Assembly (NCBI GenBank): GCA_016800925.1
Contig: JABCPU010000022.1
Span: 62,001 to 126,000 of the forward strand
Direction: 5' to 3'
Length of the DNA stretch: 64,000 nt
Source of the DNA: Suillus spraguei
Taxonomy: Eukaryota; Basidiomycota; Agaricomycetes; Boletales; Suillaceae
Part shown: piece after piece, positions 1-64,000 of the stretch
Numbering within the stretch: the stretch's first letter is position 1
Layout: each line of letters begins with the position of its first letter
Made by a program: the position numbers and the translations under genes
The notes under the pieces: model-generated
Seen by the model: the letters and a program-made list of their open reading frames with translations, nothing else
Told to the model about the DNA's origin: nothing
Databases searched by the model: none

Positions 1-1338
1 AATTTATGCTTCAAATATTACATAATTGATATTCCTCCTAGGATAGCCACTAATAGTCACCTGATCTCAAATTTATGCATAGCCATTGATATCCCACATG
101 ACTTTTTCTCACACCCTTGAGCATATTACAAATCAACTATGACAATATTCAATACATAGGGTAGGTCAGCACCCCTACAAAATGTGGGAAAACAGTAGCA
201 TAGCCATTCATTTTGTCTATATAATACCCACCTTTTTGTCAATAAGAGAGAGATTTTCTCCCCCTCAAAAATATAACTGAGAGTGAAGTGTGACCAGCAC
301 TATCAGCACACTGTCAAGAACATTGTCAACAACAGTAAGATTGGAAGTCTACTCTGTGAGATAGCACTACCTTGAGCTCACTGTGCTCAACAACTAGCAA
401 GACCCTGAGCTCACTGTGTCTGACAACCAGCAAGACAACAATTTTTTTTTTGACAAATTCATTCTAGTTTCTTTCATCATCTTTCTCTCTGTTTTTCTTT
501 CTCTGTTCTCTGTTTCCTTGCTTCTGTTTCTTTTGAATCTTTCTCTTTTCTTCTTTTTCTTTGATTACTGGTCTCTCTCTCTCTTTCAAAGTTTGTTGGT
601 GCTAAGTGTCCTTGTGTTTCTAATATTTGTGTTGTCTCTTTAGTCCATCTAAGGCCAGAGTAGCTTAGTGGGAGAGACTTTAGAGGTTGACAGTGACACT
701 TGATCTCGCACATCTGAGTAGCGATACTGAGTTAAGGTCTTCACTGACTGATAGACTCTAGTTATTGAAAGGGAACTTGGTATTGAAATCCAAGGACGTC
801 CGTTCCTGTTATCTGCTTAATACTCATAGTGAGTTCCTTGGCAGCAGGTTCAATAGTAAGCTAGAAGATCTCTGAAGTAGTGACTAGTCTTGACCAGGGA
901 TCCTACCTGCTTGTCTGAGAAGGTGATTGTTGTAACTTCCCACAAATTGCAGTAGCACAATTGTTGCAAAACACCTGCATTCCATCAGAGAGAGTGATTC
1001 AGCCAGTTACTTCTGTTTCTTAGTTTGTTTGACTTCTGTGTTTTTCTTTGAAGTTTAGTTGTTTCGAGAATCTTTGTCATTGTCCAAGAGTTTGCTGATC
1101 TCACAGAAGTGACTCATTTGCTGACCGTAGCCTGGGGAACATAAACAGCCACCCACGTACAACCATGTTATCAGTCATTGGTATTTGTCTGAATCACTGA
1201 CCGTGGAGATATTTGGTTTTATAGGTCTTTATCTATAGATCATCTATCTAAGAAGACAGCGGCCAAGTTTGTTCTGAAGGGTGTGTCACTGTTTTTGGTA
1301 TTGGGGACATTCTAGCAGGAAGTGGTGGATTGATTCTT
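1..1338. other. Gene-free leader, possible tail of the LINE
   Basis: No convincing coding exon is visible. The stretch lies downstream (3') of the minus-strand LINE and may include its 3' untranslated tail. It contains an imperfect tandem duplication around 369-440 (CTTGAGCTCACTGTG followed by a CAGCAAGA-like end, twice) and a long pyrimidine-rich tract at about 440-640. Nothing else could be assigned. Confidence 0.4.
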
Positions 1339-3314
1339 CTACGTTTGGACAGTGGGGGCAGAATGGGTCTTTGGCTTTGTTGATTCAATGGAGGTGAGAG
1401 AGATATGTTGGGAGTGGAGGGTCATGAGGAGGCCGGTTAGATGCTTGGGGTAGGATGCAGTTAGTTTAATGGATGAGTGATTGATAACATTAGGATCTAG
1501 CCATTGGAGTCGGTTGTATCTTGGGGACTTGGACCATAGTCTTTTCCATCTTGCATGCATTGCTTGACAGTGGGCTTGCTTTAGCACTGATATGCTCAGT
1601 GGGAGGGATCCATAGTGTAGGTATTTTGGGAGGTCTTCATGTGCGCTGTTGTTGTCTCTGCTGATGGCTGCCTTCTTAGCTTCTACGTCTGCCATTTTGT
1701 TTCTGTGGATGTCTTCGTGTCCCGGTGACCATCGGAGTGTGACATCGTAGTCTGGGTGTCTTTTTGCTATCTTGCGCATTTCTCTAACAAAGTTATTTGC
1801 GATATAAGACCCAGGGCGTGCGTGTGAGTTCTCACTGGATTTGAGTGCAGCTTGGTTATCAATTGAGATGGAGAGTGGGAAAGTGAGGTCTGGTTCTGAT
1901 GTTAGTAGTTTTGCTGCTAGGGTGAGTCCTACCTCTTCCGCTTCGAAGACTGTGTGTTCATCTTCTTTACCTAGATGAAAATGTAATGTTCTGGGGCGGG
2001 TCCTTGCTCTGAACATTATTGTGGCTGCACCTATGTTTTTCTTGTATCCTGACCCATTGCAGAAGATTTGGATTTTGTCTTCTAGGTTAGCATGTTCTTC
2101 GGTTGCTTGTTTTCTGTCCGGTATGTGGGTCTTGTATGGGCAGGATAGTGATGGTGTGATTGATAGCGGTGTTTGGGTTTCTATGTCTTCTGGTTCAATG
2201 GAGAAGAGGCGGGTGAGTCTGTGGAGTGATGAGCAGTGAGATGTGACGTAGTTCTTTGCAGCTCATCTGACTGGGTTATGTAGTGGGTGGTTTTTCGGAA
2301 GGGCTGATAGTCGTACAATGGCTCTATGGTAGAAGTTCTGGAGGAGGAGGGTGATTGGTAGGATGTTAGCATGGACTTTGAGTAGGTCAGTGGCAGTACT
2401 TCTCATTGCTCCTGTTATGGCTAAGAGCGCTATGCATTGTACTGTTGTTAGGTGTTTTGCTACTCCTAGGGAGCCTCTTTGTGGGGAGTCAGAGTCGTCT
2501 TTGAAGGCCAGGGAGAACCACAGGTCTGCCGTGTATATCATCTTGGGAATTGCTACTGCTTGATAAAGTTGGCGCATTACGTGCGTCAGAATTCTTTTCA
2601 TCATTGTGGATAGGCAGCAGATTTGAAAGACATAGGCGGTTCCTTTTGCTACTGCATTATCGATTTGTGCTTTCCAGTGGAGTTCTTGGTCCAGTATAAC
2701 TCCTAGGAATTTGTGAGTTGGGGTAGGGCATATCGTTATTCCTTGAATCGTCATGCTGGGGTTGTTCCTTCTTCCTGTTCATTGAAAAGTCCATTAGTGC
2801 GAACTTACTTGTTTTGAATCATGAGTTATGGTCTCTTGACCATTCAAAACCTCCTCCTTCTCGTTCTAACATGTCTTGAAGTATACAGTGTGTTGTTTTG
2901 AAGTCCTTCGCTATGGCTACAAATGCAGTGTCATCTACAAAGGCGAGAGTTAGTTCTTTGAGTGCTTCTCTTCCTACCCTGGGTTTCGCTACTTCTACAA
3001 GGTCCGAGTTATAAATAATATAAAGTATCATAGATAGTGGGTCTCCTTGACCTATACCGTTATTGATGGGTATCCAGTCAGATGTGAATCCATCGAAATG
3101 TAGTTGTGTTTTCCTATCTGTTAGTAATCTTTCCATGAATTCTACTAGTTCTCTTGGTATTCTTCATTTTTTCATGTTATGGATTAGGCATTTGGTGATG
3201 GCGTTAGGGAAGGCTCCTTCGATGTTGAGGAATAATACTGATGCAACTTTCTTTGTTCTCCAGGCATTGCAGATTGTTTCTTCCAGTAGGTGTAGGGAGT
3301 CGGTTGTGGATCAG
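1339..3314 (-). pseudogene. LINE reverse transcriptase (C-terminal half) with RNase H
   Basis: This is the downstream half of the LINE polymerase. Recognisable parts in order are a palm block (LFLNIEGAFPNAI, about 3200-3240), NNGIGQGDPLS (about 3050), the catalytic Tyr/Phe-V-D-D motif, a thumb segment with HKFLGVILDQELHWK, and an RNase H domain with its acidic residues and the HRNKMADVEAK signature. The parts are spread over several frames and separated by stops at about 3164, 2755-2820, 2260 and 2020, so no single product can be made. RNase H after the reverse transcriptase is typical of I/Tad-type fungal LINEs; the exact clade cannot be called by eye. Confidence 0.85.
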
Positions 3315-4270
3315 TGTAAAGATACAACCTAACCTGGGCTGTAGATAAATTACCTCCTAAGTTAGTATGTGAGTTTTGCGCTCTGTCTAGTCTGCTTCAC
3401 TTGTGAGAACAAGAGCGTTCGACCCTAAAGTGGGATGCCTATTAGTATGGTCAAGTTTGAGTCAAACTTATGTGCGAAAGGAGTGTCGTGGTCAGCGGTA
3501 AGTTGCCGCAGTCAGCGATGATGCCGCTGGAACTAGCGTCATGTGTACTACCGTGGTTGAGATATAGTCAGTAACAGTAGTGTCGAGTGAGCTATGTTGA
3601 GCAATGATATCAGCAGTAACAGTAAAGTTGCAAGCGGTGCAAAGAAACAGTAAAGAAAGCCACGGTACTTTCAGCAGTAAAGTAGCAGTGCGTGAGAAGT
3701 TCAGTCAAAATAACAGTCAAAAGTCCAGCGGTATGCCAGCGGTAATGGAGAATGAGCATGATAGATTAACGAGCAATAAGGAACTTTAAAGACTATGTCC
3801 ACTACTGGGTGGATCCAGAGCTAGACGATAATCCTGACCTATAGTATGTGCAATGGTGTAAAATCAGGTACTGTATCGTGCAGGGTATGTGGTGCTTATA
3901 TCCTAAATCATATGTACTCGGAATGCTCTAGGTGAGATCAGTAGTGCTCAACTGTAGTAACTGCCATATGTAAACGTAGCGTGAGGCGCTGCGGCACGAG
4001 GCAACATGTAATAAGGCTTGCCATGGAATCAGTGATAACGAACATAAAACAAATGACGCACCAAATGGAGCTATGTGGACGCAGCAAGGACATGGGAGGA
4101 CATCGGTACGTGGAATGTGGTGCGGTAGTTGGTATGGTGTGCGGTAAACGTGGGATGCCGCCAGTAATGCTAAAGGGGTAAGACAGCCATGGACAAGTGG
4201 TAACTCCTATAGACGTGAGATGAGTGTCAAAAGATGGGGTTTTAAGCCCAGCACCAATATGTTCGTTACA
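3315..4270 (-). mobile_element. Solo LTR, family A
   Basis: A 956-bp insertion interrupts the reverse transcriptase exactly between FGGRPSQ and STTDSL. It begins TGTAAAGAT and ends TTCGTTACA, giving TG..CA ends with a TGTAA/TTACA inverted terminus. No 5-bp target duplication is visible (ATCAG before, TTGGC after), so the flanks have mutated or recombined. Its right-hand ~500 bp (about 3770-4270) is closely matched by 18100-18601. No internal coding region is present. Confidence 0.75.
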
Positions 4271-4732
4271 TTGGCTTGGGCGTCCTCCAAAGTGAGTGTT
4301 GGGGAGGAGTTGGTGTCGTTTGAGTAGGTAGGTCATTTGTTCGGCAACTACTGCTGTTAGTAGCTTGCATGTTGTGTTGAGTAGTGCGATTGGTCTGTAG
4401 GCTTTGGGGGTGGTATAGTTTGGCTTGCCTGGTTTGCGTAGTACCACGGTCATGAATTTATGCCAGGGTTCATAGTACGTTTGGTGTGAGAAGACTCCAT
4501 TGAAGAGGTGGACAAGGTAGGGGGTCAGTGTCTTGGTGCATTGTTTGAATACTATGTTGCAAATTCCGTCGGGGCCTGGTGCTTTGAAGCTGCTGAGGTT
4601 GACTATTGCTTTGCTGACCTGGTCTTTGGTGAATGGAGTGTGTCTTGCTATCGGTTCTGGGTATGTGAAGTCAGTTGGTACATTATTAGCGGGGGGAGGG
4701 GGGGGAAATAGTGCTTGCATCAGGAAATTCAC
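4271..4732 (-). pseudogene. LINE reverse transcriptase (N-terminal half)
   Basis: The minus-strand frame reads the fingers and early palm of a non-LTR reverse transcriptase (SSFKAPGPDGICNIVFKQC, then MTVVLRKPGKPNY, KAYRPIALLNTTCKLL, HFGGRPSQ). It then runs straight into the solo LTR at 4270. The apparent ATG at 4732 lies inside the MITE, so the open frame is a chance fusion of MITE and LINE. The homopurine run at 4691-4708 encodes a proline stretch. Confidence 0.85.
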
Positions 4733-4990
4733 ACATTCCTTAACATGCTTAATCAGCTTAACTCACTTATCTCAAAACTTGTTTGCTCTCTCTCACATCA
4801 TTCACCTGGCATATCTTATATTTTTTGAGTGCGAAATACAATAAAACATGTATATTCATATATCTCAACTTTTTTTTTCTGAATTCATTCACATTGAAAT
4901 TTTGGACAAGTAGATTCAATTTCACCAAGGCAGTTAAGTGTAAATAAGTCCGCATAAGGGCACGTCAAGGAATGTGTGAATTTCCTGATG
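4718..4990 (+). mobile_element. KDZ-derived MITE, copy 1
   Basis: This 273-bp non-coding element has ~31-bp terminal inverted repeats that start CATCAGGAAATTCACACATT and carry two mismatches. Near-identical copies are at 34641-34914 and 55934-56206. Its left arm equals the right end of the 11.3 kb KDZ element (46639-46823) and its right arm equals the left end of that element (35523-35617). It is therefore an internal-deletion derivative, not an independent family. No target duplication is evident. It abuts the truncated LINE. Confidence 0.9.
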
Positions 4991-5820
4991 TGATCCGGAT
5001 TCTTTCCCCCTATACTCCGGCTATAATCTTGTCACCATTGTCTTCTATTCTCTCTCTGGTTCGTCGGAATCCAACATATGTGTCCCATCCACAATCAGAG
5101 CTCAGAACCAGCAGGTCATAAGAGGTCGTAATAGCTTGGAACACAAAATATTGTTAAGCGTGAGTGACCAGTCCTTTGTTACTCGTCCGACTCCCGTGAC
5201 TTCAAGGTACCGAGCAATTGCTCCTTCAAGCCTATGCAAGACCCCGAGGAGCCCATCAAGACAATAATACTCTACAATTGCCGTTTCTCACTTACTATCC
5301 TGCCTCCACGACCGCTGCTCCTACCATGACATCTCCGAGTTCTTTTATTCACCACCGTATCACAAATTCGCTGCAGCCCCAACAATCTCGCCTCCCCAGA
5401 TCTCATTCACCCCTTCAACTTTCAACACCTCAATGCCACCTTCTATACTAAGTATGCCAAAGCATCATCGAAATACTTTTATCATCGCGTCACACATGTT
5501 GTAGTATTCAAACCATTAATAAAAACTGCATTATCAGGCATTGTATCATTCATGGTCCGCTACTCTACAGCTCCTTGCAAGGTACTGAAAGTGCTCAGTT
5601 GGTCTCGAGTGGGAGATGTACTGTGGATGTAGTAGGATTCTAGGAAGTGTGGCACTAAAAGATGGGGAACGAGCTCGATGATCTGTGACACGTGCAGCAG
5701 TTAGTGCATAAGTAGGAGTGCTGAATGTCGATACTGGGATGATAGTGGAACTGGGTATATTAGTTAGATTTTATACCTCAAGTTATCAAGAACTGCCAAC
5801 ACTTAGTATGTATTACCTAG
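4991..5820. other. No recognisable gene
   Basis: Short open frames only. An open stretch at 5218-5451 (+) is rich in Ser, Thr, Pro and Gln and shows no domain. I see no repeat shared with the rest of the window. Confidence 0.4.
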
Positions 5821-6297
5821 ATGTGGTTGTCATATGATATTGATGGTTTGCTCATAGTTGCGAATCCTCAACCTGACATGAACTCAATTTGCAATGCCTT
5901 CCAGCACCGGGTCGCTCCGGATGCGCATGACATTGCGCCCTACTTCCATGGCTATCTTGGATTCCACGTCTCAGTTTGGCCTGACTTTCCACAACTCCGT
6001 GGTTTGGTTAGTGCACCCTCAGCGAATCCACACCCATTTATCCAACTGGTTCATCGTCGTACTGGTGAGTTGTAGCCCAATTTATAGAATATTATTCGAA
6101 AACCTAATTCAAGATACAAAGGATCTATTTGAGGTGCTGCCACTAGTCAGTCAGCTCATCGTGGACGACGTGCATCCACACATCTACCACTCGGACAAGG
6201 ACAGGATGGCATTGTCACGATGAACAGGCTCTCGGCCTATGAAACAGGCCTTCTGGCTGACCTCTCCGCTGATACAGGTGTGAGTGTCTGGGACTAG
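5821..6297 (+). pseudogene. Unrecognised gene fragment, probably frameshifted
   Basis: Three plus-strand blocks look coding but do not join. They are 5821-6075 (contains SYDIDGLLIVANPQPDM and FHGYLGFHVSVWPDF), about 6122-6223 (contains VSQLIVDDVHPHIYHSDKD) and about 6206-6297 (contains TMNRLSAYETGLLADLSAD). A GTGAGT donor at 6065 and an acceptor at 6121 bound a 57-nt candidate intron, but joining there gives a stop after two codons, so the frame is broken. I do not recognise the family. It may be the 3' remnant of a host gene. Confidence 0.35.
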
Positions 6298-7560
6298 GAC
6301 GGCCTTTTTGAGAGATGCGACCAATGTGGGTATTTCGTTGCGACGGTGCTTCGAATGCATATCCCACTTTGTAAAGCATGAATGGTTTCGCTAATATATA
6401 TCCTGTTGTCAACAAAATTTTGATTCTTCACACAAGGTGACGGGGGTCTAAGTTTTACCATTGGCAGATATATGTGAGTAGATATTTTACGGTACAAGTG
6501 CGCTATGCGTTTGTTTACGGGTTCATTGTAACACCTAGGTGTCGCATCTCAAAGCAAGGGTTTGGTACGGTATTACTTTGCGGAACATGTCCGAAACTTG
6601 CGTGCAACTCAACACTTACTAATTTTACTATGACGATCTTGTGACTGGCCATTCTATCTCTGCGTCCATAGTATTGCTCTAAAGAGCCATAAGTCTTAGA
6701 CGGTGCAGTGAACCACCTGCGCAAATTATGGCAATGTAGGTATGTAGTTACTTGACTGGAGTTGTCCAAGGAGCGCTCATCTTCTCCAAGACCACTTGAT
6801 GATATCGTTTCTACCTCATCACCTACCACCTGCTAAAGTTCTCTGGTTTCTGTACTTGTTCTTCATAATCGTGCATGTACGATACATCCACATGTTCGGC
6901 CCTCATCTTCCGGTTGAAGTACATTATCTATCAAAACAGCCGCACTTCAGTCGTGCAGGAGCCTCCAGTATTCTGTCTTGCTACGACTTATCTGACACTG
7001 TCAATGGGACAAGGGGAGGGGGGGTTCGAGAATGAACTGGTTTAGCATTGAGGTTCCAACCAGAAAGGCCGATGACTTTTGCAGTGCCAAAGTACCTCTA
7101 TAAGACCAAAGGGCGCAACTTGGAACGAATGTTGCTTGGTGAAAGACCAAATAGCACCACCTATAATATAGTCTCCCTGAAAGTCTTCCGGGATAAGACA
7201 TCACTCTGATTCTCACTGTACGTTTGATGAACCAAGAATTCAAATTTGTTTGATATCATGAGTAATGAATGTTTAACGTCCTGAAGAACAAAGATAATGA
7301 AAGGCTAATAAGCGACATCGAGACTCGACGAAGAGAAGACAGCGTAGAAGATAATAACTGGCCCACTGACCGACCAATCCTTTGACCATGCATCATGCAG
7401 TTGTTCCGAATCCGAGAAAGTGAGACGCAAGAACAAAAACAAATTCACAGATCGCCACAACAGTGAAACATCCCGTGCAGAACAAGACTCGCGGGGTACG
7501 TACACACCCTGCATGACAACAAAGCCCTTCTCTGGCGAGTCAGCGACCCAGGTCTTCTCT
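6298..7560. other. No recognisable gene
   Basis: Small open frames exist on both strands (for example minus 6515-6829 and minus 7001-7243). None shows a known motif or a convincing exon series. This is the region downstream of the P450 gene. Confidence 0.4.
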
Positions 7561-10044
7561 TCAAGTCCTCCGTTTGAATACCAGGGGAAGGCGGGTTGGT
7601 CTAGACAGCCATCAGCATTTCATATTACAGTATTAAAAGTTCAACGTACGCTAGAGTGAGTATACTTTGTGCATGAAGTACTCTCGCCTTGCGCTGCTCA
7701 TATGTCTCGCCAGCGAATTGCGGCTCGTCCTTGATCGAAATGGTATATTGTGAAATCAAAATAGTGAGAACAGCTGCTCCCTCGGTTTCCGTGAACCTAG
7801 GCAAATTCAAATGGATGACCAAGAACATTGACAATATGCTCACTTTCTTCCTACACACCCTCTATAGCCTGCATTTACATGGGCGTCTTCAAGTTCGTTC
7901 TGAGTAAGATGTTAAGACACTCACCACTACTATAGGCGAGGAATGCATCTCGGTTCCAGTCACCCAAGAATCGTTCGGGTTTAAACGTGAATGGATCTTC
8001 CCAGTACTTGGCTGCAGTCATGCGCAAGGTTATTATCGTGTCTCTTTGCATCTGGCAAGCATCTTACGATTGTAGTGAAGCGCAGGCACGTTCAGTGAGA
8101 GATTCAATCCTGCAGGCACAACGACCGTTTTCGGCGTCCCATCCACATCTGTGAGGGTGAAGGTCGTGTCTTCGGCACTTGTCTTCGGCACATGGGAAAC
8201 CTGGGCCTAAAGTTAACAAAATCACCGAGATATTCGTTCTACTAACATACAGGGGGAAACATCCGCAGTGCTTCGTTAAGCACGCTGCCACGATATCAGC
8301 CCATAACCCAGTTGATTCAGAGGAAAACTGACGCAGAAGAGTAGGCCAATGACGGCATATCATCATAAGTCTGTCAAAAACATTGTGAGCCTAGCTGTAT
8401 AGCTTCCTGTAATTCAGGGGTCCATACAGGAATTCTTCCATCAGGCAGTACACGCTTGATGTGTTGGTACATTTCTTCTTGCTTATCAGGATGCAAAGCC
8501 AATAGTGCGAACGCAAAAGAAAGCGTGTGGGCTGTCGTCTGCAAATTGTCAGTGCAAGGCAAAAGTATGAAAGGGGTGTAGTACCTCGTGTCCTGCGACC
8601 AAAAATATAAAGATGTTGCCTGTTTGACAATGTCGTCATGTTCTTGCTACAGGATCTGAAATCGTAGCCTACTAATTAATTCGCTGTCGCTTAACTTTAC
8701 TTCATCCTTTGATAAATTATCATCGTCATTTGCGGACAACAAACTTGATAATAGGTCGTTACTATCTTCTTTGTGCTGGGATCCCTGCCGTTTGTGGATC
8801 ATCTCTGTAAGGTATCGCTACAAAAGGGGGTCATTAAACATGTAAGTGACCAGCCACAATTATAGTACAAACATGTAATTCATCGAAGGCAAGCCCTGCA
8901 CGCCTGAAACGTTGAGTGAACCCCATGGCCCATCTAGGTACTAATAACTTAATGATGAGGTTCTGTGTTACTGTGTGTAGAGCATCTTTGAAAGTGAGCT
9001 GGTGTCCGAGTGGGACAACAGCGTTCTCTGTCCAGGATATAGGACGACCAAAACCTATCTCGAGTTGATCATGTTGACAGCTACTTATTGATAACGCAGA
9101 TCATGCTCACCTGCAGCCCCGATCACGAACAGGGCGATCTGTTGATCCGAATAAAATTAAAGAAGCGCAGAGGTGGCGCCAAGAGCTCTTACTGGCAAAG
9201 TCAGATCTACAGAGTGATTGACAACCACTTCTTCTTGTCCAGCCCACATTGTATCAAACAGGTCGAGCATGATCTGTGTCGTTGCATTCCAGACCAATCT
9301 ATTGTTCCTCTTCAAGTTGTAAGTTAGGATAGCTCCATCATACGCATGAACATCAGTTACTAACTTCTGAAAACGCAGGTGCAACGATCTTGTGGTAACG
9401 CTTCCACTCATCGCCTTCGGAAGCAACAATGTTTGCACCAAAGAAATTTATTATGGCGTATTGGGCAAGAGGTTTCGGGAAGCGTCCTCCACGAGACCAG
9501 ACAATATTCTTTGACACGATTAATCAAATTGTCAACCTTTCAAGGCAGAAATGGACGAATATACCTTAATCACATTAACATCTGCTATCAACAATGATCC
9601 CCTTGCTCTCGGCCAGCATGCCGCCTAAAACCATTAGCCTCTTCCATACTACGTGTTGCAAGCAACTTACAGAAGAAATTATATCAAGACCCCTCTCCGC
9701 AAAGGCTTCCGAAATTCCGTTAACCAGGGAAAATGAATTAACATGAAAAATGTTCAACGTACGACCATGCTTCGACAGCCAAAAATGATCATGACCCATG
9801 GTTAACAAGGGGTCGGGGGAAGCATGTTTCCGAGCGCAGTTGAGGAACTGAGAATTGTTCTGTATCCTGGAAGATAACTATGCAGGATAATTATTTCTAT
9901 GTAAGTAATTCGATAAAACTGGGAAACTCACTGAATACTTGCCAATAGTCGACGGAAGTCCAAAAAAAGCTGGAATGCGCGCAGTGCAGCCACTGAACCC
10001 ACCAATATTGAAATGGTCTCCAACGACAAACCAGTGACAGTCAT
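7561..10044 (-). CDS. Cytochrome P450 monooxygenase
   Basis: A multi-exon minus-strand gene encodes a microsomal-type P450 that appears intact after splicing. The start at 10044 gives a hydrophobic N-terminal anchor (MTVTGLSLETISILVG). Exon 1 ends at 9932 with a GTGAGT donor. In order the exons then carry SLLIADVNVIK, the C-helix motif EWKRYHK (about 9395), FGRPISWTENAVVPLGH (about 9040), the I-helix motif AGHETTAH (split by an intron near 8550), the ExxR motif as EALRM (about 8270), the PERF motif (about 7970) and the haem loop GYRGCVGRK with its Cys (about 7860), and end at PLVFKRRT. Frames stay open across about a dozen short introns. Fungal P450s of this form oxidise small lipophilic substrates at the ER; the substrate and CYP family are not deducible. 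A KDZ element sits 490 bp upstream of the start. Confidence 0.9.
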
Positions 10045-10534
10045 GTTTGCAAGGTGTTGGAAATGAAGACGTCGTGAGCACACAACCCACTACACTGCAC
10101 CCTTGCAGATCTATCATATACACAGGATATTTCAAATCCGGTTTTCGGAATGGACTATCATTTTTACCGTGAGCATGTTGGAATCCGAAGGATCCGAGAT
10201 AGGTACGAGCGGGAAGAGATAAGAGTGGTCCGAGCGCAAGGCCATTACGGCCAATAGGGTATGCCAGCGTCACGGCGTCCATCAGCAAACTACTAATTTG
10301 GTGAGAGGTTTCACACAAACAACTATACAAGGTATTAAGGGAGTTCACAGTTGCGCTGGCGAGGCGTTTTTCGCCGAATTTGTCGCTTTGTTGTCCACCT
10401 CTGTTTTGTCACCTTGGTGGCCGGTTTAGAAATCGCAACTTCGGCATGCTCCGTCGGAGTCTGAATTCCACTCAATCCCCAATTGGACTGCTCGTTCTAG
10501 TCGAGCGCTGCAGCGCACCTGGACCTCACGTATT
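10045..10534. other. P450 upstream region
   Basis: This 490-bp stretch between the P450 start codon and the left end of the KDZ element presumably holds the P450 promoter. No TATA box stands out. The last 22 bp (CACCTGGACCTCACGTATTA plus CT) recur exactly just before the Harbinger end at 50697. Confidence 0.4.
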
Positions 10535-10810
10535 ACTTAACTAATTAACTTGGTATTCCCAGGGGGGAGCGCCAACCTAATTAACTCAGAATTCATCAAT
10601 CACATACACTGCCAGTATATAGCTCAGTAAATGCTGAATACCTACACTTAAACGAATCAACCGTGAGATGGCTATCAGGAACTGCCGCAAACCCGCCCCA
10701 TATACACAGATAAGGTAATACCCATACGTGTTAGCCATCGTCAGCAATGTCCGCAACCTTCGTGCTCATTGTCATCGACAACGAGCTTGATATCTTACTC
10801 AATTTTAAGT
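10535..10810 (+). repeat. Left terminal inverted repeat of KDZ element 2
   Basis: Matches the reverse complement of about 18740-19034. Shared blocks include GGGGGGAGCGCCAACC, CAGTATATAGCTCAG and AGATAAGGTAATACCCATA. The inner end contains a short open frame (SATFVLIVIDNE) whose counterpart in the other arm reads STTFMLIVVDND. The right arm has an extra ~12 bp near the middle. Confidence 0.85.
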
Positions 10811-11011
10811 ATAAACTACCATTTTTTTCAATGTAAGGGCACAAAATACTTCAACAATTGCTTATTTCAAGTAAGTACAACACAAATCAAACTACAAACA
10901 GCGAGTAGGAGAGATAATCAAGATGTAGCAGTGGCCTCAGAGGTAGGAGCAGGGCCACCAGCACTAGAACCGCTAGCAGTGCCCCATGCAGGGTTTTGTC
11001 TTCCTTGGACC

Positions 11012-13899
11012 TCAAGGGACGCCTTTGTCCTTCCTGGTTGCACGAGGCTTCTTCAAGACTGCCATAGCGATTCCACCAGAGGTGGACACAGAGTTGATGA
11101 ATTGTATGCTTGGGGGAGTCTTGCATTTCCTTCCATTGTGAGGTTGAGCCTCTTCTGTCCTGCTTCCCTCATTTGCTGTTGTAGAGCATGCCACCAGTGT
11201 ATTTTTCTCCTCCAGACCCAACCCTTCTTCATTGGAGTTTGCATTGTTAGAATTTGTGTCACTGTCATTAGTGTTTGTGTTGTTGTTGTTGTTGTTGTTG
11301 TTGTTGTCATTCATGCTCCTACTAGACTGTGTAAGTGCTTGCTGGAAGCGCTGCTCCATCCAGTGCTCAAACTCTGTATCCGAAAACTTCAGGAATTTAG
11401 TTGCATTTGTCACAAAGGAATGAAAGAGAACATGAAGCTCATTGAGAGAGTTAATATCCCCAGGGCAACAAAATTTGGAGAGTGGCCAGTTCTTGCAGAC
11501 GACACAATACTTTGAAGTGATGTTGTTGTCAAAATTGACATAGTACATCCATGAAATCTTCAGCAGAGCGGCTGCTTCCTCTGAAAAATGATTGATAACT
11601 GACGGAAGATTTTGAAAAGAAACAACTCACATATTTTTTTCAAGATGAGCTCACTAGTCTTCTTCTTCAACTCAAGGACCTCCTGTAAGTGAGTCTTTGC
11701 CATACCTAGTAGAAAAAATTGTCAGCCTTCAAAATATTACTAGAGTCTACTGTACTTACCCTGTACACTGGCTATACTGTAGCCTTCAAGGCAAAGCACA
11801 ACTTGATTGACGGAAGTTCCAAAACAAGCATCAAAGAAAGATGCAGTGCGGCCAGTTTGAAAGACGTGAGGCTGATTATAATGGTTGACGTCAGAATGGA
11901 CAGCGAAAAGAAGAATTTCTATCCCCATGCGTGCATGCAGGGCCTCTAACTATAAGTCAAGTGTTAGTGTTTGTTTCCACAGCAAAAACATACATACCTC
12001 ATGGTCCATGGATTCTAAAGTCTTCCTGCTGTCATGAAAGGCATGTAATGGAACATTGTGGACTGCAAGCTCCTTCACTTTGTGTTGTTCACCAATCTTG
12101 AGCATTAAGCCGTCAGTAGCTAGTTCCTGCTCCTCCATGGTCATACCTTTCCACTGGGCAGAGAGTTCGGCCATGAATGCACCAACTTTCTGCTTGGTTT
12201 CACCATTCTGTGCTAGTTCTAAGGATTGAATTGTTAGTTAGATGGTTAATCATGAGAAGGAATGTGTACCTTCATTGTGTTCCTTCAGTTTGCCTGAAAC
12301 AAAAGCATTCCATCGGTTAGGACCACGCTTGTGAGATTTAAGACGTGAGTGTTGCATAATCTCAGTGTAGTAGTAATCCACATTGTGCTTTCCAAACTTT
12401 TGAAAAAGCTCCTCTGCTTTGCTGTGGATGGTTTCCCTGGCCTCTATGAGGGCATCATTATATTCTATACAATGTTCCTCTCTTTTTTTCTTCAGGACTG
12501 CCAGGACTGCCTTTTGAGCTGAGTTAAGTTTATAGCGTGTTTTTGTGCATGTGCACCATGGAGTCCATGATTTAGATGTCTGTAACTTCTGCATAGCTGT
12601 TGAAGTGAATGACACATTCACCATTTGCAGTTGACATGTTCTGTGGTGGGTCTGAGTACAAGCAAGTGAGTTAGAGTTACAATGCACCACACATAAAGAA
12701 AATTTAAGCAACATTATATTTCGTACATGTACACGTGACTTTTACAAGCAACTAAGTATTGACAGTATCATCATCAGTATTGATCAAAGACCAAAGGAAA
12801 AATACCTCAGTGGTAGGCATCCCATGACAAGATAGTACATCAATGAACTCTGTACAAGTGGTTGTGGTGTCAAGGGAGTGTGCTATCACAAGAACTGCAT
12901 GAGGAGTGTACCCATGAGTCTGTAGTAATGGTCAGCAAGCTCTCCAAATGATGGGAGTGGAGTATCGTCAAATGAGGGTTCATCAAGACTGTTTTCAATG
13001 CCTGAAATCTCTCGGACATGTTGGTAGACTTTCCGGTGAGCAGGATCTTGAATTTGCTCCTTGCCTGGTGTTGTTGGCACTCACCAAGCACGAGCAGCAC
13101 CCAAGCAAGAGTGTGCAGGTATCTGAACATGCCCTGTAAACACAGAATGGGTATCTAGGGTGAAGTGTTCATCAAAAATCGAGCTTGAGCCCAGAAATTG
13201 GATTAGTATGAACTCACCTGTCACAGCATCCGGGTGAGAGCATGAAGGTGTCTGAACATCATCTGAGCGAGAGTGTGAAGGCATCTGAACATTTTACGTA
13301 GTCAGAAAACGAGTGCCTAGGCCAAAGTGTTCATCAAAAATTGTTCCAGCTCAAAAATCAAAGTAGTATAAACTCACCTGTCATCATCACATCCAGCATC
13401 AAGTCTTGCAGCCATGGCAATTCAGCCACATCAGAAGGATCTATGAGAACATGGATGGTAAACAATACAAGGCATCTGATTGAAGTACAAGCTTACTGGT
13501 ATTCAAATTTGCCCTTTGGGTGATGGGTGTGGACTTGCGAGAATGTTGATCAGTGGCATTGCCCACATGGTGTCCCTTCGTGATGAACCATTCTATAGCT
13601 TCTGAGAATGAAGCAAGTTTCTTGTAGAAAGGTTTGGAAAAAAGTTTACATTCAGGCCTTGAAAACGATTAGAAGGAATAGAGTAGATATGTCGTAACTC
13701 ACCAAGTAAAATAGATACCAGACTCATGACCCACCACAACAGTATAAAACCTTCTCTTCTGATCAGAGAAAAGTTCTTGAACACTCTGAGACAGATAATA
13801 TGCATGAGCAACCTGGTTTGGTGGCATTGAGTTGTCAAACTGGCTTGCGGTGGGCTGAAAACAGGCATAGATAGTGTCTGCTTCCTTCCTGACATTCAT
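11012..13899 (-). CDS. KDZ accessory protein with viroplasmin (RNase H1 N-terminal) domain
   Basis: This multi-exon minus-strand gene starts at 13899. The N-terminus has the RNase H1 N-terminal/viroplasmin fold signature RRFYTVVVGHESGIYFTW, an intron with GTGAGT donor and phase 2, then KPFYKKLASFSEAIEWFI. This fold binds RNA-DNA hybrids in known proteins. Downstream exons carry SFDDTPLPSFGELADHYYRL (about 12900-12990) and an HMG-box-like stretch RGPNRWNAFVSGKLKEHNEG (about 12260-12340) continued by ELSAQWKGMTMEEQE (about 12125-12175). Further exons contain SVNQVVLCLEGYSIASVQG, and a C-terminal block holds a poly-Asn/Thr tract (about 11240-11310) and ends in KPRATRKDKG. Frames appear open but the full exon chain was not proved. 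No RNase H catalytic domain is visible. It is probably transposon-encoded DNA- or hybrid-binding accessory protein. Confidence 0.6.
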
Positions 13900-14155
13900 C
13901 TTGATGGGAATTGGAAAAGAAGGACTTCTAAAACTGCAGGTGATGAACGGCCTTGATTTGCATTAGAAGATGTGAATATTGATTCACAAAAAAAGCTCAC
14001 CATTCATCAAAAATACCTGGTGCCCTTCCTCTGATTATCACCCACATGGAGCTCTGTAGGTGCACAAGAATAGATTTGAGAGTGTGAAGACCTACAATTG
14101 GTGAGATCTTGAGAGTTTGCAAGAGAGATGGTGCTGAGCGCTGATTGATGGGTAA

Positions 14156-15394
14156 TGTCATATACCATACTTCTGATCCCAGATCCGACCATATCTGATC
14201 AGATCAGATAGATTCTATTTCTGTCCATTCCACAGATCCTGTCCGGATTGCCCATCCAAATGTGCTCACTTCTCGCACTCTAACTCCCTTGTGTATATCT
14301 GCATCTATCTCCTTTTGTTCACTCCTCCTGTTTCCAGTACTCTGGCTGTGTATACTTCCATCCTGTGTCACTGATCTGTTACCTGTGTTTCATTTCCGAT
14401 TCGTGCTTACTGATCCGCTGCGCATTAACTAATAGACTTCCGTTACACTTCATAGCCCTCAGTCCCGGACTTGTTGATTATCTGTATTAGATACTTACAG
14501 TATATAAACCACTTGTAGATCTCCGTAGAACCTTAGTTCGAATATCATCTTAGATTCTGCTCATTCTGCTTCCTCCAGACTTAAGTCACTTTCCGCTCTA
14601 AGTGTTACAGTTGTACGTGCCCCTATTCATTGCCTTTACTTGTATATTACATAACGTGACTCTGACTCATATGCTCAACGCATCTGTACTATAGTTGCCT
14701 TCCTTCTTTGGATATGCACTTACATTCTCACGTCTCTCTCTTGGTCCGTGCGCACATATTGGTTTATTTAAGCACGCTGTATTACGCTTGTATACTTTAC
14801 TTTAATCTTACTGGGTTTTACCTGGAATATCCTTCGCTTAGGTCTCCAACCTAAGTTGTCTTGAATCATCTCTAAGTCTAAGCACTCCTTAGTCTTAGTC
14901 TCTATTCTCATAGAACCTCTTAGACTTGTCTTTGAGGCCGAACCCTTGATCGTACTCAGAACGCGTTCCTTGTACTTTCACCTTGTCCTCTTTTGGACAT
15001 TGAAGAACTTCCCAGCAGACCATCTGTGTCTTTTCACTGTCGCTGGTGACGCCACCCCAGTTCGTAACACTAAGTCATCTTTCGAGACTTGGGATTGATT
15101 CCTTTAGTCTATATCTCCGACTCTATCTTCAGATAGTCTATCTCTGTTAGTTTCTAGTTAGGAACTCATTCAGAAGCTAGCCTTAATCCTTGTTCTATTC
15201 CTACATTCCAGATAACCTTTGGACGTATCATATCCGATACCTTCAGACATCTGGATCCATCATGCAACTCCTTCTGGATCTTCGGACGTATACCTACTCC
15301 CTGAAATAAGGGGCATTACTTGGGAAAGGGGCACAGTGCACAAACTGAGGCCAAAGCCCTTCGGATCTTTCATCCTTTGAGTACGGTCTTAACA
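14156..15394. mobile_element. Solo LTR, family B (copy 1), carrying a nested LTR
   Basis: Starts TGTCATATACC and ends CTTAACA, flanked by an exact 5-bp target duplication GGTAA (14151-14155 and 15395-15399). The family is shared with 51344-53174: both have the TGTCATATACC start, the AAGGGGCACAG and CTGAGGCCAA blocks near the end and a TAACA terminus. A smaller LTR is nested at 14603-15069. No internal coding region remains, so it is a solo LTR left by recombination. Confidence 0.85.
14603..15069. mobile_element. Solo LTR, family C (copy 1)
   Basis: A 467-bp element beginning TGTTACAG and ending TTCGTAACA, with the exact target duplication CTAAG at 14598-14602 and 15070-15074. It is inserted in the family B LTR. 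Copies are at 51882-52355 (same orientation) and 16854-17435 (opposite). Confidence 0.92.
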
Positions 15395-15405
15395 GGTAAT
15401 CAATT

Positions 15406-15409
<4 letters not shown>

Positions 15410-15452
<43 letters not shown>
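15410..15452 (+). repeat. (AC)n(AT)n microsatellite
   Basis: An uninterrupted CA-dinucleotide run passes into a short TA run. Confidence 0.95.
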
Positions 15453-15467
15453 AATCACCCACTAGAC

Positions 15468-15604
15468 ATCAGATATGCATTTGGCATCTAACACAGGTCA
15501 TGTGGTTACAACCTTCGCTGTGTTCTATAGTTTAGATACTACTAGATATGTGTTTGGCATCTAATGCAGGTCATGTGGTTACAACCTTCGCTGTGTTCTA
15601 TAGT
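15468..15604 (+). repeat. Two-copy tandem duplication (~70 bp unit)
   Basis: TTTGGCATCTAA, CAGGTCATGTGGTTACAACC and TTCGCTGTGTTCTATAGT occur twice in the same order with few differences. Confidence 0.9.
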
Positions 15605-15822
15605 GCAGCAACTGGTATTTTCATTGAAACAAAATGTCCATAAAACAATCATGTTGAAGTACAAGCTAAGTCTGAGATATATTCTATAACCATTCCAATA
15701 TCTGTGTGAAGGTCATCATTCACAGGGCCCTCCTCTGCAACCACACCTTCTCTGATGCCAGGGGAGGGGTTTCCAGTGAAACCAGGAAGAGAATAGACTT
15801 GAGAAATGCACACAAGAAGTTG

Positions 15823-18090
15823 TCAATTAACAAGAGTCTGGATCTTGGCAGCCTCCTGCACTGCTACAAGCAAAGGCGATCCTGCATCCTCCAACTCCCC
15901 AATAACCTTTTTGAAGTGGCACTGTTCATCCAGGATAGCAGAGTGGAATCTCCGGATCTCTATGTTGCAGTGGAGAATTTCCTCATGCGCTTGTTGAATG
16001 TGTTGGTGCTGGCACATAGTCTCGCATATAGCTGGCTTCACCCATGGTTTATCACAAATATCTTGACATGTGTTGCGCAGGAGAGTGAGTTTGTCAAGGA
16101 ACTGGAAGACTTTGGACCATTCGAGTGTAGGTCATGGAGGCTCTAGCTTCACAGCAGCCTCGTTGTACTTCTTAACGGCATTTTGAATAGCATGACAACG
16201 CATTTGAAGGGACTTTGAGATTTGCATCTGCATTTTATATGCTGTAGATTATGTCAATAAAGAGTTTGAAAATTATGCTACAACTTCCCTGTTTGTGCAA
16301 CATTGAGTCACTGTAGTTTAAACAGTCGTTGCACCATGAGCCATTGCAGATTGTCCAGAGCGTGGTGATATTCCCATGTTGTTATATACTTCATAGCGGC
16401 TTGATATTCTGGGCAAGATGGTTCCCAGTGTCGGCTAATGCCCATCTTAACCTCATCACAAGAACTTCACATTGCACTGTATCGAGCTTCTCAGCAAGGT
16501 AGCGCCATTGAGTTTCAAGCTTGTGAGTGTGAGACAATCCAGCTGCATACAAGTTTGGAGAGGGTTGGAACTGATAGTTGATAGGCACACTGGAGATGAA
16601 GAGAGATGATGTGGTAGATGATTGACATCTATAAGTGAGATTAGTGGCGAGAAAAATAAATAAATGAAATCACACATACTTCAAATCATGAAGTGTTTGG
16701 AGTTAAACATAGACCGTGGCATGGACATCACACTCCAGCTCCTGCCCAAGTGTACCAAAGTACTGAACTTCTTCCTGTTGCCACAGTGAGAAGTCTCCCT
16801 CTGTAATACCAAGCAATGCCATGGCCTCGGTTAACATCACAGTTTCATGTGTGTGTTACAAACTGGGGTGGCATCACCAGCAACAGTGAAAAGACACAGA
16901 TGGTCTGCTGGGAAAAGTACAAAGAACTAGTTCCAAGTACGATCAAGGGTTCAGCCTCAAAGACAAGTCTAAGAGGTTCTACGAGAATAGAGACTAAGGC
17001 TAAGGAGTGCTTAGACTTAGAGATGACTAAGGATTGGGGATCCAGGTAAAACCCAGTAAGATTAAAGTGAGGAATCTACTAAAAGTACACTGTGCTTATA
17101 TAGGTATGTATGTGCGCACAGACCAAGTAACTGTGGGAATATGGGAACATAGCTGCATATCCTAATAAGGAAGGTATGTATCGTACAAGTGTGTTGAAAT
17201 GCATGAGTCAGAGATAAGAGCACGTGTTTTAGCATATGTGTATGCTAAACCGGCCGGGTCTGAGAATGGAGTCATGGGAAGTCAAGACATCACATGATAT
17301 GATGTAGTGGTGACATAGTATGGAGTCAGTCATGTGATGTCTGATGGAAGTGGAAGTGTCTGAGCGATAGGCTCCATATCATGTGATACACAAGAATAGA
17401 AGGGAAAATGAATAGGGGCATGTACGACTGTAACAGTGTGATTATATGGAGAGCCTGCTGGTAGTTGTTGTAGATCATGGTGGCGAGATTTAGATATTTT
17501 TCAGTGTCCCACTGTTGTAAAAACATGTTGAGAGAAACATGCCAATTGTAAGCACTAGCATAGCAAATAATGGGAGCAAGTGCATTCGATGCCAAGAATA
17601 TATGTTCAGCCATGCCAAAGTCTTCTAGGCCCGCACCTTCAATACCGCAAGGATGGTGCTTCATCTGGCACTTGTAGTTATGTGCAAAACCATGAAATAT
17701 GTCGACACACATGCAACAGTCCATTTGCTTCAACAGTGGGCCAAGACTGCTGGATTCTATGGTGGATGAAAATCCACATCCAATGTCATAGGCGCCAAGA
17801 GAACGTTCACCAAAGACTTCAAGAACTTTCGCAATGATAGCAAGCTAACATTAGCTTCAAGTTTCATAAATCAAAAAGAGGTGATGTACAGCTCACCACT
17901 TCGCACCATGTCAGCATACCATAAGATGAAGCTGTGGCGACAAGCACATATGTACAAAGATCCCTGTTTCATCAAAAATACTCCGCATTCTCTTCTTATC
18001 ATCAGATGCAGCAGCCTTCCAATTCTTACTGCACTCAGCAGCAACAGCTTGAGAGGAGATGGACACTGGCAGGTCATCATTCATCTCAGT
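15823..18090 (-). pseudogene. KDZ transposase, frameshifted and LTR-interrupted
   Basis: Read on the minus strand from 18090, the core of a KDZ transposase appears. It shows SKNWKAAASDDKKRM, FDETGIF (about 17985), CRHSFILWYADMVRSGE (about 17895-17945), GAYDIGCGF (about 17790), DIFHGFAHNYKCQ (about 17690) and FGMAEHIFLASNALAP (about 17600). The frame is then cut by the LTR at 16854-17435 and resumes with ETVMLTEAMALLGI and DFSLWQQEEVQYFGTL (about 16760-16850). The usual C-terminal block follows (NLYAAGLSHTHKLETQWR, then RCHAIQNAVKKYNEAA, TLEWSKV and HEEILHCNIEIRRFHS), ending at 15823. A frameshift separates FDETGIF from CRHSF. The N-terminal Cys-rich region is missing upstream of 18090, where an LTR fragment lies. 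The gene cannot be functional. Confidence 0.85.
16854..17435. mobile_element. Solo LTR, family C (copy 3), inside the transposase
   Basis: Starts TGTTACAAACTGGGGTGG and ends GACTGTAACA, opposite in orientation to the other two copies. The exact target duplication GTGTG lies at 16849-16853 and 17436-17440. It is about 115 bp longer than the 467-bp copy because of extra sequence at about 17260-17400 that contains a CATCACATGATATGATG-type palindrome. It separates two consecutive coding blocks of the KDZ transposase. Confidence 0.9.
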
Positions 18091-18099
18091 TAACGAGTG

Positions 18100-18601
18100 G
18101 TAAGGAAACTTTAAAGACTAAGTCCACTACTGGGTAAATCCAGAGCTAGACAATAATCCTGACCTATAGTATGTGCAATGGGGTAAAATCAGGTACTGTA
18201 TCGTGTGGGGTACACAGTGCTTATATCCTAAATTGTATGTGTTTGGAATGCTCTAGGTGAGATCAGTAGCGCTCAAGTACAGTAACCGCCATATATACAT
18301 AAACATAGCACGAGGCAGCTGCAGCATGAGGTGACATGTAATAAGACTTGTTGTAAAATCAGTGATAACAAACATAAAACAAACAATGCACCAAATGGAG
18401 CTATGCGGACGCGGCAAGGACATGGGAGGACATCAGTACATGGAACATGGTGCGGCAGTCAGTATGGTGTGCGGTAAGCGTGAGATGCTGCCGGCAATGC
18501 TAAAGGAGTAAGACGGCCTTTGGACTGGTGGAGATTCCTATAGATATGAGACATGCACCAAAAGATAGGGTTTTAAGGCCAGCGCCAATATGTTCATTAC
18601 A
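18100..18601 (-). mobile_element. Truncated LTR, family A (copy 2)
   Basis: Matches 3770-4270 closely (for example ACTTTAAAGACTA, CAATAATCCTGACCTATAG, ACATGGGAGGACATC) and ends at the same TTACA terminus. The other half of the LTR is absent, so this is a truncated copy. It sits where the 5' part of the KDZ transposase should continue. Confidence 0.8.
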
Positions 18602-18739
18602 CCATGGTACAACCAATGAGTGCATGTCATACATGAGGTCGGCAACAATGTTGATGTTCCTGCATAGTTTTATTGGTCGTGGAGGTTTTGATAAGTGATG
18701 GGAGCATATCATATCCACATGCATGGATGAAAAAAAGCT

Positions 18740-19034
18740 GAGAATTTGAGTAAGAAATTAGGAAGATCGTGTTGTCGTTGTCGACGACAATGAGCATGAA
18801 GGTTGTGGACATTGCCAACAATGGCTAACACATATGGGTATTACCTTATCTGTGTATATGGGGTGGGTTTGCGGCAGTTCCCAATAGCTGTCTCATGGTT
18901 GAAGGGACTTGTTTTGTTTAAGTGTAGGTATTCAGCATTTACTGAGCTATATACTGGCAGTGTATGTGATTGATGAATTCTGAGCTAATTAGGTTGGCGC
19001 TCCCCCCTGGGAATACCAAGTTAATTAGTTAAGT
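18740..19034 (-). repeat. Right terminal inverted repeat of KDZ element 2
   Basis: Inverted partner of 10535-10810, ending in TTAATTAGTTAAGT at 19034. The next base begins GGGTGACTTTCC, the end of the neighbouring Harbinger relic. Confidence 0.85.
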
Positions 19035-19185
19035 GGGTGACTTTCCATAGGATTTAGAACTCCAGATGTTGCTCTAAACCTTAAAATTCAGAGGTTCAGC
19101 AAGGAGATATTTATATCTAGAAACTCATTCCAAACTGTAGACACAGTCAAATAAACCTTATGATCTATGTAATTCTACTTACAAC

Positions 19186-20540
19186 ATGGCATACAACATC
19201 ACTGATAAAACCCTGCTGTCCCTCGCTCTGGCTGATGAAGATCATGAAGACAATGAATTGCGGAGGAGGCACATTGGAAGTATCAGCATCCTTGTGTTTG
19301 TTGGAATGGAACAATCATGCTGTGAACGCTCTGAACAGCGGCAATCCAGAAGAACATATCTCATTTGTAGTGACCTACTTCCTGATCCACGTCTGAATAC
19401 GCCCTGGCAAGCACTTCACTCAGCACAGAACAACCATGCATTTATCACAACCATGGGTGTTGATGTCCCTACATTTCATTACATTCTCTCACGTGGCTTT
19501 GCAACTCTTTGGGATAACATGCCCATCCCCCACAATGATATTTCCATCACTGCTGTCCCTCGTGCTCATTGATGTTCCCTGGACGCTGTCGGTGCATTAG
19601 GCCTTGTTCTTCATTGGCTCAACTCAACTATGCGAGATGTCAGCCTTATGCAAATTTTTGCGCTTGTCCCGGCAACCATTTCACGCTATCTACACTTTTC
19701 CCTCACCATACTACTTCGCGCACTCAAGAGCATCCCTGAAGCCTACATCCAGTGGCCTTCTGGCGATGATTTTCAAGTTTTAAATGAACTTGTCATCACA
19801 CACCATCCCTTGTTGACAAGAGGCTTTGGCACGCTTGATGGACTGAATTTACCTGTGCAAACATCGCAGGACCAGGAGATCGAGAATGCAACCTATTATG
19901 GATGGTTGCACAATCACTTTGTCAGTTCAGTTATTGCATTTAGTGCTGATGGTGCGCTGTTGTCTAAATCTTCTGCTGAGTTTTCAGTTCTGATTTCTAC
20001 TACTTTGCAGGCTTGATAATTCAATGTTGTCTCAATGTGCCAGGCAGCTGGCATGACTCCTGTGTGGCTCGACCCATTTATGACAAACTCAGCACAAGCA
20101 CACCAGATGGGTACTACCTTGTTGCTGATATGGCTTTCCCACGAGGTACAGATCAGATTGCTGGTTGCATCAAAGCTCCACTCAAGGCAGGACAGCACCT
20201 CACCTCCCTAATGATCCTGCTGAAAGGCAGAAGTTGCTTTCATTTGACTGGCAGCTGCTTTCTTTTTGTCAGACAGCAGAGTAGGGCATGCATGCCCTTC
20301 AGGGTTCCTTTGGACATCTTCACATTCCCCTCGACATTCACTTCAGCGAGCAGTGTCATGATCTGCTCGAAGTGTGTGTTCAGCTCAATAATGTACGTGT
20401 TCAGAAGGTAGGAATTAGTCAAATACGAAGTGTATACATGCCAATTTGGAAAGAAGGCGAGCAGGATAGGATGGTTTGGGCAGAATTTGAAAGTATGGTA
20501 TTTTCAGATCAGCATTGCAATGATTGTGTAGCTCAAACCC
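19186..20540 (+). pseudogene. Harbinger (DDE_Tnp_4-type) transposase, decayed
   Basis: The frame from 19186 reads a HARBI1-like transposase. It has an N-terminal region with DVPTFHYILSRGFATLWD, then LVLHWLNSTMRDVSLMQIFALVPATISRYL, the first catalytic Asp in FGTLDGLNLPVQ (about 19835), YYGWLHNHFVSSVIAFSADG, an intron 19952-20010, and LNVPGSWHDS with the second Asp (about 20050). GYYLVADMAFPRGTD (about 20120) and IAGCIKAPLK follow. It is broken by TGA at 19570, a frameshift near 20190 and TAG near 20281. A C-terminal block (VRVQKVGISQIRSVYMPIWKE, about 20395-20455) is still readable. The TGA-TGT at 19570 sits where the family normally has two Arg codons. Confidence 0.85.
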
Positions 20541-20548
20541 GCTGACAA

Positions 20549-20893
20549 ATGCATAGTGGACTCCTACAGAAAAATACCTCCTTATATATGCCAGTCAACG
20601 CTAAAACCATGCTGCTGACGCCCGGTAATATTGCGCCATTGACGTGTCATCGATCCCAAAGATTCCCAATAAGTGTCAAGCTCGTACCTCGACCCCTGAT
20701 AATCCAACAGTGCACCATTTGTCATGACCTCCTTTTCCATCCACCTGGTCCATCATCATCCACTGAAGAAGAAGCTGATGAGTTTGATGTTGAAGTGGAC
20801 ACTAATGACAGCATGGCAAGTGAGGGTGATGACGAGGATGGCTGGGATGCCTTGCTGCTGGAGGATGATGAGAATGACATAGATATCATTTGA
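20549..20893 (+). CDS. Acidic-tailed open frame after the Harbinger relic
   Basis: A 114-codon open frame has a strongly acidic C-terminal half (about 20755-20880, Ser/Asp/Glu rich, including EEEADEFDVEVD and EGDDEDGWDALLLEDDEND). No domain is recognised. It could be the C-terminal tail of a Harbinger protein or a separate remnant; I would not assume it is expressed. Confidence 0.3.
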   Translation: MHSGLLQKNTSLYMPVNAKTMLLTPGNIAPLTCHRSQRFPISVKLVPRPLIIQQCTICHDLLFHPPGPSSSTEEEADEFDVEVDTNDSMASEGDDEDGWDALLLEDDENDIDII

Positions 20894-20949
20894 TCATTTG
20901 ATTTCTGTTTTATCTACCTACTATTAATCTTTGCCTACTCATTTTTATA

Positions 20950-21530
20950 CTCAGGCCACAGCTCAGGCCAGGCCAGGGCCAAGCCGTTGTCAAGGGCTTT
21001 GGCCCGGTGTAGAGAAACAATCCTGCCTGGGGGGACAGGTATAAGAAACAGGGAGCAGTATGTTCAGCCCAAAGGGCTTCTGACTAGCCAAAACTCAAGG
21101 GAAGGAGAGAGAGAACAGTCAAAGACAGTGGTAATGTTCACTTCAGAAAACTAGGTATCCAGGAGCTAACTAGTGAGCTATGAAAGCTGCCAAACTAGAA
21201 AAGCTGCAGAGAGAAAAGCTACACAAGAACTCAAATGAGTGAGGAGCTATGGTAAGCTGCCCAGGAACTCAATCAAAAGAGGAGCTAACAGTACTGGAAC
21301 TAAGTAGAATCCTTGGTGGTGCAAAGAGTGAAAGGTGAGGTCCTTATGTAATCATCAAAAGTGCGAACCTAAGGTAAGGAAAGTCCCAGTATGAGACATC
21401 ATGCAAAAACTACTTTTTCAAGCCCAGCCTGAGTTTGTCTGTCACACCGGCCTAATATTTTTGAAAGCCCTGGCCATCTGAAGCCAGGCCAAAGCCAGGG
21501 CTTTCGAGCCAAGCCGGGCCGGAACATCAC
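20950..21530. repeat. GC-rich palindromic repeat region
   Basis: The blocks GGGCCAAGCC..GGGCTTTGGCCC (about 20980-21010) and GCCCTGGCC..GGCCAAAGCCAGGGC (about 21470-21505) are self-complementary and echo each other about 500 bp apart. This suggests the two ends of a small non-autonomous DNA element. Repeated GAGCTAAC and AGCTGC words lie between them. Confidence 0.4.
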
Positions 21531-22960
21531 TAATAGGAACGAGCTTGCTAAGATACCATAAGGCTCGCTTGAGAAATCCCTAACCTCTCCACTATTACAT
21601 GTGCACCTGAGCACCTCCAAGGTGTGTTTAAGCATGTACATGATTAAGCACAATGAAGCGTGACAAAACACAATGAAGCAGGGTCAAACGCAAAAGGCGT
21701 GGGAAAGGCACAGTGAGGTGCACACTTCGCCAAAGGTGCGAACTCATCTGGTTTTGTCAGTAAGGGGGTGATGCCACAAGCAGGATTTGTGATATGTATC
21801 CGATGATTCCAAAGCCATTCATATCCCACACGCCAACAGTCCAGGACCCGAGAACTAAGACTAAGAAAGCACTCATCAAAACATAACATGTGTTACACAC
21901 CCCCATTGACCAATTGATGATTTCGTTTCAAACCAAGATATAAGTACCCCAGGATCTCTACAACAAACCTTAATTATGTCATCCAGCAAGATGACATGGT
22001 AAGTAGCATAAGAATTTTGTTCTATTGCACGTAATTTCGTAGTGTCCTACTGTAGTTCTCACGGCTACCATATTGATTTGAACGAGTCTACATTGTAATC
22101 ATCCCAATTCATGCTCAGCTTGGACCATAGTATATTGCTTTACATCACTTGATATTACTTCATATTGTTTTATAATGTCATATCGAGGAAAGGTGCACTT
22201 TGGCTGGGAATATCTGAGTCTCGCCAGTTTACTGATGGGCCCCGACTCAGTGCCATGTGGTATTTGCACTGCTTGTGATGTTGTTTCATTCATGCGGTTA
22301 CTGCATTCCTGGCTAATAAATTTTTTGTACAAGTTTCACTTGAACTACATGCAGTGCTACACTTTGAGTGAGAACGTGTTGCTGCTTCCTCTTGTGGTGC
22401 AGTTGAGTAGCATCAAGGCGGTGTCATAGCCTTAGGTAAATTTGTTGGGGACTGACAGACAGTGAATTGAGTTCTGTGGTTGTTGCATTTTGTTCTAGCC
22501 ATCACCTTAAAGAACGTTCCGAACAACTATCTTCTTGAGTAGTCTTACTACGTATTCCTCATATTCTAGTAAGTAATAACATGTAGCAGCGCATGACAAG
22601 TGAACATGACTCAGTGTCAAAGAGTCATCAGTATCATTTGCACTGTCAACTGGGCCCTCATAGAGGCTCGTGCTAGCTGGACAACCAGAATGGATTCCGA
22701 ACCCTAATATCATCACAGTACCAGATGATAACCAAGGACGCTGGGTCTGCCGTAAAAAGAGCGAGACTTGAACTGGGATTTCGAGACTTGAATTGGGATT
22801 GTATTACATGGGCATACAACATCTCAGTAATTCAAGTGACTTTCGGGTAAGGCTGGAGTGACGCCAGACCTAGAACAACAAATGAATTCCGCATAAATAA
22901 GACATACTATGGCTAGCTTACCTGCGTAGTGCCTGGTGTCAAGTTCACTACCCATCATAA
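21531..22960. other. No recognisable gene
   Basis: Short open frames only (plus 22175-22429, minus 22507-22716), without known motifs. Confidence 0.4.
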
Positions 22961-23254
22961 TCAAAGATTGGCGTCATGTTCCTCGTACTTCTGCTCGTCA
23001 TATCCATTGTAATTGAAGAGACCGAAATCATGTTCCTCGCGCGTCTGCTCATCATATTCACTGTAATTGAAAAGATTAGAGTCACGTTCCTTGCGCTTCT
23101 CCACATCTGGCAGCAAGTTGCACTTATCAACCTTAGCATGGCAATGAAGTCATGAATACTCACTGGAACGTTTTGCAATAGTGTCTTGTGTGGGGCACGC
23201 CGTGGCAAGAACCACGATAGATGTGAGCATGCTGAAGATAAGAGACAGCTTCAT
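22961..23254 (-). CDS. Small secreted peptide precursor with Lys-Arg sites and 18-residue repeats
   Basis: The two-exon minus-strand gene has its ATG at 23254. A 57-nt intron (donor GTGAGT near 23172, acceptor CTGCCAG) joins in phase 1, and the TGA ends at 22961. The 78-residue product starts with a signal peptide (MKLSLIFSMLTSIVVLATA), then has Lys-Arg at residues 28-29 and 34-35, the usual Kex2 cleavage sites. It continues with two tandem 18-residue units sharing LFNY, YDEQ and E-(R/H)-D (residues 37-54 and 55-72) and the first six residues of a third. This layout fits fungal Kex2-processed repeat peptides, which include RiPP-like and signalling precursors. No maturation gene is adjacent. 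The intron lies between the two Lys-Arg sites. Confidence 0.65.
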
Positions 23255-24921
23255 GTCTGAGTTAAGAGATGCAACTGGTTACAGTACTTTGCTGATGGAT
23301 TGGATTAGAATATTCAAGCAGGTTTTATATCTCTTCAAAGTTCATAGGTGGGATATGATATGGAATTTCATAGGTAGGGTATGACATCCGGGGTTGACCT
23401 GATACCCACACCTGACCTGCGGGTACCAAAATTTTCGGAAGCTTACCCATACTTACCCAGGTCAGAGGATCACTATGTGCCAAACCTTCTCCATATGACC
23501 ATCATTCTTCCTCTAGTAAGTAGACGAAAATTATATGATGGAATGAGGATAAAGCGTACCGTATGAGAATAAATAAGACACAAGTAAGCATGATGAAAGT
23601 CGGGCACATCAAATGTGATATAATACGGAATTGCAATGGCATACAATACTTGAAATGAAATTGATGATTGACTTAGCATCTGTGCACGGCGAGGAAGAAA
23701 TAATTTGAAAGAAAACCACTCCTGCTATTTTCAATATTTTTGTGGTTATTCGAATCTGATTATCTTGATCGATTGGGGCGAGGAATGTAGCAGAGGTTGG
23801 ATGCTCCAAGAAAGGGAGCAATACCGAGGAGGCCGAGGACTGATCGAAACTCCGACAAGTCAACTCACAACTTTCAAGGCAGACTTGACTGTCCCTCCGC
23901 TGTGTGTCTGACTTATGAGGACAGTCGCAACAATGCCTCCTTTCCGAGAATCTCAGCATGGTGCGAGTGCGAATCAATGCGCTCACTACCAATAGCTCTT
24001 ATGTCCCAGCACAACTCGAACCTCAGGAGGATCGACAATGTCGTCGATATCTTGAACTACACACCAGGATCCTGATACTAAGCAATGGAGTCATTGTCGT
24101 CGGTCGCTGGCAGCAGGCTCCTGGATTCAGCATCCAGTCGTTAAATTTGATGCGCTCACATTTCATAAGACACGCTATAATGTAAGTCGGTTTATCCTTT
24201 GTTCCACGATGGCGTCGTCTATCGGTTCTTGAGAAGACGCATCTTGATTCCAGAATATGATCCGCACGATATCATATGAGTAAGAGTGAGAATGGGTTTT
24301 GACTGTCACCTACACAGAGCAGGGGCCAATGCTGAATTTATATTGAATAATGCACCGAGTTTGTAAAACATCAACTCAGAGCCATGGTCATATCATGATG
24401 CACATCGCACGCTGTCCCTGAAAATCAATGTGCGTCCGCTACTCAAAGTCTATCGAGTTTGAAGGCCATCTTCCGCTCGCAGCCAGGTCTTTTCAGAGAT
24501 CTCATTCATCATGCAACCAGCTGGAGTCAGCGATGTTCTCAGGAACGTTTGAGTTCATGTGTCTACATAGAGTTTATAAGGTTAAACTGACCATAACAAA
24601 GTGGTGCAGGTTGAAACAGGGACTAACTCAACCTTGATGTACTTGAAATTGGACCGCGGATACATGAGAGGTACATCAAATGCAGTAGCTCTCGTCACCA
24701 TCTCGACTGAGGACGACCAACATTCTCCAAACACGTATAAGCCATACCAGACAAAGCACATATTGCGTGACTATACAACCATTTCGTACAGTTCCACATC
24801 CTGAATCTACCTCGACAGACCTTTCAAGCAACCTGCATCCACACCTAAGCTCCACTCCAAACCGGATCATCATTTATGTCGTTGCATCGCCGACGTTAAG
24901 GTCTCGCTGAAGACAAGCAGA
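23255..24921. other. No recognisable gene
   Basis: Several open frames of 65-127 codons exist on both strands (for example minus 23609-23992, plus 23797-24075). None has a known motif or clear exon structure. Confidence 0.4.
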
Positions 24922-27900
24922 TCAGTGGGATACTGCCAGGACATAACAGCTAAACATACACAGGCGATGCTCTAGAATGATTTCAACGATTCTGCTGGCC
25001 AACTCGTCTTGAGAGTCACGAACAGATTGTTTTCCCTTCTTATGGAAGCGTCCAAATAGTAGTTTGGCTTTCCAAGTAAACGAGTTTCCTTGGCATGCGT
25101 GGACCGCTTTCCTCACAGCTTCCCTCACAGCAGCGGCATGCGGAGACGCAATGTACCGCTCGAGAGCGACATTAAAAGAAGGAACAGACTTCTGGCTGTC
25201 CGGAAGATAGCGTTGCTTGTCGAAAATGTAGAAAGAGTGTTCAAAGATAATGGCAGCGGCTAAATGATCGATAATAAGCAGGTTCGTCGCAACGTAGCCT
25301 CGAAATTCACCAGAAATGAGTTGAACATCGGTCTCCGAGGGTGTTGAGCCAGAGACCTGGCACATTCGCAACATGAGAAATGTGTACAATTTGTGACTAA
25401 TTAGACACACCACAGAGAGTAACCTAGACTGCATGTCTGCGCACTGTTCCCGAGAAATCTGGTCAAACAATGATGGAAAATTGAAAATCGTCCACTCTGC
25501 TGAGGATCGATACACTCACTTTCTGCCAATGTGTAGCATCTTCATTCAGCATGGCCCAAAGTCAAAGGAGGATAAAGAAACCAACCTCCTATTGATGGAT
25601 CAGCGATATCGTTTGCAAGCAAGACTCTAAGATAAAAAAACTCACACACTGTTGAGGGACGTGCGATTTCAGTAGTAAGCAAAACTCAAACTCAACAGAA
25701 GATCAGCACACTAACATGCTGTGAGTAGATGAGCCATGGGATTGGGATTGGTGAGCAAGGCTGACGCTCGATTGGTGTGAAGAGACTCACCACCTGTCAA
25801 TCGATCAGCGACACTTGAGCTCAACCGTAGATGAACACTACTCACGTGCTGTCAATGGGAATCGGCAATGTCATTGGTCAGTGATACTCAAATTCGACTG
25901 CGGATCATTGTGCTTACACTCTGTCAATGGATGGGCAACGCGTCAGTCAGTATGATTCGAGTTCAATACTGGATGGACCAACTCACAAGCTGTTAACGAA
26001 GCAGCAATGTTTTCGGTCAGTATAGACCATAGCGTCAGGGCGACGGAGAATCAATACACTCACACCCTGACAATAGATCAGGGAGCACATCAATGAGGAA
26101 GATAGGAAGTCGGCAGAAAATGATCGCACTCACAAGCTGTCAAGAGATCAATGATTTGTTCTGTGAGTGGCTCAAGGTCGGTAGAAGATCAATGTACTGA
26201 CCTCCTGCCGAGAGATCGTCGATTGCTTGAGTCAGAAATTCTTACACTTAATAAATGATGGGCTCACTCACATCCTATCAACAAACGGGAGATGGCTTGA
26301 TTGAGAACGGCTCGAGCTCCAAGGAGGATTGACACACTCACAGCCTGCGAAGAGTGGGCAAGGACTTGGATCAGCATCGCTCGAGCTCGAAGGAGGATCG
26401 ACACACTCACAGCCTGCGAAGAGTGGGCAAGGACTTGGATCAGCATCGCTCGAGCTCGAAGGAGGATCGACACACTCACAGCCTGCGAAGAGTGGGCAAC
26501 AACTTGGATCAGCATCGCTCGAGCTCGAAGGAGGATCGACACACTCACAGCCTGCGAAGAGTGGGCAAGGACTTGGATCAGCATCGCTCGAGCTCGAAGG
26601 AGGATCGACACACTCACATACTGCGAAGATGCGAAGAGTGGGCAAGGACTTGGATCAGCATCGCTCGAGCTCGAAGGAGGATTGACACACTCACAGCCTG
26701 CGAAGAGTGGGCAAGGACTTGGATCAGCATCGCTCGAGCTCGAAGGAGGGTCGACACACTCACATCCTGCGAAGAGTGGGCAAGGACTTGGATCAGCATC
26801 GCTCGAGCTCGAAGGAGGATCGACACACTCACAGCCTGCGAAGAGTGGGCAAGGACTTGGATCAGCATCGCTCGAGCTCGAAGGAGGATCGACACACTCA
26901 CATCCTGCGAAGAGTGGGCAAGGACTTGGATCAGCATCGCTCGAGCTCGAAGGAGGATCGACAAACTCACAGCCTGCGAAGAGTGGGCAACGACTTGGAT
27001 CAGCATCGCTCGAGCTCGAAGGAGGATCGACACACTCACACGCTGCGAAGATGCGAAGAGTGGGCAAGGACTTGGATCAGCATCGCTCGAGCTCGAAGGA
27101 GGATTGACACACTCACAGCCTGCGAAGAGTGGGCAACGACTTGGATCAGCATCGCTCGAGCTCGAAGGAGGATCGACACACTCACACGCTGCGAAGATGC
27201 GAAGAGTGGGCAAGGACTTGGATCAGCATCGCTCGAGCTCGAAGGAGGATTGACACACTCACAGCCTGCGAAGAGTGGGCAAGGACTTCGATCAGCATCG
27301 CTCGAGCTTGAAGGAGGATCGACACACTCATATCCTGCGAAGAGTGGGCAAGGACTTGGATCAGCATCGCTCGAGCTCGAAGGAGGATTGACACACTCAC
27401 AGCCTGCGAAGAGTGGGCAAGGACTTGGATCAGCATCGCTCGAGCTCGAAGGAGGATCGACACACTCACATCCTGCGAAGAGTGGGCAAGGACTTGGATC
27501 AGCATCGCTCGAGCTCGAAGGAGGATTGACACACTCACAGCCTGCGAAGAGTGGGCAAAGACTTGGATCAGCATCGTTCGAGCTCGAAGGAGGATCGACA
27601 GACTCACACGCTGCGAAGATGCGAAGAGTGGGCAAGGACTTGGATCAGCATCGCTCGAGCTCGAAGGAGGATTGACACACTCACAGCCTGCGAAGAGTGG
27701 GCAAGGACTTGGATCAGCATCGCTCGAGCTCGAAGGAGGATCGACACACTCACAACCTGCGAAGAGTGGGCAAGGACTTGGATCAGCATCGCTCGAGCTC
27801 GAAGGAGGATTGACACACTCACAGCCTGCGAAGAGTGGATAAGGACTTGGATCAGCATCGCTCGAGCTCGAAGGAGGATCGACACACTCACATACTGCGA

Positions 27901-30900
27901 AGAGTGGGCAAGGACTTGGATCAGCATCGCTCGAGCTCGAAGGAGGATCGACACACTCACATACTGCGAAGAGTGGGCAAGGACTTGGATCAGCATCGCT
28001 CGAGCTCGAAGGAGGATCGACACACTCACAAGCTGCAAAGAGTGGGCAAGGACTTTGATCAGCATCGCTCGAGCTCGAAGGAGGATCGACACACTCACAA
28101 GCTGCAAAGAGTGGGCAAGGACTTGGATCAGCATCGCTCGAGCTCGAAGGAGGATCGACACACTCACAAGCTGCAAAGAGTGGGCAAGGACTTGGATCAG
28201 CATCGCTCGAGCTCGAAGGAGGATCGACACACTCACAAGCTGCAAAGAGTGGGCAAGGACTTGGATCAGCATCGCTCGAGCTCGAAGGAGGATCGACACA
28301 CTCACAGCCTGCGAAGAGTGGGCAAGGACTTGGATCAGCATCGCTCGAGCTCGAAGGAGGATCGACACACTCACATACTGCGAAGAGTGGGCAAGGACTT
28401 GGATCAGCATCGCTCGAGCTCGAAGGAGGATCGACACACTCACACGCTGCGAAGATGCGAAGAGTGGGCAAGGACTTGGATCAGCATCGCCCGAGCTCGA
28501 AGGAGGATCGACACACTCACACGCTGCGAAGATGCGAAGAGTGGGCAAGGACTTGGATCAGCATCGCTCGAGCTCGAAGGAGGATTGACACACTCACAGC
28601 CTGCGAAGAGTGGGGCAAGGACTTGGATCAGCATCGCTCGAGCTCGAAGGAGGATTGACACACTCACAGCCTGCGAAGAGTGGGTAAGGACTTGAATCAG
28701 CATCGCTCGAGCTCGAAGGAGGATCGACACACTCACACGCTGCGAAGATGCGAAGAGTGGGCAAGGACTTGGATCAGCATCGCTCGAGCTCGAAGGAGGA
28801 TCGACACACACACATACTGCGAAGAGTGGGCAAGGACTTGGATCAGCATCGCTCGAGCTCGAAGGAGGATCGACACACTCACAAGCTGCAAAGAGTGGGC
28901 AAGGACTTGGATCAGCATCGCTCGAGCTCGAAGGAGGATCGACACACTCACACGCTGCGAAGATGCGAAGAGTGGGGCAAGGACTTGGATCAGCATCGCT
29001 CGAGCTCGAAGGACGATCGACACACTCACATACTGCGAAGAGTGGGCAAGGACTTGGATCAGCATCGCTCGAGCTCGAAGGAGGATCGACACACTCACAG
29101 CCTGCGAAGAGTGGGCAAGGACTTGGATCAGCATCGCTCGAGCTCGAAGGAGGATCGACACACTCACAGCCTGCGAAGAGTGGGCAAGGACTTGGATCAG
29201 CATCGCTCGAGCTCGAAGGAGGATCGACACACTCACAGCCTGCGAAGAGTGGGCAAGGACTTGGATCAGCATCGCTCGAGCTCGAAGGAGGATTGACACA
29301 CTCACACGCTGCGAAGATGCGAAGAATGGGCAAGGACTTGGATCAGCATCGCTCGAGCTCGAAGGAGGATCGACACACTCACATCCTGCGAAGAGTGGGC
29401 AAGGACTTGGATCAGCATCGCTAGAGCTCGAAGGAGGATTGACACACTCACAGCCTGCGAAGAGTGGGCAAGGACTTGGATCAGCATCGCTCGAGCTCGA
29501 AGGAGGATCGACACACTCACAAGCTGCAAAGAGTGGGCAAGGACTTGGATCAGCATCGCTCGAGCTCGAAGGAGGATCGACACACTCACACCCTGCGAAG
29601 AGTGGGCAAGGACTTGGATCAACATCGCTCGAGCTCGAAGGAGGATGGACACACTCACAGCCTGCGAAGAGTGGGCAACGACTTGGATCAGCATCGCTCG
29701 AGCTCGAAGGAGGATGGACACACTCACAGCCTGCGAAGAGTGGGCAAGGACTTGGATCAGCATCGCTCGAGCTCGAAGGAGGATCGACACACTCACAAGC
29801 TGCAAAGAGTGGCAAGGACTTGGATCAGCATCGCTCGAGCTCGAAGGAGGATCGACACACTCACATCCTGCGAAGAGTGGGCAAGGACTTGGATCAGCAT
29901 CGCTCGAGCTCGAAGGACGATCGACACACTCACAGCCTGCGAAGAGTGGGCAAGGACTTGGATCAGCATCGCTCGAGCTCGAAGGAGGATCGACACACTC
30001 ACACGCTGCGAAGATGCGAAGAGTGGGCAAGGACTTGGATCAGCATCGCTCGAGCTCGAAGGAGGATCGACACACTCACAGCCTGCGAAGAGTGGGCAAG
30101 GACTTGGATCAGCATCGCTCGAGCTCGAAGGAGGATCGACACACTCACATCCTGCGAAGAGTGGGCAATGACCTGGATCAGCATCGCTCGAGCTCGAAGG
30201 AGGATCGACACACTCACATACTGCGAAGAGTGGGCAAGGACTTGGATCAGCATCGCTCGAGCTCGAAGGAGGATCGACACACTCACACGCTGCGAAGATG
30301 CGAAGAGTGGGCAAGGACTTGGATCAACATCGCTCGAGCTCGAAGGAGGATCGACACACTCACAGCCTGCGAAGAGTGGGCAAGGACTTGGATCAGCATC
30401 GCTCGAGCTCGAAGGAGGATCGACACACTCACATACTGCGAAGAGTGGGCAAGGACCTGGATCAGCATCGCTCGAGCTCGAAGGAGGATCGACACACTCA
30501 CACGCTGCGAAGATGCGAAGAGTGGGCAAGGACTTGGATCAACATCGCTCGAGCTCGAAGGAGGATGGACACACTCACAGCCTGCGAAAGAGTGGGCAAG
30601 GACTTGGATCAGCATCGCTCGAGCTCGAAGGACGATCGACACACTCACATACTGCGAAGAGTGGGCAAGGACTTGGATCAGCATCGCTCGAGCTCGAAGG
30701 AGGATCGACACACTCACAGCCTGCGAAGAGTGGGCAAGGACTTGGATCAGCATCGCTCGAGCTCGAAGGAGGATCGACACACTCACATACTGCGAAGAGT
30801 GGGCAAGGACTTGGATCAGCATCGCTCGAGCTCGATGGAGGATCGACACACTCACATCCTGCGAAGAGTGGGCAAGGACTTGGATCAGCATCGCTCGAGC

Positions 30901-32866
30901 TCGAAGGAGGATCGACACACTCACAACCTGCGAAGAGTGGGCAAGGACTTGGATCAGCATCGCTCGAGCTCGAAGGAGGATCGACACACTCACATACTGC
31001 GAAGAGTGGGCAAGGACTTGGATCAGCATCGCTCGAGCTCGAAGGAGGATCGACACACTCACACGCTGCGAAGATGCGAAGAGTGGGCAAGGACTTCGAT
31101 CAGCATCGCTCGAGCTCGAAGGAGGATCGACACACTCACATACTGCGAAGAGTGGGCAAGGACTTGGATCAGCATCGCTCGAGCTCGAAGGAGGATCGAC
31201 ACACTCACACGCTGCGAAGATGCGAAGAGTGGGCAAGGACTTGGATCAGCATCGCTCGAGCTCGGAGGAGGATCGACACACTCACATACTGCGAAGAGTG
31301 GGCAAGGACTTGGATCAGCATCGCTCGAGCTCGAAGGAGGATCGACACACTCACACGCTGCGAAGATGCGAAGAGTGGGCAAGGACTTGGATCAGCATCG
31401 CTCGAGCTCGAAGGAGGGTCGACACACTCACATCCTGCGAAGAGTGGGCAAGGACTTGGATCAGCATCGCTCGAGCTCGAAGGAGGATCGACACACTCAC
31501 ATCCTGCGAAGAGTGGGCAAGGACTTGGATCAGCATCGCTCGAGCTGGAAGGAGGATCGACACACTCACATCCTGCGAAGAGTGGGCAAGGACTTGGATC
31601 AGCATAACTCCATGGGATTAATCAGCATACCATCTGCAAGTAAAAGCCCAAACATAAATGAGAATGACCTTCAAATTTTCTGATAATCTTACAGAAATAT
31701 GTGGAAACCAGAGACTGCATCTGGCTATTAACCTCTCATTCAATTCCTCAGTTGTCTCAGCTGGGTGCAAGAGGTAAGGCAGTATGCTAGACGATATCAA
31801 TCGTCAACGCTTGTGGCGAGGTAAATGAGACGATGGGTAGTTACCGCTCAACTGCATATTTCATGCAGAGCTCCAAGTTGATCTGCTGCGTTGAGACGAA
31901 TAATTGCTGAAGCACGTCGCTATCCAGAGTTCCAGCTGTGCGTTCGATGAGTGGTCCACAATCTGCATCATCCTTGTCCATGTCTAATGGATCAATGGTC
32001 ATTATGTATCACAACTTGACTATCATTTAGCTTACTGGGAAGGCATACATGGCATTTTGGAGGCCACCGGACACCCTTGAGAAACTTCAATTGCGGCCCA
32101 TTAGCAAATGACTCCTCGGCGTGTGTCGGGGCCAGCGCTCGAGCGTCTTTTATTGATTTTCCCTTTGATTTTAGCTCTCCGTAGGCGACATCGTAGAAGG
32201 CATCGAACTTGGTAAATAATATTATCACAGGGACTGAGGATTGTGAGTTTGCGCATCAGTTGAACATCAACTAAAGTCGCTTACTGCGTCCTGTGTCACA
32301 CTGGGAAAAAAATTTGTCTTCACCTGCAGTGAACGATCTGCTTGCCTCGTCCATCGGGATGCAATACCTGTGTTAAAATGTGAGATGGCACACGTCGTGA
32401 TTGATCAATTACAATTACCATATAGCATGGAGTTGGTTTTTTAGTTTGGCTTCCTTAGAACGGCGCGCGATAAATTCCTTGACCTTGTCAAATTCGGATT
32501 CGCCGCCCGCCTCAAACCCACGTGAATCATGGAAGACGAACCCGGGTTGCTTGGGAACACTAATTCATTCTCGATATCGTGCTCTCCACGCTGAGAGTAT
32601 GTCAATTCATGTCATCAACCAAGAGCACACCTCAATACCTCTCTGGATGGATCTAAAACTGCAGGGTCGACCTGATGTTAATGGGTTAGTAGTGATCACT
32701 GCCACCCTCTTACTAGCGCGCACCTTTTTCCAGCGCAGTCATAGATTACTGGATTCTCCCGAGAATTGCAAACCCTCCGGAGAATGGTAGTCTTTCCCGC
32801 ATTTGCTCTTCCTATAGTGAGGATTCGAAAGCGACCGATTTTCTCCTTTATCTCTGAAGGATCCAT
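24922..32866 (-). CDS. G-domain (P-loop GTPase-like) protein gene with an array of 3-nt exons
   Basis: The minus-strand host gene starts at ATG 32866. Exons read by eye are 32714-32866, 32639-32671, 32419-32590, 32285-32367, 32036-32233, 31845-31983 and 31693-31786. They encode a small G domain with P-loop GRANAGKTT, G3 DSRGFE and G4 TKFD, followed by ALAPTHAEESFANGPQLKF, QQINLELCMKYAVER and HPAETTEELNERL. Exon 7 ends in phase 0 with donor GTAAGA. About 88 candidate micro-exons of 3 nt follow (31631 down to 25520), then a C-terminal exon from 25459 in phase 0. That exon has FRGYVATNLLIIDHLAAAIIFEH and SPHAAAVREAVRKA, with a stop at 24922. Related G-domain proteins are abundant in Agaricomycetes with unknown function. 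Exon 3 is one nucleotide short between ENELVF and GFVFHDSRG, so either the allele is broken or the assembly has an error in the CCC/CCCGGG run. That the C-terminal exon belongs to the same gene is inferred from strand, phase and family-like sequence. Confidence 0.75.
25520..26274 (-). repeat. Twelve diverged micro-exon units
   Basis: Downstream of the core array the intron sequences become unrelated, but each unit still has an exact AG-NNN-GT junction. The exons are GAT 26272-26274, GAG 26202-26204, CTT 26134-26136, GGT 26064-26066, CTT 25987-25989, AGT 25918-25920, CAC 25845-25847, GTG 25791-25793, CAT 25716-25718, TGT 25646-25648, GAG 25586-25588 and AAA 25520-25522. Donors are GTGAGT in most, and GTCAGT, GTAAGC, GTTAGT and GTTGGT in single cases. 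Introns are about 57-72 nt. The last intron (25460-25519) ends at CAG before the C-terminal exon. Confidence 0.85.
26342..31572 (-). repeat. Homogenised intron/micro-exon array, 75 units of 69 or 77 bp
   Basis: Tandem units run from 26342 to 31605. On the minus strand each unit reads acceptor TTCGCAG (or TTTGCAG), a 3-nt exon, donor GTGAGTGTG, a GAGCTCGAGC palindrome, branch-like GATGCTGATCC, and the next acceptor. The standard unit is 69 bp, giving a 66-nt intron. Fifteen units are 77 bp because ATCTTCGC is duplicated just before the acceptor. By my count the micro-exons are 27 GCT, 14 CGT, 13 TAT, 11 GAT, 7 CTT, 2 GTT and 1 GGT. Donor GT is kept in 74 of 75 units (lost at about 27331). Introns are nearly identical across the array. 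Confidence 0.9.
31631..31633 (-). other. Candidate micro-exon 1 (ATG)
   Basis: The first 3-nt exon after G-domain exon 7. Its acceptor is ACTTGCAG and its donor is GTATGC. The preceding intron is 31634-31692 (59 nt) and the following one is 31573-31630 (58 nt). Confidence 0.6.
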
Positions 32867-34640
32867 AGGGAAGGTAAATATTGTGAGTGAGAAGCGTTGA
32901 TGCAACCTTATAATTTATCAGTGTGCAGTGTGGACCCTTAGCTAACCCGAATCCAATACAACTTCCGCCGTACACGAGTCGTTGGCACTGAAATTTGCCC
33001 TTAAGCCCCGTGAAACGTAATAAATGTACCTACTATATTTAATCTCCGAGTCCCTGGTCTCCCATAAGTAGCTCGGACCTTGCGATCACATAGAATTCAG
33101 GAAGACCGGCAGTTCATGTTATCTTAGTCGATTGAAACTAACCTTATGTTTGCCTTGTTATGTCACAAAATGATATCTGTATTTGCAATCGCAACGTTCT
33201 GAAAATAGAGTTCAATGTACCCTTCGGACCTCACGCCATCCACAATGAAAAGACCCCAGACTCTGCTCGACATATTCATATTCGCTTCAGTCTAATGTTG
33301 CAGCCATTATCGAGCGGTATACAATGGTATCAAGATATCTTCATCCCTGCGCAACTTGAGTTTGGATCGCAAGAAGACGCTGCTCTCGTTAGATTTCCCA
33401 GAAAGGTTGTCTCACCACTAAGAAGGTTCATTAAGTGAGCATATCCAAGGCCACAGAGTGAACAGCTTTCGGGATGTAGCAGGCCCGAGGCTGTGTATGA
33501 GGACAAACGGTATGTAAGTTATTCGTGCAGTAATGTCCCTCCTGGATGCAGCCACAAATGATCTTACACAGCTCATCAGCCGCCCTGATCTTCTGTTGTC
33601 GTTATCCTTATATTATTAACGTCTTTTCCCTTACCGTTCTCATTCATGACGTGGTGGTCAGTCTCCAGACGTCATGTCATTTGTATCATAGAATGTAGTA
33701 ATGACATTGATGAATATATCCTGAACTTAACGTCGACTGCTTGAAAATGCGAAGCACGCTAGGGCCATAAAATGGGTTGTTGTAGGGAGGTATTTCGGAC
33801 AAGCAAAAGATGTGCTAGCATGAACCATATGCGTTGCAGGACAACTCATGGCTGAAAATGAGTCAGAGTGTCTTGTTATAGGTTCAAGTGACGCCTAAGT
33901 ATAGCGGCCGAGACAACGAGGCCGAAGTATATGATATTCAACTATTCAATCTAGATTCTAAGTACTCATCCATGAGGTATATCACGGTACTGAACTCGAG
34001 ATGGGAACATCGGTGAGTAGTAGAGTAGAACTAGCGAGTCGTCGAACTCGCTAGTCACGACTCGATATAATTATGTACAGTATGCTGCCCGGTCATGAAC
34101 ACAACTGTCTGATCGAAGGGCATTAGCAAGTGTGCAGAATGGCACTGGCATGATTCTTCGGGGCGCTGGTTGCTGCAGTGCATCTTGTGTCCATCGACGA
34201 GCCGTGCCGAGTTGTACCACTGAATTTTGCATGGCTGTGATATAGCGAAGGAACCAGAGAAGATCCAGGCTTTGATAGCAGTGAAAGCGACAAGCGCTTA
34301 CATAAGTGTCAATGAGAGGTGAATAAGTTCGTTGTGATTTGGAACCCATAAAAGCGCCGAGCCTCAGCCTGGGCCTCGTTGGAGAAACATTCAATGAGGT
34401 TTTCATTATAAATGCTGTCAGTAAGGCTGCTCGATAATTGCTGCAACAATAAACTGAAGCGAACCGATATCAAGCAGAGTCTGGGGTCTTTTCGTTGTGA
34501 ATACTTACCACGAGGGTGTTCGGACTTTTTCTGTGCAGGATTTGGAGAAACTCGAAAGAACCGAGTAAGGTTCGACTGATAACAGGGTACTAGAATCACT
34601 GGGCAGTGGGCAATATTTGATATAGTTATGCACCATGAGG
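32867..34640. other. No clear gene; inverted duplicate fragments
   Basis: Around 33246-33310 (+) and 34420-34495 (-) the same sequence occurs in opposite orientation (AAAAGACCCCAGACTCTGCT, then TTCGCTTCAGT, then ATTATCGAGC). The longer minus-strand context reads KRPQTLLDIGSLQFIVAAIIEQ, mildly reminiscent of the C-terminal exon of the G-domain gene. Minus frames at 34071-34659 are unrecognised. The remainder looks non-coding. Confidence 0.4.
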
Positions 34641-34914
34641 CATCAGGAAATTCACACATTCCTTAACATGCTTAATCAGCTTAACTCACTTATCTCAAAA
34701 CTTGTTTGCTCTCTCTCACATCATTCACCTGGCATATCTTATATTTTTTGAGTGCGAAATACAATAAAACATGTATATTAATATATCTCAACTTTTTTTT
34801 TTCTGAATTCATTCACATTGAAATTTTGGACAAGTAGATTCAATTTCACCAAGGCAGTTAAGTGTAAATAAGTCCGCATAAGGGCACGTCAAGGAATGTG
34901 TGAATTTCCTGATG
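34641..34914 (+). mobile_element. KDZ-derived MITE, copy 2
   Basis: A 274-bp copy, nearly identical to 4718-4990, in the same orientation, starting CATCAGG and ending CCTGATG. Flanks are GAGG and GGCG, with no target duplication. Confidence 0.92.
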
Positions 34915-35213
34915 GGCGTACACGAGGAGACCCTAAGCTGACCGCTTCCGTAAATGTGAGTCAATGTCTATATTTGAAATCGTACATGGATCTCAGTAAA
35001 CCGTTATTGTGGTGCACGAGTTTTCTATTTGATAATTAAAACGACTGCAAGGTGTTGGCTGGCGCAAGCCATTGGTATCCACTTGGTGCACCGCAGGGCG
35101 TACACGTCATAGGGTACTTCACTTCCTCACAGTTGATGCATGGATTATGCTCAACGTCTAGCTAAATAAATCTACAGTACATCAGAGTCAATTCTTCCCT
35201 AAATCAAATCGTC

Positions 35214-35522
35214 ATGGCTAGTTCTCTTCCTGCTTCAACGGTTTCCTACCCTCTCCGCATCTATGGTACTCAATTCTTGTCATTAAACAGTGTCATCAAC
35301 CCCGCTGAATATATCTATAGGTATCACCGTTGATCTCAGCAAGTCGAAGCTGAATGTAGAGTCTGCTGAAGTACAGATCAGCAAGTCACATTTGCCAATT
35401 GAACACGAACCAGGCAGGGGTTTGCGACACACTTTTTCCCCAGCTATGTAAGTACTCGACCCCAACGCATGTTCTCACCTGTGTTACCACTGTGTCTTTA
35501 TCGTAGGGAGCTTTCTCATCTC
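35214..35522 (+). pseudogene. Small host gene, cut by the KDZ insertion
   Basis: An ATG at 35214 opens MASSLPASTVSYPLRIYG. A 55-60 nt intron (donor GTACTC, acceptor ATATAG) follows, then ITVDLSKSKLNVESAEVQ and EPGRGLRHTFSPAM, a second intron (GTAAGT..CGTAG) and the start of a third exon. The third exon runs into the KDZ terminus at 35523. On the far side (46824) the same frame would continue for nine codons to a TGA. The product would be about 75 residues and is of unknown family. Whether the gene was real before the insertion is an inference from the clean splice sites and frame. Confidence 0.4.
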
Positions 35523-35553
35523 CATCAGGAAATTCACACATTCCTTGACGTGC
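35523..35553 (+). repeat. Left terminal inverted repeat of KDZ element 1
   Basis: CATCAGG start, inverted match to 46793-46823 with two mismatches. The arm continues to AAAATTTC at 35610-35617, the MITE junction. Confidence 0.9.
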
Positions 35554-35804
35554 CCTTATGCGGACTTATTTACACTTAACTGCCTTGGTGAAATTGAATC
35601 TACTTGTCCAAAATTTCCACCCTTGGCAGCACTTTTTAGACCTTCCCACGGTCTTTCAGACTGGGTTTCTTGGTGTGCGCTAACCTATCTCCAAGACGTC
35701 CCTCCTGAAAGAACCTCCCGCCCATTGCCTCCAGATTCTACTGAATTTTCCTACCAAGGTACGTGACCCTCACCTTTGTAAACTGACAAATACTATTCTT
35801 CTAA

Positions 35805-36060
35805 AGGAGGTCTGAGAGGAGTGTCTGCGAGGCTTGGGAGGATCGTTGAGGAGGTTTGAGAGAGTTGTGAGGGAGGTTTGAGAGGGTCGTATGAGAGGTT
35901 TGAGAGGGTCGTATGAGAGGTTTGAGAGGGTCATTGGAGAGGTTTGAGAGGGATGTCAGGGAGGTTTGGAAGGGTCTTCAAGGAGGTTTGAGAAGGTCGT
36001 CGAGGAGGTTTGAGAGGGTCGTCGAGGAGGTTTTTGGGGGGAACATTTGCGATGTTTTGG
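35805..36060 (+). repeat. ~24-bp minisatellite (GAGGTTTGAGAGGGTCGT-like)
   Basis: About ten imperfect units of GAGGTTTGAGAGGGTCGT plus a variable spacer, just inside the left end of KDZ element 1. Related words recur at about 41220-41270 between its two genes. Confidence 0.85.
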
Positions 36061-36474
36061 AGGACTGTCACGTATTCACTTATGTTTTCCGTTTGTTTTT
36101 TCAACGGGTGTTCCGCTCGACACTCGTGCTTGTAGTAGTGGTGAAAATTTCACACATTGGTTCAAGCAACATACTCAATGTATTGGATGGATGGTAACAG
36201 CACGACAAGATGTTGAACTACATACAGAAGTACTAGGATGAATTAAAAGGGTCAGGTACGAGAAATAAAACACATCGAGGGCAGTCACGGTGCATATGAG
36301 AGCGGCATAAACGCAGAACAGCAGAACAAGAAACAAAACACATCGAAGGTGGTGCAGAAGAGAGCGGCATACTAAAAAGGCAGAATAGCAGAACAGGGAT
36401 GGGCAGGAAGGTGGAAATGACCGGACTACAACTTGGACGACAAAAAATAGAAAGCATAATAATGAACCGGGGGG

Positions 36475-39400
36475 CTAAAGGAGATACATACGGTCAAGTA
36501 GAAGGAGGCGCCTTGCCTGGGTACTCTGCCTGAGAGCTCGAGTTGGGACTTGGTCCATAGTATGGACTGCGTGAATCGTGACCGGCCCACCTGGAGTCCG
36601 CGGTGTATCCAGGTGTCTCCCATGAGCATGGGGGTCAGGATAGTAACCTCTGCTGTGCTGGGGAGGCATTCCATGGCTACGATCGTCAAAATCACCACGG
36701 GGAGGGTATCCATATTCACGGCGCGTGTATCCATAGTCCATAGCCGGGCTATATCTGTCATGGTCGGAGTATGCCTGCGAGCGACTGCGCTCCCGTTCCA
36801 TGCCATGGTCTGTGCTGGATTCTGCCACTGGGGACAAATCTCGTGTAGGGTTGCGAGTATCGTAGTGCTCAGGAGGGCTTTCGTGACCATGGCCATTGCC
36901 ATTGTGATGATAGTATAGATCATGTGGATGGAGGCGTTGGTAATCCTGCAGCTGCCAAGACATTAATTTAATCATGCAAAAATCAGAGTGTATCACTTAC
37001 TGGATAGGATGCGTCATGAGTACCACGACCAGGCATACGAGGATCATGCACCTCTCGATTAAGGCGTTCACGAGGGTCAGGAGGGAAAGGACCGCGGGGG
37101 TCAGGAGGAAATGGACCACGGGAGTCAGGAGGGAGAGGCCCACGAGAGCCATAGAAAGGATAATTCCTTCGATCACGATGGAAATTATCTGGAAGATCTT
37201 GACGGATGGGTTCACGAGAAACTTGACGGTCGGGTTCACGAGATGCGTGACGGTCGGGTTCATGAGATAGTTGATGGACAGGTTCACGAGGATCGCGGAT
37301 TTCACGATGGAGATGCTCTCGACGGCGCATGGACTCCTCAGATTGGCTATCAGTGTTCATGGGGAGGTTGTGGGGCTCCGGTGGTGCTCGACTGGTCAAG
37401 CCGTCATCCAAGGTACCTCGGCTCACCAATCCATTACCTCCATTACCTCCTCCTCCTACATCACCGCCTCCTCCTACTACCACTACCACCCCTCCTCCCG
37501 ATCCTCCAGGAGGCACAGGAAGATGCTCTGCGGGCAAAGATGTGTCTGGTTGCCCCAGAACTTGGCCAATATCGCTGGCAACATCATGTTGAACTGCGTC
37601 TGAAGTTGATGTAGACCGCAGGAGTGCACCGTTCACCTCCGTGTTTGGCTGTGACAGTGGTGCAGCCGCCTCCTCAGTAGTATCTGCAGGCACATCTGCA
37701 GAACTTGTCGCAGAGTTGTCTGCGCTCCTTGGAAAGAGTTTCTGGGACTTGGCTTCGATCCTGTCGTCAATAGCGTCAGAGTCGCCATCGGAGTATATGG
37801 TACGAAGGGCCCGGCCATGACGAGACGTTGGCTTTGTCTTCGAATGAGAACCCTTCATAACTGGTCGTGCTTTGACACGACCTATAAAATCAAATGTTAG
37901 CCCACTGAAATAAATAGATAGATGATGTCGTACCTTTGGTGTTCGCAGGTTGCTCAGAAGGGCCGTCACGAAGGCGCATAGTAGTAGTCGCAAGGAGGTC
38001 TTGATCGTCGCCGGATGACTCTACTGTCACAGGGGATAATGGTCCTCCTTTTGTTGGTGATTGTAACGGCGCTGGTGTCTCCTTTGATTGTGCACCTGTC
38101 CTCCCTGCTTTTGGGAGAATGTCTACAGGTGATATGCGCTTCTTTGATGCACGCAGCTCACCACTGGACTTCCGCTTCTTCCTCTTTCCGTGAGACGCAT
38201 CCTCATACTCCGACTCAGAGTCCTGTTGGTGATGGTCGTTTGTGTCTTGAGAATCGGGGGAAGAGGATCGAACATCGATCACCTCGCGAGCTGGCGGCCA
38301 GGCAACAACCTTAAAAGGCCGTGATGGGGGAGGTACTACCTCAAGACGCATAACAGATTTCCCTACTGAAGTGGTAGATTTCTTGACTTTAGTAACTGCT
38401 GTACTGGACTTGATGCGAGGGGGACCATTGTAGTCGATATGTCCATCGACGAACAGACATCGAGCGCGTGAATGAGGGTAGTCTGATGGAGGAGCTTCAC
38501 CGAAAATAACAGGCCGCTGAGAGGTCAATACTGCCGCTATTGAAATTAGACTGTCAGAAAAACAAAATCCAGAACATACAAATCGATCACATACCTCGAT
38601 CCACAACGTCAACTTTCTCGACATACATGGACTTTGCTTTTAAAGCCTCGACAAGGATAGTGACCTCCTTCTGTGTCAAACCAGCGACACCCTTGCTCTT
38701 TGAACTTGAGGTAATCCCGCGTGACTCGCCTGGCAGGAGACACTTGTGTGCGGGGTAACCCTTGATGCAAACATTGTCGTCTGCCAGGGCATTCGGCATG
38801 AGCTTCCAAGGAAAGGTCCTGTCGGTGCCGAATTTGCCTCCGAACTTGGCTGATGTAGGACAGTCCATTAGTCTGAATATGATTAGAGTGAACCGAAAAC
38901 GTACCAACTTGTTTCGTAATTTGCTTCTTGATCCATTTGATACTGTCTTCGCGTCCTTCCAAAGGGTCAGAACCTGGATCCATGTCATCGGGGTCAGGGT
39001 CCTTAGAACCGGGGCGCTTGGAATTCACAACTTTGGAAGAGGACGCCATATCAGTATCTTCCTGATCCATGAATGCGAGATCGACGGTAGATAATGATAT
39101 GGAGTTACTGTGACATTTAATGAGATAGTGTAAACTTCAAGATAGTAAAAAAAACTCACTAAACTTGGGCTTTGAGGTGACCGATGATAGTGTCATTGTC
39201 TGCGCGGCATCGCATGAGAAAGAACTATCGCAGAATATCAATAAGTGCATGAGGTTTAGACACGACTTTGACGACTTACGTCTGTTGCTCCAGGCGTTGT
39301 GTGTACGTGACCGAGAGAAGCATCCTGATTGACAATCTTGCCACACATAACAGTCGCAGACTCAAACCCGAATTTAGCGGATGCAACATCTAACTGCATG

Positions 39401-40814
39401 GATGAATGTACATAAGTGCCGAGACACCAACAATGAAATCACTTACAATATTCGTCACCCTTTTCTGAAGCCTCTGGAATGCTTGCGCGCGCTGACTAAC
39501 TGTTTGAGGCAATCCACCTAACGAAGATATCTCGTCATGCATGTCAAGGATATCTTGAAATGTGTCGGGGTATTGTTCTTTGAACTTCGCGTAGCAGTCT
39601 TTACGCACAGTAGCGCCTGTGAAAAATTTAATTTACATACTGTAATGGATGCATATTGAGAACTTACTAGGTGTGCGTGCTCCAACTGGAAGATCTTGAT
39701 GAAGTCGGGCGAGTTCCTGCTGTGAGTTGTCCTTGAAATAATTAGAATAAAGGTTCCAGTAATTGATGCTGCTTGCGGTGCGTCCACGGCTCTTCATGAA
39801 CAGGTTGATCACTTGATGCATTGGCATCGCAGTAGACCTGGATAATTCAAGTAAGGTCTTATCGATGGCTGCAAACCCTGCATCAAGTGCATCGTTGGTC
39901 TCTGCAGACCTGCGTCCCACGACTGGTAGTTCCTCAGAGCGTGAAGTAAGGCTTTCTTCAGGAAACCGTTCGTGGATGCTGGAGTCAGGAGAGTAGTGGC
40001 TCAAGTCGAGTTGCTGACTTGGCCCAGGACTTGGGGTGTGTGCAGTGGGGACGCTAGGATCATTCATGTCCTTCAGTGGTGTGGGTGGAATAATGTTCGT
40101 GGAGGGCGGAAGCGCAGGACCAGCTTGAGGGGCTGAGTGAGATGCGCGGTGAAGATCAAATGGTGGGACTTGACCGGGGAAGCTTTGTATGAAGCCTGAA
40201 GGATCTGGAGCCTGATCCCTGAGTAAGGTTGTGAACGGTTCGGCGCCCATGAGATCAAACATAGTTGTCTGTTGGCCCGTCCAAGTAGGCTGGTCACTCA
40301 TCGAACCATAGAACATGTCTTGGAGAGGTGCGGGAGCTGGGGGTCGGGAAGCCGCGTCACCTGTGAAGGGTGATGGGTGGCGACTGCTGCCCTGTGGGAC
40401 AGTGAGTGATGTTACATCGCCTGTAAATGGTGAGTGGTGCCGAGTGCCGCTCAGTGCAATGGTAAGTGTTGAATCACTCGCTCCATCTTGAGGCTGGTCC
40501 AAAGATGCAGCGCTTGGGCCTGATTGCGCAGAACCTTGCAAAGATGCAGTGCCTGATTGCGCAGAACCTTGACTGTCTGCATTTGGTTGGCCCCCCCTTC
40601 GTCGAATAGAAGCACCTTTGATGACACCGGTGTCACGCGCTGTGGCCTTAAGATGACTCCTCAACCTTGATGGAGTCAGCTCGACTGTTGGTTCTTCATA
40701 CCGACGGCCTCCACCAAATTGTTCATACGCATAGTTGGCGTCAGGAAGGGGAAAGGCTGGAGAGGATGGCCTGTTGAACAAGTCCAATTCCTCATTGAAC
40801 GGGGTTTGAGTCAT
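36475..40814 (-). CDS. KDZ accessory gene: HMG-like domain plus long disordered tail
   Basis: This multi-exon minus-strand gene starts at 40814. The first exon (to 39668) encodes a Ser/Pro/Gln-rich region with repeated SPFTGD and AQSG motifs, then an HMG-box-like helix (INYWNLYSNYFKDNSQQELARL). Next comes an exon with CYAKFKEQYPDTFQDILDMHDE and one with SAKFGFESATVMCGKIVNQ. An intron joining in frame (HLKAQV-Y-NSISLS) leads to KDPDPDDMDPGSD. PTSAKFGGKFGTDRTFPWKL and a basic, acidic and Gly/Pro-rich tail follow, with RGPFPPDPRGPFPPDPRE repeats and an Arg/His/Tyr-rich end to 36475. Frames appear continuous across the introns. It is transposon-encoded and probably DNA-binding, acting with the transposase; that role is inference. 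Confidence 0.65.
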
Positions 40815-42037
40815 TCTAAAGAAGTATTGTCAAAGAGGGATACTTCTGAGCATGCAATAACGCACCGATGCAAGTATCTGAAAGAACGTAGCTGTCACGA
40901 AGGACAGTGCATGAGCAAAGGAGCCAAAAAACAAGTGAAATAAATTTACGCACCAAAATAAGATATACGACAGGCCGGCGAATGTTATTTTGTATGTTGA
41001 AGGGAGCAAATTTAGCAGAGGAGAGAGGCGTATGAGTGATACGAAGAGCAGCTCCGGAGGAAAAGACTCACCGCAGCCTCATTATTATATGTATTTTGCT
41101 ATTAGTACATTCGCGATCAGGGTCACTAAGTTTTATGCTACATAACAAGTTAGAATGCAATCAGTATCAGGACTCAGGAGCCGACTGACCGGGAGTATTT
41201 TCGGTAGGGCCTGTCATGGATGTCTGAGAGGGTTGTGCAGGATCGGTAGGTCCAGGAGGGTCGTGAACCTACTGGAGTGTATGCCGGCGAGGCTGTCAGC
41301 CAGTAAGATTGAGAATATACCTTGTGTTAACATAGAAACACAAACTGCAAGAGATGAGTTGGCATGAAATCCTTGACAATAGTATCGAACTACTCACGGC
41401 ATCAGCCCCAACCAAATGACATGAAAATATCTCGGGACAGCAAGGATACTTGGTATGCTATGGCGCAATGAGTGGGACAACCTGTACAATACGTTATGAG
41501 CTTAAAGCGGCATGACAGTGCATGAATGCTGATTGGAAATGAACCTAGGACTTACCTTGTCCGATTGACTCTCCTCTCCGCTCATTGTTCTCATGGCGAA
41601 TCTAGTACTACGACACGATATCTTCTGGTTGTCGGTGTGCTATGTTCGAGCTGGGAAATGTTTCTGAGATGTAAGAGGAGCTGTTTGGAGAAGAAACACT
41701 TACCATATAATGATTGTGTGCCAGTGTACGATATGGCAAGAAGCAAGAAGAAAGTCATATTCTATGATAGGCCTGGCTGATGCAGATTCATTCCACAAGC
41801 TCGATGTTTATGGTAGGGAGAAGATTCTTGGATAGGTGTTCGATATAATGATACTTGTTAGGATGTATGGCCAACTTGAGGGAGATATATTCTATGATAG
41901 CCTGTTTGACGCATCATGATTTGTCCTCGTTGGCAAATTCAAATATGTTTGCGGGGAGGAGACAGTATGATAGATTGCTTGCCAATGGTCAATATGTACA
42001 GACTTAGGGTAGTAACGGTATGGTACATGCATGCAGG
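40815..42037. other. Intergenic region inside KDZ element 1
   Basis: Short open frames only, without motifs. It lies between the two co-directional genes and probably holds the promoter of the accessory gene and the terminator of the transposase gene. Confidence 0.5.
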
Positions 42038-45000
42038 CTAGAATACTGGTATGGAAAGTACGCGAGCACGTAGATAATGTCGTAGGTCACTCATTTCATC
42101 CTCTTGTAGTCGCGTAATGTGCCGTCCACGTAGGACAGCAATCATCGCTGCTAAAATCCATATGCCGCAATCATATCCATTGGTCTGGAGAGATTTAACC
42201 TGCGTGAATCGTCAAATTGAGGGTTGAGACAGGAGATACACCCGAACTCACTGTCAATGGGCGAGCTACCCATCCATCAAGATTAATATGTACCTCCTTC
42301 TCTCGTTGACGTGCTATCATCAGAAGTCGACAGACTAGTTTCGTGATATCCTGCAAAGCAATCAAAATCATCATTGCATGAAAGCTAGAATGAACCTACT
42401 TTCACGTCATGTTTCCACGGTTTCTGTTCAGCGAGACTGTCAAAGAGGTGAAGTTCTTTTCTTGACAAATATATAACGCAAACAACCCAATGGCCAACAT
42501 TAGCTGGCCTATGAATTGGCAGAACCCATACATCTTTCTCCCAATAACACGTCCAGGATGTATTGCGCCAAAGTATATCATCTGCGGCATTGTAGCGGAT
42601 GCGAGGCAGATCGTGTGTAGAGAAGATAGCCACGGTTGGGTTAGGCATGTCCATCTGCAGGAGGATGGCACAGCCATTGATACATACATCATTGAGGAAT
42701 GCAGTCGGACGAGCGAGAAAAGATATATCCCTCGGCTCAAACACTTGCTGGGGGAAGCGTCCAGTCGATGACGTTGTTCTTGTGGCTACACGTCCAGGCA
42801 CGATCGTATGCGAGTCTTGAGATGGTGCACGGAAGTCATCAATCAGGAGACCCTACATATATGTTAGTGAGAGTTGGCGTCAACAATATTGACGTACCTT
42901 GGGCGGATCCCACACTATGTTGGCACAAATATCATGCACGATATCTTCGTCCTCAACGAACTCTGCTCCAGCAATATCACCCTCCAGGATGTCTGCGAGC
43001 GCAGCTTGCTCGGGCTCAACCTCTGCCAAGTCGTCTACCTCAGGCAACACTGCTTCATCCTCTGGAACAGGGTCTTGCACTGTCACACTCGCCAAGTGAA
43101 GAGTGGTACTTTGAGGACCTCCAGAGTAGGCTATAGCGCAATCTAGCGCCTCCTTTGCACGGCTCGTAAACCGAACCGAAGATGCTAGCGAATTTGCCCA
43201 TCGCGTCTGAAGGCGGAGGAAATGAGAGCGCTTCTGTTGCAATGGAACAACAAAGCGCTTGTCTATAAATGAGCAAGTTCAACATTTAAACATTGATTGA
43301 ATATTGAGAAGCAAACTTACTTTCAGGCAAACGGAGTGAAAGCTCCAGTGCCGTCAGCTCCTCTCCAAAGAAGCGGCACAAATTGTCCGCCTCCATACCT
43401 AAGCGTTGTTGCTCCTCCCGACACCGGTCACGTTTGAGAAGGGCGCGGATTCCATCCCTGACATCTGAGTCTGCCAGCCATCGAGGCACCTCTCCCATTG
43501 AGGGTGTGACCCAGACATCCTGCATTAATGTCTGGTCACCACGTAACTCAGCTAATTTTGTGGGGAGGGCGGTGGGAAGCGGGATGTTCCAAGCAGGATC
43601 GTAGAGTAACTCTAGGCGCTCACAATATGAATTAAATTTTCTGATGGCCGTCATCAGAGCAGGTTGCCGTTTTGCAATGGCTTTCCGAGTGTGTTGATGA
43701 AGTTTTGTCCCTGAAAAATAAGGTTAGAATGGATGAGTAGTCGGACATGAAGACTTACCTAATGTTTGTTGGGATCCACCTACAGCGCGATCGAGCTTAT
43801 CCCATTCAAAAAAACTGGCGATAGCGCGCTTCCGAATATTCATCTTAAGATCGCGTGCGATAAGAAGTACACGGACGAAGTCCAGATTGACTCCATCGAG
43901 CTCGGGAAATCTGTCGTGTACATTTAGAGAAGAATACAGTGCTTCGACTTTGGCCATGAGACGATCATGGCCCCTCTGTAGGCTCTCGAGGACATCGAGG
44001 GTATCACCGGATGCTGCGTCCTTCTCTAGCGTAGTCCTTGTAGCCTGCAAGGCTCGATCAGAGGCATCCAAATCGGATTGTAGAGCCAGAACAGTGTCAA
44101 GTTCTTTTCGGAGGCGAGCAGGAGCATCTGAAGACATCTTTAGCAGAACTACTCGTTGTGCGCACATTGTATGGTTACTCACGAGCGCGAATTGAGAGTT
44201 GTGATTGTCGTTGGTCAGCCCACTGAGCCTGTAGGTCCTCCACAGATGTTTCACAACGGTTGATAGCATCGAGTGCCACAGAACCCTGGTCCTTGATGCC
44301 CCGTTTCAAACGGCGTTTAATCCAGTCACCGAGGTCATCTTTCATCTCAGATCCTATCGCAGTCGCTTGGCGGTCAATTAACCAAATACGGCGCTGACGC
44401 TAAGTGAATTAAAGTATTAGTACATATATGTTAGCGTACAATATCATGTAACGTACCGATGATGATCTTTCGACACCTATCAGGCGAATGAATCGCGACC
44501 ACAACCGCTCAGTCCCCTCGCCGTCAGATAACCCCATGCCAATGCACATCCGTGGATTGTGCACCAGTTGACAGGCCCATTCATGGCCATACGCGTGCAT
44601 GGCTGTAGTTGCGAAGCGCAGGCGCAATAACACATCCTGAGGGAGAATCTCGAACTGGGTATAATCAGCAAGTGAATGTAATTAAGATCATGTACGTACC
44701 TTTGAAAGGGACCGTGCAAGAACACAGCCGACGTCGTAGAGAGTCACGACCGTGGCTTGAGGAGGGAGCAATGTGAACAAGTGTTCAATCAGCGCAACAG
44801 AGTACTTCTGTTGCTCGCCAGGGGTATCGATGTTAGCAAAAAAAAGAGGAATATCATGACGGCAAATAAGCGCCATTATGCCTGTGTCGTCAAAGCTGTC
44901 CATAGCGGCCTTTTGTTTCTTCCCGTCGGCAGCTTCGTATGCATTCTCACATAGGTCGATAGCTTCATCAGGGACAAGGGGCGCGTGTGCCTTTGCTGGT

Positions 45001-46294
45001 CGCTTACGTTGTGCATTGATTCGGCGCCCGACTGCATCAACAAATTGCTTGGAAAGGAAGTAAGTTGGCTCATAGAAACGAGGACAGTCACCCGCAGAAC
45101 GCCGGTGACGATGATGGAAATTACCATCCGTAGCGACATGTATGTCTCCACCTTGTTCAATGGGTCGGCCGAATAGTGTGCCGCCAAAACATGCCGGACA
45201 GCGCTGTGCAAGGAGTGGTGCACATCGCCCACGGTGTAAGACAATTGAATCTGAACTTTGAGGTGGTGGTGGTTGGGGTGGTTGGAGGTTGGCCACACGG
45301 TCTCGACTTTGTTGGAGAACTGTGTCGACTTGGCGTTCGATTTCGACCTGTAGGACATCGTACCACTGTACGGCATGGCCCAGACCGCGACGAAAGGGTT
45401 CCTGCACAAGTTCACCCTGAAATAGTTTAGTAACATTAATACAAGACAAATAGATCTTACCCGTGCGTCAGTGACTTGAAACCCTCGGCGTGAATAGTGG
45501 GTTTTGAGCGCGGATGCCAGAGCGTTGATTGCATCACAAGAACGCTCAAAGAGTGCTCGATAAAACGACAGTAGATCCACTGAGACTGCCATACGAGGTT
45601 GTGAAGGTGAAGTAGGGAATAACCCATGATGAAGGAGGACCTGCGCAAGGCTGGAGCATTCGCAGCTCAGTACGTCGATTGATACAAATCCTGTTGACAT
45701 TGCACTCGTTAGATTAGGCAATAGGAAAAAATGTAAGTACTTGCTATCGAAGAATAAACACAACATATTCGTCCTTTTATGAGCGCATGTGTGAGTCCCG
45801 CATGCTGAGATCACATCGTGAGTTTTCTCCAAGGCTTGCCCAAGAGTTCGAGCATAATAACTCAATTGCGGGTCAACGAGGGTGGGTATAAGCTTCTGCC
45901 AGTTGGCGTATAATGTATCTGTCGATTTATCGGGGAGAATGCGCCGCTTGCGTGGACTTGTCTCTATGTCTGTGAGCCTATCAGAAGAGACTTCCTCCGA
46001 CATTTGGTCTTCAGCGCCTGTGAAATCAAAATTGTGCGTGTTCATGTTGTCTGCTTCACCAGAGGGACCACCCAGTGTGGTACGAGGAGAACACAATGTT
46101 TGGGATGATGTAGGATCCATGAGGCGTTGCATTTGAGCAAGTAGATGACGACGCTTGAGTTCCGCGCCAGGCAATGCCACGAGTGTTTGCGTTTTCCTCT
46201 TGTCTCTGGCTTTCCTCGGACTTACAAAGTGTTGCCCGAGGCCAGAGCATACGAGTTGAGCTTTACGAGTGTTCCGGGAGTTAGTTAGAGTCAT
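42038..46294 (-). CDS. KDZ transposase fused to a Ulp1-type cysteine protease
   Basis: The start at 46294 gives MTLTNSRNTRKAQLVC, and the gene runs through many short introns to TAG at 42038. The transposase part shows GFVSIDVLSCECSSLAQVLL and SFYRALFERSCDAINAL (about 45470-45690), CPACFGG (about 45190), VATDGNFHHRHR (about 45130), DDTGIMALICRHDIPLFFANID (about 44830-44900), TLYDVGCVLARSL (about 44720) and HAYGHEWACQL with GMGLSDGEGTERLWSRF (about 44500-44600). A helical region follows, then a C-terminal Ulp1/C48-like protease. Its candidate triad is His in NVGHWVVCV (about 42487), Asp in LHLFDSLAE (about 42437), and Gln/Cys in LQTNGYDCGIW (about 42160). Such fusions are known for basidiomycete KDZ elements. 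The transposase would cut and move the element; the protease may remove SUMO-like modifiers. No frame break was seen. Confidence 0.85.
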
Positions 46295-46792
46295 GGAGAG
46301 AAGATCTGCATGCGTACGATGCCTACAGAAAAACTTGTACTGAGTACATTAATTTGTATGCGATACATAAATGGACACATACCAAGGATACCTCCAGAGC
46401 CTACTAGACGATCCTACCAGACTATTATCCATACCACGCGAGCCTACAAATGAACTGCCAGAGCCTACAAAACAAAGTGCGGGAGGCGCCGTAGGTACGC
46501 AGGAAGGGCAGGAGGCAAAATTACATGTAAGCTATTTTTAGATCGGAGGGTAGGTGGGTCTCGCAGATAGGTTTCCCACAACATAATAACCGGGTCTCAA
46601 AGACCCTTTATAGGCACCGAAAAGTGTTGCCTGAGGTGAAAATTTCAATGTGAATGAATTCAGAAAAAAAAAGTTGAGATATATTAATATACATGTTTTA
46701 TTGTATTTCGCACTCAAAAATATAAGATATGCCAGGTGAATGATGTGAGAGAGAGCAAACAAGTTTTGAGATAAGTGAGTTAAGCTGATTAA

Positions 46793-46823
46793 GCATGTTA
46801 AGGAATGTGTGAATTTCCTGATG
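46793..46823 (-). repeat. Right terminal inverted repeat of KDZ element 1
   Basis: Ends CCTGATG at 46823. The arm shared with the MITEs extends inward to AAAATTTC at 46639-46646. Confidence 0.9.
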
Positions 46824-48531
46824 AGGTTGACTGACTCGGAACATGAGGCTTGAAGCCTAGTGGTTGTATTATTATAGAAGGAATGCGATCACCCTGTTTC
46901 ATGACATCGACATCGTAGCAAAACCGGGCCGGCGCCTGGACATTCGCCCATCCCTACATTTGGGTCAAGTTGACTCTCCCAGGCTCTACCCTAATTCCAG
47001 TACGACGGTATATGTCTCGCCCATCTCCACTGGGGCAGGAGTTGATCAAGCTAGCACTTACTATTGATGTCTCCGGATCATCAGTAATATTCTCCAGCGC
47101 TGTTATGTGTCATGTCTGGACTCGGGAGCATCTCACTAACGATGGAAGCCCTTTCATTATGGATTGATTGTATCATACTATGAGTTTGTTCAGTAAAAAC
47201 ACCCAGGATCAAATTCTTTATCCCACACGCAGGTACTACAGAGTCAGGAAAATTGGTTATGGCAAGGAATAAAACATACCCCTTGCCTTGACGCAGCTCC
47301 TTCTAAACGAAAATAGGCTAGATAGCCCTTCTAAATAACTCCATGTCCACCAAAGTCGGTTCTTTGATCAGCTCGCCTTCAACTTGCCACAACTTGTTCT
47401 CTATCTAGTACATTTCCACTGCGTTATGACAGTGCGCACGTCCGCGTCATATCTCTGTAGGGTACACTGCGCAGCACTATCTGACACGGTGAGTCTTGCA
47501 AGCTTTCGTTTGGACGGCTGAGGTACTTATTTACTAGTAGAGCCTAACAAGCGGTCACGCCTCCATATTCCAATACCACTGGCACCAAGCATCCAGGCAC
47601 ACTTACACTTGGCAAATCAGGTGCTTCCCTCCATACGCACAATTACCTATGATATAGTTTTTTTTGCTGACCCAAAGAGAGTGGTTCGATCGCCGATCGA
47701 AGCATGGTCAGACCGTTCCCTCTAATACATTCCAGAGATTATTCCTCTTGATCCGTTTGCCTCGCCTGCACGAGTGCCAACCTTATTGTGAACGATCCTG
47801 CAACAAGCGTTGTGTATGCCGAGACACTCGCGTTGGCAGAATATTTGGTAGACACTGCAAGGATCCAACGGCAAGATGAAATGAATAAGAGGTCTCAAGA
47901 CGTAATGCCTAAATTTTGTACCGAGCAACTGAAAGTTTATATAATTACACAAATAATTTGGCTCTTTCAAAGTGTTAGAAGTTGCACTGTCATAAATAAC
48001 TGACACATGACGCTGGCATGATAGGAGAATACTGATAATAATGCCAAGGGCCACTTCCGGCGGAGCCCAGTGACTACGGTTTTTTAGCTGCAGAAGTTCT
48101 TCATTGCATTCGAACTGAAGAACTTCTGCAGCTGAAAAACCGCAGCACACTATGCGGTACAAATACACGATCGATTATCAAACTGCAGGTTGTTACAGAT
48201 ACAATTGAACGGCTTTGCTGAGTCGTACTATGAACGAGTTCACCTTTGTTAAAACAATCAGAGTCGCACCCCTCGAATCTTCGCGATAAGTTCCGTCTAT
48301 TGTTACAGACTAAGAAGAGGAAATATTATCTACAAACGATCAGTTAGACCTATCCACATCCACATCCAGAGACCATGATGCTCTAGCGCTATCCTGTGCG
48401 GAATAATATTTATCAGCAACACCCATCCGTAAATCTCGACTCGGAGGGGACTGGGACTAATAGAAAAAAGTACGACTCATAACTGAAAGGAACACTCACA
48501 AATGTAACAACGATGTGAAGGCCCATCACGA
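46824..48531. other. Mostly non-coding; possible gene remnants and a hairpin
   Basis: At about 46970-47166 (+) a frame reads LPGSTLIPVRR and ALTIDVSGSSVIFSSAVM. At about 47745-47890 (+) PFASPARVPTL and DPATSVVYAETLALAEYLVD faintly resemble a glutathione S-transferase N-terminal segment. Neither extends into a gene. A strong hairpin lies at 48077-48142. Confidence 0.35.
48077..48142. repeat. 27-bp inverted repeat hairpin
   Basis: Arms 48077-48103 and 48116-48142 match in 26 of 27 positions (core CTGCAGAAGTTCTTCA) with a 12-nt loop. No flanking gene explains it. Confidence 0.9.
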
Positions 48532-50553
48532 TCAAAATCCGTACGGCGCGAGGCGCCTAATGCACATCGGTTGAGGCTTTCTCCATTCCTCCATCGGCGT
48601 CTCAAAGGAGACAAACGCATCTTGGATTGTGGGTGGAGGTTCATCTCGATCAGCAAGATCATTGGCTTCTGCTGGTGCATCCGTGGCATTCCGCGGGCCC
48701 CGCGGTGGACGTGGATACGCTGGGCCGGGGCCATGGAGGGGCCAAGTAGGAAGATAGCATATTTCCTGGAAGTGGATCATGCTTAGTCCGGTGGGCTAGG
48801 AAAGGAGTTATTTATATACTACCTCTGGGCCGCAGGCAGGTTGGCATTTAATCCATATGCTCCAGTCTAACCAAGACATCAACTTCTCGATGTCCTGTCT
48901 CCAATCAACCATTATTTCAAAAGCAATATTAGACTCCTCATTAAGTTCCATAGGGAAAAGGATGTCGACCCCGCTCATAGCACCAACAGCCCACATGTTC
49001 GTAGTGACACGACAGATCTCTCTCGTTGTGTCCTCAACGGCTTTGAACAACAAGCGTTCCGAAGGCGTCATCAAGGGTATTTTTTTTATCATCGCAGTGG
49101 TGTGTGTTGTGGCACATAACTTGAAAATTGGGGATGCCCAGTGCGATGGGTGTAGGCCTGGAGTATCTGCGCTGGGGACAACGGTAGAATCCAATAGATA
49201 TGGTGCAAGCATGACGCGGAGCTGAGTCTGCACGAGCTTTGCTTGCTGAAGGAGTTCTTGCGAGTCTGATGAGGTGAAATTGAGGAGATGTTGCATCAAC
49301 TCGAGCCGATCCGCATATCGATCAACGATGACGTGGGTGAGGGTCTTCCAGTCGATGCCGCTTCCCGGGTCTGGTCGACTGATGACTTCGGTGAGCTTTC
49401 TCTTTACTTGCGATAGGTCTTCGGACGAGATTCCGAACACACGGTGGTCCCGCCGTTCAAGACCAGCGCGAACTGGGACGAGGGAAGGTGCCAGTTCGAT
49501 GTCATACAGCGAGACAAGACCAGTCAGGTCGAGCACAATGCGAGATTCTCCTGGGTAGTGGCGGTGCCATGAGCCAGAGTGCATGGCTTCAAACATGCGA
49601 ACCCCTGTGCTCAGGAATAAATGACGTCAGTCGTATTGGAACATGCGAACGAAATACTGACAAGCATCACGGCGGTTGTCGTACATTGATAAGACGCGGA
49701 GATTTAGGAAAGATACTACTTCAACACCGGCTGTAAAATCACACAACATAACTTCACTAGAAGGTCCTCAGTCGGACGTGCGACACAGAATAAGAGAATA
49801 CGCACAAGTTAAGGTTCATCCTAGAAATCTGAGAATTAGTTACATACTATAGCGAAACGAGTCGCTAACCTCGCGAAACCGTCAATTCCGAACTCCTTTC
49901 CCCACCTACAAAGATCTTTAATCCGTGACTTTTCATCAAAGTGTCGCTCAGGCTGCACTTTTCCCCAAGCTACTATATCCTGCGTATCCATTGTACCCTC
50001 GGGTACCTTAGCAGCACTACTTCCATCAAAGTACAAGACTTTGAGAGGTCGCGTTGCTGCCAGCGTGAGGAACCAGCCACTCCTATTTCCACGAATAAAA
50101 ATAAGAGAATGCTCCGGGTCTGTAGCAGTCCACTCGGGCCCACTGGGTGTCGTATTGTGGCTGGTGCCGTGATAAATCAAAGTACCGGTTGGAATTACTC
50201 CCGGTACTATGTTATGTCCTATGATAAGATGAAACATTGGTCCAGCGTCAGAAAAGCGGTGGAAACTGATGCATACCATTACGGTATCGAGTATTTGGCC
50301 AGTGCTGTAAGAGTGAATGAAGAGTGTCGAAGATCAAGTTCCCTGTTGCGTTCTCGGGAGGATTATCGTCAAACCTCCATTCCTCGGTCTTCAAGTCGCA
50401 GATATGTGAATGTGGTTTGTCATTGTTCAAGTTGGTGATATCCAAGGGTCGAACGTAAGTTTCCCCAGCAGTACTGACGGAAAATTGTTGATCATGGAGA
50501 GCTAGAGCTGCTGACCATAGGCTCAGGGCTGCCACGAGGCAGTGATAGCGCAT
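48532..50553 (-). CDS. Secreted conserved protein of unknown function
   Basis: This multi-exon minus-strand gene starts at 50553 with a signal peptide (MRYHCLVAALSLWSAALA). Later exons read LDITNLNNDKPHSHICDL, then HNIVPGVIPTGTLIYHGTS, RSGWFLTLAATRPLKVLYFDG, LCRWGKEFGIDGFAR, GVEVVSFLNLRVLSMYD, and HSGSWHRHYPGESRIVLD with LTGLVSLYD. A long helical exon (about 48840-49560) has RVFGISSEDLSQVKRKL and NMWAVGAMSGVDILFP. The Pro-rich C-terminus ends RRLAPYGF at 48532. Frames stay open through all introns. It resembles an uncharacterised Agaricomycete family seen in many genomes; the WFL..P.KVLYFDG block is the most distinctive part. No catalytic motif was recognised. Confidence 0.75.
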
Positions 50554-51469
50554 TGCGAAAGCAGAGAGATATTGATGTTATCGCATCTTTATCACAATCA
50601 AGGCATACGTGGCCATATTTGCATTTGCTGCGGACCATTTTGAAATCATGTAACGAACGTGTGGCACAGGTACACCTGGACCTCACGTATTACTGGGTGA
50701 CTTTCCACAGCGTCTAGAATTCCAGATACGTGATTTAAACCTTATATGCCGAGGAGCCGCTATGAGACGTAAGCAACTTCCAACTCCGCACGTCAAACGC
50801 ACCCTCTTCTAGATCGGAATTTGGAAGGGGGGTACCCCCCCTTCCAGATTTAGAACGTCGTTGTAAGCGATATTTTAATGTCCGCGACGTCATACCGCAT
50901 GAGCAAAGTCTGCTAAGTCTGCTAAGTCTGTGCTACATCCTGCACCATGCATGCTCCCATTCATTCATTTTCGATTTTTCTAGGTGATTACGGCCCATTC
51001 CCATGTGATGCGGTGATGATAAGGAAGAACTCAGTCATCCTTATCCTTATGATGTTTTTCGTATGTCCAAGTCTCCCGGATCTCTCTTTAATGCTAATCA
51101 GTGATCGTGCTTCAGGTGTATGCTACATTTTGCACCATGTGCAACATGCTATGCGCTTTGTGATATAAAGCGTACATCTACCTTTAATATATGCATCACT
51201 TATCTTTCTCTAACTTCCTACAAAGCCCCGAACTTTTCGTCATGCAGCCCGTTGGTCAAACATTTACATACCCTCCCCCACTTCCACCCGGCTATGGCAT
51301 ACTGCCACCAAACTCATATCTGACTCCTTTCTTACCTGGTCAGTGTCATATACCGTACATTCAGGTCTAGATCAAATCCAATCCATGGACATCCAGACAC
51401 CCAACCTACACATATCTGATCCACCCATCCAATCCAGTTCATATATCCAATCCACCCATCCACTCCAAT

Positions 51470-51570
51470 CCATATCCATCCGTGTCCATATCCGATCCGT
51501 GTCCATATCCGATCTGTGTCCATATCCGATCTGTGTCCATATCTGATCCGAGTTCATATCCGAACTATTC
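51470..51570 (+). repeat. ~18-bp tandem repeat (GTCCATATCCGATCYGT)
   Basis: About five units of GTCCATATCCGATCTGT lie inside the family B LTR. Confidence 0.9.
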
Positions 51571-51881
51571 CCATGCACCTGCGCATTACCCCTTTTAGAA
51601 TATACCTGTGTCTCCGGCTTCTGGGTATCTCTGTGCTTCCGGTTCTCGGTGATCTCTGCCTCCGTCTTGATAAGTATTTCGTACGAGCTTCATCTCCGAG
51701 TTCATAGCCTTATGTCCTGCTGTACTTACTAATGTGTTTCCGTATGCTTCAGACATAGCCTCGGACTATCTGTACTTACCCTCCGGCATGCTCCTACAGT
51801 ATATAAACTTGTAGTACAACTCCTGCAGACCTTAGTCTGATTCATTGTTCCTACTTCTGTATATTCCTTTGATTACTCTGT

Positions 51882-52355
51882 TGTTACAATCGTATGTGCC
51901 CCTATTCATTTCTACTTCATTTACCCTGTATATTACGTAACATGACTCTGACTCATATGCTCAACGCATCTGTACTATAGTTGCCTTCCTTCTTTGGATA
52001 TGCACTTACATTCTCACGTCTCTCTTGGTCCGTGTGCACATATTGGTCTATTTAAGCACGTTGTATTTGTAGTAGATACTTTACTTTAATCTTACTGGGT
52101 TTTACCTGGAATCTCCTTCGCTTAGGTCTCCAACCTAAGTCGTCTTGAATTGTCTCTAAGTCTAAGCACTCCTTAGCCTTAGTCTCTATTCTTGCGGATA
52201 CCTCTTAGACTTGTCTTTGAGGCTGAACCCTTGATCGTACTCGGAACGCATTCCTTGTACTTTCACCTTGTCCTCTTTTGGACATTGTAAGAACTTCCCA
52301 GCAGGCCGTCTGTGTCTTTTCACTGTCGCTGGTGATGCCACCCCAGTTCGTAACA
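51882..52355. mobile_element. Solo LTR, family C (copy 2)
   Basis: Begins TGTTACAAT and ends TTCGTAACA, with exact target duplication TCTGT at 51877-51881 and 52356-52360. It is close to 14603-15069 over its whole length. Confidence 0.92.
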
Positions 52356-52664
52356 TCTGTATCCTGTTATCATGTCTATATAACTCCGTCTCCATTCTTG
52401 CACTTGGGCTCCGGTCCTTGTAAGCTTCCAACTCAGGCCTATGGGATCACTCCCTAGGCCGGAGCTTTGATCCTATGTCCTATAATCTTTTCGGACTTCG
52501 TCCATCTCTGTCTATCATCTGTTTCACCTCTGACTCTACCTTTGGTAGTCTTATACTGTCTGTTTCTATTCTGGACCTTGTCCGGAGTAGTCTATACTAT
52601 CTCTACACCATATCCGGACCTACTCCTCTCTAGTAGCCAACACTTCCTCTAAGATCCACAGAGC

Positions 52665-52735
52665 TATGCTCCTCTGCTCCTCTGCTCCTCTGCTCCTCCG
52701 CTCCTCCGCTCCTCTGCTCCTCCGCTCCTCCAAGC
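52665..52735 (+). repeat. 9-bp tandem repeat (CTCTGCTCC)
   Basis: About seven units of GCTCCTCTG or GCTCCTCCG lie inside the family B LTR. Confidence 0.9.
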
Positions 52736-54585
52736 TCCAGACCTTCGGACCTTCGGATCCATCCTATCCTATCCTCTGACATCTATGGATCATCTTTCCC
52801 TCCGGAGCTCTGCTCCTATCCTGCCCTGGACTTTGTCCAGCGGTCCATCCTTCATCTGTTCTACTTGGAGCTTGTTCCAGTAGTGTTACCATTACTCCCT
52901 ACCTTCTGGAAATAGTTTCCGGCGCATTCTCGCGCTCATCCGGAAGTCCATCGGAGCTCTGTCGAGCTATCCTGCCTTAGAGTTCGTCCGGACCCTCCAT
53001 CCGGACTTCACCAGAACTCTCCCTTGGACTTCATCCGAAATTAAGGGCACATACTCGGGTAAGGGGCACAGCGTACGAGCTGAGGCCAAGCCCCTTTGAC
53101 TTTACAACCCTCCGGTACAACCCCATGTAAGACCAGGACTTCTTACTAATCTCCGGTTTTGCATGGTCGTAACAGTCAGCCCTACAGTACACTGTCGAGG
53201 GTGCCATATCAACCTGAACTCTCAGACGGTGAGGATGATAATATGATCAAAACTCAGGTCGTGTCTCCACCCTTCACGCAGCCTGTGTCTACTGTTGCTG
53301 CCCACAAAGTTGCTGGTAGCCGCTGTCCCAATGCAGTGCCATCCCAAGTCAAAGGGAAGAGGAAGGCAGTCACCACAGCTGAGTTACCAACTAAGAAAAG
53401 ATCAGTTTGTGGTGGTCGTGCTTCGGGCATGCCAAATTATGATGATGATGACATCGCTGCCTTGCTTGATGCATGCATGAACTGTCTTCCACTTGGTGCA
53501 AAGGGTTGGCTTGCTGTTGAGGAAGAGTTTGCTGCATGGGCAGATAGCCATGACCGTCCCACTTGTCCCGCAAGATCTCTTGAACTTAAGTTTAAACAGG
53601 TATGTATTCTTTTCTACTGCGAACTCCGGTGCTGATATTCTGCTTTAAGCTGGTTCGCACTATGAAGCCAACTGGTGATGCTGAGTGCCCTCCTCACATT
53701 GAGCACACTCATGAAATCAACTTCTGCATGAACGAGAAGGCTGGCACTCGGGATCTCGATGACGACGAATTTGCCGATGAAGTCATTAATATTGGGAGTG
53801 ATGAAGAAGAGCCTCAGCAAGCCAGGACACCAAAGGTCTCCGTCAAGACTGAGATATGGGAGCCCACACTTAGTTCCTGTCATTCTGTTAGCACACCCAC
53901 TCCTCGACCTCACTCCTCATGCACATCAGGTCTCGATCTTCTAACTTTGATTACGGCTTCGCTTGATCCTTGACTTCAAGCCGCTCGAGATGACGAGCGC
54001 ACTGCTTGGACTTTGCAGACCACTCAACTTGTATCTACATCAAACCAGTTGCAAGACGTGCACATGACTATTAATTCACTTCGTGATCAGCTCTTGCAGT
54101 ATGAACGTGAGCATGCTAATGCTGAGCGTCATGCAGACTGTCTAGAGATGCAATTGGAAATGGCTCAACTTGTGTGGAAAGGTCCAGATCACCGACTCAT
54201 GTCACAAACTCCACAAACTCCACGACCATGATACATACATCATGAAACGAAATATACTGATGGAGGAGCATCTACAATCTGGGTCTCACCTGATGATGAA
54301 GACGAGGGTTTGAACTTCAATCACGACAACCTCTGTGATGTAGTCTCTCAACAGGATTACATTGAAGATCCAAAGACCAGTTGTCACACCCTTCGCAGAC
54401 CCTCCACATCACCTATCCGTCAAACACCATCTTTGAGTGCACAATTCAATGTGTCATTCACTCCAACATCTTCGCATACCGGCATGAACAACTTATCAGT
54501 CGTAATCTCACCAACTCAGCACATTCCACCTACTTTGAGTTGTTCAATGACTCAGAGTGTCTTGCCTGCTCATGCAGAAGACTAG

Positions 54586-54840
54586 GTTCTCAACAGAACT
54601 CAAGCACTTTCAACAGCACAACTCAAGCACTTTCAACCGCAACTCAAGCACTTTCAACAGCACAACTCAAGCACTCTCAACAGTGCAAAACTTGAGCGCT
54701 CTCAACAGCACAAAGTTCTCTTTTCTACTATTTCTTTTCTACTATGTACTATGCTATGTTTACTTGGGAGTTGGAAGATGTTGGGGGGTACTTAAGTATG
54801 TATATAGAATGAACTGTGCGCATAAATGGGAAACCTGCTT
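54586..54840 (+). repeat. Short CAAGCACTTTCAAC repeats
   Basis: After the Myb-like frame, AACTCAAGCACTTTCAACAG-type units recur about five times (54595-54710). Confidence 0.7.
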
Positions 54841-55035
54841 GTGATCTGGTTGATCTCTTGCAATTGGAACATGCCCTGGGCTACAATACTCCAGGATTTG
54901 TTGGAGTAAGTATCATCACAGATGACCTTTGACGTGAGCATGAAAGCCGATATGAAAAGATGGTGACCTGAAGATCCCCAAGTAGTGGGAAAGTGCTCCT
55001 TCAGTCGCTGGAGAAGAATGAGGGCAGTAAAGGTT

Positions 55036-55800
55036 ACCAAAGTATGGAGTTTGGTGCAGTGAAGGGCATAAGCAATGAAATGGGGAAGATGATGAAGGGG
55101 GATGCTCTGGACAGGTAAAAAGATGGGTAATAAACCGCGCGCATAAACGAGAAACCTGCTCACCATGTTTGCACAACAGGAATATAATCTGCAGTTGAAG
55201 GGGAGGCAGTTTGGTGTGGTGAAGGGCATAAGCAATGAAATGAGGAAGCTCTACTTGGGAGTTAGATGACAAAGGGGGATACTCTGGACAGGTAAAAAGA
55301 TGGGTAATGAACCGCATGCATAAATGGGAAGCCTACTTACCATATTTGCACAACAGGAATACAATCTGCAGTTGAATGGGAGATAGTTTGGTGCGGTGAA
55401 GGGCATAAGCGATGAAATGGGGAAGCTTTACTTGGGAGTTAGATGATGAAGGGGGATACTCTGGACAGGTACAAAGATGGGTAATGAACCGCATGCATAA
55501 ATGGGAAGCCTACTCACCATGTTTGCACAACAGGAATACAATCTGCAGTTGAATGGGAGACATAAGATGTGGTGGTGGGTGAGACAAAGAAACAGACTCA
55601 CCAGTTAATTAACAAGCTGATGAGCGGCCAATTAACAGAAGATGTGGTAATGATGGGTGAGTGCAAGGGTTTGCACAACAGGAATACAATCTGCAGTTGA
55701 ATGGGAGACATAAGGCGTGATGACGGGTGAGAATGTGAGTCTGGACAAGGAAAAAGATGGGTAATGGACCATGCAGATAAACAGGAAACCCACTCATGAC
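55036..55800 (+). repeat. Tandem repeat, ~165-180 bp unit
   Basis: GTGAAGGGCATAAGC, GGACAGGTA, AAAGATGGGTAAT, TTTGCACAACAGGAATA and AATCTGCAGTTGAA recur in the same order three to four times between 55036 and 55700, with a shorter final copy. It is non-coding by appearance. Confidence 0.85.
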
Positions 55801-55933
55801 CATAAAATGGGTCAGAGTGTCTTGTCGTAGGCTGAGTGGACTCAGGTTTAGGTGGTGCCTAAGTATGTGTGTTGAATGATATGAATATGATGAATGGCTA
55901 CTAAAAATTTCTACTATGTACTTGACAAATGGA

Positions 55934-56206
55934 CATCAGGAAATTCACACATTCCTTAACATGCTTAATCAGCTTAACTCACTTATCTCAAAACTTGTTT
56001 GCTCTCTCTCACATCATTCACCTGGCATATCTTATATTTTTTGAGTGCGAAATACAATAAAACATGTATATTAATATATCTCAACTTTTTTTTTCTGAAT
56101 TCATTCACATTGAAATTTTGGACAAGTAGATTCAATTTCACCAAGGCAGTTAAGTGTAAATAAGTCCGCATAAGGGCACGTCAAGGAATGTGTGAATTTC
56201 CTGATG
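55934..56206 (+). mobile_element. KDZ-derived MITE, copy 3
   Basis: A 273-bp copy, nearly identical to copies 1 and 2, bounded by CATCAGG and CCTGATG. Flanks are ATGGA and CTGTA, with no target duplication. Confidence 0.92.
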
Positions 56207-56439
56207 CTGTAATGTTCTTCAAAGGCCTCAAGTATGGAACGAATCGTTTCAGTATTTGTAGTTTCCTTGCAGCCATTTTCCATCCTCTCATGAGTTCTCC
56301 CTGTGACGCCCCCTTCTATTTTCATCATCCTACGCAACAAAATGCTGTGGCGACATTGGTTTCAGACCGCATCCCCGATCCTGCAGACCACAACACCAAC
56401 AACAACCGTAACAATGGCTCAAAACGCATGTAGTCATCA

Positions 56440-57140
56440 CGCATCATCTCTCCTTCCATTGGTCCCACTCCCGCACAGGATTCTGTCTACACTACCACCA
56501 ATCACCCGACATATCTATTCAGGACGTATGGCGGATTCAACCGCCTCACCGAGCTTGAATTCACCTCCACCCGCCCTTCTGCACACCAATTGTCCGTGCT
56601 ATTATCCGTCATAAACCAGTGCTCGCCGGCATATAAGCTATGCGAGTACCAGTGCTATTGGTACATCCACACTGTCGGAAGGTCCTCAAAAGGATATTCC
56701 CTGACTGCTTTGAGACCAACTTGAAGGAGAGCCCAGTGCGCTCTAGCTACCGCGGTATCACAATAGACAAAGCAGACAGTGTGGATGAGATGATCAAACG
56801 GTATCGCGAAGAGTGGACAAGTATGGAGGAAGCCGCAGCTAATCTGAGGAGGGCAAAGGAGGAAGAGGTGTAGCAGGTGAGGTTCTTCCTAGAATCAGTT
56901 GTGCCGTTCACTCACTTATCTTTGATTCTGTCATGACCCTCTCTTGATGATGATATGACATTGCTTCTTTCAGCTGCGAGCTGAAAGCTATACATCCGGT
57001 CAGGAGCAAGGTCTCGCACAATTAGAGGCAGAGCGAGTCCGATTTGAGGCAGAGCAAGAGGCAGAACGCAGAGCGAGAGGCAGAGCGAGAGGCAGAACGG
57101 GTCTGATTTGAGGCAGAGCGAGAGGCTGATTCGAACGCAA
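56440..57140 (+). pseudogene. Conserved Agaricomycete gene of unknown function, frameshifted
   Basis: Plus-strand coding runs FRTYGGFNRLTELEF (about 56525), then SVLLSVINQCSPAYKLCEYQ and CYWY (about 56595-56665). A one-base shift follows in the ACACTGTCGGAAGG stretch, and KVLKRIFPDCFETN, SYRGITIDKADSVDEMIKRY and EEWTSMEEAAANLRRAKEEE continue to 56872. After an intron, LRAESYTSGQEQGLAQLEAE leads into Glu/Ala/Arg repeats. I recall similar uncharacterised proteins with a Cys-Tyr-Trp motif in Agaricomycete genomes. The 3' end merges into a long palindrome. Confidence 0.45.
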
Positions 57141-57235
57141 ACAGAAATTAATGAATTACGAGTCGTAATTCATTGATTTCTGTTTGCGTTCAAATATGTT
57201 CAGCCTGTCGCTCTGCCTCAAATCGGACCCGTTCT
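57094..57235. repeat. 142-bp near-perfect palindrome
   Basis: Arms of about 70 bp meet at AATTACGAGTCGTAATT (centre about 57164) with almost no loop. The left arm continues the GAGGCAGAGCGA coding repeats of the preceding gene, and the right arm is its inverted copy. Confidence 0.9.
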
Positions 57236-58423
57236 AGCAGCGCTCAGCGAAAGTACTAGATAGATGTACATGCTATACGTTCTGACGATGTGTAAAGCAA
57301 TATTCTTGATATCTCTACTGGCACTGGCTGCCGATACTCACTGGTAGTGTACCGGATCTCGCGTCCTCTAACCCAAAGCGTGCAGAGGTGCTCTACAAAC
57401 AAATATTGGATTCTCATGAACACGATTTGCAGACCCTCTGTACTACTACTCTAAAGTGGGCCATCAGGTGAGAGATCACGAGCCCTTGGACTTCGAAGTT
57501 CTTGTACTGTGAAAGGCTGTGATACTCGATCGATGCCTCAGTAGGGTCAGGCAGCGCGTCCACATAGCCTGTGATCGATAAAACTAACCATCTCTTCCAG
57601 CATTCAATCAATCTCATGACCTCATTCATTGTGACATGAAGCCAGAGTAACATCCTATTTTACCCCGTTACTCATCGGGACATGTGGCTGATTGATTTTG
57701 GGCTAGTATTTCCGTACCGGTGAGCCTCTACATATGGGGGACTGCAAGCCCGACTACGTCCTAGGAACTTGATTTTATACGAGTTGACATGCGCACCAAG
57801 GCTTGAATGATTAGGCTCTTAAAAGCTCGTTTGTCATGTCAACAATAACCTCGAGCCACGGCTCGCATCATGCGACCCTCCATCTTACATCGACCAGTCC
57901 GGCCAGTTCGTCATCTACGCACAACTACCCTCAAGAATAATGATGACGATGTAACTGTCGATCAATCCGGACTGGCGTCATGGTGTCGCAAATTTGTTGT
58001 ATTAATTATGTAGGTTCAGGCTATGTAGCAATATCATCCCTATTGGCGCCATTCCTTTAAGTATATCTACGTACGAAATATTTCCAGAATCCATCTGGTC
58101 TTGTTCCGTCGCACTGGAAATCAATTCTTAGTGGAAAATCAGTTCATTCCAAGCACCACGAGATGTGCTATACCGGTGTAGGTCGAGAATCGACATTCGC
58201 ATGACTATGTTTAGATTATCACGAAGCTGACGTTGAGTGGTGGGACATTTAACATCTCACAGACAATCTTGATGCCCAAGTATCATATAAGCAGCCGAAT
58301 GTCGAACATACAATAACTTGTCTATTCCTACTTTATGTACAGTGCCCTGGAAGCTGTTTGAGCTGAACGACTTATTACCTCATCATAATCATAAAATCGC
58401 ATCCAAGGAAGAGAGAGAAAAAG
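57236..58423. other. No clear gene
   Basis: Between 57300 and 57660 some sequence looks like decayed coding DNA (TLCTTTLKWAI and EPLDFEVLVL on the plus strand) but is full of stops. The rest appears non-coding and lies 3' of the MFS gene. Confidence 0.4.
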
Positions 58424-60521
58424 TTAACGAGTCAAAGAGCTCCTTGCACGCATACGCTCCCCAGCATAATATATCCAGATAGGAAATGGTATACCGATGA
58501 CGATGGCAAGACCTGCAAGAAGAGAATTGCCTCCCCCATAATCGAGTGCTGCGAACATTTGTTGTCCAAAGAGAGGGAATGCAAAGCCAAGCAGGGAACG
58601 GAATGTCTGATGATATATTCAGAGGGCGCTGATGATATTTTGAGTAGGTACGACTCACGGCAGCCGCTGCGGTTGCACTTGCAGCATAGGTAAATGTATC
58701 TACGAGGTATAGTTGAATAGCAAGGCTTGAGAGAGGTTAGCTTTTGCACGGTGATATAATGGGAGGCATCACTCACAAAATTATCATCAATCCGAACGCA
58801 AAGATAGCGGTGCCGATGATGGGCATGGTGAAGTGAATTTCGGCTTGCGCCGACCAACCATACCAACTAAACGGAGGTTAGTGTTTAAGCAACAAAATAA
58901 AGTGTACGTATGTCTCACAATAATCCCACAGGGGCAACCAACGAACCAAATATCAGAGCGGGGATCCGCATCTCTGGCTTACCAATTCCTCCATTTTTTG
59001 CAACAAGCTACGTCATGATAAAAAATGTACTTTAGTTAATGCAGCAGAAATGGAAAGCAGTCTTCACGTACATGTAGGTATATCTTATTAGAAAGTTTGG
59101 TGCCAAAAATGGCGGCAGATATAAATCCAACGCCGAATCCAATGTATGTTAGACCTACGATTCCGACATTGAAGTGGTATACTTCTGAAAAAAGGTCTGC
59201 AAGTTTTTAATATCTGTTCCCGTGTTACCGGACGAATGATTTCACCTGGGAATGTGGTAAACATCAAGTAGTAGATACCTAAAATGGATTTAAGTTCACA
59301 ATATAACCTGACGTATGATGCCAGATATTCACCATAAATCCTGAACAGATGTCATCAGTTAGCTGTGTAATATTAAATAAAACTTACAGAGCCATGTATA
59401 AGCTGAGGATGAAGCATATAAAACTCCGGGTCAAAATTATAACGGGTCGTTTGAGGTTGATCCATAAGTAGACCCATTTATTCATGTGGGGTGCGGTGAG
59501 GACGGGACGCCTTCCAGCTGCCTTTTCGAGATCTCTTGGCATTCTTTGACGACGAAACCTGATCACTGGCGCATAAGATTCTCTCAAAAAAGGAATGCCG
59601 AGCACTGCTGCGACACCAGAGATCGCGGCGACGATATAGAAATCATATTGTATGCCGATCGACTCTGCGATGAAGCCTCCCATGATGGGCCCGACAACAG
59701 GACCTGCAAAATGAACGTGAACTTATACCAAAGCAGCAAATGTGAAACACACCTATCAGAGGTCCGATATAACATAGTGCCGTAGCGGGGGCACGATCAC
59801 GTTCGGAAAAGAGGTCATTAACAACGCCTCCACCGCATGCAATGGGTGTACCCCCTACGAAACCAGCTTCGCAGAGAGTAAGCGAACTGCGACAGTACTA
59901 GTCCAATAACGAACCTAGCAACCGAAAGACCAGAAAAGATGCAGTGTTGGGTGACAAAGCACAGCCAATGTTAAAGACGAGGAAGAAGAGGTTTGCTAAG
60001 TGGAGTACCTTGTAACTGATTTAGGCAGACGGTTCCACTAGTCTTGAAAAGAGACTACGCACCCGCACACGACCATACACTTCGGACAAGGGTGCGGTAA
60101 GTAAAGGACCGATGGCGAATGAGAGAAGGAAGATGCTGAGAGTCAACGCTGTGACTGTTGGATTGGTGATGTCATATTTTATGGCTAGGTCGGGTAAACT
60201 AGGTGCCATGATAGAACTTGCTAACGGTGTCACAAAAGTGTAGAGCGCAAGCTGACAAGAAGCCAAAATTAGGCCTCGTGATTAGATATCGAATTCTGAT
60301 GGAAGAACTAACGATTGCAGTGGTTGTCCATTTGCTGGCTGGAGACCAATTCCTGGGGTTGTCTGTGTCGTGCTGCCACTCCGAGTCACCTCTAACTGTT
60401 GAAGTTCGTCCAGAAATTTATCCTCAAGGTTATCGTATGTCGCAGAGGAGGCCTGGCGTGCGTCCACATCATCTTGATTTGGTACGTCAACACATACCGT
60501 TCCTGAAGGAGAGGCCGTCAT
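58424..60521 (-). CDS. MFS transporter, drug:H+ antiporter type
   Basis: The start at 60521 gives a polar cytoplasmic N-terminus (MTASPSGTVCVDVPNQ). About ten exons then encode a 12-helix MFS protein: TFVTPLASSIMAPSLPDLA, LTLSIFLLSFAIGPLLTAPL, motif A as SEVYGRVR (about 60060-60085), FLVFNIGCALSPNTASFL, GGTPIACGGGVVNDLF, motif C-like PVVGPIMGGFIAE, and a central basic loop (about 59530, RRQRMPRDLEKAAGRRP). The second half has FSEVYHFNVGIVGLTYIGFG, WYGWSAQAEIHFTMPIIGTA, DTFTYAASATAAAA and FPLFGQQMFAALDYGGG. It ends RMRARSSLTR at 58424. The order and motifs fit the DHA1 family that exports drugs or polyamines at the plasma membrane. Frames are intact. The substrate is unknown. Confidence 0.9.
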
Positions 60522-62723
60522 TAATATTGGTCAACGGTTGTAGACAAGAAATACTTGGATGAGGTTGAAGATAAAACGTATCTCAGGATAGACAAGTGAT
60601 TAAATAGATAGAGGTTAGTGGTACTATACTGACAGTATAATTGGAACTGGATGACAGGTGTGATAATCGGAAAGCTAGAACTCATCCGGTTACTCCAAGA
60701 CTAATCCCTGTTCGATTAGTTCAAGTTGCACGGATCGATCATAACGGCTGTCATCGTGAAAGTTACCGTCACATACCCAGTCTTGGGAGTAACTTGAAGC
60801 TATCATTACGCAGTTAGCCATTTACTGAGTCACTATTGCAGCAATGTGCTCACCATCGTGCCTCTCATTGTCATCGACCAAGAGGTGTAACTTGTAGTAC
60901 TATACTACTAGTGTCCCCTGGGTAGACCTTTATATAGAACGAAGTATGAAGTCGAGTTCGAATTTGAATATGCCATAGACTTGCGTGATAGAGCCTAACA
61001 GTGACTTGAAACTCCGCGAAAGCTAAGGTTAAAGTATTGGGTGACTTTCCGTAGGATTTGAAGTCCTAGATTTCTTTCTAAACCTTATCAACGGAGTTTT
61101 GGCTAAGTCTGCAGAGAAATTATCCGTAACTCATTTGAAGCACGAGACAAACATATAGTCGTAGGACCCAGATTAGAGTTTGGTTTTTAACAGGCGGAGT
61201 GTGAAAAATCGCGTAAAATGATATCGGCTTGTCGGCACAAAGACGTTTCTACGGCGACTTTTCACTCAGGGACTATCCATTTATGTCTAGTACTGCCATT
61301 AGTCCGTTGTGCGCTAAGATGAGATGACTAAATAATTGTATGATACGTGGTCTATTGTATACGTTCTCGCCCGTGTGAAGCTGCACAAAGACTAGCATAG
61401 AAATGACTAGACCAGTGACAACTCGCCGTGTGCACATCTGAAACTGTGACTCCTTCATCCTGCACTGATACAATCCAAAATCGTACATTTCTACTCTTGG
61501 AACGGAGACGGACTGCAAGGCATACCAAAGGCCAAACCTCTATAGCTGAGGTGGCGCTTTCTGGAGGACCGACTGACTATGAGCCAGGACTCCTGCCAGT
61601 GCTAGACATCTGGCACTCCCTAGGACCTGCGCCAGACCACCCTGCTACACTGTCTCCACCCTGCTCAACACAAACCCAGGTCACTTATTAGCATCCCGGC
61701 ACTGAACGGAGGTGATACTCCTCGTTGAAGCGGCGCCCCTGCTAATTATCCACTACACATCAAGCACATGTGCCTAGATGCCTCCCCGTACTGTCGCACA
61801 CCAGATTAGGGCACCGCATGGCGTCTTGAGCTAATACTGACGGTTCCAAGAACCGTCAGGAACATGAGTAAACAGAAGTACCTGAGCCACGTTACTCTTT
61901 TCTTCTCGTCCAGAATGCGTTACTAGTGCATCAAGTTTATTTTTGTAAAGTTGGGTGGGCTTATTTGAGCATCGTACTGACAATTTGGGCCCTTTGAGCC
62001 TGAGGAAACAGACCTATTTGTGCCACTCCGGACTCGGCGGGAATTGAAAAGCAAACGGGATGGAACACTGACAGAACAGGGTCAACGTTTCACGTCCTGA
62101 GCCACCACTGGGTCCTAGATCCGGATGACAGCGACCATCGATGGTGCGATATTATCAGTGATGGAAGATGAAAATAGAATGTACCCTCTTATCTCGTACT
62201 CGAATCTACCGAACAGCGAGTTTTGAGTTGACGTGGGTCAGGGGTGCCTAATCAATCCATGGTGCGAACCAGTGCAACCGACCTGGGAGATGCTGAGGAG
62301 GCGAAGAGGGTGGAGAGCAGTCAGATATCTGACAGCCTCGGCGAATGTGACCAGCAGGTGCGCTTGAAGAGGGCCAGGAGGACCCAGTCCTATCCCTGCA
62401 ACGTCCGCGAAGGTCAACAGCTGAAATGTATCTTTTTTGTTGGTGGCGTCCTTAAGTCGTGAGCCTTGGTGCATTTTGGATGCTTCCACTGGAAAAACCT
62501 AGACATGGTTGATGTCAGTTAGAAGCAAGTAAGAAGGCGGAAAGAAGGCCCAACGGACAATAAACACTGATAATAATAATAAAACATAGCACCGTAGATT
62601 AGTCACATCTACGTTTGACATAACTTATGTAAACCAATACCAGCAGGAATAAATAAAAGCAAATTCTCCTGCTGTTCCTGCGGAGCACTTGACGATCATT
62701 AGCTCCACCGAACATCTTCCATG
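60522..62723. other. Intergenic, with a Harbinger terminus
   Basis: No gene is seen. At 60810-60890 a stretch (GTTAGCCAT.., then CTCATTGTCATCGAC) resembles the inner part of the KDZ element 2 terminal repeat. At 61035 the Harbinger terminus GGGTGACTTTCC recurs with its subterminal TAGGATTTGAAG and TAAACCTTAT. A minus frame at 62238-62489 has no known motif. Confidence 0.45.
61035..61110 (+). repeat. Third Harbinger-family terminus
   Basis: GGGTGACTTTCCGTAGGATTT followed by TCTAAACCTTAT matches the ends at 19035 and 50697. No coding sequence follows, so this is a remnant or a non-autonomous copy. Confidence 0.6.
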
Positions 62724-64000
62724 CTATACACCACCGTCAGTCGATATATGCACGCGCTCCTGGAAAGCGATCGAGATCATGTCGGTTGCTGCGTCGGAGT
62801 CGGCTACGAGCTTAGCATGATGTTCTCGAAGGCCAAGGATCAGGCGTGGTCCTAGCACACTCATCTGTATGACCATGAAAACCTGAAGCAAGCCATAATA
62901 AATCTGAGTTGCCAGCGAGAATTGACCCTATAGAAATGATGAACCGTGATCACGCGCAGAAAGGTAAGTGAAAAATTGACATACCGAGAGTGTTGGAGAT
63001 AAAGTAGTAATGAGCTGGAAGCAAGAAACAGCAACAAAGCTACCATGTACGACCCTTTAGTAGGAGAAGGGAACAATAATCACAACATGAGCTCACCTCG
63101 CGAAGTACAGCATGTGGGTTTTCATCAACACCGTGAAACAGTTCCCCAAAATCCCTCCTGCCGAATGTTGTCGCAGTTCACGAAAGTGTTTTATCGCAAT
63201 CCAGATTGTGAGACACAGTGCGAGGACCTCCCACACAATGGAGAGTATCCAACCAATGGAATCCAAAAGAATTAGTATATCTTCTTCTCCATTGCTGATC
63301 GAGCACTGATAGGTACCGGAGAGGATGACTTCCTCTGGTATTCATCAATGAGTCCCATGCACATCTATTTTCATACACGATTAAGCGTACCCCCTGAAGT
63401 ACGCATCGTTGTTATTACGGCTAACCCTCCATCGAAAATGTTGACAGCCAGGAAAATGACGATGAGAAATATCAGGATCTTTCTAGATCGTTGATACATA
63501 GCATGCAACCGAGTGATAATGATAGCTTGCGGGGTGTTTCAGTCAGATCAATATAACTGAGGTCCCGCAAGTGCCAAGCTCACCCCACAGCATTGCAAAT
63601 ACCAAAACACTCGTCCAATTGGATGCGACGAACAGAATCCAGCCTGAGGAATCCAGTCAGTGATCGGGACTCGGGTAGTACACACTCCAAACAGACTCAC
63701 ATCTGTGGCAGCATAGTGTAACAGTCATTAATGGACCAAAAAGTCAATCAGCCTACTCACTTCTACAAGGCACCACGGTTAATTGGAGGAGAATAGTAGA
63801 CATCTGTGCAGAAGACTCACTGTGTCTGTCAGTGAGATGGTAGGAACACCCCCTGTATGCCATTAGTCAGAAGGGGAGAAGATAACAAATGTACTAAAGA
63901 GACGTACCCAGCATGTATAAGCTGATTATAAGAGCTAGGCGATTAGCACAACACCAATCGTTTAGCCTTCCGAACATACGCAGCACATAAGGTTCCAAGA
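62724..64000 (-). CDS. DUF6533-type integral membrane protein, 3' part (runs off window)
   Basis: Minus-strand exons read from the window edge: NRLALIISLYMLG, a hydrophobic ASNWTSVLVFAML, then AIIITRLHAMYQRSRKILIF and LIVIFLAVNIFDGGLAVITT (about 63410-63530). WEVLALCLTIWIAIKHFREL and RQHSAGGILGNCFTVLMKTH (about 63120-63240) follow, then AVSCF-type residues, and a final exon with VIQMSVLGPRLILGLREHHA, LVADSDAATDMISIAFQE and a stop at 62724. This is the typical C-terminal half of the basidiomycete-specific DUF6533 membrane proteins (about seven helices, function unknown). The N-terminus lies beyond 64000. Some exon borders are uncertain. Confidence 0.75.

Follow-up and report, generated by a model that had tools for sequence, protein, structure and literature searches.

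Predicted arrays of one-codon exons in a likely G-domain gene family of Suillus spraguei

The stretch of Suillus spraguei DNA that we analysed (64,000 nucleotides, referred to here as the window) carries on its minus strand 88 predicted one-codon exons within a gene likely to encode a GTP-binding (G-domain) protein. These exons would very probably be spliced singly into a hypervariable linker connecting the G domain to a C-terminal part that is predicted to be helical. The array comprises a predicted first exon (ATG, 31631-31633) preceded by a 59-nt intron, a core of 75 predicted exons separated by near-identical introns (26342-31572; GCT, CGT, TAT, GAT, CTT, GTT and GGT), and a diverged tail of 12 predicted exons (25520-26274), whose codons GAT GAG CTT GGT CTT AGT CAC GTG CAT TGT GAG AAA encode DELGLSHVHCEK. 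TRF detected a 69-nt unit in 75 copies at 26310-31605, and 87 YAG-NNN-GT junctions were counted between 31633 and 25522; together with one unit having an AT donor, these results bear out the initial annotation of about 88 tandem units on this strand, one upstream and 12 downstream of a 75-unit core. The exact 3-nt separation claimed there holds in 87 of the 88 units and is broken in one core unit (27332-27334), in which GAT is followed by ATGAGT; skipping of this exon would be in frame. The steps from junction to junction were 69 nt (55 cases), 77 nt (15), 70 nt (6) or 68 nt (2), the remainder being seven single values of 55-78 nt and one double gap of 138 nt. Most core introns are 66 nt long, the 74-nt variants arising from an 8-nt duplication, and the core exons are less uniform than the introns. 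The GTGAGT donor and the branch-like site reported earlier were found again: of the 86 segments bounded by canonical junctions, 80 have GTGAGT as the donor, 83 have a YTRAY motif 5' of the acceptor, and the acceptor is CAG in 84 and TAG in 2.

The 3-nt spacing was then evaluated statistically. YAG-N3-GTNRGY occurs 12 times in the tail (12 units, 819 nt), compared with a mean of 0.08 and a maximum of 2 in 2,000 shuffles. No match was present in the tail at spacings of 0, 1, 2, 4, 5, 6 or 8-12 nt, and each of the two matches at a spacing of 7 is an alternative reading of a 3-nt site in which another GT follows the donor. Nine arrays in gene context (the window, L010, L011, L012, L014, L015, L017, L018 and L028) gave 336 matches at spacing 3 and 3 at spacing 2, with none at spacings 0, 1, 4, 5 or 6; a further 14 matches at spacings 7, 9 and 11 are extra readings around a 3-nt site, except in L018, which has one real 9-nt exon. 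Eight gene-less arrays (L020-L027) formed a separate set, and the count did not include the haplotig partners L009, L013 and L016, the short L019, or L029-L033. None of 348 one-codon exons is a stop codon, a result that is uninformative because base composition predicts only 0.58 stops in 66 tail codons, with a probability of 0.56 of seeing none.

The window array is one of dozens in the S. spraguei genome, where at least 43 matches were recovered from 97 candidates (40 scored; 20 + 5 regions retrieved) and the codon strings differ between arrays. Sister arrays are preceded by G-domain exons and followed by C-terminal exons, and the many paralogues with differing variable parts have the character of an expanded, fast-diversifying family. 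Where arrays adjoin G-domain exons the 3-nt spacing is mostly kept, and in gene-less copies, which closely resemble one another, it decays, with 1-nt exons and lost acceptors. Irregular units also occur in gene context: 2-nt exons in L009 (4), L010 (1), L012 (2) and L013 (4), one lost acceptor each in L014 and L016, and at least two broken units in L011. The gene-less L021 contains a 1.7-kb segment that recurs in L023, L024, L025 and L027; its sharp ends coincide in all of them and, by eye, it has no evident terminal repeat.

The exons upstream of the window array encode the G domain: exons 1-2 (32639-32866, including the P-loop GRANAGKT), exons 3-6 (31845-32590; 32590-32419, 32367-32285, 32233-32036 and 31983-31845) and exon 7 (31693-31786), which ends in WFPHIS. 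The array is followed by a 16-residue exon, ISREQCADMQSRLLSV (25411-25458), and by C-terminal exons at 24961-25356 (25356-25311, a predicted 51-nt intron, and then from 25259, with an approximate 3' limit). Relative to its paralogue L010, the window copy has one A fewer in exon 1 near 32723 and an apparent one-base deletion in exon 3 near 32540, which reflect either decay of this copy or misassembly at short base runs. L010 is intact; its G part is open over 288 residues and ends in phase 0, and its C-terminal exons are open in phase 0. This agrees with the earlier assignment of a phase-0 end to exon 7, but the next exon starts at 25458 and not at 25459 as had been proposed, so that a single large intron, were it used, would end at 25459. 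A Pfam scan of the L010 protein gave MMR_HSR1 as its best match (E 0.0071; 16.9 bits, under the cut-off of 21.9), and listed no NACHT, ANK or immunity-related GTPase family at E up to 1. For the AlphaFold model of a related protein, P0006 (mean pLDDT 72), the best PDB matches in Foldseek were immunity-related GTPases (Irga6/IIGP1), in which a G domain is followed by helices, but the match is weak (TM 0.3-0.4, E about 2e-4). The P0006 linker covers residues 293-322, and since residues 296-318 have pLDDT below 50, no shape can be claimed for it. Micro-exons are not known from this GTPase group.

Intron-free proteins of relatives provide the most direct view of the spliced linker. Three protein searches returned at least 131 entries, of which 66 were read; the matches listed include no S. 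spraguei transcript of the family, from the window copy or any other. The jgi/lgn entries are almost certainly spliced RNA of relatives, as judged from their short contigs and absent introns. By eye, seven of the 14 such entries among those read cross the linker, four seem to keep an array intron, one (P0118) seems to end in a kept first intron, and two (P0022 and P0026) end 5' of the array position. Between WFPH(I/V)x and the 16-residue C exon, P0006, P0121 and P0122 have linkers of 30, 37 and 24 residues, and P0124 and P0125 have short ones of 8 and 4 residues. P0121 and P0124 are identical at 35 of 39 residues before the linker and 57 of 60 after it, whereas the linkers themselves have little in common beyond the first A and an RE near the end. 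The last 12 residues of the P0122 linker, DELGIQFTKRDD (DELG plus eight), are in register with the window tail codons. Among entries that seem by eye to hold single array introns, the end of P0014 (VRY-E-VSFF) fits the penultimate L010 unit, GAG, plus the intron GTTAGTTTCTTC; the others are P0035, P0103 and P0128. Most deposited models of the family among the 66 entries end at or within the array, and in four (P0002, P0003, P0004 and P0007) the flanks are joined with only about 0-4 residues between them, indicating that there are large skips, genes lacking an array or shortcuts in annotation. On the strength of the relatives' proteins, splicing of one-codon exons very likely takes place in this G-domain family, with those of the window copy predicted from its sequence. 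That each 3-nt exon is a whole codon, as first suggested, is thus supported by the spacing, the sister genes and the relatives' in-register linkers of one residue per unit.

We also compared variation at codon and intron sites. In nine of ten arrays, changes were more frequent at codon sites than at intron sites (binomial P 0.01 to 2e-7); the excess was absent from L014 (P 0.26). The ten arrays include two haplotigs (L015 and L029) and four close kin (the window, L010, L011 and L012). The haplotigs L015 and L029 are 95-96% alike in aligned stretches, yet carry 31 versus 15 codons in differing order. A first comparison of tails, using five units anchored on GAG CTT, suggested that tail codons are better kept than introns; however, when the window and L017 tails were counted from the array end, 21 of 36 exon bases were the same compared with 72% of intron interiors, and general conservation of tail codons was therefore dropped. 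GAG CTT GGT is the sole tail stretch that stands out as conserved.

Other explanations of the array have to be weighed against these results. The whole region could be removed as a single 6.2-kb intron, its inner sites being decoys or recursive-splicing steps and the protein having no linker. The phase-0 flanks of L010 and the four nearly linkerless models would fit; however, we consider this very unlikely given the intron-free entries with in-register linkers of 4-37 residues, one of them matching the tail codons, and those in which single array introns are kept next to joined codons. Removal of a giant intron, or stepwise removal, may nevertheless provide additional isoforms or routes. The gene could also be dead and the array an ordinary minisatellite that resembles splice sites through descent from a single intron. 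This would account for the apparent frameshifts of the window copy, the existence of gene-less copies and the lack of conservation of the tail codons as a whole. We regard it as very unlikely, because the window and L017 tails both hold exact 3-nt exons at 72% intron similarity, gene-less copies decay (albeit as close copies of one another), codon changes exceed intron changes in nine of ten arrays, and spliced relatives possess linkers.

The majority of core introns measure 66 nt and contain no stop, which would also suit a 23-residue coding repeat translated without splicing and made up of VSVSILLRARAMLIQVLAHSSQ and one variable residue. None of the 74 window core introns has an in-frame stop, 29 of 30 L015 introns are divisible by three and none contains a stop, and the deposited models P0029, P0021 and P0131 translate one or more units. 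Yet 18 of the 74 window core introns break the frame, read-through of the array meets 37 stops, and 7 to 20 introns have in-frame stops in L010, L014, L017, L018 and L028; moreover, the splice-site spacing persists in the diverged tail and the 23-residue repeat is absent from spliced products. A coding repeat was accordingly rejected for most copies on account of frame breaks and in-frame stops, and we hold it to be highly improbable overall. The greater uniformity of core introns than of exons could mean that the introns are the product, each giving a small RNA as in snoRNA host genes, with the 3-nt exons as by-products. This is scarcely credible, as no Rfam small-RNA family matched 25400-31800 at E up to 1, the tail introns are diverged and the relatives' exons encode a translated linker.

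With one-codon exons spliced singly as the preferred reading, a route to linker diversity can be envisaged. Because the introns are nearly identical, unequal exchange or conversion between them could add, drop or reorder whole codons with the frame intact, and the linker would change quickly between copies and haplotypes. Skipping of units might yield further in-frame isoforms.

The view in the initial annotation that no such array is known in any organism fails, since the nank (NACHT-ankyrin) genes of Tuber melanosporum contain dozens of 3-bp mini-exons, according to passages in later papers (Iotti et al. 2012, cited in PMC4986451, PMC9815663, PMC3689799 and PMC10197012). Codon-sized exon arrays are thus already known from the truffle, and the S. 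spraguei G-domain array is a variant of them; no such array from Suillus or another basidiomycete was found in searches of open-licence papers. As those passages describe them, the two systems share dozens of codon-sized exons (87 of 88 units here, as predicted, in one gene), an expanded nucleotide-binding family and occurrence in an ectomycorrhizal fungus. The truffle mini-exons are held there to diversify the recognition part of the protein, a role that in Suillus would be conjectural. The truffle genes are described as ascomycete NLRs that combine NACHT and ankyrin domains and diversify a sensor at the C terminus; in contrast, the Suillus array belongs to a basidiomycete G-domain protein, the L010 product lacking a NACHT-ankyrin architecture in Pfam at E up to 1, its linker precedes the C-terminal part, and its units, of which there are up to 88, are separated by near-identical introns in tandem. 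Fungal NLR repeat arrays are reshuffled through unequal crossing-over and resemble the Suillus arrays in their near-identical repeats, few hypervariable positions and exchange between copies; there the repeat is protein-coding, whereas in Suillus it is the intron that repeats uniformly, and the variable codon alone is kept (PMC9815663, PMC10197012).

Micro-exon genes of Schistosoma, reportedly described by DeMarco and colleagues in 2010, are said to have numerous short exons whose lengths are divisible by three, skipped in frame to vary the protein, but unlike in Suillus most of these exons exceed one codon, and the proteins are secreted. By analogy with the proposal for truffle mini-exon NLR genes, the linker might form a loop for recognition in an expanded GTPase family that is possibly related to immunity or symbiosis, which is the least certain part of our interpretation. 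Separately, host-specific unique genes of Suillus are reported to include 'GTPase P-loop' (PMC5065116). A bolder proposal, to which we give slightly less than even weight, is that the Suillus introns serve as recombination spacers in a genus-wide G-domain family whose hypervariable recognition loop is built residue by residue and varied further by combinatorial splice isoforms. The truffle mini-exon receptors would then have an equivalent that arose independently in basidiomycetes and is tied to ectomycorrhizal life.

One-codon exons can escape gene callers and short-read aligners, and further arrays may therefore be hidden. If the preferred reading is true, every codon of one protein segment would be a separate exon, and the array would put the spliceosome to the test on dozens of consecutive introns with 3-nt exons between them. 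It would also offer a frame-proof route to residue-by-residue diversification of a protein, and suggests that codon-sized exon arrays were reached by two distant ectomycorrhizal lineages, a bolete and a truffle, in different nucleotide-binding proteins.

The initial annotation described the window array as 75 core units with one ATG unit upstream and 12 units downstream, and we obtained the same counts, 88 units in all, running on the minus strand from 31633 to 25520 with 75 near-identical units in the core and 12 diverged units in the tail. Its further description, of a GTGAGT donor in every unit, introns exactly 3 nt apart and a branch-like site before the acceptor, fits most of the array but not all of it. 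Exactly 3 bases separate the acceptor (CAG or TAG) from the next donor (GT) in 87 of the 88 units, the lone exception (27334-27332, minus strand) having AT as its donor; of the 86 intervals that canonical junctions delimit, 80 use GTGAGT as the donor and 83 have a branch-like YTRAY 5' of the acceptor. Because the tail introns have diverged, the tail is the informative portion of the array. Twelve motif matches at a spacing of 3 were found there, whereas 2,000 shuffles averaged 0.08 and never exceeded 2; there were none at spacings of 0-2 and 4-6, and the two matches at spacing 7 are both alternative readings of 3-nt sites.

Elsewhere in the window, a small minus-strand gene (22961-23254) encodes a predicted secreted protein (MKLSLIFSMLTSIVVLATACPTQ...) with KR sites and bears a 54-bp tandem repeat at 22963-23107; from its look only, we presume a resemblance of the product to Kex2-processed repeat proteins. 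The surrounding stretch (22822-23633) has a 99% match in L011, another array-bearing locus, and a 177-bp unit is repeated 2.7 times, with 91% matches, at 55087-55562.

In the S. spraguei genome the array has 43 or more matches (40 scored among 97 candidates), and an intron-core pattern for which 2 mismatches at most were tolerated gave 486 genome matches versus 0 with the pattern reversed. We examined 25 array regions; those adjoining G-domain exons hold about 14 to 88 codons, and their codon strings differ. In nine arrays with gene context (the window, L010, L011, L012, L014, L015, L017, L018 and L028), 336 motif matches fell at a spacing of 3 nt, 3 at 2 nt and none at 0, 1, 4, 5 or 6 nt, with 10 at 7, 2 at 9 and 2 at 11; one of these longer-spacing matches is a true 9-nt exon, AACTTGAAC, which stands in place of 3 nt in the L018 tail and keeps the frame. 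Exons of 2 nt occur in L009 (4), L010 (1), L012 (2) and L013 (4), and sequencing indels are a possible cause, since the coding exons of L009 and L012 also jump frame. At least two units are broken in L011, and one acceptor is lost in L014. L014 and L016, on the haplotigs C432 and C888, have 43 identical listed codons and several one-base length differences; the latter suggest that some contigs carry sequencing indels, and broken units need to be read with caution. Eight close copies (L020-L027), without G-domain or C-terminal exons in the examined stretch, contain 1-nt exons and lost acceptors as well as 3-nt exons. L021-L027 are decayed, gene-less arrays within dispersed copies, and L023, L024, L025 and L027 have in common with L021 a segment of ~1.7 kb, 97-98% alike, whose ends are sharp and coincide, an arrangement that would fit a mobile element carrying a captured array piece.

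The host gene encodes a G domain with the P-loop GRANAGKT, for which a Pfam scan returned MMR_HSR1 at a score under the cut-off. That the array is flanked by phase-0 exons, as initially annotated, holds on both sides in L010, an intact paralogue: seven exons before the array encode 288 residues and end in phase 0, and the C-terminal exons 3' of it are open in phase 0. The S. spraguei database protein P0001 is identical (100%) to the L010 protein across the 62% that it covers, and another deposited protein, P0009, matches the window copy by eye and ends before the array. Compared with L010, the window copy seems to lack one base in each of exons 1 and 3, and is either a decayed copy or affected by assembly error at these positions; claims based on this copy alone are therefore weaker, and those on the family are unaffected. 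No S. spraguei transcript of the array gene was present among the protein-search matches listed.

Database entries whose contigs measure 931 to 2,295 bases are unbroken where S. spraguei has introns and, for this reason, almost certainly represent spliced RNA. The array position is spanned by seven of the 14 such entries read, and five of these seven can be aligned on the 16-residue exon that follows the array; their linkers are ARYYYDDVRDLDVLDLLRDLDVLLLLKREK (P0006), ADGFRRDDLRFVSSIRFLSDDRFSLSRDLRFDFKREE (P0121), VWDHHRRGIIDRDELGIQFTKRDD (P0122), AIEFQREN (P0124) and ADDV (P0125). P0121 and P0124 have 35 of 39 residues in common on the N-terminal side of the linker and 57 of 60 on its C-terminal side. 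In a likeness spotted post hoc, the P0122 linker ends with DELG plus eight residues and the window array with DELG plus eight codons, both followed by 16 residues to the next exon end. The seven amino acids of the window core (A, D, R, Y, L, V and G) account for 27 of 30 linker residues in P0006, 22 of 23 in P0014 and all four in P0125, and for 22 of 37, 13 of 24 and 2 of 8 in P0121, P0122 and P0124, respectively; over the entire sequence of four family proteins their share is 41-46%. By eye, an array intron is kept in four more entries: the C-terminal E-VSFF of P0014 is translated GAG plus GTTAGTTTCTTC, as in the penultimate unit of L010, in P0035 and P0103 one codon or a few precede the kept intron, and P0128 has an apparent start within an array intron. 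A similar intron unit is translated in models from S. bovinus (P0029), S. subluteus (P0021), S. cothurnatus (P0054) and S. clintonianus (P0131), and related arrays therefore exist in other Suillus species; some of these models have two codons between intron units, and such gaps, as in P0131 and P0029, may represent six-base exons.

In the young core, the codons differ and the introns are alike. Over 54 window core units, diversity at codon positions 1, 2 and 3 is 0.62, 0.75 and 0.00, and that of the introns averages 0.019 (maximum 0.21); in L015 (29 units) the codon values are 0.67, 0.67 and 0.66 versus an intron mean of 0.005. When distinct states per site were counted, which discounts copied units, codon sites exceeded intron sites in nine of ten arrays, several of them close kin (P 0.01 to 2e-7), the exception being L014 (P 0.26). 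Because all window core codons are NNT, every difference among them changes the amino acid, which is compatible with diversifying selection, although this is an observation and not a formal test. In the tail, codons are overall not better conserved than introns: counted back from the array end, the window and L017 have 21 of 36 exon bases in common, whereas their intron interiors are 72% alike. The tail has therefore preserved the precise 3-nt spacing rather than the codon. The run GAG CTT GGT stands apart as kept between these two, and is present in five of six tails aligned on GAG CTT, L014 having GAG CTT AGT. A stop-codon test on the array exons was not informative. Between the haplotigs C432 and C888, a neighbouring gene is 99% alike over 8.1 kb; the alignment around the array gene of L015/L029 is 95-96%, and the two arrays, of 31 and 15 codons, differ in codon order.

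One-codon exon arrays had initially been considered to be without precedent, a view that has to be given up. According to published work, NACHT-ankyrin genes of T. melanosporum contain dozens or tens of codon-sized, alternatively spliced mini-exons (PMC4986451, PMC9815663, PMC3689799, PMC10197012), and such arrays are therefore already known as a kind. Within the open-licence literature searched, what appears to be new is the occurrence in a basidiomycete as an internal linker, the near-identical tandem introns in up to 88 units, and the host, which, unlike the T. melanosporum genes, belongs to a G-domain family without NACHT or ankyrin match. Separately, 'GTPase P-loop' genes are reported among the host-specific genes of Suillus growing on pine roots (PMC5065116).

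The exon spacing, the gene context and the linkers in relatives' intron-free entries are direct observations, and beside them a mechanism can be proposed. The short introns would be removed singly by the spliceosome via intron definition, each codon becoming, after a removal, the last exon triplet ahead of the next donor; equal introns would favour unequal exchange, by which whole codons could be moved. In the predicted structure of P0006 (mean pLDDT 72), the linker (residues 293-322, with 296-318 below 50) connects the G domain to C-terminal helices, and the nearest solved folds, at a weak match, are immunity-related GTPases. The linker may act as a recognition loop.
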